Below are positions 1 to 40,631 of a DNA stretch of 40,631 nt, piece after piece. Origin of the DNA: Ruminobacter sp. (lineage in GTDB: Bacteria; Pseudomonadota; Gammaproteobacteria; Enterobacterales; Succinivibrionaceae); the NCBI GenBank assembly GCA_017940385.1, contig JAGAYS010000064.1, positions 1 through 40,631 on the forward strand. Direction: 5' to 3'. Every line of letters starts with the position of its first letter. Position 1 is the first letter of the stretch. The notes beneath the pieces were generated by a model. The model had not been told where the DNA came from and made no database searches. It saw only the letters and a program-made list of their open reading frames with translations. The translations under genes were made by a program, and so were the position numbers.

Positions 1-140
1 GGCACAGGAGGGATGGGTATGTATCAACATGTTCGAACGGTGCAATTAGGTAACCGCACCGTATCATTGTTTTGAACCGCCGTATGCGGATCCGCATGTA
101 CGGTGGTGTGAGAGGCGTGGGGGAACCCCGCCTACTCGAT
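1..140 (+). mobile_element. Group II intron, 3' end (domains V and VI); 5' part outside window
   Basis: Bases 76-107 form a textbook domain V hairpin: ACCGCCGT pairs with ACGGTGGT, ATGCG pairs with CGCAT around a GATC tetraloop, and the 2-nt GT bulge sits at the expected place. Domain VI follows (about 112-134; AGGCG/GCCT and GGGG/CCCC around GAA). An unpaired A at 134 lies seven bases from a CTACTCGAT end, as for the branch-point adenosine and the AY 3' terminus of bacterial group II introns. The intron reads on the plus strand and ends 13 bp beyond the stop codon of the minus-strand chemoreceptor gene. Its reverse transcriptase ORF, if present, is upstream of the window. I infer a 3' splice boundary at about 140. 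Confidence 0.8.
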
Positions 141-153
141 TATATGCTGACTC

Positions 154-1770
154 CTATAGCTTGAACTGGTTTATGTTCTTTGACATCTCTTCGGAAATGT
201 CGTCTACCTTTTCGGATGAAATCAGGGAATTTTTTGCGGCCTGAGCCGTTTCACGGGTGGCATCGGTAATTGCCTGAATCATGCCGTCTATGTTACGGCA
301 GGTCACATTCTGCTGCTGTGTTGCGGCTGCTATCTGAGTAAGCTGTTGGTACACGATGTCTACGGCATGATTTATGTCGTCGAGACTTTTTTCAACTTCG
401 TGTGAGTGCTCTTCAATTTTGATTATGTCCTGAAGATGTGCCTCCATGTCAGCGGATATTGCATCAGCCATCTGCTGAACCGAGCTTATCATATCGGTAA
501 TTTCCTGAGTTGATTCGGTAGTTCTGGAAGCCAGTGAACGTACTTCATCCGCAACCACGGCAAAGCCGCGGCCGTTACTGCCGGCTCTTGCGGCCTCAAT
601 GGCGGCGTTAAGGGCTAGAAGGTTTGTCTGTTCGGCAATGTTTCTGATGGAATCGATAATGCTGCCGATGTCCTTTGTCTTGTCTCCGAACTCTTTTATC
701 TTCAGAGACTGTTCATGAGTGAGGGCACTGTGGCTTTTGATTTCGGCTACGGTGTCTCTGGTTATCTGCTTGCTTGCAAGAGCCGTATTATGGGCAGTTG
801 CGGAGTTGTTGAAGGCTTCGGAGCAGTTATTGGTAATTTCGTTTGATGTTTTGGTAAGTTCCGTACTTGCTTCAGATACGGAGACAGCTTTCTTAAGAAT
901 CTTTTCGTTACTGTCATATACGGATCTGTTGGTTTCTTTCAGATTCTGCGCATTACCGGAAAGAATGTCTGAATTCTTATGCATGGTGGAAATTATGTTT
1001 CGCAGATAATCAACCACCTGATTGAATGAATTGGCGAGAGTACCGATTTCATCGTTAGAGTCGATCATCACGTATGCTCGCAGATCGCCTTCTGCAAGCA
1101 CGTTGGCGTCATCGGCGAGTTTTCTGATTGGAATTATAATGGACCTTCCGATTATTACCACCAGGATAATGATGGACAGCAGACCGATGATACCGGGAGT
1201 AAGAAGTGAGGTCGGATTGGTTGAGTCCTTTACGTCCCTGATGATTTTTTCTGACGAAAGGTTGGCATATCTGATGAGCTTGGATACTTCTATGTCTATT
1301 TCACGGCCGATGGGAACTAGGTATTCCTCAATGCTAAGGAATGCGTCACGACGGTTCTCCTCACGTGTAAGTCTGAACACGTTTTCCTTGGCCCTGTCGT
1401 ATTTTATCAGGTTCATTTCCATTTCATTGACTATGTGGAGACATTCTTCATCGTTTTCACATCCGGCGATGATGGTCGGAATAACCATGTTGAAGTTATC
1501 CCTGTTCACGACGTATGCGGCGTCGAAGGATTTCAGTTCCTCCTCGTTTGCGGTCATGGGAGCCTTTATGGCACTGATACGCAGTTCCTTGAACAGCGCT
1601 TCGGCGTTTCTTGAAGCGTCAACAAAGGCAGTACAGGTGGTGAGCTTCGGGATCTGTTTCGTGGCATTATGCATCTTGTAGAGAGAAATAATCATAATCA
1701 TGGCGAATATCAGAATGATATACACTGAGACTATTTTTATTTTGTTTGAAACGGTAAAATTGCTTAACAT
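154..1770 (-). CDS. Methyl-accepting chemotaxis protein
   Basis: This is a transmembrane chemoreceptor that signals to CheA/CheW. The start at 1770 is preferred because GAAGG lies at the right distance; an in-frame start 75 bp upstream lacks support. The 538-residue product has a first membrane helix (about residues 10-31), a periplasmic region of about 155 residues that looks like a four-helix-bundle sensor, a second membrane helix (about 188-210), a HAMP domain, and a long coiled-coil signalling domain. The highly conserved hairpin tip [18 protein letters not shown] is at about 380-397, followed by [15 protein letters not shown]. No C-terminal CheR-binding pentapeptide (NWETF type) is present. 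The ligand cannot be read from the sequence. A group II intron end lies just beyond the stop codon. Confidence 0.93.
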
Positions 1771-1935
1771 GGCACGCCTTCGTTGATGTTGATTTTGTTT
1801 ATTATGATTATTAGAGGCTTTTAGAGGCCTTAGATTTATTATCACACATCAGAAAAAGTGTTTTCAGTGATCTATATATAAAACCATCTGAATTATTGCG
1901 ATGGTGTGAACAGTGTGTCATTATTCGGGCTGATA

Positions 1936-1966
1936 ACAAAAACGCCGTACGTGTTAGTACGGCGTT
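1936..1966 (-). terminator. Rho-independent terminator of the rhombosortase-like gene
   Basis: A perfect 10-bp stem (AACGCCGTAC / GTACGGCGTT, loop of six) is followed on the minus strand by TTTG and further T-rich sequence. It lies 22 bp past the stop codon of the 1989-2654 gene. Confidence 0.8.
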
Positions 1967-1988
1967 GTCATACGGTAAGCAGTCCTGT

Positions 1989-2654
1989 CTATCTGACGCT
2001 GCGGCCGACAATCATTCGGTCTTTGCTGAAAAAGAGACCGCGTATTACGGCAAGAACCGAACCGCCGATAGCACCGAACAGATGAGCTTCTCCGCAGGTT
2101 GAATAGGCAAAATCGCTGTCAGGATTAATCTGCTTTTCAATCGTTATTGTTTCACCGTAAACCTTCTGAGCCAGTTCGTTGAAGGTAAGCTCAGGCCAGT
2201 TGAAATCAACGTAAAGCTTAATGATGAGACCAATGAGCAGAATAATGCCCTTGACGTCACCATCCCTGAAATATCTTAAAATTGCGGCGTAGGCAAACAT
2301 GCCGTGGAGAGCTCCGCTGAGACCGCAGTAGGTGCTGATGCTGTGGTTGAAGAAGGCTATGCCGACGGTTACGGCAAAACATGAAAAAAGCAGGCTTGCA
2401 GTCTTGTCGGCGTATGTGTTGACGTTAGGACTGTATAAAAGCAGCCAGATAACAAGCAGTCCGGCCAGATTTTCGTAAAGATGAACGTTGTTATAGTGGG
2501 TGAAGTTTGCGGTCAGAAAGGAGACCCAGTGAAGCATGTCGCTGTCAAATCTGGTCCACATCAGATCGCTGGGACTTGAATATATGTATGTACAGTAAAT
2601 GCAGGCAAACGCGGCTGCAAGAAGCAGAACGATGTTAAGAATCTGATATTTCAT
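1989..2654 (-). CDS. Rhombosortase-like intramembrane serine protease (rhomboid family)
   Basis: The 221-residue protein is polytopic, with about six hydrophobic helices. It carries the rhomboid catalytic dyad: Ser113 in GLSGALHG and His191 in EAHLFGAIGG. The segment HYNNVHLYENLAG supplies the conserved H...N pair upstream. The short rhomboid core without an extra domain, and the spacing of these motifs, match rhombosortases, which cleave the C-terminal GlyGly-CTERM anchor of secreted proteins in gammaproteobacteria. That assignment is from family knowledge. I see no GlyGly-CTERM substrate in this window, so the substrate must be elsewhere. It is a single-gene unit with its own terminator. 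Alternative: a generic rhomboid protease. Confidence 0.78.
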   Translation of the reverse strand: MKYQILNIVLLLAAAFACIYCTYIYSSPSDLMWTRFDSDMLHWVSFLTANFTHYNNVHLYENLAGLLVIWLLLYSPNVNTYADKTASLLFSCFAVTVGIAFFNHSISTYCGLSGALHGMFAYAAILRYFRDGDVKGIILLIGLIIKLYVDFNWPELTFNELAQKVYGETITIEKQINPDSDFAYSTCGEAHLFGAIGGSVLAVIRGLFFSKDRMIVGRSVR

Positions 2655-2902
2655 AAAAACCTCAGGATAACCATGTTGATGTTGTGGTGTTTATTTTCCG
2701 TCTATTTTAAGCCAAACCGTACGGGGGGTGTTTATTTTAATGCGAGGGATCAGACATGGTGCAGGTTTTAAGGCATATTTCCGGAGAAACGCTACTGTAA
2801 ATGACGGTAAAGCGGGGAATCACCGGAAAAATATCAGCCGGTGAGCAGACATTCAGGCCGAATAACACGCCTCAGAGCTACGATATCAGGTTCTGATAAA
2901 TA

Positions 2903-2935
2903 TTACCTTATTCATCATCACGGTGAATAAGGTAA
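2903..2935 (-). terminator. Hairpin overlapping the hns stop codon; probable terminator
   Basis: A perfect 12-bp inverted repeat (TTACCTTATTCA / TGAATAAGGTAA, 9-nt loop) includes the last codons and stop codon of hns. On the minus strand it is followed by TATTTAT, which is only moderately T-rich, so termination is likely but not certain. Confidence 0.55.
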
Positions 2936-3327
2936 TCATCCATTGTTTTGCCTTCACGTTTTATGCATTCCAGAAAGGCGGTAGGAGTTCTGCCCTGTCC
3001 CGTCCAGGTCAGGATATTGCCTTTTTCGTCAGTGAACTTATATTTTGGGGGAACGACTCTTCTGCGGATCTGTTTTTCCGATTCGGCCGCTTCCGCAAGC
3101 TGAGACAGATCACTGGCACTGATGTTGTTCTGAGCCATGATTGTTTTAATGGCATTCAGTGCATCCATTCTCTCCTTACGCATTTTTTCATTAAGCTCTT
3201 CGTCAATCTTCTTTTCATCATATATGCGTTTAAGCTTCTGAATTACTTCGTCGAGCTCTGATGATGAGAGGGAGGATACCGCACTCTTGAGCAGTCTGGC
3301 ATTGGTAAGAACGGTCAGAAAATCCAT
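2908..3327 (-). CDS. hns: H-NS family nucleoid-associated protein
   Basis: This 139-residue protein has the H-NS layout: an N-terminal helical oligomerisation region (about 1-65), a linker, and a C-terminal DNA-binding domain (about 94-136). The domain contains the signature TWTGQGRTP (107-115), whose QGR hook inserts in the minor groove of AT-rich DNA, and ends GKTMDDYLI, much like E. coli H-NS. AAGGGA lies just upstream of the chosen ATG. The 5' side is very AT-rich, with a 9-bp palindrome at 3418-3440, which fits H-NS autorepression. H-NS would be expected to silence the AT-rich island in the right half of this window; that is inference. Confidence 0.92.
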   Translation of the reverse strand: MDFLTVLTNARLLKSAVSSLSSSELDEVIQKLKRIYDEKKIDEELNEKMRKERMDALNAIKTIMAQNNISASDLSQLAEAAESEKQIRRRVVPPKYKFTDEKGNILTWTGQGRTPTAFLECIKREGKTMDDYLIHRDDE

Positions 3328-3417
3328 AATCGGTCCCTTAGCATATGTTCCGCAGGTATTAAAACAACGTTGATGGTTGAATAAGAACTGTATGTCATAT
3401 TCAATAATTATTCAATT

Positions 3418-3440
3418 TTATTCAAACGTATTTTGAATAA
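3418..3440. promoter_or_regulatory. AT-rich palindrome upstream of hns
   Basis: TTATTCAAA and TTTGAATAA form a perfect 9-bp inverted repeat around CGTAT. It sits within a run of ATTCAA/TTGAAT words at about 3400-3455, some 90 bp upstream of the hns start. It is a plausible regulator or H-NS nucleation site. Between here and 3815 I see no gene, only a short hairpin at 3552-3571 (TGCTTAT/ATAAGCA). Confidence 0.4.
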
Positions 3441-3815
3441 TTTTAAATAATTATGAGAAATAAAAACAGGTATGTACTTCAAATTATTGAAAAGGTCCCA
3501 TACATGGACGGTGAAGTGACCTCTGAAACGGGCTGTATTCCTGCAGCGTGATGCTTATTTAAAACATAAGCAGGGCGTATTTGAATCTGATTTTCAAACG
3601 TGCTTTTGAATTATTATTTCAATACCGTGCAGTTTTTTTATTCGGAACTTCGTTGTGATAACTGCAGGATTCAGGCAAGCCGTAAGCACTGGGGGAGAAA
3701 ACTGACTGGGGAATGAGTGAAAAATTATTAGGATAATTATGAAACGTTGGTGATATGTGTAATACGGGACAAATATAAACCGTTGAGATATCAGTCAAAC
3801 ATAAATGATTTGCAG

Positions 3816-3843
3816 TTGCATTATTTTAATTTTGTCAGATAAC
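3816..3843 (+). promoter_or_regulatory. Promoter of small-RNA module A
   Basis: TTGCAT (3816-3821) and GATAAC (3838-3843) are separated by 16 bp, and the RNA's AGAGCC begins 9 bp after the -10 box. The same 16-bp and 9-bp geometry recurs at 40476-40518 in front of a related RNA, which makes chance unlikely. Confidence 0.6.
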
Positions 3844-3852
3844 TAAATCAGC

Positions 3853-3925
3853 AGAGCCCATCTGCGCCTGGACATGTAATGCATCGCACTGTATGTACAG
3901 CGGACCATTGAAGGGCCTTTTTTTT
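3853..3925 (+). ncRNA. Structured small RNA upstream of an abi_2 remnant (copy A)
   Basis: The segment starts AGAGCC and contains TCTGCGC and ACAGCG-x-ACCA. It folds as an outer GCCC/GGGC stem with an inner arm (CGC..TG/CAGCG, continued by GACAT/ATGT). It ends GGCC plus eight T, like an intrinsic terminator. A related 46-nt RNA at 40513-40558 keeps the same blocks and the same promoter spacing. The outer stem there is GCCTTTC/GAAAGGC, so the sequence differs but pairing is kept. An Abi_2 fragment begins 13 bp downstream. This is the arrangement I recall for RNAs associated with abiF genes; I could not compare it with a covariance model. Confidence 0.6.
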
Positions 3926-3937
3926 GAATGAGATTCT

Positions 3938-4163
3938 ATGGTTCAAAATGTGAAAAAAACTATGAGTTATGAGGATCAGATAAAAAGACTCAGAGATTTT
4001 CATAGGCTTTCGATTGATGATGATGGTGAAGCTCTTAAGATTTTTAAGAAGATTAATTACTGCAGATTAAGCAGGTACGGAATTGGTTTGACTTCTTTGG
4101 GGAATTAAAGACGAGTATAGGCCTGGTATTTCTTTAAAATATTGGTTGTACAGGCTTCAGTAA
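3938..4163 (+). pseudogene. Abi_2 (AbiD/AbiF-type abortive infection) gene remnant
   Basis: The first reading frame gives 56 residues and stops at 4106-4108. It contains SYEDQIKRLRDFHRLSI and FKKINYCRLSRYG, matching the Abi_2 N-terminus (query-loop helix, then INYYRLSGY). A second frame, 4101-4163, continues with GISLKYWLYRLQ, as expected of the next Abi_2 helix, so a frameshift near 4095-4105 is likely. Nothing recognisable follows. Abi_2 proteins are HEPN-type RNases thought to act as phage-triggered toxins, a family-level statement. The gene is dead here, but its RNA module upstream looks intact. Confidence 0.55.
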
Positions 4164-4288
4164 ATCTGATTAAAAAAAGCAGTGTAGCCAGTGCCGTCAG
4201 GAGACCTGAGCTAAGATCAATACAGGCTGATTTAAATATAATTCAGCTTAGATACCTGTTCCCTCCCTGTCTCCCAAAAACAGCCTCC

Positions 4289-4326
4289 AAAAAAAAACGG
4301 CACGGTTTTAATTTCCGTGCCGTTTT
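4289..4326 (-). terminator. Terminator of the moxR-bat operon
   Basis: A 12-bp inverted repeat (AAAACGGCACGG / CCGTGCCGTTTT, loop of eight) is followed on the minus strand by a run of T. It lies about 20 bp beyond the batD stop. The plus-strand side also ends in TTTT, so it may act in both directions. Confidence 0.85.
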
Positions 4327-4346
4327 GCTGATTCAATAATCCGCGG

Positions 4347-5993
4347 CTACTTAAGCTTCTGGGTTATGGTTTCATACATTTCACCGTTCAGGCCGTACGG
4401 ATTGATACCATGCTTAGCCTTAGGTCTTCTGTAGTTTCTGTTCTTTGAAATTACCTTTCTGATTTCTGAATCATCCCATGCGGTATGGTCAGGTGCCCAG
4501 CAGGCAGCAGAAAGATTATCAAAAGCCTCCTTGTTTTCCTGGTAGAAAGGAATGTCGTTAAGACCTACGATGGTTGTGTTTTCCCAGCGCTTCTGAGCCC
4601 ACTCAATGATGGCATTTCTGGTCTGGAACGGATCCTTCTTTGACCAGGACTTGCGCATCTGCTTCCAGTAGCCTCTGAAGTCCATGTACTTATGGATTTT
4701 TCCGTATATGCCTACGCGTTCACGATACCAGATAATGCTGTAGTAGGTGAATACGCCGAACACCAGCAGGAATGCAACGCCTGCAAAGAGCCAGTGGGCA
4801 TATCTAGGATCTCTTGGAATGTAGTCATTGAAGCTGAAGCCTGAAACCTCATAGGTGGCGCCATTAATGACCACTTCCTTCTTTTCGCCGTTGTTAGGGT
4901 TGAGCCATGTGAACTTAACGTCAGGAACGTTGAAGGTGGTATGGTTCTTTTTAGGAACGAACACCTGCTTAACCGTAAGCGTTGAGATGAACTTCTTGTT
5001 TCTCATCAGCTTTTCGGATTCCTTGGTCTTTTCCACGTAAACGTCGTAATCAGGCATTTCAGGGAGTTCCAATGAAGGGAACTGTGAAAGGGCATTGTTG
5101 GTACCGCGGATTGTAACGGCACGGGTAATGGCCTGACCTACGGATACTTCCTTTTCATCAGGAGTCCACTGTACGGCAATGGTGATGTTCTCTGATACAA
5201 GATCCTTGTCCGGATTAGGTTTTATATTGATCTTGTTGTTCTCACCCTGCTGGAAGAATGACTTATTGCCTGTAGGAGACTTGATCACGCCCTCAATTTT
5301 TGGTCCTTCAATGACGTTCTCACCCTGCTTGTGGAAGATGATCTTGTATTCGCGGATCTGAGTCTTGTAGCTCGGCTGGGAGATTGAGTTTTCCTTGCCG
5401 ACGCGGCTTGTTACCTTCTCCTGATAAAGCTCAATGGTGGCATTCTCAGCCTTAGGCGGAGTATAACTCTGAATCTTCACATTAGGGAGAATGTCCGTCT
5501 CCACACGGTACATTACCAGCTGACCTTCAATTGCCGTAGGATTGCGCAGAAGAGTCTTGATGAACTGCTTTGCATAGGTTTTTGAGGCCGGCTTGATGAC
5601 ATTAATCTGTACCGGAGATGACTTCTTGCCGAGACCGGTGAAAGTAAATGGCTTAATGTCAATGATACCTGAATTGTTGGTGAGCAGAGGAATATCCCAC
5701 TTGTAAACGGTGAGTGAAGGATCACTGTCGTACTTGGCCTGACTGAATCTAAGATTGCCCACCTGGAAATCGTCCTTCAGATGATCATACTTAAGACTTC
5801 CGTTGTTAAGCTTGGCGTTGGTAATAACGGTTACACGGAAGTTGAATGACTTACCTGAGAAAATTTCCTTATCAGTGGAAAACTTAATAGTGGTATTTTC
5901 ATCTGTTGCCTCCGCAGTCTTAACGAATGCGGTGCTGAAGGTGCAGAGCAAGACAAATACCAGTAACTTAAAGAATAAACTAAACTTTACCAT
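4347..5993 (-). CDS. batD: BatD-like protein
   Basis: The 548-residue protein has a signal peptide (about 1-29, hydrophobic core KLLVFVLLCTFSTAF), a large extracytoplasmic part built of beta-rich repeats typical of BatD, one membrane helix at about 407-430, and a cytoplasmic tail of about 115 residues. It is the last gene of the moxR operon and its start overlaps the upstream stop by 7 bp, so the two are probably translationally coupled. Bat proteins are linked to aerotolerance and envelope-stress survival, but the biochemical role of BatD is unknown. Assignment is by layout and operon position. Confidence 0.82.
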   Translation of the reverse strand: MVKFSLFFKLLVFVLLCTFSTAFVKTAEATDENTTIKFSTDKEIFSGKSFNFRVTVITNAKLNNGSLKYDHLKDDFQVGNLRFSQAKYDSDPSLTVYKWDIPLLTNNSGIIDIKPFTFTGLGKKSSPVQINVIKPASKTYAKQFIKTLLRNPTAIEGQLVMYRVETDILPNVKIQSYTPPKAENATIELYQEKVTSRVGKENSISQPSYKTQIREYKIIFHKQGENVIEGPKIEGVIKSPTGNKSFFQQGENNKINIKPNPDKDLVSENITIAVQWTPDEKEVSVGQAITRAVTIRGTNNALSQFPSLELPEMPDYDVYVEKTKESEKLMRNKKFISTLTVKQVFVPKKNHTTFNVPDVKFTWLNPNNGEKKEVVINGATYEVSGFSFNDYIPRDPRYAHWLFAGVAFLLVFGVFTYYSIIWYRERVGIYGKIHKYMDFRGYWKQMRKSWSKKDPFQTRNAIIEWAQKRWENTTIVGLNDIPFYQENKEAFDNLSAACWAPDHTAWDDSEIRKVISKNRNYRRPKAKHGINPYGLNGEMYETITQKLK

Positions 5994-7639
5994 TTCTGCT
6001 CCGTAATTCTGTAGGTTTTCTTACTCTGCTGTAATGCCATTCTGCGCTGTAACAGAGTACCTGTACTGGTGGTTGGGAGTGGGGCATAGCCCATTTCCGT
6101 GTTTGCAGATGAGAGACCGGTGATTCTGGCTTCCTTAATCTGAGCTTCCTGACGGGCTCTTGCGAGTTCGTTAAGCTTGCGGAGATACTCGATGATTACG
6201 GTCTTGTTCATGCTGGCATCGGCGTGTTCCGGATTCAGTTCCAGAGCCTGATCGTATGCCAGAATGGCGTTATCCAGTGAATTGGCGGTCTGCATGTGTG
6301 CAAAACAGTTACCAATGTTGTACTTTGCTTCCGCATCGTTGCCGAGAGCTTCGTATTCAGAAAGAGCCTTATCGTAACGGCCGAGTCTGTAGTAGGCATT
6401 GCCTCTCCAGAAACGGTCAGTAAGATACTTGAGGGCTTCCTCATACTTGCCTTCCTTATACAGCTCGTATCCGTATTCGTTAGGATGACTTGCAATGTAT
6501 GCAGGATCTGCGTCATCTGCCGCAAGAGCTTCCTGAGGGTATATGATTGAAGATGCACCGATGGTGAATGCCAGGGCAATCACGAAGAAGTAATTTCTTA
6601 CGAAACACAGAGCAGTGACGAGACATACAATCATGAAGTAGTAGCCGATGTCTTTGTGAGTGTACTTACTCTTTTCGGTAACCTTGTACTTTGAGTGCTT
6701 GAAGTCGTAGATCTTTTCAAGCATAGGAGCCTGATCGTTCATTTCAAAGTAAACCTGAGAACCGGTTTCTCTGGCGATCTTATGGATCGTTTCAAAGTTT
6801 GATCGTGCCATGACGGTGTTGTCATTCTTGTCACGGATGTAGTTGTCGTTCACGGAAATTGGTGAGCCTGACGGTGTACCGATCGCATAAATGTATACTG
6901 GGTAAGGACAATCCCTGATGTAGTTCGTAAGATCTGCAACATCTTCCGGAGAGGTTTTGACGTCGTCAAGAACAAGCAGAATATTGCCCGGAGTCTTATG
7001 ATCCTGGTCCAGAATCTTACGTGCTTCCTTCAGACCTTCAATAGGGTTGGAACCCTGAGCCTCTCTAGGCATGATTGTGGGATCAAGTTCCTGCAGGAGG
7101 TAGAGAAGACTTGATGAGTCATCGGTAGGAGGAGCCACTACATAGCTTTCATTGGTAAATGCAACGATACCGATGTGGCGGTGCGCCTTTGAAGCGTGGA
7201 GGAGCTCAAGGAGACTGTATTTCACGCGCTGCATTCTGTTCGGATTAAGATCGGTTGCAAGCATTGAAAGAGAGGTGTCAACTACCCAAATCCAGTTTTC
7301 GTCATTCTGGAAAAGATTTGAGTCCTGTGACACTGCCGGACCGCAGAGGGCGGTTACGGCGAATACGTACGGAATCACAAGCCAGCCGAACTTCTTCCAT
7401 AACCTAGGCTTGCTGATGAGCAGCTTCTGTTCTTCTGAAGTAACGGTTGCGTTGATATTATCGTCCTCATCCTCGTCCAAATCCTTCTTAAGATTCTTCT
7501 TTGGCTTGAGGTAATTGATAATGTCCTCATTAATAAAGTTTTGCAGCTTATAGTGCTTTGCAAAGTCCACGTAGACGAATAACAACGGTAAAAGCAGTAA
7601 TACCAGCCACCATGGACGTAACAGAACGAAATCAGCCAT
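5987..7639 (-). CDS. batB: BatB-BatC fusion: VWA domain protein with TPR repeats
   Basis: The 550-residue protein has two N-terminal membrane segments (about 10-25 and 83-103) and a von Willebrand A domain with the metal-site motif DTSLS at about 120. A membrane segment follows at about 330-368. The C-terminal half (about 385-490) holds tetratricopeptide repeats such as YELYKEGKYEEALKYL and AYYRLGRYDKALSEYEAL. In Bacteroides and Leptospira BatB (VWA) and BatC (TPR) are often separate proteins; here both are in one chain. It overlaps batA upstream and batD downstream by 7-8 bp. It probably forms a membrane complex with BatA and the MoxR ATPase. Confidence 0.85.
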   Translation of the reverse strand: MADFVLLRPWWLVLLLLPLLFVYVDFAKHYKLQNFINEDIINYLKPKKNLKKDLDEDEDDNINATVTSEEQKLLISKPRLWKKFGWLVIPYVFAVTALCGPAVSQDSNLFQNDENWIWVVDTSLSMLATDLNPNRMQRVKYSLLELLHASKAHRHIGIVAFTNESYVVAPPTDDSSSLLYLLQELDPTIMPREAQGSNPIEGLKEARKILDQDHKTPGNILLVLDDVKTSPEDVADLTNYIRDCPYPVYIYAIGTPSGSPISVNDNYIRDKNDNTVMARSNFETIHKIARETGSQVYFEMNDQAPMLEKIYDFKHSKYKVTEKSKYTHKDIGYYFMIVCLVTALCFVRNYFFVIALAFTIGASSIIYPQEALAADDADPAYIASHPNEYGYELYKEGKYEEALKYLTDRFWRGNAYYRLGRYDKALSEYEALGNDAEAKYNIGNCFAHMQTANSLDNAILAYDQALELNPEHADASMNKTVIIEYLRKLNELARARQEAQIKEARITGLSSANTEMGYAPLPTTSTGTLLQRRMALQQSKKTYRITEQKW

Positions 7640-8615
7640 TTATTCTCCTTACTACGATACCGGTACAGATTGAAAGAAGCAGTGATATTAACAGCGGCCA
7701 GTGATAAAGTTCCACTTCCGGCTGATACTGACGCGGAGTTTCTTCGGAAGCTTCATTAAAGTTGATTTCCTGATATTTGTTGTGGAGCTGCTTACGGTCA
7801 TGGGCACGCTTATATTCGCCCCTGGTAATTTTGGCAATTTCCTTAAGGGTTTGCTCGTCAATTTTGTCGATGCCTTCGTCATCAAAATCATCAGCTGCAT
7901 CGGAACCGAAACCGATGGTGTAGATCTTCATGTCCTTGCTGTAGGCAACGTGTGCGGCTGAAGTTGGCGTCATGCCGCCGTCAACAGTGTTTCTGCCATC
8001 AGTGAGAAGAATGAGAATCTTCTTGTTGGTACCGGCTTCCTCGAATCTGTTGATGGCCATGTTGATGGCTCCGGTGATGTTGGTAAGCGGACCGGTGGAA
8101 AGCTTAAGATCAATTTCATCTGCAAGCTTCAGCAGTAATCCCTTGTCAAATGTGAGAGGGGAGAGAACCTGAGCCTGATCAGAGAAAATGATGATACCGA
8201 TACGGTCATTTGAATTACTCTTGATTCGGGAGAGAATGAATTCTCTGACCTGTTCCTTTACGATGTCGATACGCTGGACGGGACGGTTTTCTGAATCAAG
8301 CATGTCCATGTACTTCATGGAATCGGAAAGGTCAATCGCAAGAATAATGTCACGGTGAGGCTGTTCTATTACGATAGGTGTGTCGTAATAGACCGGTCTC
8401 ATAAGGGCAATCATAAGAAATACCCATGCCGCATAGGCAATACCGAAAATCATGTGAACCCTGTTCTTAGGTTCGGAGTCAAGAATTTTTGGCAATGAAG
8501 TGATGTATATGAATTCATCCTTCTTGCTTCTGCCAGGTAAAAAACGGATTATGATTGGCAGAAATGCAAGGATCAGAAATAACCACCACCAAGAACCTAT
8601 TCCTAGCGCCCCCAT
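7632..8615 (-). CDS. batA: BatA-like VWA domain membrane protein
   Basis: The 327-residue protein has N-terminal membrane helices (about 7-25 and 48-68), a von Willebrand A domain with the metal-site motif DLSDS at about 95-99 and LLTDGRNT further on, and a C-terminal membrane helix (WPLLISLLLSICTGIVV). I chose the ATG at 8615 because a perfect GGAGAAG lies 3 bp upstream; an in-frame ATG at 8645 has no such site. The gene overlaps the DUF4381 gene by 13 bp and batB by 8 bp. VWA proteins of this type are substrates or partners of MoxR AAA+ chaperones. Confidence 0.87.
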   Translation of the reverse strand: MGALGIGSWWWLFLILAFLPIIIRFLPGRSKKDEFIYITSLPKILDSEPKNRVHMIFGIAYAAWVFLMIALMRPVYYDTPIVIEQPHRDIILAIDLSDSMKYMDMLDSENRPVQRIDIVKEQVREFILSRIKSNSNDRIGIIIFSDQAQVLSPLTFDKGLLLKLADEIDLKLSTGPLTNITGAINMAINRFEEAGTNKKILILLTDGRNTVDGGMTPTSAAHVAYSKDMKIYTIGFGSDAADDFDDEGIDKIDEQTLKEIAKITRGEYKRAHDRKQLHNKYQEINFNEASEETPRQYQPEVELYHWPLLISLLLSICTGIVVRRING

Positions 8616-9058
8616 ATTCTTCTCCTTATGTTGGAATATATCCACTTCTTACATTCTTTAACTAACATTTTCTTTTCATTCATTGGAACTTCAATGTTCT
8701 GCCAGTCGTAAATTACTCTTTCCCAAGCATCGGTAAATGCTTCAAAATTGGTGTTACCGGTCTGATCCAGGAAGCGGAGCCAGTTAAGGCCGTAGAGTGG
8801 AGCCACTACGTCACGCGGGTACATGATGAGAGCAGTTTCCTTCAGCCAGTAGTTGATTAAAGGAATGAACGCTTCGTTATTGAGATCAATCTTGTTTAAA
8901 CGTCTTATGGCTGCAAAAAGCGGTAAAAGTCTGTAAATAGAGTAGTAAACGGCAGCCAGAACGACAATAAGAGCGAGCCACCACAGAAAACCGTAGGAAA
9001 AATCTACGGGCGGCTCACCCTCATGGATATCTCTGAGTAAAGAAAAATCAAATTCCAT
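8603..9058 (-). CDS. DUF4381 family membrane protein
   Basis: This 151-residue protein has one membrane helix (about 24-46) and a cytoplasmic C-terminal part ending in basic residues (NIRRRIWGR). DUF4381 genes regularly lie between the DUF58 and VWA genes of moxR operons in proteobacteria, as here. The molecular role is unknown. It sits 3 bp downstream of the DUF58 gene and overlaps batA, so expression is clearly operonic. Confidence 0.82.
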   Translation of the reverse strand: MEFDFSLLRDIHEGEPPVDFSYGFLWWLALIVVLAAVYYSIYRLLPLFAAIRRLNKIDLNNEAFIPLINYWLKETALIMYPRDVVAPLYGLNWLRFLDQTGNTNFEAFTDAWERVIYDWQNIEVPMNEKKMLVKECKKWIYSNIRRRIWGR

Positions 9059-9061
9059 GAC

Positions 9062-9955
9062 CTATTCCCTGTCTTGGTTTTTATTGGCCATCATCAATGC
9101 TTCCGATACATCAATACAGATGTTGCGCTGTGATGTTTCGGAAAGAAGACGATCAATGTGATGTATTCTGTGTAAACCTATACGGCGATAGTTTTCAACG
9201 AAGTTGCTGTCCAGGGAACTGATGAAGCCCTGAGACGAACCGGTGTCGATACCGATGGTACCGGTACCTTCGATGTTTACTTCAATCTTGTCATACAGCT
9301 GATAAGTTCTCACGGTGTGAGACTTGTTCAGACGTCTGAGATAAAGCATTGAGTTATCGTCGAGTCTGTAGAAATCGCTGATGATGTGGAACACGCTGCC
9401 CGGTCTTGCACGATTAACAAGCAGCTTCAGACCGTCACCGATATTAAAGTCAAAACTCTTTCTTCTTAAACCTATCTGGTAAGCGTCATAAATCTTTTGG
9501 ATAAATGCCAGAACGTCTTTACGCATACCGCCGGGCTGGTGTCTTATAGGAGTGTTGCCGAGAATGATCATGCCTGCAACCTTGTCCTTCATTTCCAGAG
9601 CCTGCCAGGCACAGGAAGCGGCAATAAGAGCACCGAGACGTGCCTTAAGCTGTCCCTGAGAACCGAAGTACATTGCCGGGTCGAGATCTAATATGATGTA
9701 CACATTACGGTCACGTTCCTCACGGAACATTTTTGTATAAGGGCGTCCCGTTCTTGCCGTAATTCTCCAGTCGATGTTTCTAATGTCATCGCCGGGGAGA
9801 TAGGCACGAACTTCTGAAAATTCCATACCGCGTCCTTTACTCATTGAACGCAGAATACCATAACGCTGACTTGCCACCATGGTGTTAGGCAGGAGCTGTG
9901 TCAGCGGAGGAACCTGAATAAGTTCTTCGAATGTAAGTTCAATCCCATTAGGCAT
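9062..9955 (-). CDS. DUF58 domain-containing protein
   Basis: The 297-residue soluble protein carries the DUF58 core: GRGMEFSEVRAYLPGDD, then IRNIDWRITARTGRPYTK and FREERDRNVYIILD. DUF58 proteins are the constant partners of MoxR ATPases and have a degenerate VWA-like fold; their function is not settled. The gene follows moxR after a 91-bp gap that contains a GC-rich hairpin, and lies 3 bp before the DUF4381 gene. Confidence 0.88.
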   Translation of the reverse strand: MPNGIELTFEELIQVPPLTQLLPNTMVASQRYGILRSMSKGRGMEFSEVRAYLPGDDIRNIDWRITARTGRPYTKMFREERDRNVYIILDLDPAMYFGSQGQLKARLGALIAASCAWQALEMKDKVAGMIILGNTPIRHQPGGMRKDVLAFIQKIYDAYQIGLRRKSFDFNIGDGLKLLVNRARPGSVFHIISDFYRLDDNSMLYLRRLNKSHTVRTYQLYDKIEVNIEGTGTIGIDTGSSQGFISSLDSNFVENYRRIGLHRIHHIDRLLSETSQRNICIDVSEALMMANKNQDRE

Positions 9956-10011
9956 TGAGTTTATCCTTTTATTGTTGTTATAGTCCAGGTTAAAGCAGCA
10001 GAGCCCATAAT

Positions 10012-10035
10012 CAGGCTGGGGTTTTCCCCGGCCTG
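10012..10035 (-). other. GC-rich hairpin between moxR and the DUF58 gene
   Basis: CAGGCTGGGG pairs with CCCCGGCCTG around TTTT (one G-T pair), within the only sizeable gap of the operon. AGTCCA and TGGACT flank it at about 9982-9987 and 10040-10045 and could extend the fold. No T-run follows on the minus strand, so it is more likely an mRNA-processing or partial-attenuation element than a full terminator. Confidence 0.5.
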
Positions 10036-10046
10036 AAAAAATGGAC

Positions 10047-11006
10047 TTAACCTACAACAACCTTCTTGGTTAAGAGCTCAATTACGCGGTTTGCATCAAC
10101 TCGGTCGGCTTCTGCTTCCATTGACAGGAAGATACGGTGTCTGAACACCGGATATACGCAGTACTGAATATCTTCAGGAGCAACGTAGTTACGGCCGTCA
10201 AGCCATGCCTTAACGCGTGAGCAGTTAGCGAGCGCCATTGTAGCACGAGGAGAAACACCGCAGCTGATCCAACGGGCAAGGTCGGTTGAGTCATAGCTGT
10301 ATGGACGTCTTGTAGCCATGGTCAGGTTAATGATATAGCTTTCAAGAATATCCGGAATTGTTACGGATAATACATCCTTGCGGGCTTCAAACAGTTCTAC
10401 CTGGGTAATTACAGGAGGCTGTTCCTTTGCTGCATGCTTAGACTCGAGGTGATTCAGTCTGAGAATCTGTAATTCGGTACCCTGATCAGGGTAGTTCAAC
10501 TGCAGGTGCATGATGAAACGGTCGAGCTGAGCTTCAGGGAGAGGGTAGGTACCTTCCTGTTCGAGCGGGTTCTGTGTAGCCATTACCAGGAACAGATCAG
10601 GTAACTGATAGGTCTTACGACCGATGGTTATCTGTCTTTCCGCCATCGCTTCCAGAAGTGCTGACTGAACCTTTGCCGGAGCACGGTTGATTTCGTCGGC
10701 TAACAGTAAGTGATGGAACAGAGGACCAGGCTGGAATACGAATGTACCATCCTGAGGTCTGTAAATATCTGTACCGGTCAAGTCCGCTGGCAAAAGGTCT
10801 GGTGTGAACTGGATACGGTGGAATCTGCCTTCAATACATTCTGACAAAAGCTTGATTGCTCTTGTTTTTGCAAGTCCCGGAGGGCCTTCAACAAGAATAT
10901 GACCGTCCGCCAGTAATGCGGTTAAAAGACCGTCAACCAGTTCCGGCTGACCGACTATATTCTTATTCATATAGTCGCGAACTTTTAATATAGCTTCATT
11001 GGACAT
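10047..11006 (-). CDS. moxR: MoxR family AAA+ ATPase
   Basis: The 319-residue ATPase has Walker A GPPGLAKT (41-48), Walker B LLLADEINRA (about 100-109), the family hallmark SALLEAMAERQITIG, a sensor region MATQNPLEQEGTYPLPEAQLDRF, and an arginine-rich C-terminal lid. MoxR proteins act as chaperones that mature or load cofactors into VWA-domain proteins. The two VWA genes downstream in the same operon are the obvious clients. It is the first gene of the operon and has a long structured leader. Confidence 0.92.
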   Translation of the reverse strand: MSNEAILKVRDYMNKNIVGQPELVDGLLTALLADGHILVEGPPGLAKTRAIKLLSECIEGRFHRIQFTPDLLPADLTGTDIYRPQDGTFVFQPGPLFHHLLLADEINRAPAKVQSALLEAMAERQITIGRKTYQLPDLFLVMATQNPLEQEGTYPLPEAQLDRFIMHLQLNYPDQGTELQILRLNHLESKHAAKEQPPVITQVELFEARKDVLSVTIPDILESYIINLTMATRRPYSYDSTDLARWISCGVSPRATMALANCSRVKAWLDGRNYVAPEDIQYCVYPVFRHRIFLSMEAEADRVDANRVIELLTKKVVVG

Positions 11007-11160
11007 TTGCTATTATCCCTATTTCTGAGTTGTATTTTTACGAGTAAAAAATAAAACTATTTTTACAGGTAGTATTATTTTTGCAAAACTCTGATTTACT
11101 CCGCGGAGACAAAAATAATCTCTCCCCGTGCGGGAGTAAAATTTTAATAAAATATAGCAT
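11007..11160 (-). promoter_or_regulatory. Structured leader and promoter region of the moxR operon
   Basis: An outer stem, TTTACTCC (11095-11102) with GGAGTAAA (11133-11140), encloses a second, GGAGA (11105-11109) with TCTCC (11121-11125). A short AT hairpin (GTAAAAA/TTTTTAC) lies nearer the gene at about 11044-11066. The region upstream (11140-11240) is AT-rich and should contain the promoter, but I cannot fix the boxes. The stretch 11240-11750 holds no gene I trust; a 45-codon ORF at 11339-11476 lacks a convincing ribosome site. Confidence 0.4.
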
Positions 11161-11749
11161 ACAACAATCATTATCTTAGAATAGATTTATCTAAAAATGT
11201 GTAGTCTGTACTGTTTTAACACGCCTATAAGTCAATATTTTTAGTGGTTGTTGTTTTTTTAAACGATAAGTTTGCTGTATGCGTTGATTTATAAATGTTT
11301 GGTGGTTTTTTGAGCAAATTCATAAAGACCGTGAAATTATGAATGCCTTATTTCGAAAATTGACGGCACTGATCTTTTTTATATTCAGTAATAAAAAGAA
11401 TACGGAATATCTGTCGAAACGTCGCGGTTCCGGCGGAAAAATGCACCGTATGGCAATTACCCGTGGTAAGAGATGACTACAGTTTCTTTGCTATTTGTAT
11501 TTCTGTTCTTCTCTACCTTATTATTCCTTATTTCTGCATGTTCCTAATGCCGTTTGTTTGTTGTCCAAAGCTACCGGATGTGATGAGCTGTATCCGTGAT
11601 TGCCGTGAATACGGATTCCGATATGTCTTACTGGTGAGTGGTTATTATACGTTTTTTGATGTTTTATAACATGAATGTCACAAATCCGACAAGCAAAGAA
11701 CAACGGAGATCAAAATTCAAAGTCGATCTCAAATTTGTTACATCAATGT

Positions 11750-11801
11750 TGATATACTTAAGTTGAACATAGCGGTATGGATACCGGATTGTCGGTACCG
11801 C
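11750..11801 (+). promoter_or_regulatory. Extended -10 promoter and leader hairpin of ytfK
   Basis: TG-A-TATACT (11750-11758) is a good extended -10 element. Just downstream, AGCGGTA (from 11771) and TACCGCT (to 11802) form an inverted repeat with an inner TACCG/CGGTA hairpin, in the untranslated leader of ytfK. Confidence 0.4.
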
Positions 11802-11872
11802 TGTACTTCTGGCTGATAATAACAATAAATAATATTCATAATACCGCAGCCCGCAGAAAAGGGATTATAACA

Positions 11873-12070
11873 ATGAGAATATTTAAAAAATATAGCCCGG
11901 CAATGATTGCCAAGCATGTGCGAACTTTTTTTAAAGGCAGACTGTATATACATGGACGTGGAGCCTATGAATTCGACAAGGGAGCAGTTCTGATGCCTGT
12001 TGGTGCTGATGATAAGCACCGTGATACCGTAAGGGAACTCAACAGCTACATCGAAACCAGCAAAACCTGA
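11873..12070 (+). CDS. ytfK: YtfK-like (DUF1107) stringent-response modulator
   Basis: The 65-residue product begins MRIFKKYSPAMIAKHVRTF and continues FKGRLYIHGRGAYEFDKG. This is close, almost position for position, to E. coli YtfK (MKIFQRYNPLQVAKYVK.., FRGRLYIKDVGAFEFDKG..). In E. coli YtfK binds SpoT and favours (p)ppGpp accumulation under phosphate and fatty-acid starvation; transferring that role here is inference. The reading frame is open 96 bp further upstream, but the family start and length fit the ATG at 11873. It is a single gene with its own promoter and terminator. The ribosome site is weak (AAAAGGGATTATAACA before ATG). Confidence 0.83.
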   Translation: MRIFKKYSPAMIAKHVRTFFKGRLYIHGRGAYEFDKGAVLMPVGADDKHRDTVRELNSYIETSKT

Positions 12071-12120
12071 GAGAATAGGACGTCCTCATGAAGTGGAACA
12101 GGATGTTTTTAAGAGTAAAA

Positions 12121-12150
12121 TAGGAACCGCAGGGTTCCTATTTTTCTTTT
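12121..12150 (+). terminator. Terminator of ytfK
   Basis: AGGAACC and GGTTCCT pair across a short loop and are followed by ATTTTTCTTTT, a clear intrinsic terminator about 50 bp after the stop codon. Confidence 0.85.
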
Positions 12151-12153
12151 ACG

Positions 12154-12187
12154 GGTCCGACAGCCGTAATAATCCGGCTGTCGGACC
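12154..12187. other. Perfect 13-bp hairpin between ytfK and prmB
   Basis: GGTCCGACAGCCG and CGGCTGTCGGACC pair perfectly around an 8-nt loop. No T-run follows on either side. It may back up the ytfK terminator, protect a transcript end, or be a repeat element. The rest of this gap has one more hairpin at 12284-12310 (GCAACGG/CCGTTGC) in the prmB leader. Confidence 0.45.
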
Positions 12188-12348
12188 GTTACTGTTTCGT
12201 CCTGTACAATATACGGCCGTCCGGTTGCAATTTATTGCTCATACCGGGTTCAGATGTTAAAATGTGGAAAATTTTTAAATACTGCAACGGTCTCTGCCGT
12301 GAGCCGTTGCGTAACGTGCCGTGTAACGTTGTTTCTTAGGAATTGTAT

Positions 12349-13350
12349 ATGAATGAGATTGTTGGCAGCGAAGTAGAAAAGAGAAAATTCAGGAAGGAAA
12401 ATTTTCCGGAAGATGTTGAAGCAGAGATTGTAAGTGAACTGGAAACAATTAATGATGTAGTCCGTTACGTTACCAGTTATATGATTGAGAACAACGTCTA
12501 TCTCGGACACGGTACCGACAGCTACTGGGACGAAGCTCTTTATCTGGTGCTCTGCCTCATCAATCTTGATTCTCCGGGAGATCCGGAGACCATGAATGCG
12601 AAGCTTACCGATCGCGAGAAGAGAAATATCGCCAGGGCACTGACCACCAGGGTTAGGGACAGAATACCGACTGCTTACCTTACCAACAGGGCATGGTTCT
12701 GCGGTATCGAATTCTATGTGGATGAAAGAGTAATCATTCCGCGCTCACCTATAGGCGAGCTTATCAATAACGGTTTTGCCCCTTATCTCAGGAAGACTCC
12801 TTCACGCATTCTGGATATGTGTACCGGTTCAGGATGCATTGCTCTTGCATGCGCCAATAAGTACAGTGCCGAGGACGTTTCCATTGATGCGGTTGACATC
12901 AGTGAGGATGCACTTGACGTATGTATCAGGAACATTTACAACTATGGCCTTGAAGACGTCGTTATTCCTATTAAGAGCGACCTTTTTGATGCACTTAATG
13001 AAGATGATAAATATGATCTTATCGTATGCAACCCTCCGTACGTTGATGCCGCCGATATGGAAGACATGCCTGATGAATATCGTGCTGAACCAGAATTGGC
13101 ACTGGCTGCGGGAAATGACGGTCTGGATCTTGTCAAGGTAATCATTGCCGAGGCTCCGTACTATCTTGCGGATGACGGTCTGATTTTTGTTGAAGTCGGA
13201 AACAGCAGACTTTCACTTGAGGCTGAATTCCCTGAAGTTGAATTCAAATGGGTTGAATTTAAGAATGGTGGTGACGGAGTGTTTGTCATGACCTATGATG
13301 ATTTAATTGAATATGCTCCATATTTTGAGCAGTACAGGAGAGAAAAGTAA
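12349..13350 (+). CDS. prmB: Ribosomal protein L3 N5-glutamine methyltransferase
   Basis: The 333-residue enzyme transfers a methyl group from SAM to a glutamine of ribosomal protein uL3. It has the SAM-binding motif [14 protein letters not shown] and the NPPY motif (in [14 protein letters not shown]) that binds the glutamine amide, plus the PrmB-type N-terminus ([37 protein letters not shown], read in two parts). PrmC differs in its N-terminal region and its prfA neighbourhood. The ATG at 12349 has AGGA 7 bp upstream; a TTG at 12343 is less likely. It overlaps aroC by one base (TAATG), the usual gammaproteobacterial prmB-aroC order. Confidence 0.92.
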
Positions 13351-14438
13351 TGGCCGGCAATACCTTTGGTAAACTGTTTACCGTAACCACCTGCGGGGAA
13401 AGTCACGGTTTGGCTCTGGCTGCAATTGTTGACGGTTGCCCTCCGGGGCTGGAGCTCTGCGAGGCGGATCTTCAGAAGGATCTGGACAGAAGACGTCCGG
13501 GCACCTCTAAGTTCACCACTCTGAGAAGAGAGCCGGATCAGGTGAGAATCATCTCCGGTGTCTTCGAAGGAAAAACCACGGGTACCCCAATCGGTCTGGT
13601 AATAGATAATGTGGATCAGCATTCTTCCGACTATACCGCAATATCACAGATGTTCAGACCGGGGCATGCGGATTATACCTATCTTCAGAAGTACGGCATC
13701 AGGGATTACAGGGGCGGCGGACGTTCATCTGCCCGCGAAACCGCCATGCGCGTGGCGGCTGGTGCCATAGCCAAGAAGTATCTGAAGGAAAAGCTTGGCG
13801 TGGAAATCAGAGGATATACCACGTCAATAGGTTCGGTTAAGGCGGAAAAGTGCATCGTTGATGAAAGAGAAAACAATGAGTTCTTCTTCTGCGATCCTGA
13901 TAAGGTCGAAGAAGTAAGGGAATTCATGTGTAATCTCTTAAAGGAACATGATTCTGTAGGGGCTTCGGTTGAAGTTGTGGCTACCGGTGTTCCCGTAGGT
14001 CTTGGTGAGCCTGTATTTGATCGTCTTGATGCCGAGATTGCCTACGCAATGATGGGTATCAATGCAGTTAAGGGAGTTGAAATCGGCGACGGCATGGCCG
14101 TAGCCGGCCAGAAGGGCTCATATCACAGAGACGTGCTGACACCTGAAGGTTTTACCACCAACCATGCAGGCGGTATTCTGGGCGGTATCAGTACCGGTCA
14201 GGACATAATAGTGAAGATGGCTCTTAAGCCGACTTCAAGCATTACCATCCCCGGTAAGACCATAAATCTTCAGGGTGAGGTTACCGATGTTGTTACCAAG
14301 GGCAGACATGACCCTTGTGTCGGCATCAGGGCCGTGCCTATTGCCGAAGCCATGCTGGCTCTTACGCTGATGGATCATTTCATGCGTAACCGTGCCCAGT
14401 GTGCCGATGTTGTATGCAGTACTCCGAAAATCGCATGA
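13350..14438 (+). CDS. aroC: Chorismate synthase
   Basis: This 362-residue enzyme converts 5-enolpyruvylshikimate-3-phosphate to chorismate with reduced FMN, the last shared step of aromatic amino-acid synthesis. Visible signatures are [21 protein letters not shown] near the start (two overlapping conserved blocks), [37 protein letters not shown], and the late [11 protein letters not shown] and [18 protein letters not shown]. It is full length. Its start codon overlaps the prmB stop, so translation is coupled. A terminator follows. Confidence 0.97.
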
Positions 14439-14478
14439 TTTTCGATATGCGCGGAAACCATCCGTAAGTCCTGATGAA

Positions 14479-14511
14479 AACCGGATCGCCTAAAAGGGCG
14501 GTCCGGTTTTT
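14479..14511 (+). terminator. Terminator of prmB-aroC
   Basis: AACCGGATCGCC and GGCGGTCCGGTT form a 12-bp stem with one wobble pair, followed by TTT. Confidence 0.85.
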
Positions 14512-14589
14512 GTTTGCGTGGTGATGGAATCGGAGAATACAGCCATGATTAGGGATTAGTGAAAAAATATTGATTTTTTCAGAAAAAGG

Positions 14590-14700
14590 TATAATATTTC
14601 TTTTTCAATAAATTCCGTAATTAAATGCCATAATTCATTATGCATTTATAATAAATACGGATCATGATAATGCTGAATCCGAATAAATGCGGATTCCTGC
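14590..14700 (+). promoter_or_regulatory. Promoter region and leader hairpin of the arfA-like gene
   Basis: A consensus TATAAT lies at 14590-14595; TTGATT at 14570 is only 14 bp away, so the -35 is uncertain. In the leader GAATCCG and CGGATTC (14678-14699) form a perfect 7-bp hairpin. I see no gene between aroC and 14772. Confidence 0.35.
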
Positions 14701-14771
14701 ATCGGATACCGAAACGTTTATACCTTATATTAATTGTTTTTGACAGAGATGACGTTAAAAGGAGTTATGTA

Positions 14772-14987
14772 ATGAGCAGAAAAGAACGCAGGAAGAGCGG
14801 CTCAGGTGAGTCTGCGGTTCCTAATGTGATAAACTTTGTATGCAGATACGATCTTAAGTTCAATCACGCAAGAACCTATGATGACCGCAAGAAGAAGATG
14901 AAAGCGGGGTACGTAAAGCACAAGAACAGAATTTCGCCGTGTGACGGCATAAGTCCACGGCGAATTTTTTTGTCCCTAGCATTTTAA
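14772..14987 (+). CDS. Candidate ribosome-rescue factor ArfA-like small protein with a terminator inside the ORF
   Basis: The start is fixed by AAGGAG 7 bp before the ATG at 14772, giving 71 residues. It is strongly basic. The central part runs NVINFVCRYDLKFNHARTY, then DDRKKKMKAGYVKHKNR. This can be laid against the ArfA pattern N-x-I...LF-x-Q-R...KKGKGSYMRKGKH, though identity is low. The decisive oddity is that a perfect intrinsic terminator (14933-14971) lies inside the reading frame, before the stop. Most transcripts would therefore lack a stop codon. Proteobacterial arfA genes are known for this: the truncated product is tagged by tmRNA unless trans-translation fails. The last codons also overlap the 3' end of the opposing malY-like gene. 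Alternative: an unrelated small basic protein with accidental read-through. Confidence 0.55.
   Translation: MSRKERRKSGSGESAVPNVINFVCRYDLKFNHARTYDDRKKKMKAGYVKHKNRISPCDGISPRRIFLSLAF
14933..14971 (+). terminator. Intrinsic terminator inside the arfA-like ORF
   Basis: TTCGCCGTG (14933-14941) pairs perfectly with CACGGCGAA (14956-14964), followed by seven T. It lies 14 bp ahead of the ORF's stop codon at 14985-14987. On the minus strand no T-run follows, so it acts on plus-strand transcripts. Confidence 0.85.
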
Positions 14988-16253
14988 GACCTTAACCAAT
15001 CTGTCCATTGCTTCCTTCAGAATGGCCCTCGGACAGGCTACATTTATTCTTACGAATCCGCTTCCCTCCTTCCCGAAAATATACCCCTGATTTGCTTGAA
15101 TTCTGCATTCAGTAAGCAGAAGTCTTTCCAGTTCCGTGTCGCTTAATCCGTATTTTCTGAAATCAAGCCACAGAAAGTAGGTTCCTTCCGGTACTGCGGA
15201 ATGCCAGATGTCAGGAAGTTCCGCATCAAGCCTGTGGTAGGCATAATTAAGGTTGTCCTTTATATAGGAAAGGGTTTCTTTCAGCCAGTAGCTTCCCGTT
15301 CTGTATGCTGTTTCCGCAGCAATGCTCTGAATGAAGTTCGGACCGTGTCCGTGCAGCCCCAGACTTTCCGCCGTATCCAGAAAACGTGTTCTTGTTTCGG
15401 CATTTTTAATGAATATGTTGGCATTGGCAATGCCGGCAAGATTAAATGTTTTTGACGGAGAGGTGCATACAATCAGTCTGTCATTGAGCCTGTCGTTTTC
15501 CAGATTAAGTACGGACGTGAATGCTGATGACGGAAACACGATGTCCGAATGGATTTCGTCGGCAACAACAAAGACTCCGTGCTTAAGGCAGATGTCAGTC
15601 AGAGCGAAGATTTCATCCTTTGAGAATACACGTCCCGTAGGGTTGTGGGGACTGCAGAGAATGAACAGTGCCGGATGCTCCGCTTCAATCGTTTTTTCAA
15701 ATGCTTCAAAATCAATTTCAAAACGGTTTTTACCCTGTATAAGAGGGCTTCTGATAAGTCTTCTGCCGGTGGATGACACCGTTCTGTAAAACGGGTGATA
15801 GACGGGAGTCTGCAGAATTATTCCGTCACCCGGATTTGTAAAGGCGTGGATTGCCGTTATTATCGCCGGGATAACTCCGGAGAAGGGTACAATTTCATTT
15901 GCCCTGACCGAGTAATTGAATTTATCCTTAAACCACTCCGATACAGCTGTTTTGTAGCTGCCGGGAGTGTATGAATATCCGTATACTCCGTTGGCTATTC
16001 TCTGCTGCAGAGCCTCCCTGACAGTCGGAACCGTTTCAAAGTCCATGTCGGCTATCCATAACGGAAGCAGGGGGAGTCTGTCCGGATTCACGCTGTCGAT
16101 ACTCTTCTGCCATTTAAGGGAAAGAGCGTTTCCAAGATCGGGGATTCTGTCCCGGCTGTTGCTTATGGCTGCACTGTTCGCAGAAAGCAGCTCCCCGTTT
16201 GCGGAGAGCTGGTGAACAGGAGCTCTGTTCAGAACGGTGATTCCGGAAATCAT
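14976..16253 (-). CDS. MalY/PatB family PLP-dependent C-S lyase (cystathionine beta-lyase type)
   Basis: The 425-residue fold type I PLP enzyme resembles MalY/PatB, which cleave cystathionine or cysteine to a thiol or sulfide, pyruvate and ammonia. Visible marks are LPLWIADMDFETVP, VYGYSYTPGSY, CSPHNPTGRVF, VVADEIHSDIVF, and SPSKTFNLAG with the PLP-binding lysine. The C-terminus has GSGFVRINVACPRAIL. AAGGAG lies 6 bp before the ATG at 16253. Compared with MalY (about 390 residues) there is an N-terminal extension of about 35-40 residues of unclear use. The gene is monocistronic, with a palindrome upstream at 16348-16368. Its last bases overlap the arfA-like ORF on the other strand. Confidence 0.85.
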   Translation of the reverse strand: MISGITVLNRAPVHQLSANGELLSANSAAISNSRDRIPDLGNALSLKWQKSIDSVNPDRLPLLPLWIADMDFETVPTVREALQQRIANGVYGYSYTPGSYKTAVSEWFKDKFNYSVRANEIVPFSGVIPAIITAIHAFTNPGDGIILQTPVYHPFYRTVSSTGRRLIRSPLIQGKNRFEIDFEAFEKTIEAEHPALFILCSPHNPTGRVFSKDEIFALTDICLKHGVFVVADEIHSDIVFPSSAFTSVLNLENDRLNDRLIVCTSPSKTFNLAGIANANIFIKNAETRTRFLDTAESLGLHGHGPNFIQSIAAETAYRTGSYWLKETLSYIKDNLNYAYHRLDAELPDIWHSAVPEGTYFLWLDFRKYGLSDTELERLLLTECRIQANQGYIFGKEGSGFVRINVACPRAILKEAMDRLVKVLKC

Positions 16254-16347
16254 GGTGTTCTCCTTGTATTATTGTTTAGTTGTTTTCTGTTTTTCTTTGT
16301 TATGTTTATTATTATTTATTTATTTCTTTCTTTCTTTAAACATATAT

Positions 16348-16368
16348 CATATCAAACATATTGATATG
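16348..16368. promoter_or_regulatory. Operator-like palindrome upstream of the malY-like gene
   Basis: CATATCAA and TTGATATG form a perfect 8-bp inverted repeat around ACATA, 95 bp before the malY-like start in an AT-rich gap (16254-16596). The gap also serves the divergent YdjM-like gene. The regulator is not visible nearby. I see no other gene in this gap. Confidence 0.5.
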
Positions 16369-16596
16369 GTATGAATTATATTTTTGCACCGATAATTCAG
16401 AATGTCAACAGGGTTTTTTTGAACTTTTGATTTAAATTGATGCTGCCAACCGTGATCTGATGCTTAATTCTTTGCATTAATAAATATTTGTGATAATATT
16501 GCCAGGATTGAAGAAACGTTGCAGAGCACTGTTTCTAAACTCTTCAGACCGGAAATTTTCCGGAATATATCGTTAAGTTATAAGCATCCCATCATA

Positions 16597-17238
16597 ATGA
16601 AAAGCAGAACCCATCTTGTCGTCGGATTATCATCATCGCTCCTGCTGGTTCATCCGACAGACTGGCATACTTTTGCGGTCGGAGCGGTGACGGCCGTTGT
16701 CGGCGGGACTGTTTCAGACATAGATTCGCGGATGTCCAGACCTCACGGCAGGGCTACTTTGATTATTGCCCTGATTTTTCTTCTTGTAATCGGTCTGGTG
16801 GTTGCTGACGGTGAATACGATCTTGGACTGTACCGCAGTATAACCGGTAATGAGCAGACTGCCGATCCTGTAAAAGGAGGTCTGGCCTTTGTTCTGATTT
16901 GTGCTCTCGGCATGAATATCAAGCACAGGGCCTTCATGCATTCTTTTTTCGGAATGGTGGCACTGACATTCTGTGTTTTTCTGGTTGATCCTGTGGCCGT
17001 GCCATTTTTTGTCATAGCCTTTATGGGGCATATCTTCCTGGATTTTCTGAACAGCTATGACATATATTTCTTCTACCCGTTCTCATTCTGTAAATACTGC
17101 CTCCGTATTGCCGAGGATGACGGTTTTCTTGACAGAATCATATTCATGCTAGGAACGGCTTTAAGTATATGGCTTCTTGTTCTTATTCCCGCTGACATTA
17201 TGGGTTTTTTCAGCTGGCTTGCGGAAATTAAAAACTAG
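16597..17238 (+). CDS. YdjM-like membrane-bound metal-dependent hydrolase (DUF457 family)
   Basis: The chosen ATG at 16597 gives 213 residues starting MKSRTHLVVGLSSS, the usual start of this family; the upstream 26 codons from a TTG are not typical. Family metal-ligand motifs are visible: TH near the start, GGTVSDIDSRMSRPHGR, NIKHRAFMHSF, and FMGHIFLDFLN. Four to five membrane helices are predicted by eye. E. coli YdjM is a LexA-regulated inner-membrane protein of uncertain function; hydrolase activity is inferred from the fold. No clear LexA box is visible here. A hairpin at 17237-17269 (AGACA..GTCT) overlaps the stop, without a T-run. Confidence 0.78.
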   Translation: MKSRTHLVVGLSSSLLLVHPTDWHTFAVGAVTAVVGGTVSDIDSRMSRPHGRATLIIALIFLLVIGLVVADGEYDLGLYRSITGNEQTADPVKGGLAFVLICALGMNIKHRAFMHSFFGMVALTFCVFLVDPVAVPFFVIAFMGHIFLDFLNSYDIYFFYPFSFCKYCLRIAEDDGFLDRIIFMLGTALSIWLLVLIPADIMGFFSWLAEIKN

Positions 17239-17508
17239 ACATCTCCTCAGACCGATCTGCGGAGTGTCTGCCGTTAAATCAGGAATTCCTTAAAATCTGA
17301 TTCTTCAGGTTTGGTTTTGTGTCATGAAACGTCAGTTGATTTCAGTAATTCAGTTCATTAATTTGATCATGGTTAAAAAACAATCAGGTTAATCGTAAAA
17401 TATTTTCATGATGCGGGTTCAGATGATATATTTAAATTAATAGCGTTTTTTTTATATTCTAATAAAACCTCAAATACCAAGACATGGACAGTGTCCCGGA
17501 GGGATTTT

Positions 17509-18024
17509 ATGAATGACGATAGCCACACGGCCGACGATGAGTTGGATCAGACGGATTACGAAGAAAATATCGTTGATATCCGAGGTCGTCCCGTTGCCGT
17601 TTCCGAGCGGAGCCCTCATCGAAAAAACAGAGGAACATCCGTCTGCAGAATACAGGCCTGGGCCATGTTTTATAAAGGCATGACCGGCAATGAAATCTAT
17701 ACGAGGGATGACGTTCTTGAATGTTTCTACAGAGCGATGGAGTGTCTGAGATGTGAGGAAAACTATCTGGATCTCAGTGCCGAACAGGCCAGTATTCTGG
17801 TAAATGAAGGTGATTATTTCATTAAAACCGGTAACGGGGAACACTTTATTCCCATCATCTCTTATGCGGATCTGAGGGATGTGCTGAAGCATACAATCGG
17901 CGGAACAAGAGTCGATGAGCTGTTCCAGCAGTTCTGTGAGAAGAATCTAATCAGCGTAAATGAATCCCTTGAGGATATAATCGATCTTGAGCTTCTTGAT
18001 TATTCCATAGCCGCAAACAAGTAA
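17509..18024 (+). CDS. Uncharacterised acidic protein
   Basis: I do not recognise this gene. GGAGGG ends 5 bp before the ATG at 17509, which gives 171 residues; the in-frame start six codons earlier lacks a site. The N-terminus is acidic and low in complexity (DDSHTADDELDQTDYEE), followed by a basic patch (SPHRKNRG). The rest is predicted mostly helical with no membrane segment or signal peptide. Cysteines at about 47, 71, 80 and 83 are not in a metal-site pattern. It stands alone, 270 bp after the YdjM-like gene and convergent with pdxST. That 270-bp gap has an AT-rich stretch (17380-17470) that probably holds its promoter. Confidence 0.7.
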   Translation: MNDDSHTADDELDQTDYEENIVDIRGRPVAVSERSPHRKNRGTSVCRIQAWAMFYKGMTGNEIYTRDDVLECFYRAMECLRCEENYLDLSAEQASILVNEGDYFIKTGNGEHFIPIISYADLRDVLKHTIGGTRVDELFQQFCEKNLISVNESLEDIIDLELLDYSIAANK

Positions 18025-18109
18025 TTCTGTCCTAACATGGCGGTTTGCCGTGGCATACGCTGATGTCAGATGAAGTCAGAAGGTTCTGAATGTTAAGTTC
18101 TGAATCTGA

Positions 18110-18148
18110 TAATAAAAGGGAAAGCTTCAGGCATGAAGCTTTCCCTTT
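18110..18148 (-). terminator. Terminator of pdxST, possibly shared with the upstream convergent gene
   Basis: A perfect 15-bp stem (AAAGGGAAAGCTTCA / TGAAGCTTTCCCTTT, loop GGCA) is followed on the minus strand by TTATTATC, with the last Ts of the stem adding to the T-run. It lies about 55 bp after the pdxT stop. Confidence 0.85.
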
Positions 18149-18202
18149 CCGTTCTTGTCGAAGGTGTCAGAATACAAACCCCCCGGCTGTTACGTCCGGC
18201 TT

Positions 18203-18793
18203 TTACTTTGTGCTGTTATGGAATTTTTCGCATAATTCCAGAAATTTACGGTGGATTGACGGATCGTCATTTATTTCAGGATGAAACGCAAGTCCAATCT
18301 GATTACCGTATTTAACAGCCACGATTTGATCCCTGCTTTCTGCGAGAACCTCAACGTCCCGGCTGTGAAGTTCAGTGACTATCGGAGCCCTGATGAATGT
18401 CATGAGGAAATTCCGGAGCTTACCGACGTTACCCGTATACTCAAAGCTTCCTGTCTGTCTGCCGAAGGCGTTTCTCTTAACAGTAACCGGAAGCGTACCC
18501 AGATGGGATATCGGATCACCATCGATTTTTTCAGCAAGAAGGATAAGTCCGGCGCATGTGGCAAGAACAGGGGTACCGGCCTTAATCATGTTTCTGAGAG
18601 GTTCGAGCATTCCCAGTTCCCTCAGCAGCTTGCCCTGAACGGTACTTTCTCCACCCGGGAGAACAATGCCGTCGAGAGAGTTTCCGGTAAGATCCGATAA
18701 CTGTCTTATTTCAATGCACTCTGCTCCTGATAAGCGAATCATGTCCTCATGTTCACGGAATGCCCCCTGAAGTGCAAGTACCCCGATTTTCAT
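18203..18793 (-). CDS. pdxT: Pyridoxal 5'-phosphate synthase glutaminase subunit
   Basis: This 196-residue class I glutamine amidotransferase releases ammonia from glutamine and passes it to PdxS. It shows MKIGVLALQGAFREH, LPGGEST, the nucleophile Cys80 in LATCAGLILLA, and the His/Glu pair in FHPEIND. Full length. It starts 2 bp after pdxS, so the two subunits are made together for the 12+12 complex. Confidence 0.95.
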   Translation of the reverse strand: MKIGVLALQGAFREHEDMIRLSGAECIEIRQLSDLTGNSLDGIVLPGGESTVQGKLLRELGMLEPLRNMIKAGTPVLATCAGLILLAEKIDGDPISHLGTLPVTVKRNAFGRQTGSFEYTGNVGKLRNFLMTFIRAPIVTELHSRDVEVLAESRDQIVAVKYGNQIGLAFHPEINDDPSIHRKFLELCEKFHNSTK

Positions 18794-18795
18794 TC

Positions 18796-19701
18796 TTACT
18801 TACCTCTTTCTTCCATGATAATCTTGATTTCGGATGCGTTGATGCCGACCATGGCTTCTCCGAGATCTTCAGAAAGTTCAGCAATCAGCTTGGCGTCCTT
18901 GTAGTTTGTAACGGCCTGAACAATTGCTCTTGCTCTCTTTGCAGGATCGCCTGACTTGAAGATGCCTGAACCGACGAATACGCCTTCGGCACCAAGATGC
19001 ATCATGAGAGCGGCATCGGCAGGAGTGGCAACGCCGCCAGCGGCAAAGTTAACGACCGGAAGCTTACCGTTGTCATGAACCCATGCAACGAGTTCGTATG
19101 GAACCTGAAGCTGCTTTGCTGCTTCAAAAAGTTCGTCACTGTTGAGTGAGGCGATTCTGCGGATTTCAGAGTTCATCTTACGCAGATGTCTTACGGCCTG
19201 AACAACGTCACCGGTACCTGGTTCACCCTTGGTTCTGATCATTGATGCACCTTCGTTGATACGGCGAAGAGCTTCACCGAGATCTCTGGCACCGCAAACG
19301 AAAGGAACGCTGAAATCCCTCTTGTTGATGTGATAAACGTCATCTGCCGGGGTCAGAACTTCTGATTCGTCAATGTAGTCAATATCAATGGCTTCAAGGA
19401 TTTTTGCTTCCATGAAGTGGCCGATACGGCACTTGGCCATTACCGGAATGCTGACAGCTTCCTGAATACCCTTGATCATCTTAGGGTCACTCATTCTTGA
19501 AACACCGCCGGCAGCTCTGATGTCTGCAGGGATTCTTTCCAGAGCCATTACCGCACATGCACCTGCAGCTTCGGCAATTCTTGCCTGTTCAGGGGTGGTA
19601 ACGTCCATGATGACGCCGCCCTTAAGCATCTGTGCAAGGCCTTTGTTGAGGCCGTAACGTTCGTTGAATTCAGTAGTATTAGTATTCTTTGATTCGCTCA
19701 T
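18796..19701 (-). CDS. pdxS: Pyridoxal 5'-phosphate synthase lyase subunit
   Basis: The 301-residue (beta/alpha)8 enzyme makes PLP from ribose 5-phosphate, glyceraldehyde 3-phosphate and ammonia (DXP-independent route). Near-invariant blocks are visible: [54 protein letters not shown] (with a catalytic lysine), [13 protein letters not shown], and [14 protein letters not shown]. First gene of pdxST, with GAGAGG upstream. The divergent MocR gene is the likely activator. This pathway is the minority one in gammaproteobacteria (also seen in Haemophilus). Confidence 0.97.
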
Positions 19702-19847
19702 TATATTTACCTCTCATTCATTAAGTGCTTTAAATGGTACAGGTGTGGTGGTATTATTAAAATAATCAGATTAAAATAATTTTAGATGCCAGATTCCACA
19801 TTTTTAATGTTTTATAATTCCTTGTAATATAGTAGGAATTTAAATAT

Positions 19848-19996
19848 CCATATATTCCCGCTATATGGGGCTGAACGTTGTCACATCACGTTTCCGGCAC
19901 TTTATACCCCGGAATTTGTGGCAGGGGATGTCGGATGTTTTCTGGCCTTAAATATGGTCAATTTGTTTAAAAATTCATATGACCAGATATATGAAT
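19848..19996. promoter_or_regulatory. pdxS-pdxR intergenic operator candidates
   Basis: In the 310-bp divergent gap, CCATATA (19848-19854) and TATATGG (19862-19868) form a perfect 7-7-7 palindrome. Nearer pdxR, TGGTCA (from about 19954) and TGACCA (to about 19984) form an inverted pair, with three ATATG words at about 19949, 19978 and 19990. MocR regulators bind repeated half-sites between themselves and their target, so these are the natural PdxR sites. No gene lies in the gap. Confidence 0.5.
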
Positions 19997-20011
19997 GGAT
20001 GCTGAGACGTT

Positions 20012-21436
20012 ATGCTTACATATGATTTTTCCGATATTTCGGTACCGCTTTATGAGTATCTGTACAACAGACTGAAGGAAGATATCAGGACGGGAATTAT
20101 TGCCAGGGGGGAAAAGCTTCCGTCAAAAAGAACATTCGCCAAGAACAACGGTATCAGTACCATAACGGTTGAAGCGGCCTATGAGCAGCTGATGAGCGAA
20201 GGGTTCGTATATGCACTGCCGAGGAGAGGGTATTTTGTGGCTGATATAACAGCGATTCCCGATACCTCAAAGAAAGGCTCCCTGTGTCTGGACATTACCG
20301 TTCCGGAGAAAAATTCCGGAGATGTTATAAAGGTGGATCTTTCCGATAACGGTACGGACCCGGATAACTTTCCGTTTTCGGTATGGAGCAGGGTAATGAG
20401 GAGCGTGATTACCAATAAGTATGATGTTCTTATGAAGCCGTCTCCGACCGGCGGAGTGAGAGAACTCCGACAGGCCATTTCAGAATACCTAAAATCCTTC
20501 AGGGGAATGCTGGTTGACCCCGATCAGATTATAGTCGGTGCCGGAACCGAATATCTGTACGGTCTGCTGATTCAGCTCCTGTGCAGAAACAGAGCCATTT
20601 GTCTGGAAAATCCCGGGTATCATAAATCTGAAATGATTTATGCAAATAACGGCATCGAATGCCGTCATGCAGGAATGGATTCGGACGGAATCATTATTGA
20701 TGAATTGCGTAAATGCGGTGCCGACATTGTCCATGTAAGTCCGACTCATCATTTTCCGACCGGAATAACCATGCCTGTCAGCCGCAGATACGAACTGCTG
20801 TCATGGGCCAATGAAAAGGATGACAGATACATTATAGAAGACGATTACGACAGTGAATTCAGAATCAGGGGCCGGCCTATACCTCCGCTTGTGAGTCTTG
20901 ACGGCTGTGACAGGGTAATTCACATTAATACCTTTTCCAAGACGCTGGCCTCAACAATACGTATCAGCTACATGATACTGCCGCGTAATCTTGCTAATCT
21001 GTTCTACAGGAAACTGTCATTTTATTCATGTACCGTTTCCAATTTTGAACAGTATGCTCTGGCAGGATTCATCAGCGGGAGATTTTTTGAAAAACACATA
21101 AACAGAATGAGACTTCATTATTCCAGAATGCACGGTATCATACTGGAGTGCATCAGAAACCATAAACTGTCACGTCACTGCGAAGTGATTGAAAATGACA
21201 GCGGTCTGCATTTTATCCTGAAAATCAATACATCCATGGATGATGACGTTCTGCGAAAAAAGCTTCTGGAAAAGGGAGTAAACATTCATGCACTTTCGGA
21301 ATACTACGTCGGGTCTTCAGCCAATGATCTGCACCGCTTCCTAATTAATTACTCAAATCTAAGTGCAGAAAAGATGAACACGGCGTTGGATGCAATATAT
21401 CAGTGCGTATTCGGTGACGAGGCTCGGAATTCATGA
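20012..21436 (+). CDS. pdxR: MocR family transcriptional activator, probable PdxR
   Basis: The 474-residue regulator joins a GntR-type winged helix (about 10-80: PLYEYLYNRLKEDIRTG, LPSKRTFAKNNGISTITVE) to a class I aminotransferase-like domain. That domain has SPTHHFPTG, EDDYDSEF, and the PLP lysine in NTFSKTLASTIRISYM. MocR proteins of the PdxR type sense PLP and control pdxST. Its divergent position next to pdxS makes that role likely. The ribosome site is weak. Full length. Confidence 0.88.
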   Translation: MLTYDFSDISVPLYEYLYNRLKEDIRTGIIARGEKLPSKRTFAKNNGISTITVEAAYEQLMSEGFVYALPRRGYFVADITAIPDTSKKGSLCLDITVPEKNSGDVIKVDLSDNGTDPDNFPFSVWSRVMRSVITNKYDVLMKPSPTGGVRELRQAISEYLKSFRGMLVDPDQIIVGAGTEYLYGLLIQLLCRNRAICLENPGYHKSEMIYANNGIECRHAGMDSDGIIIDELRKCGADIVHVSPTHHFPTGITMPVSRRYELLSWANEKDDRYIIEDDYDSEFRIRGRPIPPLVSLDGCDRVIHINTFSKTLASTIRISYMILPRNLANLFYRKLSFYSCTVSNFEQYALAGFISGRFFEKHINRMRLHYSRMHGIILECIRNHKLSRHCEVIENDSGLHFILKINTSMDDDVLRKKLLEKGVNIHALSEYYVGSSANDLHRFLINYSNLSAEKMNTALDAIYQCVFGDEARNS

Positions 21437-21495
21437 CATGATAAGTCTGATACTTTACCGGACACTGATGATTTATACCGATGAAAGGAGTTTTT

Positions 21496-22131
21496 ATGCA
21501 GGTGTTTGAATATGGAAATCGGGATGCCGAGACGGTGTTGATTCAGCTTGCCGATGAGCATGACCTGTCACTGATGAGCAGTGAAGCTGATGCCATTCGC
21601 CGTGAGGCGGGAGAGAATTTCAGACTGATAGCGTTAAAGGTGAATGATTGGAACGATGACCTGTCTCCATGGAAGTCTCCGGCTGTGTTTGGCAACCAAG
21701 ACTTCGGAGGCAGGGCGGAAGAAACTCTGCAGGAGGTTTTGAAGTTCTGTTCCTGCTTGGAAGGAGTACGTTATATCGGAGGTTACTCTCTTGCCGGACT
21801 TTTCGCACTGTGGGCTGTTTACCGCACGGATGTTTTTAACGGAGCTGCGGCTGCCTCACCTTCAATCTGGTTTCCGGGATTTACGGATTTCATGAAAGAG
21901 AACGTGATTAAATGTCCGGCCGTATATTTAAGTTTGGGAGATCGTGAGGACAGAACACGTAATCCTGTAATGGCATCGGTTGCGGACAGAATCAGTGAGG
22001 CCCGGGGCATTCTCGACGGGAGCGGAACCGACTGTACTCTGGAATGGAATCGGGGAGGTCATTTCTGCGAATCGGACACAAGAACCGCAAGGGCGTTCGC
22101 ATGGCTGATGCTGCGGGACGGGGGCCGATAA
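21496..22131 (+). CDS. Alpha/beta-hydrolase, esterase-like
   Basis: The ATG at 21496 is preferred (AAGGAG 5 bp upstream), giving 211 residues. The nucleophile elbow is GGYSLAGLFALW, and a late GGHF supplies the probable catalytic histidine. The segment VYLSLGDREDRTRN contains the expected acid position. It resembles the putative-esterase (EstA/Fes-like) group, with no signal peptide, so it should be cytoplasmic. Substrate unknown. It follows pdxR by 59 bp on the same strand and may be cotranscribed, but no functional link to PLP is evident. Confidence 0.75.
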   Translation: MQVFEYGNRDAETVLIQLADEHDLSLMSSEADAIRREAGENFRLIALKVNDWNDDLSPWKSPAVFGNQDFGGRAEETLQEVLKFCSCLEGVRYIGGYSLAGLFALWAVYRTDVFNGAAAASPSIWFPGFTDFMKENVIKCPAVYLSLGDREDRTRNPVMASVADRISEARGILDGSGTDCTLEWNRGGHFCESDTRTARAFAWLMLRDGGR

Positions 22132-22185
22132 GCCGGCGGATACGGACACGGTAATCAGTGTTTGCGTAAAACAGCCTTCTGCCGT

Positions 22186-22542
22186 TCACCGGAACGATGA
22201 AATGTTTAAGTGTTTTCTTATAAAAGGAAGAAGAGTGTCAAGGAGAGATTCAGGAACATGGTAATAGAAATAATCTTCTTCAGCCTTCTTCCCTGAAAGC
22301 GGATCCGTATCCGTAACGACTCCGTACTTTGCCGTCAGTTCATATCCCCGCTCCAGAAATTGCTTATTAATCATCAAAATATACGGCTTTCCGGTGAACA
22401 TGTCTCCGTACTAGGTTATCTGAATGTCAGGCATAGGCGGGACCGGCGGTTCGTCTTTGCTGCTTCCTCCGCAGGCGGAGACTGTGGCAAAAACTGCAGT
22501 CCAGAGAAGATAAAAGGATGTTTTTGATTGCAGTGGACTCAT
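22186..22542 (-). pseudogene. Small lipoprotein gene interrupted by an in-frame TAG
   Basis: From the ATG at 22542 (overlapping the stop of the upstream gene as ATGA) the frame encodes a lipoprotein-type signal ending FATVSAC with Cys at the lipobox, then GGSSKDEPPVPPMPDIQIT. An amber codon at 22411-22413 follows. The same frame continues cleanly for 75 codons (YGDMFTGKPYILMINK... to HLNISSFR). One base change would restore a 118-residue lipoprotein. So either this is a very recent pseudogene, or the amber codon is suppressed, or it is a sequencing error. An ATG at 22401 could restart translation but would give an unexported fragment. No family recognised. Confidence 0.65.
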
Positions 22543-23051
22543 TTTGTTTCTTCCGTGGTGTTCTTGAGTGAAGGTTTAATACCGTAGTAAAGTGACGGAG
22601 CAACATTTTTCACTCCTTCGGTACTGCTCAGCCGTCTCTGCATGGACTTCCATTCCCCGTAATTATCCACCTTAACTTCGTAGACGCTTCTGCTGAGTTT
22701 AACGGCGGAAATATCCTGCGGGATACATTCAGTGTCCCTGACACACTGAATCAGGAGAGTGTTTTTAATAATATAGTTGTGGATGCCGTCTTTATGTCTT
22801 ACATAGGCGATATGGTCCGGTTCCTTAGCTCCGGAAACCACAATCATGTCTCCCAGCGTTCCGAGAATTCCGTTAGCATCACCGGCAGTCTCTTTGATTT
22901 TCTTTCCGTTATTTCCGGCTTCAATAACCCTGAAGTTATCCGTATATACAGTTGCACCGTTGCTTTCCTGCACGATAATCTGAGTGGCGGACGAGCACGC
23001 AGAGGCTGAGAATAGGGATAGTACATACATAATTGCAGTTTTAAATTTCAT
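22539..23051 (-). CDS. Secreted lipoprotein, paralogue of the 23218-23700 gene
   Basis: The 170-residue protein has a lipoprotein signal (LSLFSASAC, Cys19). The mature part shares blocks with the neighbour: ESNGATVYTDNF, VVSGAKEPDHIAYV, NYIIKNTLLIQCVRDTECIP, and KLSRSVYEVKVDNYGEWKS. Two cysteines in the mature part (C..RDTEC) are conserved between the paralogues and could form a disulfide. The C-terminal 45 residues (VYEVKV..EWKSMQ..L....GVKNVAP) have the look of an inhibitor I9-like propeptide of subtilases. That is a weak pattern match only. It is translationally coupled to the broken lipoprotein gene downstream. Confidence 0.68.
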   Translation of the reverse strand: MKFKTAIMYVLSLFSASACSSATQIIVQESNGATVYTDNFRVIEAGNNGKKIKETAGDANGILGTLGDMIVVSGAKEPDHIAYVRHKDGIHNYIIKNTLLIQCVRDTECIPQDISAVKLSRSVYEVKVDNYGEWKSMQRRLSSTEGVKNVAPSLYYGIKPSLKNTTEETK

Positions 23052-23217
23052 TGTTATCTCCGGCAGTTTACTGCCATGGTCTTTTTTAAAACTCCGACTT
23101 CACCCGTATCCTTGCAGTTGATTGGTCCGGCTCAGAACACGTAACATATGACAGATTCGGGGTATGCTGTTTTCTCAGCAAAAACGTCTGTCTGTCGCCA
23201 CATTGTAATGGTAGCAT

Positions 23218-23700
23218 TTATTTGAGCTGAGGCCTGATTCCGTGTTCGTATGAAGGTGCAACTTTGAGAACTCCAGCGGTGTCGCGCAGTTCTTTCTGAA
23301 GTGATTTCCATTCATCGTAACTGCTGACACTGAGTTCATAAACGCTTCTGCTCAGCTTTTTAGCCTTAAGATCTGAGGGAATGCAGTCTACGTCTCTGGC
23401 ACACTGAACGGTGATGGCATCTCTTATTATGTAGTTGCGTTCATTATTGGCATTTTTAACGTATGCAATATGATTCGGAGCCTTTTTTCCGGAAACGACA
23501 ACTTTATCACCGAGTCTGCCGAGTTCATTTTCTTCCGCAACAACGATAAGCGACTTCGTTCCGGAATCTTTTGAGCGTTCAACAACTGCGAAGTTGTCCG
23601 TAAAAACCGTAGCTCCGTTACTTTCAATCTCTTCGGCTGATGCCTGACTGCCGGCAGTTACAAATAATAAAGACAGGGCAGAAATAATGATTTTTTTCAT
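23218..23700 (-). CDS. Secreted protein, paralogue of the 22539-23051 gene
   Basis: AGGA 6 bp before the ATG at 23700 fixes the start; the frame extends upstream without support. The 160-residue product has a cleavable signal peptide (MKKIIISALSLLFVTAGSQASA, about 21-22 residues), so this copy is soluble in the periplasm or exported, while its paralogue is a lipoprotein. The mature part has ESNGATVFTDNFAVVE, VVSGKKAPNHIAYVK, CARDVDCIP, and SVYELSVSSYDEWKSLQKEL, as in the neighbour. Tandem duplication with divergence of anchoring is the simplest reading. Function unknown. The gap 23701-24017 holds nothing I recognise. Confidence 0.72.
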   Translation of the reverse strand: MKKIIISALSLLFVTAGSQASAEEIESNGATVFTDNFAVVERSKDSGTKSLIVVAEENELGRLGDKVVVSGKKAPNHIAYVKNANNERNYIIRDAITVQCARDVDCIPSDLKAKKLSRSVYELSVSSYDEWKSLQKELRDTAGVLKVAPSYEHGIRPQLK

Positions 23701-24017
23701 GATTATTCCTGTATTTTTAAAATATGATGAAACATTTTTAGCTGTATCTGTCAGATTTACGGCGGTGCATTCAAAAACAGACAGGCTCACCGTGACAGGA
23801 CTGCTGATATTCATGTTATTAAAATGTGAATATATTATCGAACCAAATAAATGAATATTTCGACAAAGATCTCAGTATAAAAACAACGGATGACACAACA
23901 AATGACAGGACTCTCAAAACCGCTCCGATGAGAATAATATACCTGCATTTGTATTGTCAGAAGTGACTTTTTTATGACGCCGTAATATGAAGAACCGACT
24001 CCTGCGGAGCCGTGCCG

Positions 24018-24511
24018 TTACGGCTTTATCTTTTGAATAATGAAATCGGCAAGAGCTGAACATCCGGAATTCAGATCGGTAAAAGTTTTTTCAAAATTGC
24101 CGGTATACCAAGGATCCGAAACATCTCTGGGACGTTCGGTCAAATCCATGAGTCTTATGCATTTATTTAATGGATCTGCCTGTATAATCCTCATCATGTT
24201 TTTGTAATTCATTTTATCCATGTAGACAAGATAGTCATAGTCGCGTTCGGTTATCTGTATGGCTCTGTGACCATCGCACGGAATGTTATGTCGGCGCAGC
24301 TGTTCGAGAGCTGGAGTATAGATTGGATTCCCGGTTCCGTTCCATATTTCCTCATCACTTGTGGCTGCGGAACTGATTTCAAACGCGTCAGACATATGGC
24401 GATCACTGATTATTTTCTTGAAAATGAATTCAGCCATGGGGGAGCGGCAGATATTACCATTTCTTTCTGCAACAGTATTGATAATATTCCAATCAACCTG
24501 TCAATCTTCAT
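24018..24511 (-). pseudogene. Low-molecular-weight tyrosine phosphatase remnant joined to the first codons of a WYL/HTH regulator
   Basis: The 24018-24458 part encodes an LMW protein tyrosine phosphatase: GNICRSPMAEFIFKK at its start and the general-acid motif DPWYTG near its end. The usual start (ILFVCLGNICRS) is missing. The residue in the catalytic Cys position is Arg (RNGNICRS), so it cannot be an active phosphatase. Upstream, an ATG at 24511 with AAGGGTGAG in front starts a different frame, MKIDRLIGILSILLQKEMV, the typical N-terminus of a YafY-like WYL regulator. The two frames meet at about 24452-24460. A deletion has joined the head of one gene to the tail of another, out of frame. Confidence 0.6.
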
Positions 24512-24742
24512 ATGCTCACCCTTTCTTGTTTATTCTACCAACGCAAACAAGACAACTGTATGTCTTGTTCAGAATATATTTTTTTCCTGTACTCCGGTTT
24601 CAGAGTACAGGAAGTGTTATTACTGCTTCAATAAAACCTGATTTAAAGTTATAAACTCCAAACACAAACAATAAAACGATATGTCACGCAGTTCATCTGT
24701 CATGCAGATGTTTCCTGGGATTGGGGGACCCAACAAGCCAGT

Positions 24743-24774
24743 GCAAGCAATGTCTGGACACAGACATTGCTTGC
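24743..24774. repeat. Perfect 13-bp hairpin at the island edge
   Basis: GCAAGCAATGTCT and AGACATTGCTTGC pair around GGACAC. No T-run follows on either strand. It sits in a gene-free gap (24512-25064) between chromosomal genes and the AT-rich island, and might be a mobile-element end. The gap also has a 9-bp hairpin at 24586-24611 (CCTGTACTC/GAGTACAGG). Confidence 0.4.
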
Positions 24775-24845
24775 TAGTTTGCGCACGATATCTCGACGCA
24801 CCGCTTACGAACAATCCTAATCTATGCTCTGGACGTGCAATAGAT

Positions 24846-24885
24846 AAAAACCATCCGCATATATGCGCTCTCCCTGCGCATACGG
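24846..24885 (-). terminator. Probable terminator of the PHP-ATPase gene
   Basis: On the minus strand a bulged stem (ATGCGC/GCGCAT with outer CCG/CGG) is followed by GGTTTTTATC. It lies about 180 bp beyond the stop codon, so it is a plausible but distant terminator. Confidence 0.45.
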
Positions 24886-25064
24886 TTCCAAATTTACCTT
24901 ATGCCACCGTACCATTCTAGGCGCAAACCTTTCCTGTTCACTCCACTGTGCATAATGAATTCCGATACAATCTAACAAGGATATTATAAAACAGGCATCT
25001 TAACACGTCATAACGAATTGTACCGTTTTCATCCCAAAAGTATACCCAAAAATATACTTTTTCC

Positions 25065-27650
25065 CTATTCCCAAGATTTATAAATTTGATTTCTCTTTTT
25101 AAATGCCTCTGCTCCACCCTCCATAATGTTCACTATATCGCGATGGGTTTCAGCTGAATCAATCGTTCCGCACTTTATCCCAATCGATCCGTCCTCATGG
25201 TATTCAGTCGTTACGACTCTTTCAGCATCTCCCAACACAGGAATGTTAGCGTTATGTGTCGCAAAGATGAATTGCATATCACTCTTTTCTTTTTTTATAG
25301 TTTGAATAAGTTCCTCGTAAATTACCTGATTATCCAAATCATCCTCTGGCTGATCCACAATAATTACATCACTGTCATGCTGCGTTAGTATAAATAGGAT
25401 TAATGCGGACGCTCTTTGGCCTAGCGAATGCTTGCTTAAAGGCTTTCCATGATATGAGATACTGATCACATTTGGGGTATCATCAACCAGCATCTCTTTA
25501 TAACCTTCTTCAATCTTTTGCGACATCTTTGCGTATATTGTATCAGTGCAGTATTGTTTTATTACACCACCTTCATTCAAATAGTAATCTTCAACTAGGG
25601 CTGGCATATCTGAAAACTCCTCACTCATTGCAATATACTTTGCATCGGATAGACCTGTCCCCTTAAAATATGTTCTGAGTTTTTCTTTCAGCTCTGCCTT
25701 ATTTCCTTTAAAAACCATATCTATCGAAAGTTGATCTTGTTGCTGATTAATCTTGCTAGAGGCAATTTCATAATCAAGGAAATTTTTCCTAAGCAACTCA
25801 TTGCGATCAGCAAATCCTTTTTTTATAGCGGAGCACAACTTATCCTTTGATTTTAAGTTTTCTTTTAGCTTGGCTATCTTCTCATTATTTGTAGCTAATT
25901 TCTTCTGGTCGGACACATAGCTATCAGCATCTAGTTGGTCATCATTTATTTCCCGCTTTATTTCAGCAAATTCATCCTTTAACGAATCAATCTTCAGAAT
26001 AAGTTTTTCTCTTATTAAGGTTATTTTCTCTTTATATTTTTTTAGAGTATCTATATCCTGCTTGATTGCATCTATGCTTGAGTTTGCTTGCGCTATTAAA
26101 GGGTTTAAATCATCAAATATTTCACTATTATATTGGGAAACATAGTTATCAATTGAGAGCAGTTCACGTCCATCCTTGGAATATGCGCTTTCTAATGACT
26201 GAATAAGTTCATCTAGCCATTCAGAAAGAGAATCTATTCTTACTAAATCTGCATTACACGATGTTTGTTTCTTTAATTTTTCATCCAATCCTTTTTCTTG
26301 ATACACCTTAAGGCGATGCTGCAAAGTAGCGTTTTCAGATGATAAATCTGCTATCTGGCCAGGTATATCCGTTAAGACTATCAACTTTTCTATATCTTCA
26401 GTGAGTTTGCTTTGTATAGACTCTTTCTCTTTAATTATATCTTGTACTTTATCACCAATAATCTTATTTAGAAGGTCGTATTCATAGCCCTTGCGCGTTA
26501 ACGCCAGATCTTTCTGTCCAAAGTACAGCGGATTCCTAAGTATTGATTCAACAGGGATACTTAATATTTCGCCATTTTCATTGTATATTGTTGTTTTTTC
26601 GCCAATTATTCTCTTCAAAGAATAAATTTTTGAAAACCTATCAACTATTGTAAGTTCAACTTGTCCACCTGAACCAAGCACAGCTTTTACCAGTTCATTT
26701 TTATACTTTTCATCTTGTGCCGGTTGCTTATCCAAAGCGTACCTCAACACCTCCAAAATAGATGATTTGCCACTACCTCGGATTCCAATAAGCGTATTCA
26801 GTTCAGGAGAAAGTGAAAGCACTTGGTTCGCGAGTTTGCCGCCTAAACACCTCATTTCTTTAATGTATCCATGTGCGATTACCGGCAGTTCCTCAAAAAC
26901 TCTGTTCTGAAAATCTGTCAATGCATACTTAACTGCAGAATATGAAAACTCACCTATCTTAATATATGTTTTCTTATCACCTTTTCCAATATCATCTATT
27001 GATTTTGGATCTGATCCTTCGAGAAATGCCAGATCATATCCCATCCAATCATGTACCTTCCTTATCAAGTCCCTGGTACGAGCTTTTTGAAAGCCTATTA
27101 CACGTCTTCTGAAAATCCTCTCCGACGTTAACGACTGTATAAGGGTTCCGCCACATTCTTTCCAAAAACCTTTATCCTGCTCTACATGAGCACAAATCAT
27201 AAAATAATCCTTATTCTGTTGATCTAAGGTTTTTATAACCGTAAGCAAATCATTTTGTGTATAAGTATTTTCGTTTCCTGGATCTCCAACGCCTAAAAAC
27301 ATGGCATTTATATTCCTTGAAATATAGTCAACGCCATCAACCATCCATTCTTCCGGATCAAATACGATAAGCATATGAATAGAACTTGCACCTTCTTTAA
27401 TTGAAAGCTCTACCCCTGGCAAAATAAAAATATCCTTTTTCCTTGCTGCCTTCTTTATTGCTTTATACTGGTCTAAATCAAATTTATTATGATTGGTTAT
27501 AACCCCAACGGATATTTTCTCTTGCTCCAACTTACAAACATAGTCTGATACAAATTCATTTTCCATACCCGAATACTTGAATTCTTTGTCTTTCACAGTA
27601 TGTAAATGACAATCAAAACGTAAAACCTCTGAACCATTTTCAAACTTCAT
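25065..27650 (-). CDS. PHP phosphoesterase-SMC-like AAA ATPase (TrlF type), probable defence protein
   Basis: The 861-residue protein begins with a PHP domain. Metal ligands are visible in FDCHLHT (His15, His17), ITNHNKFD, LPGVELS, CAHVEQ and EGSDPKS (up to about 215). An ABC/SMC-type ATPase follows, with Walker A GIRGSGKSS at about 289, a long coiled coil (about 400-640), signature SKHSLGQRAS, Walker B VIIVDQPEDDLD at about 758-770, and an H-loop ATHN. The layout matches proteins named TrlF-family AAA-like ATPases, which occur in variable islands; a role in phage or plasmid defence is inferred. Base composition is much more AT-rich than the chromosome to its left. GGAGGAG lies 12 bp before the ATG, rather far. 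Confidence 0.82.
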   Translation of the reverse strand: MKFENGSEVLRFDCHLHTVKDKEFKYSGMENEFVSDYVCKLEQEKISVGVITNHNKFDLDQYKAIKKAARKKDIFILPGVELSIKEGASSIHMLIVFDPEEWMVDGVDYISRNINAMFLGVGDPGNENTYTQNDLLTVIKTLDQQNKDYFMICAHVEQDKGFWKECGGTLIQSLTSERIFRRRVIGFQKARTRDLIRKVHDWMGYDLAFLEGSDPKSIDDIGKGDKKTYIKIGEFSYSAVKYALTDFQNRVFEELPVIAHGYIKEMRCLGGKLANQVLSLSPELNTLIGIRGSGKSSILEVLRYALDKQPAQDEKYKNELVKAVLGSGGQVELTIVDRFSKIYSLKRIIGEKTTIYNENGEILSIPVESILRNPLYFGQKDLALTRKGYEYDLLNKIIGDKVQDIIKEKESIQSKLTEDIEKLIVLTDIPGQIADLSSENATLQHRLKVYQEKGLDEKLKKQTSCNADLVRIDSLSEWLDELIQSLESAYSKDGRELLSIDNYVSQYNSEIFDDLNPLIAQANSSIDAIKQDIDTLKKYKEKITLIREKLILKIDSLKDEFAEIKREINDDQLDADSYVSDQKKLATNNEKIAKLKENLKSKDKLCSAIKKGFADRNELLRKNFLDYEIASSKINQQQDQLSIDMVFKGNKAELKEKLRTYFKGTGLSDAKYIAMSEEFSDMPALVEDYYLNEGGVIKQYCTDTIYAKMSQKIEEGYKEMLVDDTPNVISISYHGKPLSKHSLGQRASALILFILTQHDSDVIIVDQPEDDLDNQVIYEELIQTIKKEKSDMQFIFATHNANIPVLGDAERVVTTEYHEDGSIGIKCGTIDSAETHRDIVNIMEGGAEAFKKRNQIYKSWE

Positions 27651-27785
27651 TTTCCAGTTTTCTCCTCCAATATTTGCTTATGCTGCATTTATTCCAGTCA
27701 TCCCCTTGAACTGCCATATCAAAGAAATGATTCATTAGCAGATCCATCTTTCGATTCTATCATTAGCATTTAAGTATATGTTTTA

Positions 27786-29114
27786 TCATTGAATTACAGT
27801 CCAACTACCGCTCTTGTTAGAGCCAATTCTCTCTATCAAACCCTTTTTCTTTAAACTGACCAGAGTACGCTCTATCGTTCTCTTTGTCACACCTACTTCT
27901 ACAGCTATCTCCTCTGCCGTTTTTTCCGGTTTTCTTATCAATATACTTAGTACAGCTTTTTCCGTTTTATTTATACCGACATTTATACCGACATTTATAC
28001 CGACATTCTTCTTGCTCATATCCAATACTTTTTCATCATACGGAATTCTGCATTTTATATAATTATCCGTAATTTCAAAAACTTCTTTGCCGTATTTCCT
28101 TATAATTGTCGGAACCCCATGACCGGTATGCTCTGTAAGTCCCATATTTAAAAAGACTCTCATTAGCGTAGAGTTTCGTGGATGACTTATTCCTTCGTAA
28201 AAGTCTTCTGTTGACATTCCACTAGGTAATCCTCCATGAGATAATATTTCCATCCGATCATTAAATAAAGAAATCTGAGGTTCTGTCACAGTCCAGTCAT
28301 TATGAACCAATGCGTTTAAGACAGCCTCATTTACAGCATCAAAATCGAAAAGATACATGTCTTTTCTGGGCCTTACTGTCGTATCTGATACACAGATATT
28401 CTCTGCTGACAGTCTTGCCTTAATCTTTTCATAAACCGACAATATACATCCGAAACCGAAATCATTTCTTTCAGAAATTGCCGCTTTATCTATGCCATTA
28501 AATTTGACGAATGTAAAAGGTATATTATTCTTATCCGCAAGCAACTCAGCTAAAAGATTATAATCTCCGTCTTTGTTACGCAGGTTGAAATTAGCTTCAA
28601 AGGATGAATCATCAACATGAAAACCCTTCTCCGCATAATAAATCTTCAGTTCCCTGAATGTAAGATCTGCCCGTGACGCACGTTTTTTGAGCATATATTC
28701 CTCGTCATAGAAGTTTTTTTCATAACGAATACGAATTTGTTCCGGTGTCATTTCTTTGCAAGTTGTTCCAATTCTAATCACGCAGCCGCTTGAAGAAAAA
28801 CCATACTTTTTCTGACAGTATATATTTCTTGTTCCCTTTGAAATATACAAAGCGATGATTGTCTTTCCTGCATCAAACTTCAGTTCCGTGCGTATTTCTT
28901 CTTGTGGATTTGGTTCAATCTGCATTGTAATCACGTCAGATATCTTTTTTAAAATTTCATCAATTTTGTCAACACCGACAACATTTCCGTTATCATCAAC
29001 CCCGACAAATATCTGACCGCCATCAGCATTCAAAAAAGCCACTATCTCCTTGCAAATGGTATCTGTATATTTTGCCTTTAATTCAACTTTTTCCGATTCA
29101 ATATATTGGCTCAT
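27786..29114 (-). CDS. AlbA_2 (Schlafen-like) domain protein with C-terminal winged helix
   Basis: The 442-residue protein has an N-terminal AlbA_2 domain (about 5-120: ESEKVELKAKYTDTICKEI, FLNADGGQIFVGVDDNGN). A RecG-like ATPase C-terminal module follows (about 250-360: EAVLNALVHNDW, LSHGGLPSGM, GLTEHTGHGVPTI), then a winged helix (about 385-442: EKTAEEIAVEVGVTKRTIERT). Such proteins are usually annotated as regulators and are common in defence islands and mobile elements. The linker contains NVGINVGINVGIN, coded by three exact 12-bp repeats (27971-28006). The same repeat lies in the promoter, suggesting autoregulation. GAAAGGA is placed 7 bp before the ATG. Confidence 0.85.
   Translation of the reverse strand: MSQYIESEKVELKAKYTDTICKEIVAFLNADGGQIFVGVDDNGNVVGVDKIDEILKKISDVITMQIEPNPQEEIRTELKFDAGKTIIALYISKGTRNIYCQKKYGFSSSGCVIRIGTTCKEMTPEQIRIRYEKNFYDEEYMLKKRASRADLTFRELKIYYAEKGFHVDDSSFEANFNLRNKDGDYNLLAELLADKNNIPFTFVKFNGIDKAAISERNDFGFGCILSVYEKIKARLSAENICVSDTTVRPRKDMYLFDFDAVNEAVLNALVHNDWTVTEPQISLFNDRMEILSHGGLPSGMSTEDFYEGISHPRNSTLMRVFLNMGLTEHTGHGVPTIIRKYGKEVFEITDNYIKCRIPYDEKVLDMSKKNVGINVGINVGINKTEKAVLSILIRKPEKTAEEIAVEVGVTKRTIERTLVSLKKKGLIERIGSNKSGSWTVIQ
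27971..28006. repeat. Three tandem 12-bp repeats inside the AlbA_2 gene
   Basis: TTATACCGACAT occurs three times without a gap, coding VGIN units on the minus strand. Copy-number change would add or remove four residues without a frameshift. Confidence 0.85.
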
Positions 29115-29151
29115 AACAATGTCCTTTCCAAATCAAAAAATACGTAATCTT

Positions 29152-29205
29152 ATTATAATATTATTCCGACATTCTTTCAATATATACCGACATTTATACC
29201 GACAT
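29152..29205 (-). promoter_or_regulatory. Promoter of the AlbA_2 gene with three operator-like repeats
   Basis: TTGAAA (29175-29180, read on the minus strand) and TATAAT (29152-29157) are 17 bp apart, a near-perfect sigma-70 promoter. One 12-bp repeat (TTATTCCGACAT, 29161-29172) fills the spacer. Two more (29183-29193 and 29194-29205) lie just upstream of the -35. A protein bound here would block RNA polymerase. Confidence 0.7.
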
Positions 29206-29220
29206 TTTGCGTCATTCTTT

Positions 29221-29268
29221 TTGCTACTTTATTTACTACTTTAATTGCTACCTTAATTGCTACTCATC
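29221..29268. repeat. Degenerate 12-bp tandem repeat upstream of the AlbA_2 promoter
   Basis: Four consecutive 12-bp units of the form TTGCTACYTTAA (TTGCTACTTTAT, TTACTACTTTAA, TTGCTACCTTAA, TTGCTACTCATC), with the last partial. They lie next to the CCGACAT repeats and share their 12-bp period. Confidence 0.6.
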
Positions 29269-29273
29269 CATAG

Positions 29274-29301
29274 AAAAAGCACCCTGCATCAAGCAGAGTG
29301 C
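29274..29301 (-). terminator. Minus-strand terminator in the island
   Basis: GCACTCTGC and GCAGGGTGC pair (one G-T) around a short loop and are followed on the minus strand by TTTTTC. It should end transcripts coming from 29300-29830. The only ORF there (29264-29704) runs straight through it. Confidence 0.75.
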
Positions 29302-29827
29302 TCTCATCATTCATCGGGTAGTTCACCTTCAAAAGGTGTAAACGGGGTGTAAATCCGTTTGATAAATCTTCAAAGCGCCTTATTTTCAAGGCTTTCCGTT
29401 CTACTGAAATCTTTTGCCCCAGCAGACGAACAGTATTTTGATCATATCTTTGTCTCACTTTCAGAGGAGTGTTCCTTGCCAAATTAAAAGGTGTAAACAA
29501 GGTGTAAATCAGATACCAGTCTGCCCATAAATGGCTTATTTCCGCCATTCGCCACTTTGACATTAAATCCTGCCGTGGCATACGAATAAGATGCGAAGTT
29601 TCATTATTGATTTTAAGAATTGCCGAGAAATGCCCATTTCTACAAGGTTTGCCGGCTCTCAAACAATGCAGAAGTACCTTTTTGAATTTTAACAGAAATG
29701 GCATAAATAGCCAAAAATACGCATTTTGTAACAGTGAAAAGTAGTAAGAAAGTAGTAAAAATCTGAAGGTCTACTACTCGAATATTTATTAGATTTGGTA
29801 TTCGTAAAACCGTTGATTTTTCAGACG
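29302..29827. other. Gene-poor stretch with iteron-like GGTGTAAA repeats
   Basis: A 25-bp sequence occurs twice (29331-29355 and 29486-29510) with two differences. Each copy holds two GGTGTAAA words 11 bp apart, giving four in 180 bp. A 146-codon minus-strand ORF covers 29264-29704, but it crosses a terminator and I recognise no domain, so I do not call it a gene. The layout could be a former replication origin or an integrase arm-site region. Confidence 0.4.
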
Positions 29828-29898
29828 TTAAAAAAGCTTATGCCATAATGGTCATGAGCTTAAAAATTAATTTTCGAGCATTTTATGTTGCCTTAAAT
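29828..29898. repeat. 71-bp direct repeat, left copy (attachment-site candidate)
   Basis: Identical to 30371-30441 except one base (AGCTTATG versus AGCTCATG). The right copy contains the integrase's last codons and its terminator hairpin. Here the flanking sequence still loosely resembles the integrase 3' end, but the frame is broken. This suggests the tail of a second integrase of the same family, or a duplicated attachment site. Confidence 0.75.
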
Positions 29899-30050
29899 CG
29901 ATGCGGATTTAGCACAATTATGCGCAGATATGAAAAAAGCCCAAACTTCAGTGGAGTTTTTTGATGGATTTAGGCAGAAGTTGGTGATATAGTCTGTGAT
30001 TTATAGGGATATGAATTTAAGATCAAAAATAAAGAATTGAGAGAACAATC

Positions 30051-30350
30051 ATGGCTGAAAACAATGAAAATATAAAAATCACTGTTGTTGAAAGAAGAGG
30101 AAAACGAGGATGTGACTACGGCCACCGCGTTGGTGATGTTTATGATTATGCCAAGGACGCAGGAAGGCTGTGCCCCTGGATGCTGACTGTTGCCAATATG
30201 TACATTTCAAAACTTAAGGATGGGCAGACCTTTACCCGTGAAGGACTTCCTGAGAACGCTGTTACATTCTGCTGTCCGGATCCTAGAGTAATGAATATAT
30301 TTCAGATTGAATATACCGGCAAGATTGAAAAGAACAAGGTTAATGAATAA
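30051..30350 (+). CDS. TIGR04076 family protein
   Basis: The 99-residue cytoplasmic protein has the family pattern: KITVVERRGKRGCDYGHRVG near the start (reported here in part as ERRGKRGCDYGHRVGD), AGRLCPWM, then FCCPDPRVMNIFQIE. Cysteines at about 22, 43, 76 and 77 could bind metal or act in redox chemistry, but no function is established for the family. GAGAGAAC lies just before the ATG. The gene lies alone on the plus strand between the two copies of the 71-bp repeat, so it may be cargo of a mobile segment. Confidence 0.75.
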   Translation: MAENNENIKITVVERRGKRGCDYGHRVGDVYDYAKDAGRLCPWMLTVANMYISKLKDGQTFTREGLPENAVTFCCPDPRVMNIFQIEYTGKIEKNKVNE

Positions 30351-30370
30351 CACGCCATTCTGCTTGACAC

Positions 30371-30441
30371 TAAAAAAGCTCATGCCATAATGGTCATGAG
30401 CTTAAAAATTAATTTTCGAGCATTTTATGTTGCCTTAAATC
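30371..30441. repeat. 71-bp direct repeat, right copy, overlapping the integrase 3' end
   Basis: Same sequence as 29828-29898 with one mismatch. It covers the last codons of int (ending RFKAT) and the terminator hairpin behind it. Element ends often lie just past int, so this is the natural attL/attR core; no third copy is visible up to 40631. Confidence 0.75.
30372..30403 (-). terminator. Integrase terminator
   Basis: AAGCTCATG and CATGAGCTT pair, extended by CCAT/ATGG, and are followed on the minus strand by TTTTTTA. It lies about 20 bp past the int stop codon. Confidence 0.85.
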
Positions 30442-31702
30442 TGCTCAGATTTAACATCGTATTGTGCTCTATCTTATCGACTTCCTTTCTCGCATTCTCC
30501 AGTTCTTCCAGTCTGACTATTTCATTCTTGGCATCATCAAGACCGAGATGAGTATAAACGTCCATGGTTACTGCAATTTCAGAATGTCCCATAAGATACT
30601 GGAGCGTCTTTGGATTCATCCTTGCCTTGGCCTGATTGCTGCAGTAAGTATGGCGACAGACGTGAGGAGTGATATTCGGCATTTGGATTTTGTAAATCTC
30701 GTTGTAGCGATTCACTGCATTACTGAATCGGTTTTCCCAGTGCAGTGCTACCTCCGGCATACCGTCCTTATCCCGGATAAGAAATCCTGCATAGCCTTTG
30801 ATGATCACCTCGGGCAAATCAGTCGGCCTGTATTCCACCAGGTTCTTAAACATCTGATACACATCTTCAGTCATCGGAATCTTGCGGGTTCCGGCATTGG
30901 TCTTAGTCGGAGTGATAAGGTATTGTCCTGCTCTGAATCTTTGTAGCTGATGGTTGATATCGATTATTCGGTTTTCCAAATCTATATCCTTTAGTGTCAG
31001 ACCGCAGAATTCCGATATGCGCAATCCCGTGTGGAACAGAATGTAAAACACCTCATAGTACTTACAGTAGATATTGTCCTCTCGTACAAATTTAAGGAAC
31101 TTATACATCTGCTCCTTGGTTATGGCCTGTCTTGTTTTTTCGGTGTTGTAAATGACACCGGCAAGCTCAAATCCGAAAGGATTCTTGACCAGCAAATCAT
31201 CATCAACCGCCATCTGAAAAGCAGGTCTCAGCACTCCGCGTACCGTTTTAATGGTACTCGAGCCTCTGCTGTCCTCCTGCTGAAGTTTGATGAGAAAAAG
31301 CTTGGCATCGGATGTTCTAATCTCACACATCCTCCTGTTTGAAAATTCTTCCTTTTTAAGCAGATTGCGAACAAAATTATAATTGATAAGCGTTGATTCC
31401 CTTACGCCGGTTCTGGTCTTAAGATATCTCTCAACCAGCTCCATGACCGTGAGATTTTTACGCATCGGGTCCAGCCTTGATTCCAAATCCCGATCGACGC
31501 TTTTTTCAAGCTCGCGCTGTGATAAGCACGGCAGCCTACCTGCAGGTTGCGGGTCTGTCGGGGTAAGGCGCCAGCTGTACAAGAATTTTGGCTTGCCGTT
31601 AACCATGTACTTAAACTGATATTTGCCGTCTCTTCTGATAGATTCTCCGGTATGGAGAACTCTATGCTTCGAGTCTCTTCTTGGTCCTACCGTTCTTGGC
31701 AT
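30425..31702 (-). CDS. int: Tyrosine recombinase, Tn916 integrase type
   Basis: The 425-residue integrase has an N-terminal Tn916-type arm-binding domain (GESIRRDGKYQFKYMVNGK), a SAM-like core-binding domain (about 90-185), and the catalytic domain. The active-site residues are visible: Arg in HTGLRISE, His-x-x-Arg in HVCRHTY, a second His in MGHSEIAVTMDVYTHL, and the nucleophile Tyr at about 383. AGGAGG lies 9 bp before the ATG at 31702. It overlaps the HTH gene upstream by 41 bp. Its 3' end falls in the 71-bp repeat, as expected for an element that carries int at its end. The gene looks intact, so the element may still be able to excise. Confidence 0.93.
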   Translation of the reverse strand: MPRTVGPRRDSKHRVLHTGESIRRDGKYQFKYMVNGKPKFLYSWRLTPTDPQPAGRLPCLSQRELEKSVDRDLESRLDPMRKNLTVMELVERYLKTRTGVRESTLINYNFVRNLLKKEEFSNRRMCEIRTSDAKLFLIKLQQEDSRGSSTIKTVRGVLRPAFQMAVDDDLLVKNPFGFELAGVIYNTEKTRQAITKEQMYKFLKFVREDNIYCKYYEVFYILFHTGLRISEFCGLTLKDIDLENRIIDINHQLQRFRAGQYLITPTKTNAGTRKIPMTEDVYQMFKNLVEYRPTDLPEVIIKGYAGFLIRDKDGMPEVALHWENRFSNAVNRYNEIYKIQMPNITPHVCRHTYCSNQAKARMNPKTLQYLMGHSEIAVTMDVYTHLGLDDAKNEIVRLEELENARKEVDKIEHNTMLNLSRFKAT

Positions 31703-31910
31703 TTGCAAGTTCCTCCTGTTTTCCGTTACTTAAATATTTCATAAGTTCTTCCCTTACAATGAATCGCTGCTGTCTGCCGTATTGAACCACAAAGCTGAGT
31801 TTCTCCTTTCTTATCAGATGCCTGAATTTTATCCGACTCAGGTTAAACAGCTTTATGGCCTCCTCAACAGTAAGCAGCTCCTTTTCTTCCAAGTTAGCTG
31901 GCATCATCAT
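31662..31910 (-). CDS. Small helix-turn-helix protein (excisionase/AlpA-like)
   Basis: About 82 residues, with a MerR/excisionase-type motif: LTVEEAIKLFNLSRIKFRHLIRK, then FVVQYGRQQRFIVREELMKYL. Three ATGs in a row (31910, 31907, 31904) follow GGTGAG, so the exact start is ambiguous. Its C-terminus is basic (GRTKKRL). It overlaps int and lies 8 bp after the excisionase gene. It could direct integration, or regulate the element. Confidence 0.72.
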   Translation of the reverse strand: MMMPANLEEKELLTVEEAIKLFNLSRIKFRHLIRKEKLSFVVQYGRQQRFIVREELMKYLSNGKQEELANAKNGRTKKRLEA

Positions 31911-31918
31911 GCTCACCG

Positions 31919-32152
31919 TTAAATCATCTGGGTATTGATGAGGTACTCCTCAAACTTCGGGCGAACAATCAGATACCTGTTACCGCATCTGATAGCAAAA
32001 ACACCAATGTTGCATTCCGCAAGAAGACGCAGTCTCGTGTAGCCAATGTGGAAATACTGAGATGCTTCGTTAAGTGTTAAGGTGTAGCGTTCATTGAAAG
32101 GAATTTTTGTAACTGCATTTTCCGGTTTGATTACAGTTATTGGATCGCTCAT
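31919..32152 (-). CDS. xis: Tn916-type excisionase
   Basis: GGAGG 6 bp before the ATG at 32152 fixes the start, giving 77 residues; two upstream in-frame ATGs lack sites. The sequence RYTLTLNEASQYFHIGYTRL, then GVFAIRCGNRYLIVRPKFEEYL, has the winged-helix pattern of Tn916 Xis (helix, turn, helix, then an arginine-rich wing). It should bend attachment-site DNA and direct Int towards excision. A truncated second copy of its 5' end, with the same ribosome site, lies at 40027-40119. Confidence 0.82.
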   Translation of the reverse strand: MSDPITVIKPENAVTKIPFNERYTLTLNEASQYFHIGYTRLRLLAECNIGVFAIRCGNRYLIVRPKFEEYLINTQMI

Positions 32153-32404
32153 TGAATTGCCTCCGTTAGTAAGTTGATTTTTCATTACAGACTCCTGTTT
32201 TTGCATAAATCTTTTCTCCTCTGATTGACTGTATAGTCCCGTACTGTTTCAGGTATATCAACTACTTAATCCAAACAAAATGCCATCTGAATCAAATAGT
32301 TGTGAAGAGCAATAAACCGCTTTTTGCCACGTAAAACTGAGAAATGCAAAAAACGTTGTCTCTTATAAAGTAGCCACGGCAGAAGGGAAAATCTGACGTT
32401 TGTA
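32153..32404 (-). promoter_or_regulatory. xis leader with 34-bp motif, copy 1
   Basis: The gap holds the 34-bp motif at 32368-32401 (on the plus strand: AAGTAGCCACGGCAG, two variable bases, GGGAAAATCTGACGTTT). The whole gap is closely similar to 40120-40355, which precedes the second xis copy. The TACTTT/TATAAG sequence next to the motif on the minus strand could be a -10 box. Confidence 0.6.
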
Positions 32405-34345
32405 TTAATCTTTTTTGTAAAAAGGTGTGATATAGCCTGCCGCATTCAGGACCAGACCATCTGCCCATGGTGGAGTCCTGGCCATCTGCTCACAAAGAGC
32501 ATCAAGACTCATTCTCTGATCTGCCTCAATAACCAGCTCATCATGGATATGCATGACAATGTCGCAGTGTCTTAAAGTATTCATGGCATACAGCAGAATG
32601 TCTCTGGATGTTGCCTGTACGATGTTTTCCACGAATTTGGGTCCGTAGCTTTCGATTCGTTCCCACTTCTTATTCGTGCCAACCCCCTCATAGGTAATAC
32701 AGTCACCGCCAAACTGGTTGATTCCGATTCTAGGTTTAACGTAGGCGAGCTTTCTGCCGGAAGGCAAAGTGATGAACAGCATTCCGCTCTGACAGGTAAA
32801 TGTCAGGCCGTGAGTTCGGGTAGTGGTTCTGTTTCTGACCGAGTCCATTACAGCTTTGTCGACTGCCCACCAGAATTTAACGATGTTCTGATTGGAGTTT
32901 CTCCATGCATTGACCAGTGGCTGAAGCTCTTCTTCCTTGAGTCCCATTTCCAGAGCGCCCATGTTCTTTAATGCGCCGGTAGATCCACCGTAACCACAGG
33001 CCAGTTCCGCAATTTTCCCTTTCTGCCTCAGGTGACTATTTACACCGTGCTTTTCTACAGGAACCTTAAACATCTGACTGGCACTCATGCAGTAAATATC
33101 ACCGCCTTTAGCAAAGAGCTCCTGTCTCCATGTCTCACCGGCATACCAGGCAATAACACGTGCTTCAATGGCAGAGAAGTCAGCTACATAAAAAAGTTTA
33201 TTTTCAGTTGGAATAAAGGCCGTTCTGATAAGTTGAGACAAGGTATCCGGTACATCTTCATAAAGTATGGAGACTGCATCGAAATCACCGGAACGCACCA
33301 ATGCTCTTGCCTCAGCCAAATCCGGCAAATGGTTCTGAGGAAGGTTTTGCAATTGAATAATTTTGCTACTGAACCTGCCGGTACGATTGGCACCGTAAAA
33401 GCGAAAAAGTCCCCGGGCTCTGCCATCCGAACATACAGCATTCTGCATGGCCTGATATTTCTTTACGGATGATTTGGCAAGCTGCTGGCGAAGCGTCAAA
33501 ACTCTGGTAAGTTCCGGTGGAGCGTTTTTCAGAAGTTCCGCTACGGCTTTCTTATCAAGTGAATCTGTCATAAGTCCGTTTTCAGCAAGCCAGTCCTTCA
33601 TCTGCTGGACAGAATTGGGATTTTCAAGCTGAGTAAATTCCTTCATGGCACTTATGAGGTCATTTCGGGAGCGCTCATCCATGGATATGGACTGTTGAAC
33701 CAGCGTCATATCAATGCGTACACCTCTGTCATTTATGTTTTGGTCGAGGTGATATTCGTCCCAGACGAAATTAGGAACCGGAAATTTTGAGAGCCTATGA
33801 TGTATGCCCATTTCAGCTTCGACATCCCGGATATTGTAGCGTTTGAATAATTCCCATTTATCCGGAGCATGACGAGGGAGATTACGCGTTCTGCCGCCAT
33901 TAGTCTGAGTTGGAGTACAAGGAACGCAAAAATATCTGATGAGGTCTTTGCCTTCCGCGAGCTTCTGCTTATCAAGACCGATTACAGCACCGGCTCCTTC
34001 AAGAGAAAGTGGCAGTCCCATAGTGGCAGCCCAGACCATATCACAGTGCCAGCCCTCCGGTGAGAGATATGTGCCGGTTGGCTGTCCGAGATACCGGGAT
34101 AAACAGACACGTTCAAAGTTTGCATTCCATGCCCATTTGATAACTGAATCATCTTTCAGAGCCTGAATTATTTTGTCCGGGATTTTTTCTCCGGAAGCAA
34201 GGTCAACGACCTGTACCGGGCCACCATCAACGCTATAAGCAAAAAGCAGAATTTCAAAATCCGGAGCTTCACAGTACCGATAAACTCCACCTTTGCTCAG
34301 GTCAATACTTGAAAAACACTCGATATCACAAGAAATTGTCTTCAT
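32405..34345 (-). CDS. Phage-type family A DNA polymerase
   Basis: The ATG at 34345 with AAGGAA in front gives 646 residues. The N-terminal part looks like a 3'-5' exonuclease (SCDIECFSSIDL with the D-x-E pair). The polymerase part has motif A (ADFSAIEARVIAWYAG), motif B (RQKGKIAELACGYGGS) and motif C (HIHDELVIEAD). This short polymerase is typical of phage replication modules, where it lies next to DUF2815 and DUF2800 genes, as here. It implies the element replicates its own DNA after excision. The frame appears intact. The last 14 codons of a second copy are found at about 40355-40395. Confidence 0.92.
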   Translation of the reverse strand: MKTISCDIECFSSIDLSKGGVYRYCEAPDFEILLFAYSVDGGPVQVVDLASGEKIPDKIIQALKDDSVIKWAWNANFERVCLSRYLGQPTGTYLSPEGWHCDMVWAATMGLPLSLEGAGAVIGLDKQKLAEGKDLIRYFCVPCTPTQTNGGRTRNLPRHAPDKWELFKRYNIRDVEAEMGIHHRLSKFPVPNFVWDEYHLDQNINDRGVRIDMTLVQQSISMDERSRNDLISAMKEFTQLENPNSVQQMKDWLAENGLMTDSLDKKAVAELLKNAPPELTRVLTLRQQLAKSSVKKYQAMQNAVCSDGRARGLFRFYGANRTGRFSSKIIQLQNLPQNHLPDLAEARALVRSGDFDAVSILYEDVPDTLSQLIRTAFIPTENKLFYVADFSAIEARVIAWYAGETWRQELFAKGGDIYCMSASQMFKVPVEKHGVNSHLRQKGKIAELACGYGGSTGALKNMGALEMGLKEEELQPLVNAWRNSNQNIVKFWWAVDKAVMDSVRNRTTTRTHGLTFTCQSGMLFITLPSGRKLAYVKPRIGINQFGGDCITYEGVGTNKKWERIESYGPKFVENIVQATSRDILLYAMNTLRHCDIVMHIHDELVIEADQRMSLDALCEQMARTPPWADGLVLNAAGYITPFYKKD

Positions 34346-34415
34346 TTTTTTCCTTATAAAAAAAGGTGGCAGATTAACTACCACCTCAAAATTCAATGTT
34401 TCTTCAGTTCAGGTT

Positions 34416-34976
34416 TTAACCTAAGAAGTCCTCATCTGTGTCGGTTGCAAAATCACTCTCGGCACTGGACTTGCCGCCCAATGGTTCACCGTCGCTGAGT
34501 TTCTGCAGGTTGTTAAGACCGCAGGCAATACCTTTATTGCCGTTCGCATTGAAGGCATAAAAGTTGATGCTTGCTCGGCCATACACACCAGAGTAAACCT
34601 CAGAACGGTTCATTATCGGGTTACAGGCCTCGTCGACAATTCCTGGCGCAGTTGCACTGTTGGCATTGATGAAGTAGGCATTAGCGTAGGCCGGATCATC
34701 CGGTCTTTCAATGTCGCCGTCACGCAGAGGTGTCTTGATAAGATTGAGTGCCGGTACGGTTCTGCCGTTACCCTTCAGCTTGGATTCACCCTCCTTGTAG
34801 GCGGCTTCAATTGCTGCCTTAACCTTGGTTACTGTCACGGTATCTGACTTAGGGACAATCAGAGACACGCTGAACTTCGGAGTACCGCCGTTGATTGACT
34901 TAGCTTCCCATACATTGGCATAAGACCAGCGGGTTTTTCCGGTAATTACTTTGGTTGGATTTACGTTCTTTGACAT
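34416..34976 (-). CDS. DUF2815 family phage protein (ssDNA-binding-like)
   Basis: This 186-residue protein has the DUF2815 pattern: TRWSYANVWEAKSINGGTPK, VSLIVPKSD, ERPDDPAYANAYFINANS, VYSGVYGRASINFYAFN and an acidic tail (DFATDTDEDFLG). The acidic C-terminus resembles ssDNA-binding proteins that recruit partners, and the family is thought to play that role in phages. It lies 70 bp before the polymerase gene and 3 bp after the DUF2800 gene. Confidence 0.88.
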   Translation of the reverse strand: MSKNVNPTKVITGKTRWSYANVWEAKSINGGTPKFSVSLIVPKSDTVTVTKVKAAIEAAYKEGESKLKGNGRTVPALNLIKTPLRDGDIERPDDPAYANAYFINANSATAPGIVDEACNPIMNRSEVYSGVYGRASINFYAFNANGNKGIACGLNNLQKLSDGEPLGGKSSAESDFATDTDEDFLG

Positions 34977-34979
34977 TTT

Positions 34980-36101
34980 TTATTCCTTAAAATCTAAGTT
35001 AACACAAGAAATTTCCGGTCTTTTATCGCTTTCCGGCACAAGCGTTGGTTTGCCTTGCGGCTTTTCGATATAAGCTGAAAGCAGCTTCTCGAATTTTGTC
35101 TTTCCGAGCATTTTCTGCATTGCAGTTATGCCAAGAAGTTTCTTTTCATAAGGGTCAAAACCGGCCTCGAATACAGCCTTGATGACATCCTCCTCATTGG
35201 TATATTTCCGGTTGGCTCGTCCCTCCACAAGCTTCCATCCGGTCCATGCCTTTCCGCTGATAGCCTGCTGCAAGGCATAATCCTTCACATCTGACGCCCA
35301 TGCGGTAAGCTCATCAACCTTGGAGAGAATCACCTCAATCTCGACATCTTCCAGAAGCGACGGTAGCTTGAAATCATGTCTGGCAAGTTGCAGATTGGCT
35401 TCAGCTCTGGCACGACACGTGTGTTTTGCTTTACAGAACCCACACCATTCACCGCAGTGAAACTCACCCTTACCTTCGAAGGCCAGTTCAGCTGCCGGCT
35501 TTAGGACCTCATCTGCCCAGTCGAGAAGTTTTTCCGGGCTCATCTCAAAGCTGGAGATGTTTTCTCGTCTCGGCTGATAAATCGTCATTGAGACGTTGTT
35601 GATGTCGTACAACGCATCAAACAGCTCCAAAGCACCAAGGGCATAGCACATCATCTGCGGGTTCATTTCAGCTTCAACCAGTACCCCGAGACCATGTTTA
35701 TAGTCCACAACTCTCAGCGTTCCGTCGGCAATAATCAAACAGTCGGCTGTTCCGAAACCATCAGGTGCCCAGCGGGAAAAATCTACTCGCTGTTCAATAA
35801 AGACCTTCGGATCTGAACATGTCTTTGCAGCCTCATTTACCTGCTCCAGAACATAGTTTGCGTAACCGGTGGCACATTCATCCATCTCGTCATTGAGGCG
35901 AGTAAGATGCGTTGTCGGATCTTCGGCTTCCATTCCCAGTGCGGTCTTCAGCTTGTACTCACAAAGCTCATGAGCTTCAGTTCCTTCCGCTGCATACTCG
36001 CTGGGCTTATCCTCAAAGGTTTCACAAAGCCTCACAGAGCGTGGACACATCAGCCAGCGGTGAGCTGAGGAAGCTGATAAAATTGCATGTTGACTAGGCA
36101 T
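34980..36101 (-). CDS. DUF2800 family phage nuclease (RecB/Cas4-like)
   Basis: The 373-residue protein starts LSASSAHRWLMCPRSVRL and has a PD-(D/E)XK core: EGTEAHEL, GTADCLIIADGTLRVVDYKHG with the D..D-x-K residues. Cysteines near WCGFCKAKHTC, plus the N-terminal Cys, could hold an iron-sulfur cluster as in Cas4/AddB. It is probably an exonuclease for recombination or replication of the element. It overlaps the upstream gene by 8 bp and is coupled to DUF2815. Confidence 0.88.
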   Translation of the reverse strand: MPSQHAILSASSAHRWLMCPRSVRLCETFEDKPSEYAAEGTEAHELCEYKLKTALGMEAEDPTTHLTRLNDEMDECATGYANYVLEQVNEAAKTCSDPKVFIEQRVDFSRWAPDGFGTADCLIIADGTLRVVDYKHGLGVLVEAEMNPQMMCYALGALELFDALYDINNVSMTIYQPRRENISSFEMSPEKLLDWADEVLKPAAELAFEGKGEFHCGEWCGFCKAKHTCRARAEANLQLARHDFKLPSLLEDVEIEVILSKVDELTAWASDVKDYALQQAISGKAWTGWKLVEGRANRKYTNEEDVIKAVFEAGFDPYEKKLLGITAMQKMLGKTKFEKLLSAYIEKPQGKPTLVPESDKRPEISCVNLDFKE

Positions 36102-36369
36102 TCATAAGCTCCTTGGCATCATTAAGCAGAGAAGAGTAGTTGTTCGGATCTACATCGCTTAAACGCTCCGCACCGTACTTAACAATCAGCTTCTTCACAT
36201 CAGCGGTAAAACCGGCACGGCTTATGTCAGCAAGAACACCTCTGACCTCTTCAAGAGTGATTTTAGGTGCGGGTTCCTGCGGTACTCCCTCGGTTGTTAC
36301 TTCAAGGCTTTCAGCCAACTGACGAAGTTCCTCAGATATTTGCATCAGTCTTTGTTTCAGATTTTTCAT
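36094..36369 (-). CDS. Small phage protein of the DUF2800-DUF2815-polymerase operon
   Basis: The 91-residue protein has an N-terminal helix (KQRLMQISEELRQLAESLE), a Pro/Glu linker, and a C-terminal domain with VRGVLADISRAGFTADVKKL and KYGAERLSDVDPNNYSSLL. Genes of this type regularly precede DUF2800 in phage operons. Its function is not known. It overlaps both neighbours, by 38 bp upstream and 8 bp downstream. Confidence 0.75.
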   Translation of the reverse strand: MKNLKQRLMQISEELRQLAESLEVTTEGVPQEPAPKITLEEVRGVLADISRAGFTADVKKLIVKYGAERLSDVDPNNYSSLLNDAKELMNA

Positions 36370-36550
36370 TAAGATTTTCTCCAGATTTACAGATTAAAAT
36401 TTCACCGACGTTATCACCTGGGATAAGCACGGTGACCTTGTTCAAATCGCCGAAAAGGAAACGCAGTAATCGCTCCCTGATGCTGACACCCTTACAGGCA
36501 ACAGCACCGTTTGTTCTCGGCTTTTTGGTTAAATTGATTTTGAGTTTCAT
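36332..36550 (-). CDS. Small phage protein, first gene of the replication operon
   Basis: 72 residues, basic at the start (MKLKINLTKKPRTNG), with SIRERLLRFLFGDLNKVTVLIPGDNVGEI. No domain recognised. AAGGAG lies 7 bp before the ATG. The 34-bp motif is 35 bp further upstream, so the operon probably begins here. Confidence 0.68.
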   Translation of the reverse strand: MKLKINLTKKPRTNGAVACKGVSIRERLLRFLFGDLNKVTVLIPGDNVGEILICKSGENLNEKSETKTDANI

Positions 36551-36585
36551 AGTTGGCTCCTTAGTAAAAATTTGCTGTTCTCACT

Positions 36586-36619
36586 AAGTAGCCACGGCAG
36601 GAGGGAAAATCTGACGTTT
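36586..36619. promoter_or_regulatory. 34-bp motif, copy 2, in front of the replication operon
   Basis: Matches copies 1 and 3 at 32 of 34 positions. On the minus strand TACTTA ends the motif and could be a -10 box; no TTGACA-like -35 is present 17 bp upstream, so an activator may be needed. The stretch 36620-36803 has no gene and is AT-rich. Confidence 0.6.
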
Positions 36620-36803
36620 TTGGAAAGAATTTTTGAAAAAATTGAATGACTGAAAGAAACTTGAATCGGGTGATATGGTTGAAATCGCATTTCATTTATG
36701 AACCGATCACAAAACAGCAATTCATACACGATTTCTCGTTGTTAAAAGGGTATGGTCCGCTACAATTGTCGATATTACGATTGTGCAAGTATTTGAGGTA
36801 TAT

Positions 36804-38671
36804 ATGGGCGAAACAATTCATCCTGAGCGTCAAACTGTAGAAAAATGCTTAAAGGATAAAACGTATTACATTGATTTTTACCAGAGAGAGTATGTATGGG
36901 GAACAGAGACAGTAAAAATATTGTTAGATGACATTTTTAACGCATTTGAGCAGTCATATGTCCTCATTAAGGATTCTGAACTAACTCCTGAATCCTTGGA
37001 TAAATATCTAACTTGGTATTATTTAAACGTGTTTATTACGAATACTGTAGACAGTAAAACCTTTATTGTTGACGGTCAGCAAAGATTATCAACTCTAACT
37101 CTTATATGTGTAAAACTATACAACTTAACACAAGATGATGATGAAAAAGATATGCTTCGCCCATGTATACACGGAAGATCATGGAAAACTCTAGTTTATC
37201 GTATTGACCATGAAAAACGTCAAAGGGCAATGGATTATATTTTTCAAAACAGCAAACCATTAGGTGAATATAAAAATCAAACAGAAGAGACGATAGTAGG
37301 AAGATATCACGATATTAGTTCGTATATTGACAATAAAAATCTTGATGCTAAAAAATTAACGGCCTTTATCTATTATGTTCTTCATAAGATTGTTTTGGTT
37401 GAGTTAAGTATTGAAAAACAAGATGATACAGCAATGGTTTTTGAAGTAATTAACGATAGAGGGGAACCATTAAAGCCATTTGAAATTTTGAAAGGGAAGT
37501 TAATTGGCGCTTTAAATAAAGCCGATACTGATTCTTATGCTCAAAAATGGGATACGTATATACAAAGAGTAAAATCCTCAGATGATTACAAAAATTTTGA
37601 AGACAATTTTTTTGCAACCTATCTGAAAGCAAAATTTATCTACAAGGAAAATTCTAAAAAGGAAGGCCTCATAAACAATTCTTATCACAGGTACATCTTT
37701 GATAAAAATGATGAAGCAGATGCATTGCAGTTTAGATAATATGATAAAAACCGTATTTCATCTATAAAAAACTTTATAGATAATGACATGAATTACTACA
37801 CAAAACTGTATGCCAAAATTTTAACGAACCAGAATAACAATAAATTTTAGAATATAGCAATAACATATTGCAATTGGATGGCCAGTATCAGCTTATCATG
37901 TCCGCGTGCTCAATAGATGATCCAGAAGAAGATGAAAAAATTAATACTATTTCTAAAGAGTACGAAAGATTGTTTATGCTTCTACAAATGAACAATGTAT
38001 ATGAAAGTAATAGATTTCACGAAATTTTATATACCATAAAAAAAGAGATAAAAGATAAATCACCTAACGAATATAGGAAGGTTTTTGACAAAACAATCAT
38101 CGATGCAATAGCAACAGAATTAAACCTAAAGGTCAAAATGGTTAATTCTGTCTTAGATTATAATAGATTTTCACAATTATCTTATTGTACGTCTAGATGG
38201 TTCTATTATCTTTTAGCAAGAGTTGAAGATTTCATATGTTCAAAGTTGCAAATTCAGCCCGAAAATGATGTTTTAACAATGTCTGTCGTGCATTCAAACA
38301 AAAAAGGCTACCACATAGAACATATTTTCAGCATAAATGAAGAGAATATCAATTATTTTGAAAATGAAGATGATTTTATGGATAGAAGAAACAGTATTGG
38401 GGCTCTTTTGTTACTAAAAGGAAGTGACAATATAAGTTCTAGCAATGAACCATATAAAGAAAAATTAGAAACTTATTCTCATGGCCCTGTATGGGCTAGA
38501 ACGCTATCTTCTAGTTTTTACCATAAAAACCCAAATATGAAAAAGTTCAACTCCGAGTTGCGCAGTAGTGCGGGCGTTCAGTTTACAAGTTTTGATAAAA
38601 AATTTACTCCTGAATCAATGGAAGAAAGAACAAAATTGCTATTCGAACTTGTAAAAATAATTTGGGCTTAA
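36804..38671 (+). pseudogene. GmrSD-like DUF262/DUF1524 restriction gene, broken by two lesions
   Basis: The N-terminal part has DUF262 (ParB-like NTPase/nuclease) marks: DFYQREYVWG, FIVDGQQRLSTLTL, VFEVINDRGEPLKPFEILKG. The C-terminal part has DUF1524 (HNH-like) marks: YHIEHIFS, RRNSIGALLLL, SNEPYKEKL. Together they form a type IV, modified-DNA-dependent restriction enzyme of the GmrSD kind. The frame stops at TAA 37737-37739, continues open for 36 codons, then stops at 37847-37849. Adding one T to the TTTT run at about 37845-37848 would restore the frame into the 37868-38671 ORF. GAGG 5 bp before the ATG at 36804 supports that start. AT-rich cargo on the opposite strand to the element. Confidence 0.8.
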
Positions 38672-38704
38672 TCAAAGTACCATCGTATACATTTTCCAAA
38701 TCAT

Positions 38705-38739
38705 AAGCTGACTCACCAACATAGAGTAGTCAGCTTTTT
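38705..38739 (+). terminator. Terminator of the DUF262/DUF1524 gene
   Basis: AAGCTGACT and AGTCAGCTT form a perfect 9-bp stem followed by TTT. It lies between convergent genes and could also serve the endolysin remnant. Confidence 0.75.
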
Positions 38740-38755
38740 CCAGGGAAAGTTTTTC

Positions 38756-39145
38756 TTATTTTGGAATTTGCCGATTAACCTCGTCCACCAAACTGCCCAT
38801 TCTTTCAAATAGCCAGTTTCCCGGACAGGATTTTCTGGCAAACCACCGATGAACGGTCAGGAGCATTTCGTCACTCTTGACCTCATAGCTTAAAGCTTTA
38901 TCCCGATCTGCAATCCATACCAGACGCTTCTTGCCGTTCCGTCTGCAGATATCAGTGCAGAGCTCCACCAGTGCAGAATACACCTCAGGCTTCATGGCAT
39001 AAGGTTCTGTCAGATCAGAGGCGCACTCGATGGTGATGGCACGCTGATCGTTATCACGGGATGATGAGCACCATGAACGGTTCTGCTCATCAACGCAAAG
39101 TCCGATCCTACCGTCAGCACCTATGGCGTAGTTGCATGGACAGTT
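38756..39145 (-). pseudogene. Phage endolysin (N-acetylmuramoyl-L-alanine amidase), N-terminus missing
   Basis: The frame encodes the C-terminal part of an Amidase_2 endolysin: YAIGADGRIGLCVDEQNRSW, CSSSRDNDQRAITIE, TDICRRNGKKRLVW, LTVHRWFARKSCPG. The N-terminal section with the first zinc-binding histidines is absent, and the frame begins inside sequence continuous with a holin fragment. A deletion joining holin and endolysin explains both truncations. It would not be an active cell-wall hydrolase. Confidence 0.75.
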
Positions 39146-39302
39146 TGCCATCAACAATCCCGCACATCACACCGCTGATGTAGTCGATAACCGTAAAGGC
39201 AATCAGGGCATACAAGAGGCCGTCACAACCGCCAAGGAAGTAGCCGAGCCATCCGCCAATTCCCGTAAACATTGCCTGGAGCATATTCCAAAGCTCTCTC
39301 AT
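39114..39302 (-). pseudogene. Phage holin, C-terminal half missing
   Basis: MRELWNMLQAMFTGIGGWLG, then LLYALIAFTVIDYISGVMCG, matches the first half of the phage_holin_4 (toxin-secretion/lysis holin) family. After VDGKLS the frame changes to the unrelated tail MQLRHRC, which is endolysin DNA read in another frame. Overlaps the endolysin remnant. The normal order holin-endolysin is kept. Confidence 0.75.
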
Positions 39303-39316
39303 GTTTTTTCTCCAAT

Positions 39317-39342
39317 AAAAAAGGCGACATCTCTGCCGCCTG
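39317..39342 (-). terminator. Probable terminator after the glycosyltransferase gene
   Basis: On the minus strand AGGCG and CGCCT pair around about 10 nt and are followed by TTTTTTATT. Confidence 0.55.
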
Positions 39343-40026
39343 TCATTTAACTCTTCTTACGTTACTTCGCACCCGCTTAAGAAACTCCCGGTCAAGATAG
39401 CTTTCCATCCGTTCACAGGCTGAGAGGTATTTCTGCCAGTAGGCATAAGCCCGGAAATCAAGATAGATGAACCTGTTCCATGGCTTTTCCATTGAGAGAT
39501 AATGCACCATCAGCGGAGCCATGTCTTTGTATCCGGGATTGAACCAGATGGCATTGAACTCACCTGAAAGCTGATGCTTTTTCCTGAAGTGAAGATTCAC
39601 AAAGTCCTGCTCCGGGCAGTATATGAAGTCTCCTTTCTCCTCAATCGTTTTGATGAATTTCTCATACAAGCCTTTGCAGTCAGCCTTGTAGCACATAAGA
39701 TCAGTGTTGAAATACAGCGGAGTGTTCACGATTTCCTTAAGCTTCATCTGCTTCATCCACTTGTCCTGGTTTTCACGTTCGCTGACTCCGAAGATGCCGG
39801 ATTTATGCTCTGCCGTAATCTCCTCGAGGAGAGGAACCGCTGAGCCGAGAAACAGAGTGTCCAAATCAAAGTTCAGGACACAGTCCGTTTCTGCAGAAAC
39901 TTCCTCAAGAGCTTTAATCCTTTGTGCGATGGCAGGAACGGCACTGCGGTGAACCATCAGTCTGTTACCTCCCACAGTGGCAAAGAGCTCATGCTACGGA
40001 AAAGACACATAGCGTACTTCCACTAA
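39343..40026 (-). pseudogene. Glycosyltransferase family 8-like gene, truncated at its 5' end and carrying an amber codon
   Basis: The intact stretch (39343-39975) has GT8 marks: NFDLDTLFLGS (D-x-D), PLYFNTDLMCYKA, PEQDFVNLHF, and GYKDMAPLMVHYLSMEKPWN with the late His. The same frame continues upstream through HELFATVGGNR, an amber codon at about 40008, and VEVRYVSF, up to a junction with the excisionase fragment at about 40026. The first part of the enzyme is therefore missing, and one stop interrupts the rest. Phage-borne glycosyltransferases can modify host surface sugars or phage DNA; here it is probably inactive. Confidence 0.65.
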
Positions 40027-40119
40027 GTTAAGTGATAAGGTGTAACGCTGATTCATCGGGATCTCATTCTTCCTTGAGCCACTATCTTCCATTACGGTAT
40101 TCTGATTATTTAATTCCAT
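40027..40119 (-). pseudogene. 5' fragment of a second excisionase gene
   Basis: The ATG at 40119 is preceded by GGAGGCAATTCA, the same as in front of the intact xis. The peptide contains IPMNQRYTLSLN, matching IPFNERYTLTLN of the intact copy. Homology stops at about 40026, where glycosyltransferase sequence begins, so a deletion removed the rest. Confidence 0.7.
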
Positions 40120-40395
40120 TGAATTGCCTCCGATATAGGTTTTAAACATTAAAATTTCCTCCTTCGATTGACTGTATAGTCCCGTACTACTTCGGGTATA
40201 GCAACTACTTAATCCAGACAAAATGCCATCTGCATCAAATAGTTGGAGAGAACAATAAATCGCTTCCTGCCACACATAACCGCGAAAAGCCAAAAGACGT
40301 TGTTTTCATTAAGTAGCCACGGCAGAGGGGAAAATCTGACGTTTTTGAAAAAATTTTTTGTAAAAAGATGTGATATAGCCAGTTGCTTCCGGAAA
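40120..40395. repeat. Duplicated xis-polymerase gap with 34-bp motif, copy 3, and polymerase 3' remnant
   Basis: This block is closely similar to 32153-32450. It includes the motif at 40311-40344 and, on the minus strand at about 40355-40395, codons for ATGYITSFYKK, matching the polymerase end AAGYITPFYKK. Homology ends at about 40395. It is what remains of a second element of the same family. Confidence 0.75.
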
Positions 40396-40475
40396 AGTTA
40401 AGTGTTGATATTTTGGACGTGTCATTGATAGATACTTTATGCTTATATTCTTATCAAAAAGTAAGATGTTGGCGG

Positions 40476-40503
40476 TTGACGATTAACCAGGTTATGGGAT
40501 AAT
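40476..40503 (+). promoter_or_regulatory. Promoter of small-RNA module B
   Basis: TTGACG (40476-40481) and GATAAT (40498-40503) are 16 bp apart; AGAGCC starts 9 bp further on. Spacing is identical to module A at 3816-3858. Confidence 0.65.
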
Positions 40504-40512
40504 GACAGTAAT

Positions 40513-40558
40513 AGAGCCTTTCTGCGCTTTGAACAGCGTACCAGGGAAAGGCCTTTTT
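40513..40558 (+). ncRNA. Structured small RNA (copy B), related to the abi-linked RNA at 3853
   Basis: A 7-bp outer stem (GCCTTTC/GAAAGGC) encloses CGCT/AGCG around TTGAAC. The RNA then ends CCTTTTT. Shared with copy A: AGAGCC, TCTGCGC, ACAGCG-x-ACCA, GAA, GGCCTTTTT. The short form lacks the extra inner arm of copy A. What follows is cut by the window edge; an ATG at 40588 opens a frame (MMLKSIGIGAELFH) that I cannot assign. Confidence 0.6.
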
Positions 40559-40631
40559 GAGGTGACTGTCAGATTCAAAGGTGGAGCATGATGTTGAAGT
40601 CTATAGGTATCGGAGCGGAATTATTTCATAA

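Follow-up and report, generated by a model that had tools for sequence, protein, structure and literature searches.

A relic AbiF-type unit with a divergent RNA in a Ruminobacter genome, and related promoter-hairpin leaders in front of AAA-ATPase_like/PDDEXK_9 genes

What is a small structured RNA doing in front of the broken remains of an abi_2 gene, and what does it mean that the same promoter and RNA recur at the far end of the same stretch of DNA? The question is raised by 40,631 nucleotides of a Ruminobacter sp. draft genome (contig JAGAYS010000064.1, positions 1 to 40,631, hereafter the window), in which a sequence-only reading had seen an RNA-antitoxin/HEPN-toxin unit whose protein has decayed and whose RNA remains. 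A computational follow-up confirms that the observation is real and partly supports its interpretation. With a probability of about 0.8, we read the first site (copy 1) as the relic of a type-III-like AbiF unit, and the second (copy 2), together with its sister copies, as captured promoter/attenuator leaders.

Copy 1 begins with a weak sigma-70-like promoter on the forward strand (3815 to 3843), whose -35 box GTTGCA (3815-3820) and -10 box GATAAC (3838-3843) are separated by a 17-nt spacer. The promoter is present as first described, with a low score of 7.0 on a scale where AAA-linked and Abi_2-linked copies mostly reach 9-11.5. Ten nucleotides after the -10 box, a distance shared by copy 2 and by relatives, comes an abiF-type hairpin RNA (3854 to 3925, forward strand), whose 72 nt and GGGCC-T8 end agree with the roughly 73-nt structured RNA ending in GGCC-T8 of the sequence-only reading; its outer stem and U8 make up an intrinsic terminator, and an ATG follows 12 nt on, at 3938. 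In the search of its own genome, copy 1 scores 63.7 bits with our model R1, which has copy 1 itself among its building rows. One A.A mismatch interrupts the outer stem, so that copy 1 fails a strict stem descriptor that copy 2 passes, and it folds no better than its shuffles, with z between +0.62 and -0.39 depending on which of three frames of reference is used. The stem mismatch and the weak promoter show that the RNA unit is itself decaying. Close to the start of the window (75-140), at the contig end away from copy 2, an Rfam scan also gives a 46.8-bit match to a group II intron domain (RF00029).

Behind this RNA lies the remnant of an abi_2 gene for an AbiD/F-type HEPN toxin (3938 to 4157, forward strand), which corresponds to residues 3-71 of a 307-residue protein, split over two frames, the remainder being missing. 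When an intact relative was compared with the whole window by tblastn, it matched at 54.7% over 53 amino acids (3947-4105) and continued in a second frame (4107-4157), with E=8e-15, which bears out the Abi_2 N-terminus seen just downstream of the RNA. This homology is a tblastn result, the Pfam scan of the 56-aa remnant peptide having returned 0 families (the PF07751 cut-off was not reached), and even the intact relative is recognized by Pfam only from residue 33 onwards. The relative carries an RNICAH stretch near residue 206, which we take to be the HEPN active-site motif; the remnant stops at residue 71, and the HEPN active-site region is therefore absent.

The remnant abuts the C-terminal tail of an IS605 OrfB/TnpB-like gene (4151 to 4258, forward strand; tblastn E=3.8e-8). 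The tail stretch is a dispersed repeat in the genus, and Pfam recognizes PF07282 and PF01385 in a copy from genome G025. A wider stretch (3620 to 4290, no strand assigned) is missing from the congener G024, where 112 nt take the place of the 671 nt of the window, and both an insertion in the window lineage and a loss in G024 are possible. A type III toxin-antitoxin system has an RNA antitoxin, a terminator and a working toxin gene, and the toxin of copy 1 is broken. Only the first fifth of the toxin gene is left here, joined to an IS605/TnpB fragment, with the promoter and RNA lingering and starting to decay. In an intact unit, one promoter would give a short hairpin RNA that serves as its own terminator, where most transcripts would end, and read-through would yield an Abi_2/AbiF HEPN ribonuclease that the RNA would bind and silence.

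The repeat claimed 36.7 kb away is real (36.66 kb), with the same distance between -10 box and RNA; its promoter spacing was said to be the same, and here the two copies differ, with a spacer of 16 nt in copy 2. The promoter of copy 2 is sigma-70-like (TTGACG-16 nt-GATAAT, 40476 to 40503, forward strand) and is followed by an abiF-type hairpin RNA/terminator of intact architecture (40514 to 40558, forward strand), recognized by the descriptor, by model R1 and by a hold-out profile. It has an 8-bp outer stem with one U.G pair, a 1-nt bulge, a 3-bp inner stem CGC/GCG and a 6-nt bulge UACCAG, an arrangement of stems and bulges that matches abiF exactly, and the hairpin folds better than shuffles (z -2.16, -2.46).

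The gene behind copy 2 is present as its first 14 codons and 2 bases (40588 to 40631, forward strand), where the contig stops. It can be read with the help of two sister copies elsewhere in the genome: contig C55 repeats the final 152 bases of the window at 98%, and C52 does so at 96% over 149 bases, giving three near-identical copies of the leader. C55 and the window contig (C61) break off at the identical base of the gene, and C52 reads through into an intact 592-aa protein, P0002, with PF09820 at 114.6 bits and PF08011 at 53 bits, both over the Pfam cut-offs. Copy 2 therefore precedes, by way of C52, an AAA-ATPase_like/PDDEXK_9 gene, which is not a known toxin as a type III system would have. 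A second Abi_2 gene at this place is ruled out, and the own genome (a 70-contig draft, 93.86% complete) gives no Abi_2 match at E<=0.001. The earlier suggestion that an orphan RNA could neutralize a toxin of the second locus is accordingly not supported.

The nature of copy 1 becomes clear from its relatives. The same hairpin lies 0-20 nt upstream of Abi_2 in the genomes G022, where the frame contains one TAG, and G029 and G043/G044, where it is open, and also before Abi_2 in the Succinivibrionaceae record UBA3769 (L300). A structural descriptor that asks for 6 bp or more in the outer stem, 3 bp in the inner stem and bulges of 1/6 or 2/7, used with its optional GC-rich filter, matched 58 of 78 distinct Abi_2 upstream regions, taken from the best 80 of at least 552 named Abi_2 loci, against a shuffled mean of 0.65; by this descriptor the motif is missing from the other 20, and the 58 include four loci whose bulge or place looked off (L298, L337, L342, L343). 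That Abi_2 genes stand downstream of homologous modules elsewhere, as the sequence-only reading expected, is thus borne out. In viral contigs the descriptor was found within 10-60 nt of Abi_2 in 21 of 51, against 3.15 after shuffling (20 against 0.2 with the GC-rich filter); a looser scan over 300 nt, with neither GC nor distance filter, gave a much weaker contrast (34 of 51 against 17.2). Most of the named Abi_2-upstream loci have a T-run directly after the stem, so that the fusion with a terminator is not peculiar to this family. The toxin of the intact relative is homologous to PbAbiF (8vz6) over residues 16-291 (E=2.3e-20).

A hold-out sequence profile, built from 26 Abi_2-upstream RNAs and none from this genome, places both sites at the top of the window, copy 2 with E=1.3e-4 and copy 1 with E=2.3e-4, the next hit standing at 6.4. 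Removing the four Succinivibrionaceae rows as well leaves copy 2 at the top (E=0.0097) and takes copy 1 out of significance (E=1). One could argue that both sites are unrelated ordinary terminators, alike by chance, given that both are terminator-like and that copy 1 is no stabler than its shuffles, but the profile, the gene neighbours in relatives, the shared bulge, the promoter spacing and the descriptor count of 58/78 against 0.65 all contradict this explanation, which we regard as extremely improbable.

The abiF motif was reportedly defined in 2017, in a paper describing 224 candidate structured RNAs. The Rfam check proposed for both sites came out negative: RF03085, the abiF model, has no window match at gathering (37 bits), none at either site even at E<=10, and none in the six family loci supplied, so that we do not class the window RNAs as members of RF03085 and call them only related and divergent. 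The model itself looks too narrow, since it reported just 6 of the 17 hairpins of matching architecture that were scanned upstream of Abi_2 (loci among L272-L334; 4 over the cut-off, 2 just under, 11 unreported). A chain of bulge and inner-stem forms leads from RF03085 (A-AGC-CUCUC-GCU-CAAAUC) through A-CAC-CUCUC-GUG-UCAAAU and A-CGC-CUCUU-GCG-UACCAN to the form of the window. This chain, the architecture and the genes that the RNA precedes in relatives uphold the original idea of a unit of the RNA-antitoxin/HEPN-toxin type with a decayed protein and a retained RNA: the unit to which copy 1 belonged is of a known type, and the RNA left from it is divergent.

A rigid pattern had no match in the own genome, a null that says little because the pattern demanded extra loop bases and an exact ACCA. 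Model R2, in which AAA-linked rows dominate, was run with stricter filters on 394 genomes of the order and had matches at E<=0.001 in 11, all inside Succinivibrionaceae. Model R3, run on 49 genomes picked for carrying Abi_2, marked 57 places in 48 of them; among ten that were inspected (one, L387, being the already known locus L291), Abi_2 stood behind the RNA in seven (one broken, one on the opposite strand) and was absent in three. At one place, L384 (G434:C23), the RNA lies 184 nt before an ORF that presumably encodes a DUF1016-type nuclease, to judge from its appearance, and another copy in that genome stands ahead of Abi_2. A viral pattern scan yielded 32 stretches, with an outer stem of at least 6 pairs in five (L159, L165, L175, L177, L184), of which L177 looks like chance. 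The prophage contigs L159 and L184 share the flanks of L165 and keep promoter and RNA with abi_2 deleted, an orphan RNA on a phage. By eye, RNA hairpins in L175 (~400-460) and L137 (~1211-1400) adjoin the 3′ ends of tRNAs or tRNA-like sequences, as though an integration event had left them there.

Between copies 1 and 2, where outer-stem covariation had been claimed, there is a single full compensatory change (C-G/U-A), which stands, and one mismatched A.A pair in copy 1, which does not fit. Alignment A1, of six rows, has two double-changed pairs, with a score reached by 3 of 500 shuffles and a double-change count reached by 179. The structure-fitted alignment A2 (38 hits, 36 distinct) pairs in 92.6% of cells, has 8 of 10 pairs double-changed, and its score is reached in 0/500 shuffles. 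A5 consists of 26 of the 38 distinct motif rows (without the four odd loci named above) and three rows of the window's own genome; double changes affect 6 of its 9 pairs and 33 cells, its high pairing being partly by construction because the rows were picked for pairing. The expected covariation among homologues is seen in A2, and A4, the 26 AAA-linked rows, covaries no better than shuffles (score reached in 138/500, pairing in 68/500).

Leaders of the copy 2 kind were sought with R1, which at E<=0.05 marks 55 places in 24 of 56 Succinivibrionaceae genomes. For 38 of these the downstream gene was read, leaving out G044 (the same as G043), both window sites, G050:C61 at a contig end and 13 of the weakest (<=25.4 bits). 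There are 22 AAA genes (G023 C65 and C73 being apparently two assemblies of a single locus), four cases of the same linker cut by a contig end, three Abi_2 genes, one case undecidable at a contig end, and eight that are other, orphan or chance; G004:C78 and G037:C63 look like chance. AAA-linked leaders occur in eight genomes (G000, G023, G027, G028, G048, G049, G050, G051) of three genera, and it is this leader before AAA-ATPase_like/PDDEXK_9 genes that constitutes the new part of our analysis, well supported as a genomic fact and weakly as a function. Across 25 AAA-type rows, the exact boxes of copy 2 (TTGACG-16-GATAAT) are kept in 18, the outer stem is fully paired in 15 and the inner core is intact in 13.

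The AAA genes themselves are far more common than the RNA. PF09820 genes are present in 56/56 family genomes, against R1 matches in 24, and G027 alone has at least 39 PF09820 matches and six RNA places; a general leader of PF09820 genes is thus rejected. Some full-length or nearly full-length AAA frames have an eroded RNA (G048:C133, G049:C81, G050:C180), and before others no RNA was found (G024:C67, G027:C1, G051:C17, G023:C34). Among 32 chosen upstream regions of P0002-like genes, E<=0.01 was reached in only three, two of them previously known. On the AAA protein tree the RNA label requires five changes and 9 of 18 inner branches are left open, which does not settle one capture against several. 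The literature searched offered no RNA partner for these DUF1703-type proteins and no function for their very abundant family, and sequence search gave no solved structure; nor did we find a report linking abiF RNA to the family, within a search whose reach excluded the 2017 paper and Zilberzwige-Tal et al.

Could the AAA-linked leaders be a second RNA-controlled toxin system, in which an abiF-type RNA binds and restrains an AAA-ATPase_like/PDDEXK_9 nuclease? The order of promoter, hairpin/terminator and effector gene is that of AbiF units throughout the eight genomes and three genera, one pair change in G048 (L034) is compensatory, and the G000 copies retain the canonical NACCAG bulge. However, the AAA-linked rows lack covariation beyond shuffles, their bulge drifts to GACCGG and other forms, and (near-)full-length AAA frames accompany eroded or missing RNA, so that such a system seems to us unlikely. 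Given these frames and the excess of PF09820 genes over R1 matches, we do not call copy 2 an antitoxin, and favour a captured promoter/attenuator.

Alternatively, copy 2 and its sisters might be kept as free-standing trans antitoxins against the AbiF of incoming prophages, the AAA gene being incidental. According to PMC12373285, the AbiF RNA of Clostridioides difficile acts in trans as well as in cis, and read-through is restricted by its terminator. Prophage contigs with an RNA and a deleted abi_2 (L159, L184), Succinivibrionaceae Abi_2 units on a contig classed as viral in IMG/VR, and the RNA in family genomes without Abi_2 fit the same idea, but an RNA core intact in just 13 of 25 AAA-type copies, and copies that go with AAA genes instead of standing free, make it improbable. 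The simplest account is that an abiF promoter-attenuator leader was captured, once or several times, by AAA genes, copy 2 and its two sisters most likely serving as a promoter with a built-in attenuator; the direction of capture would be from Abi_2 to AAA, since the RNA is far more widespread with Abi_2.

Other partners were seen as single cases. In G043:C111 (L139, 320-1033), the RNA lies 22 nt before a dCTP-deaminase-like gene (PF22769), of which viral contigs searched with the protein hold no relative; G043 also has an RNA with Abi_2 on another contig. In G025:C211 (L142, minus strand), an RNA at 1035-1084 is followed 79 nt on by a HEPN gene (PF05168; 563-955) and behind it by a nucleotidyltransferase-domain gene (291-587). 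The contig is small, the outer stem of its RNA is wholly different (TTCCACC/GGTGGAA), and its upstream region presumably resembles a Bacteroidota promoter, so that the contig may be foreign. A bolder, rather doubtful proposal would see in the abiF-type hairpin a portable cassette for RNA control, moved from the HEPN toxin to unrelated effectors (AAA/PDDEXK_9 in three genera, and the single dCTP-deaminase-like and HEPN plus nucleotidyltransferase cases), as attenuator and/or antitoxin of a new toxin class.

The case shows members of an RNA class that the Rfam model misses, and a toxin lost with its RNA lingering. Moreover, an RNA leader before an abundant nuclease family makes it testable whether an RNA antitoxin can swap partners or is reused as a mere promoter plus attenuator.

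Among known systems, AbiF with its RNA has been reported as the forerunner of Cas13 and its guide RNA, in PMC12373285 and PMC12737573, and in the latter the bulge nucleotides of the PbAbiF RNA are reported to inhibit the RNase. The PbAbiF-AbiFr pair (PDB 8vz6) is comparable through the homology of its toxin to that of the intact relative. With AvcID, a type III system of the RNA AvcI and the deaminase AvcD (PMC10511110), the leader before the dCTP-deaminase-like gene in G043:C111 shares the order of an RNA followed by a deaminase-type gene. The AAA-ATPase_like/PDDEXK_9 family is represented by the sister of the window-end gene, which carries both domains. The closest comparison is with the abiF RNA of RF03085 and C. 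difficile RCd22-AbiF. Unlike RF03085, with AGC/GCU and CAAAUC, the window RNAs have CGC/GCG and NACCAG and lie below Rfam detection; RCd22 combines two motifs with a terminator that is separate from them, whereas here one hairpin is fused with the terminator, the toxin of copy 1 is broken and copy 2 precedes another gene. All share the outer stem, the 1-nt 5′ bulge, the 3-bp inner stem and the 6-nt 3′ bulge, and, as in RCd22-AbiF, a promoter stands ahead of the RNA and a terminator ahead of the Abi_2 gene.
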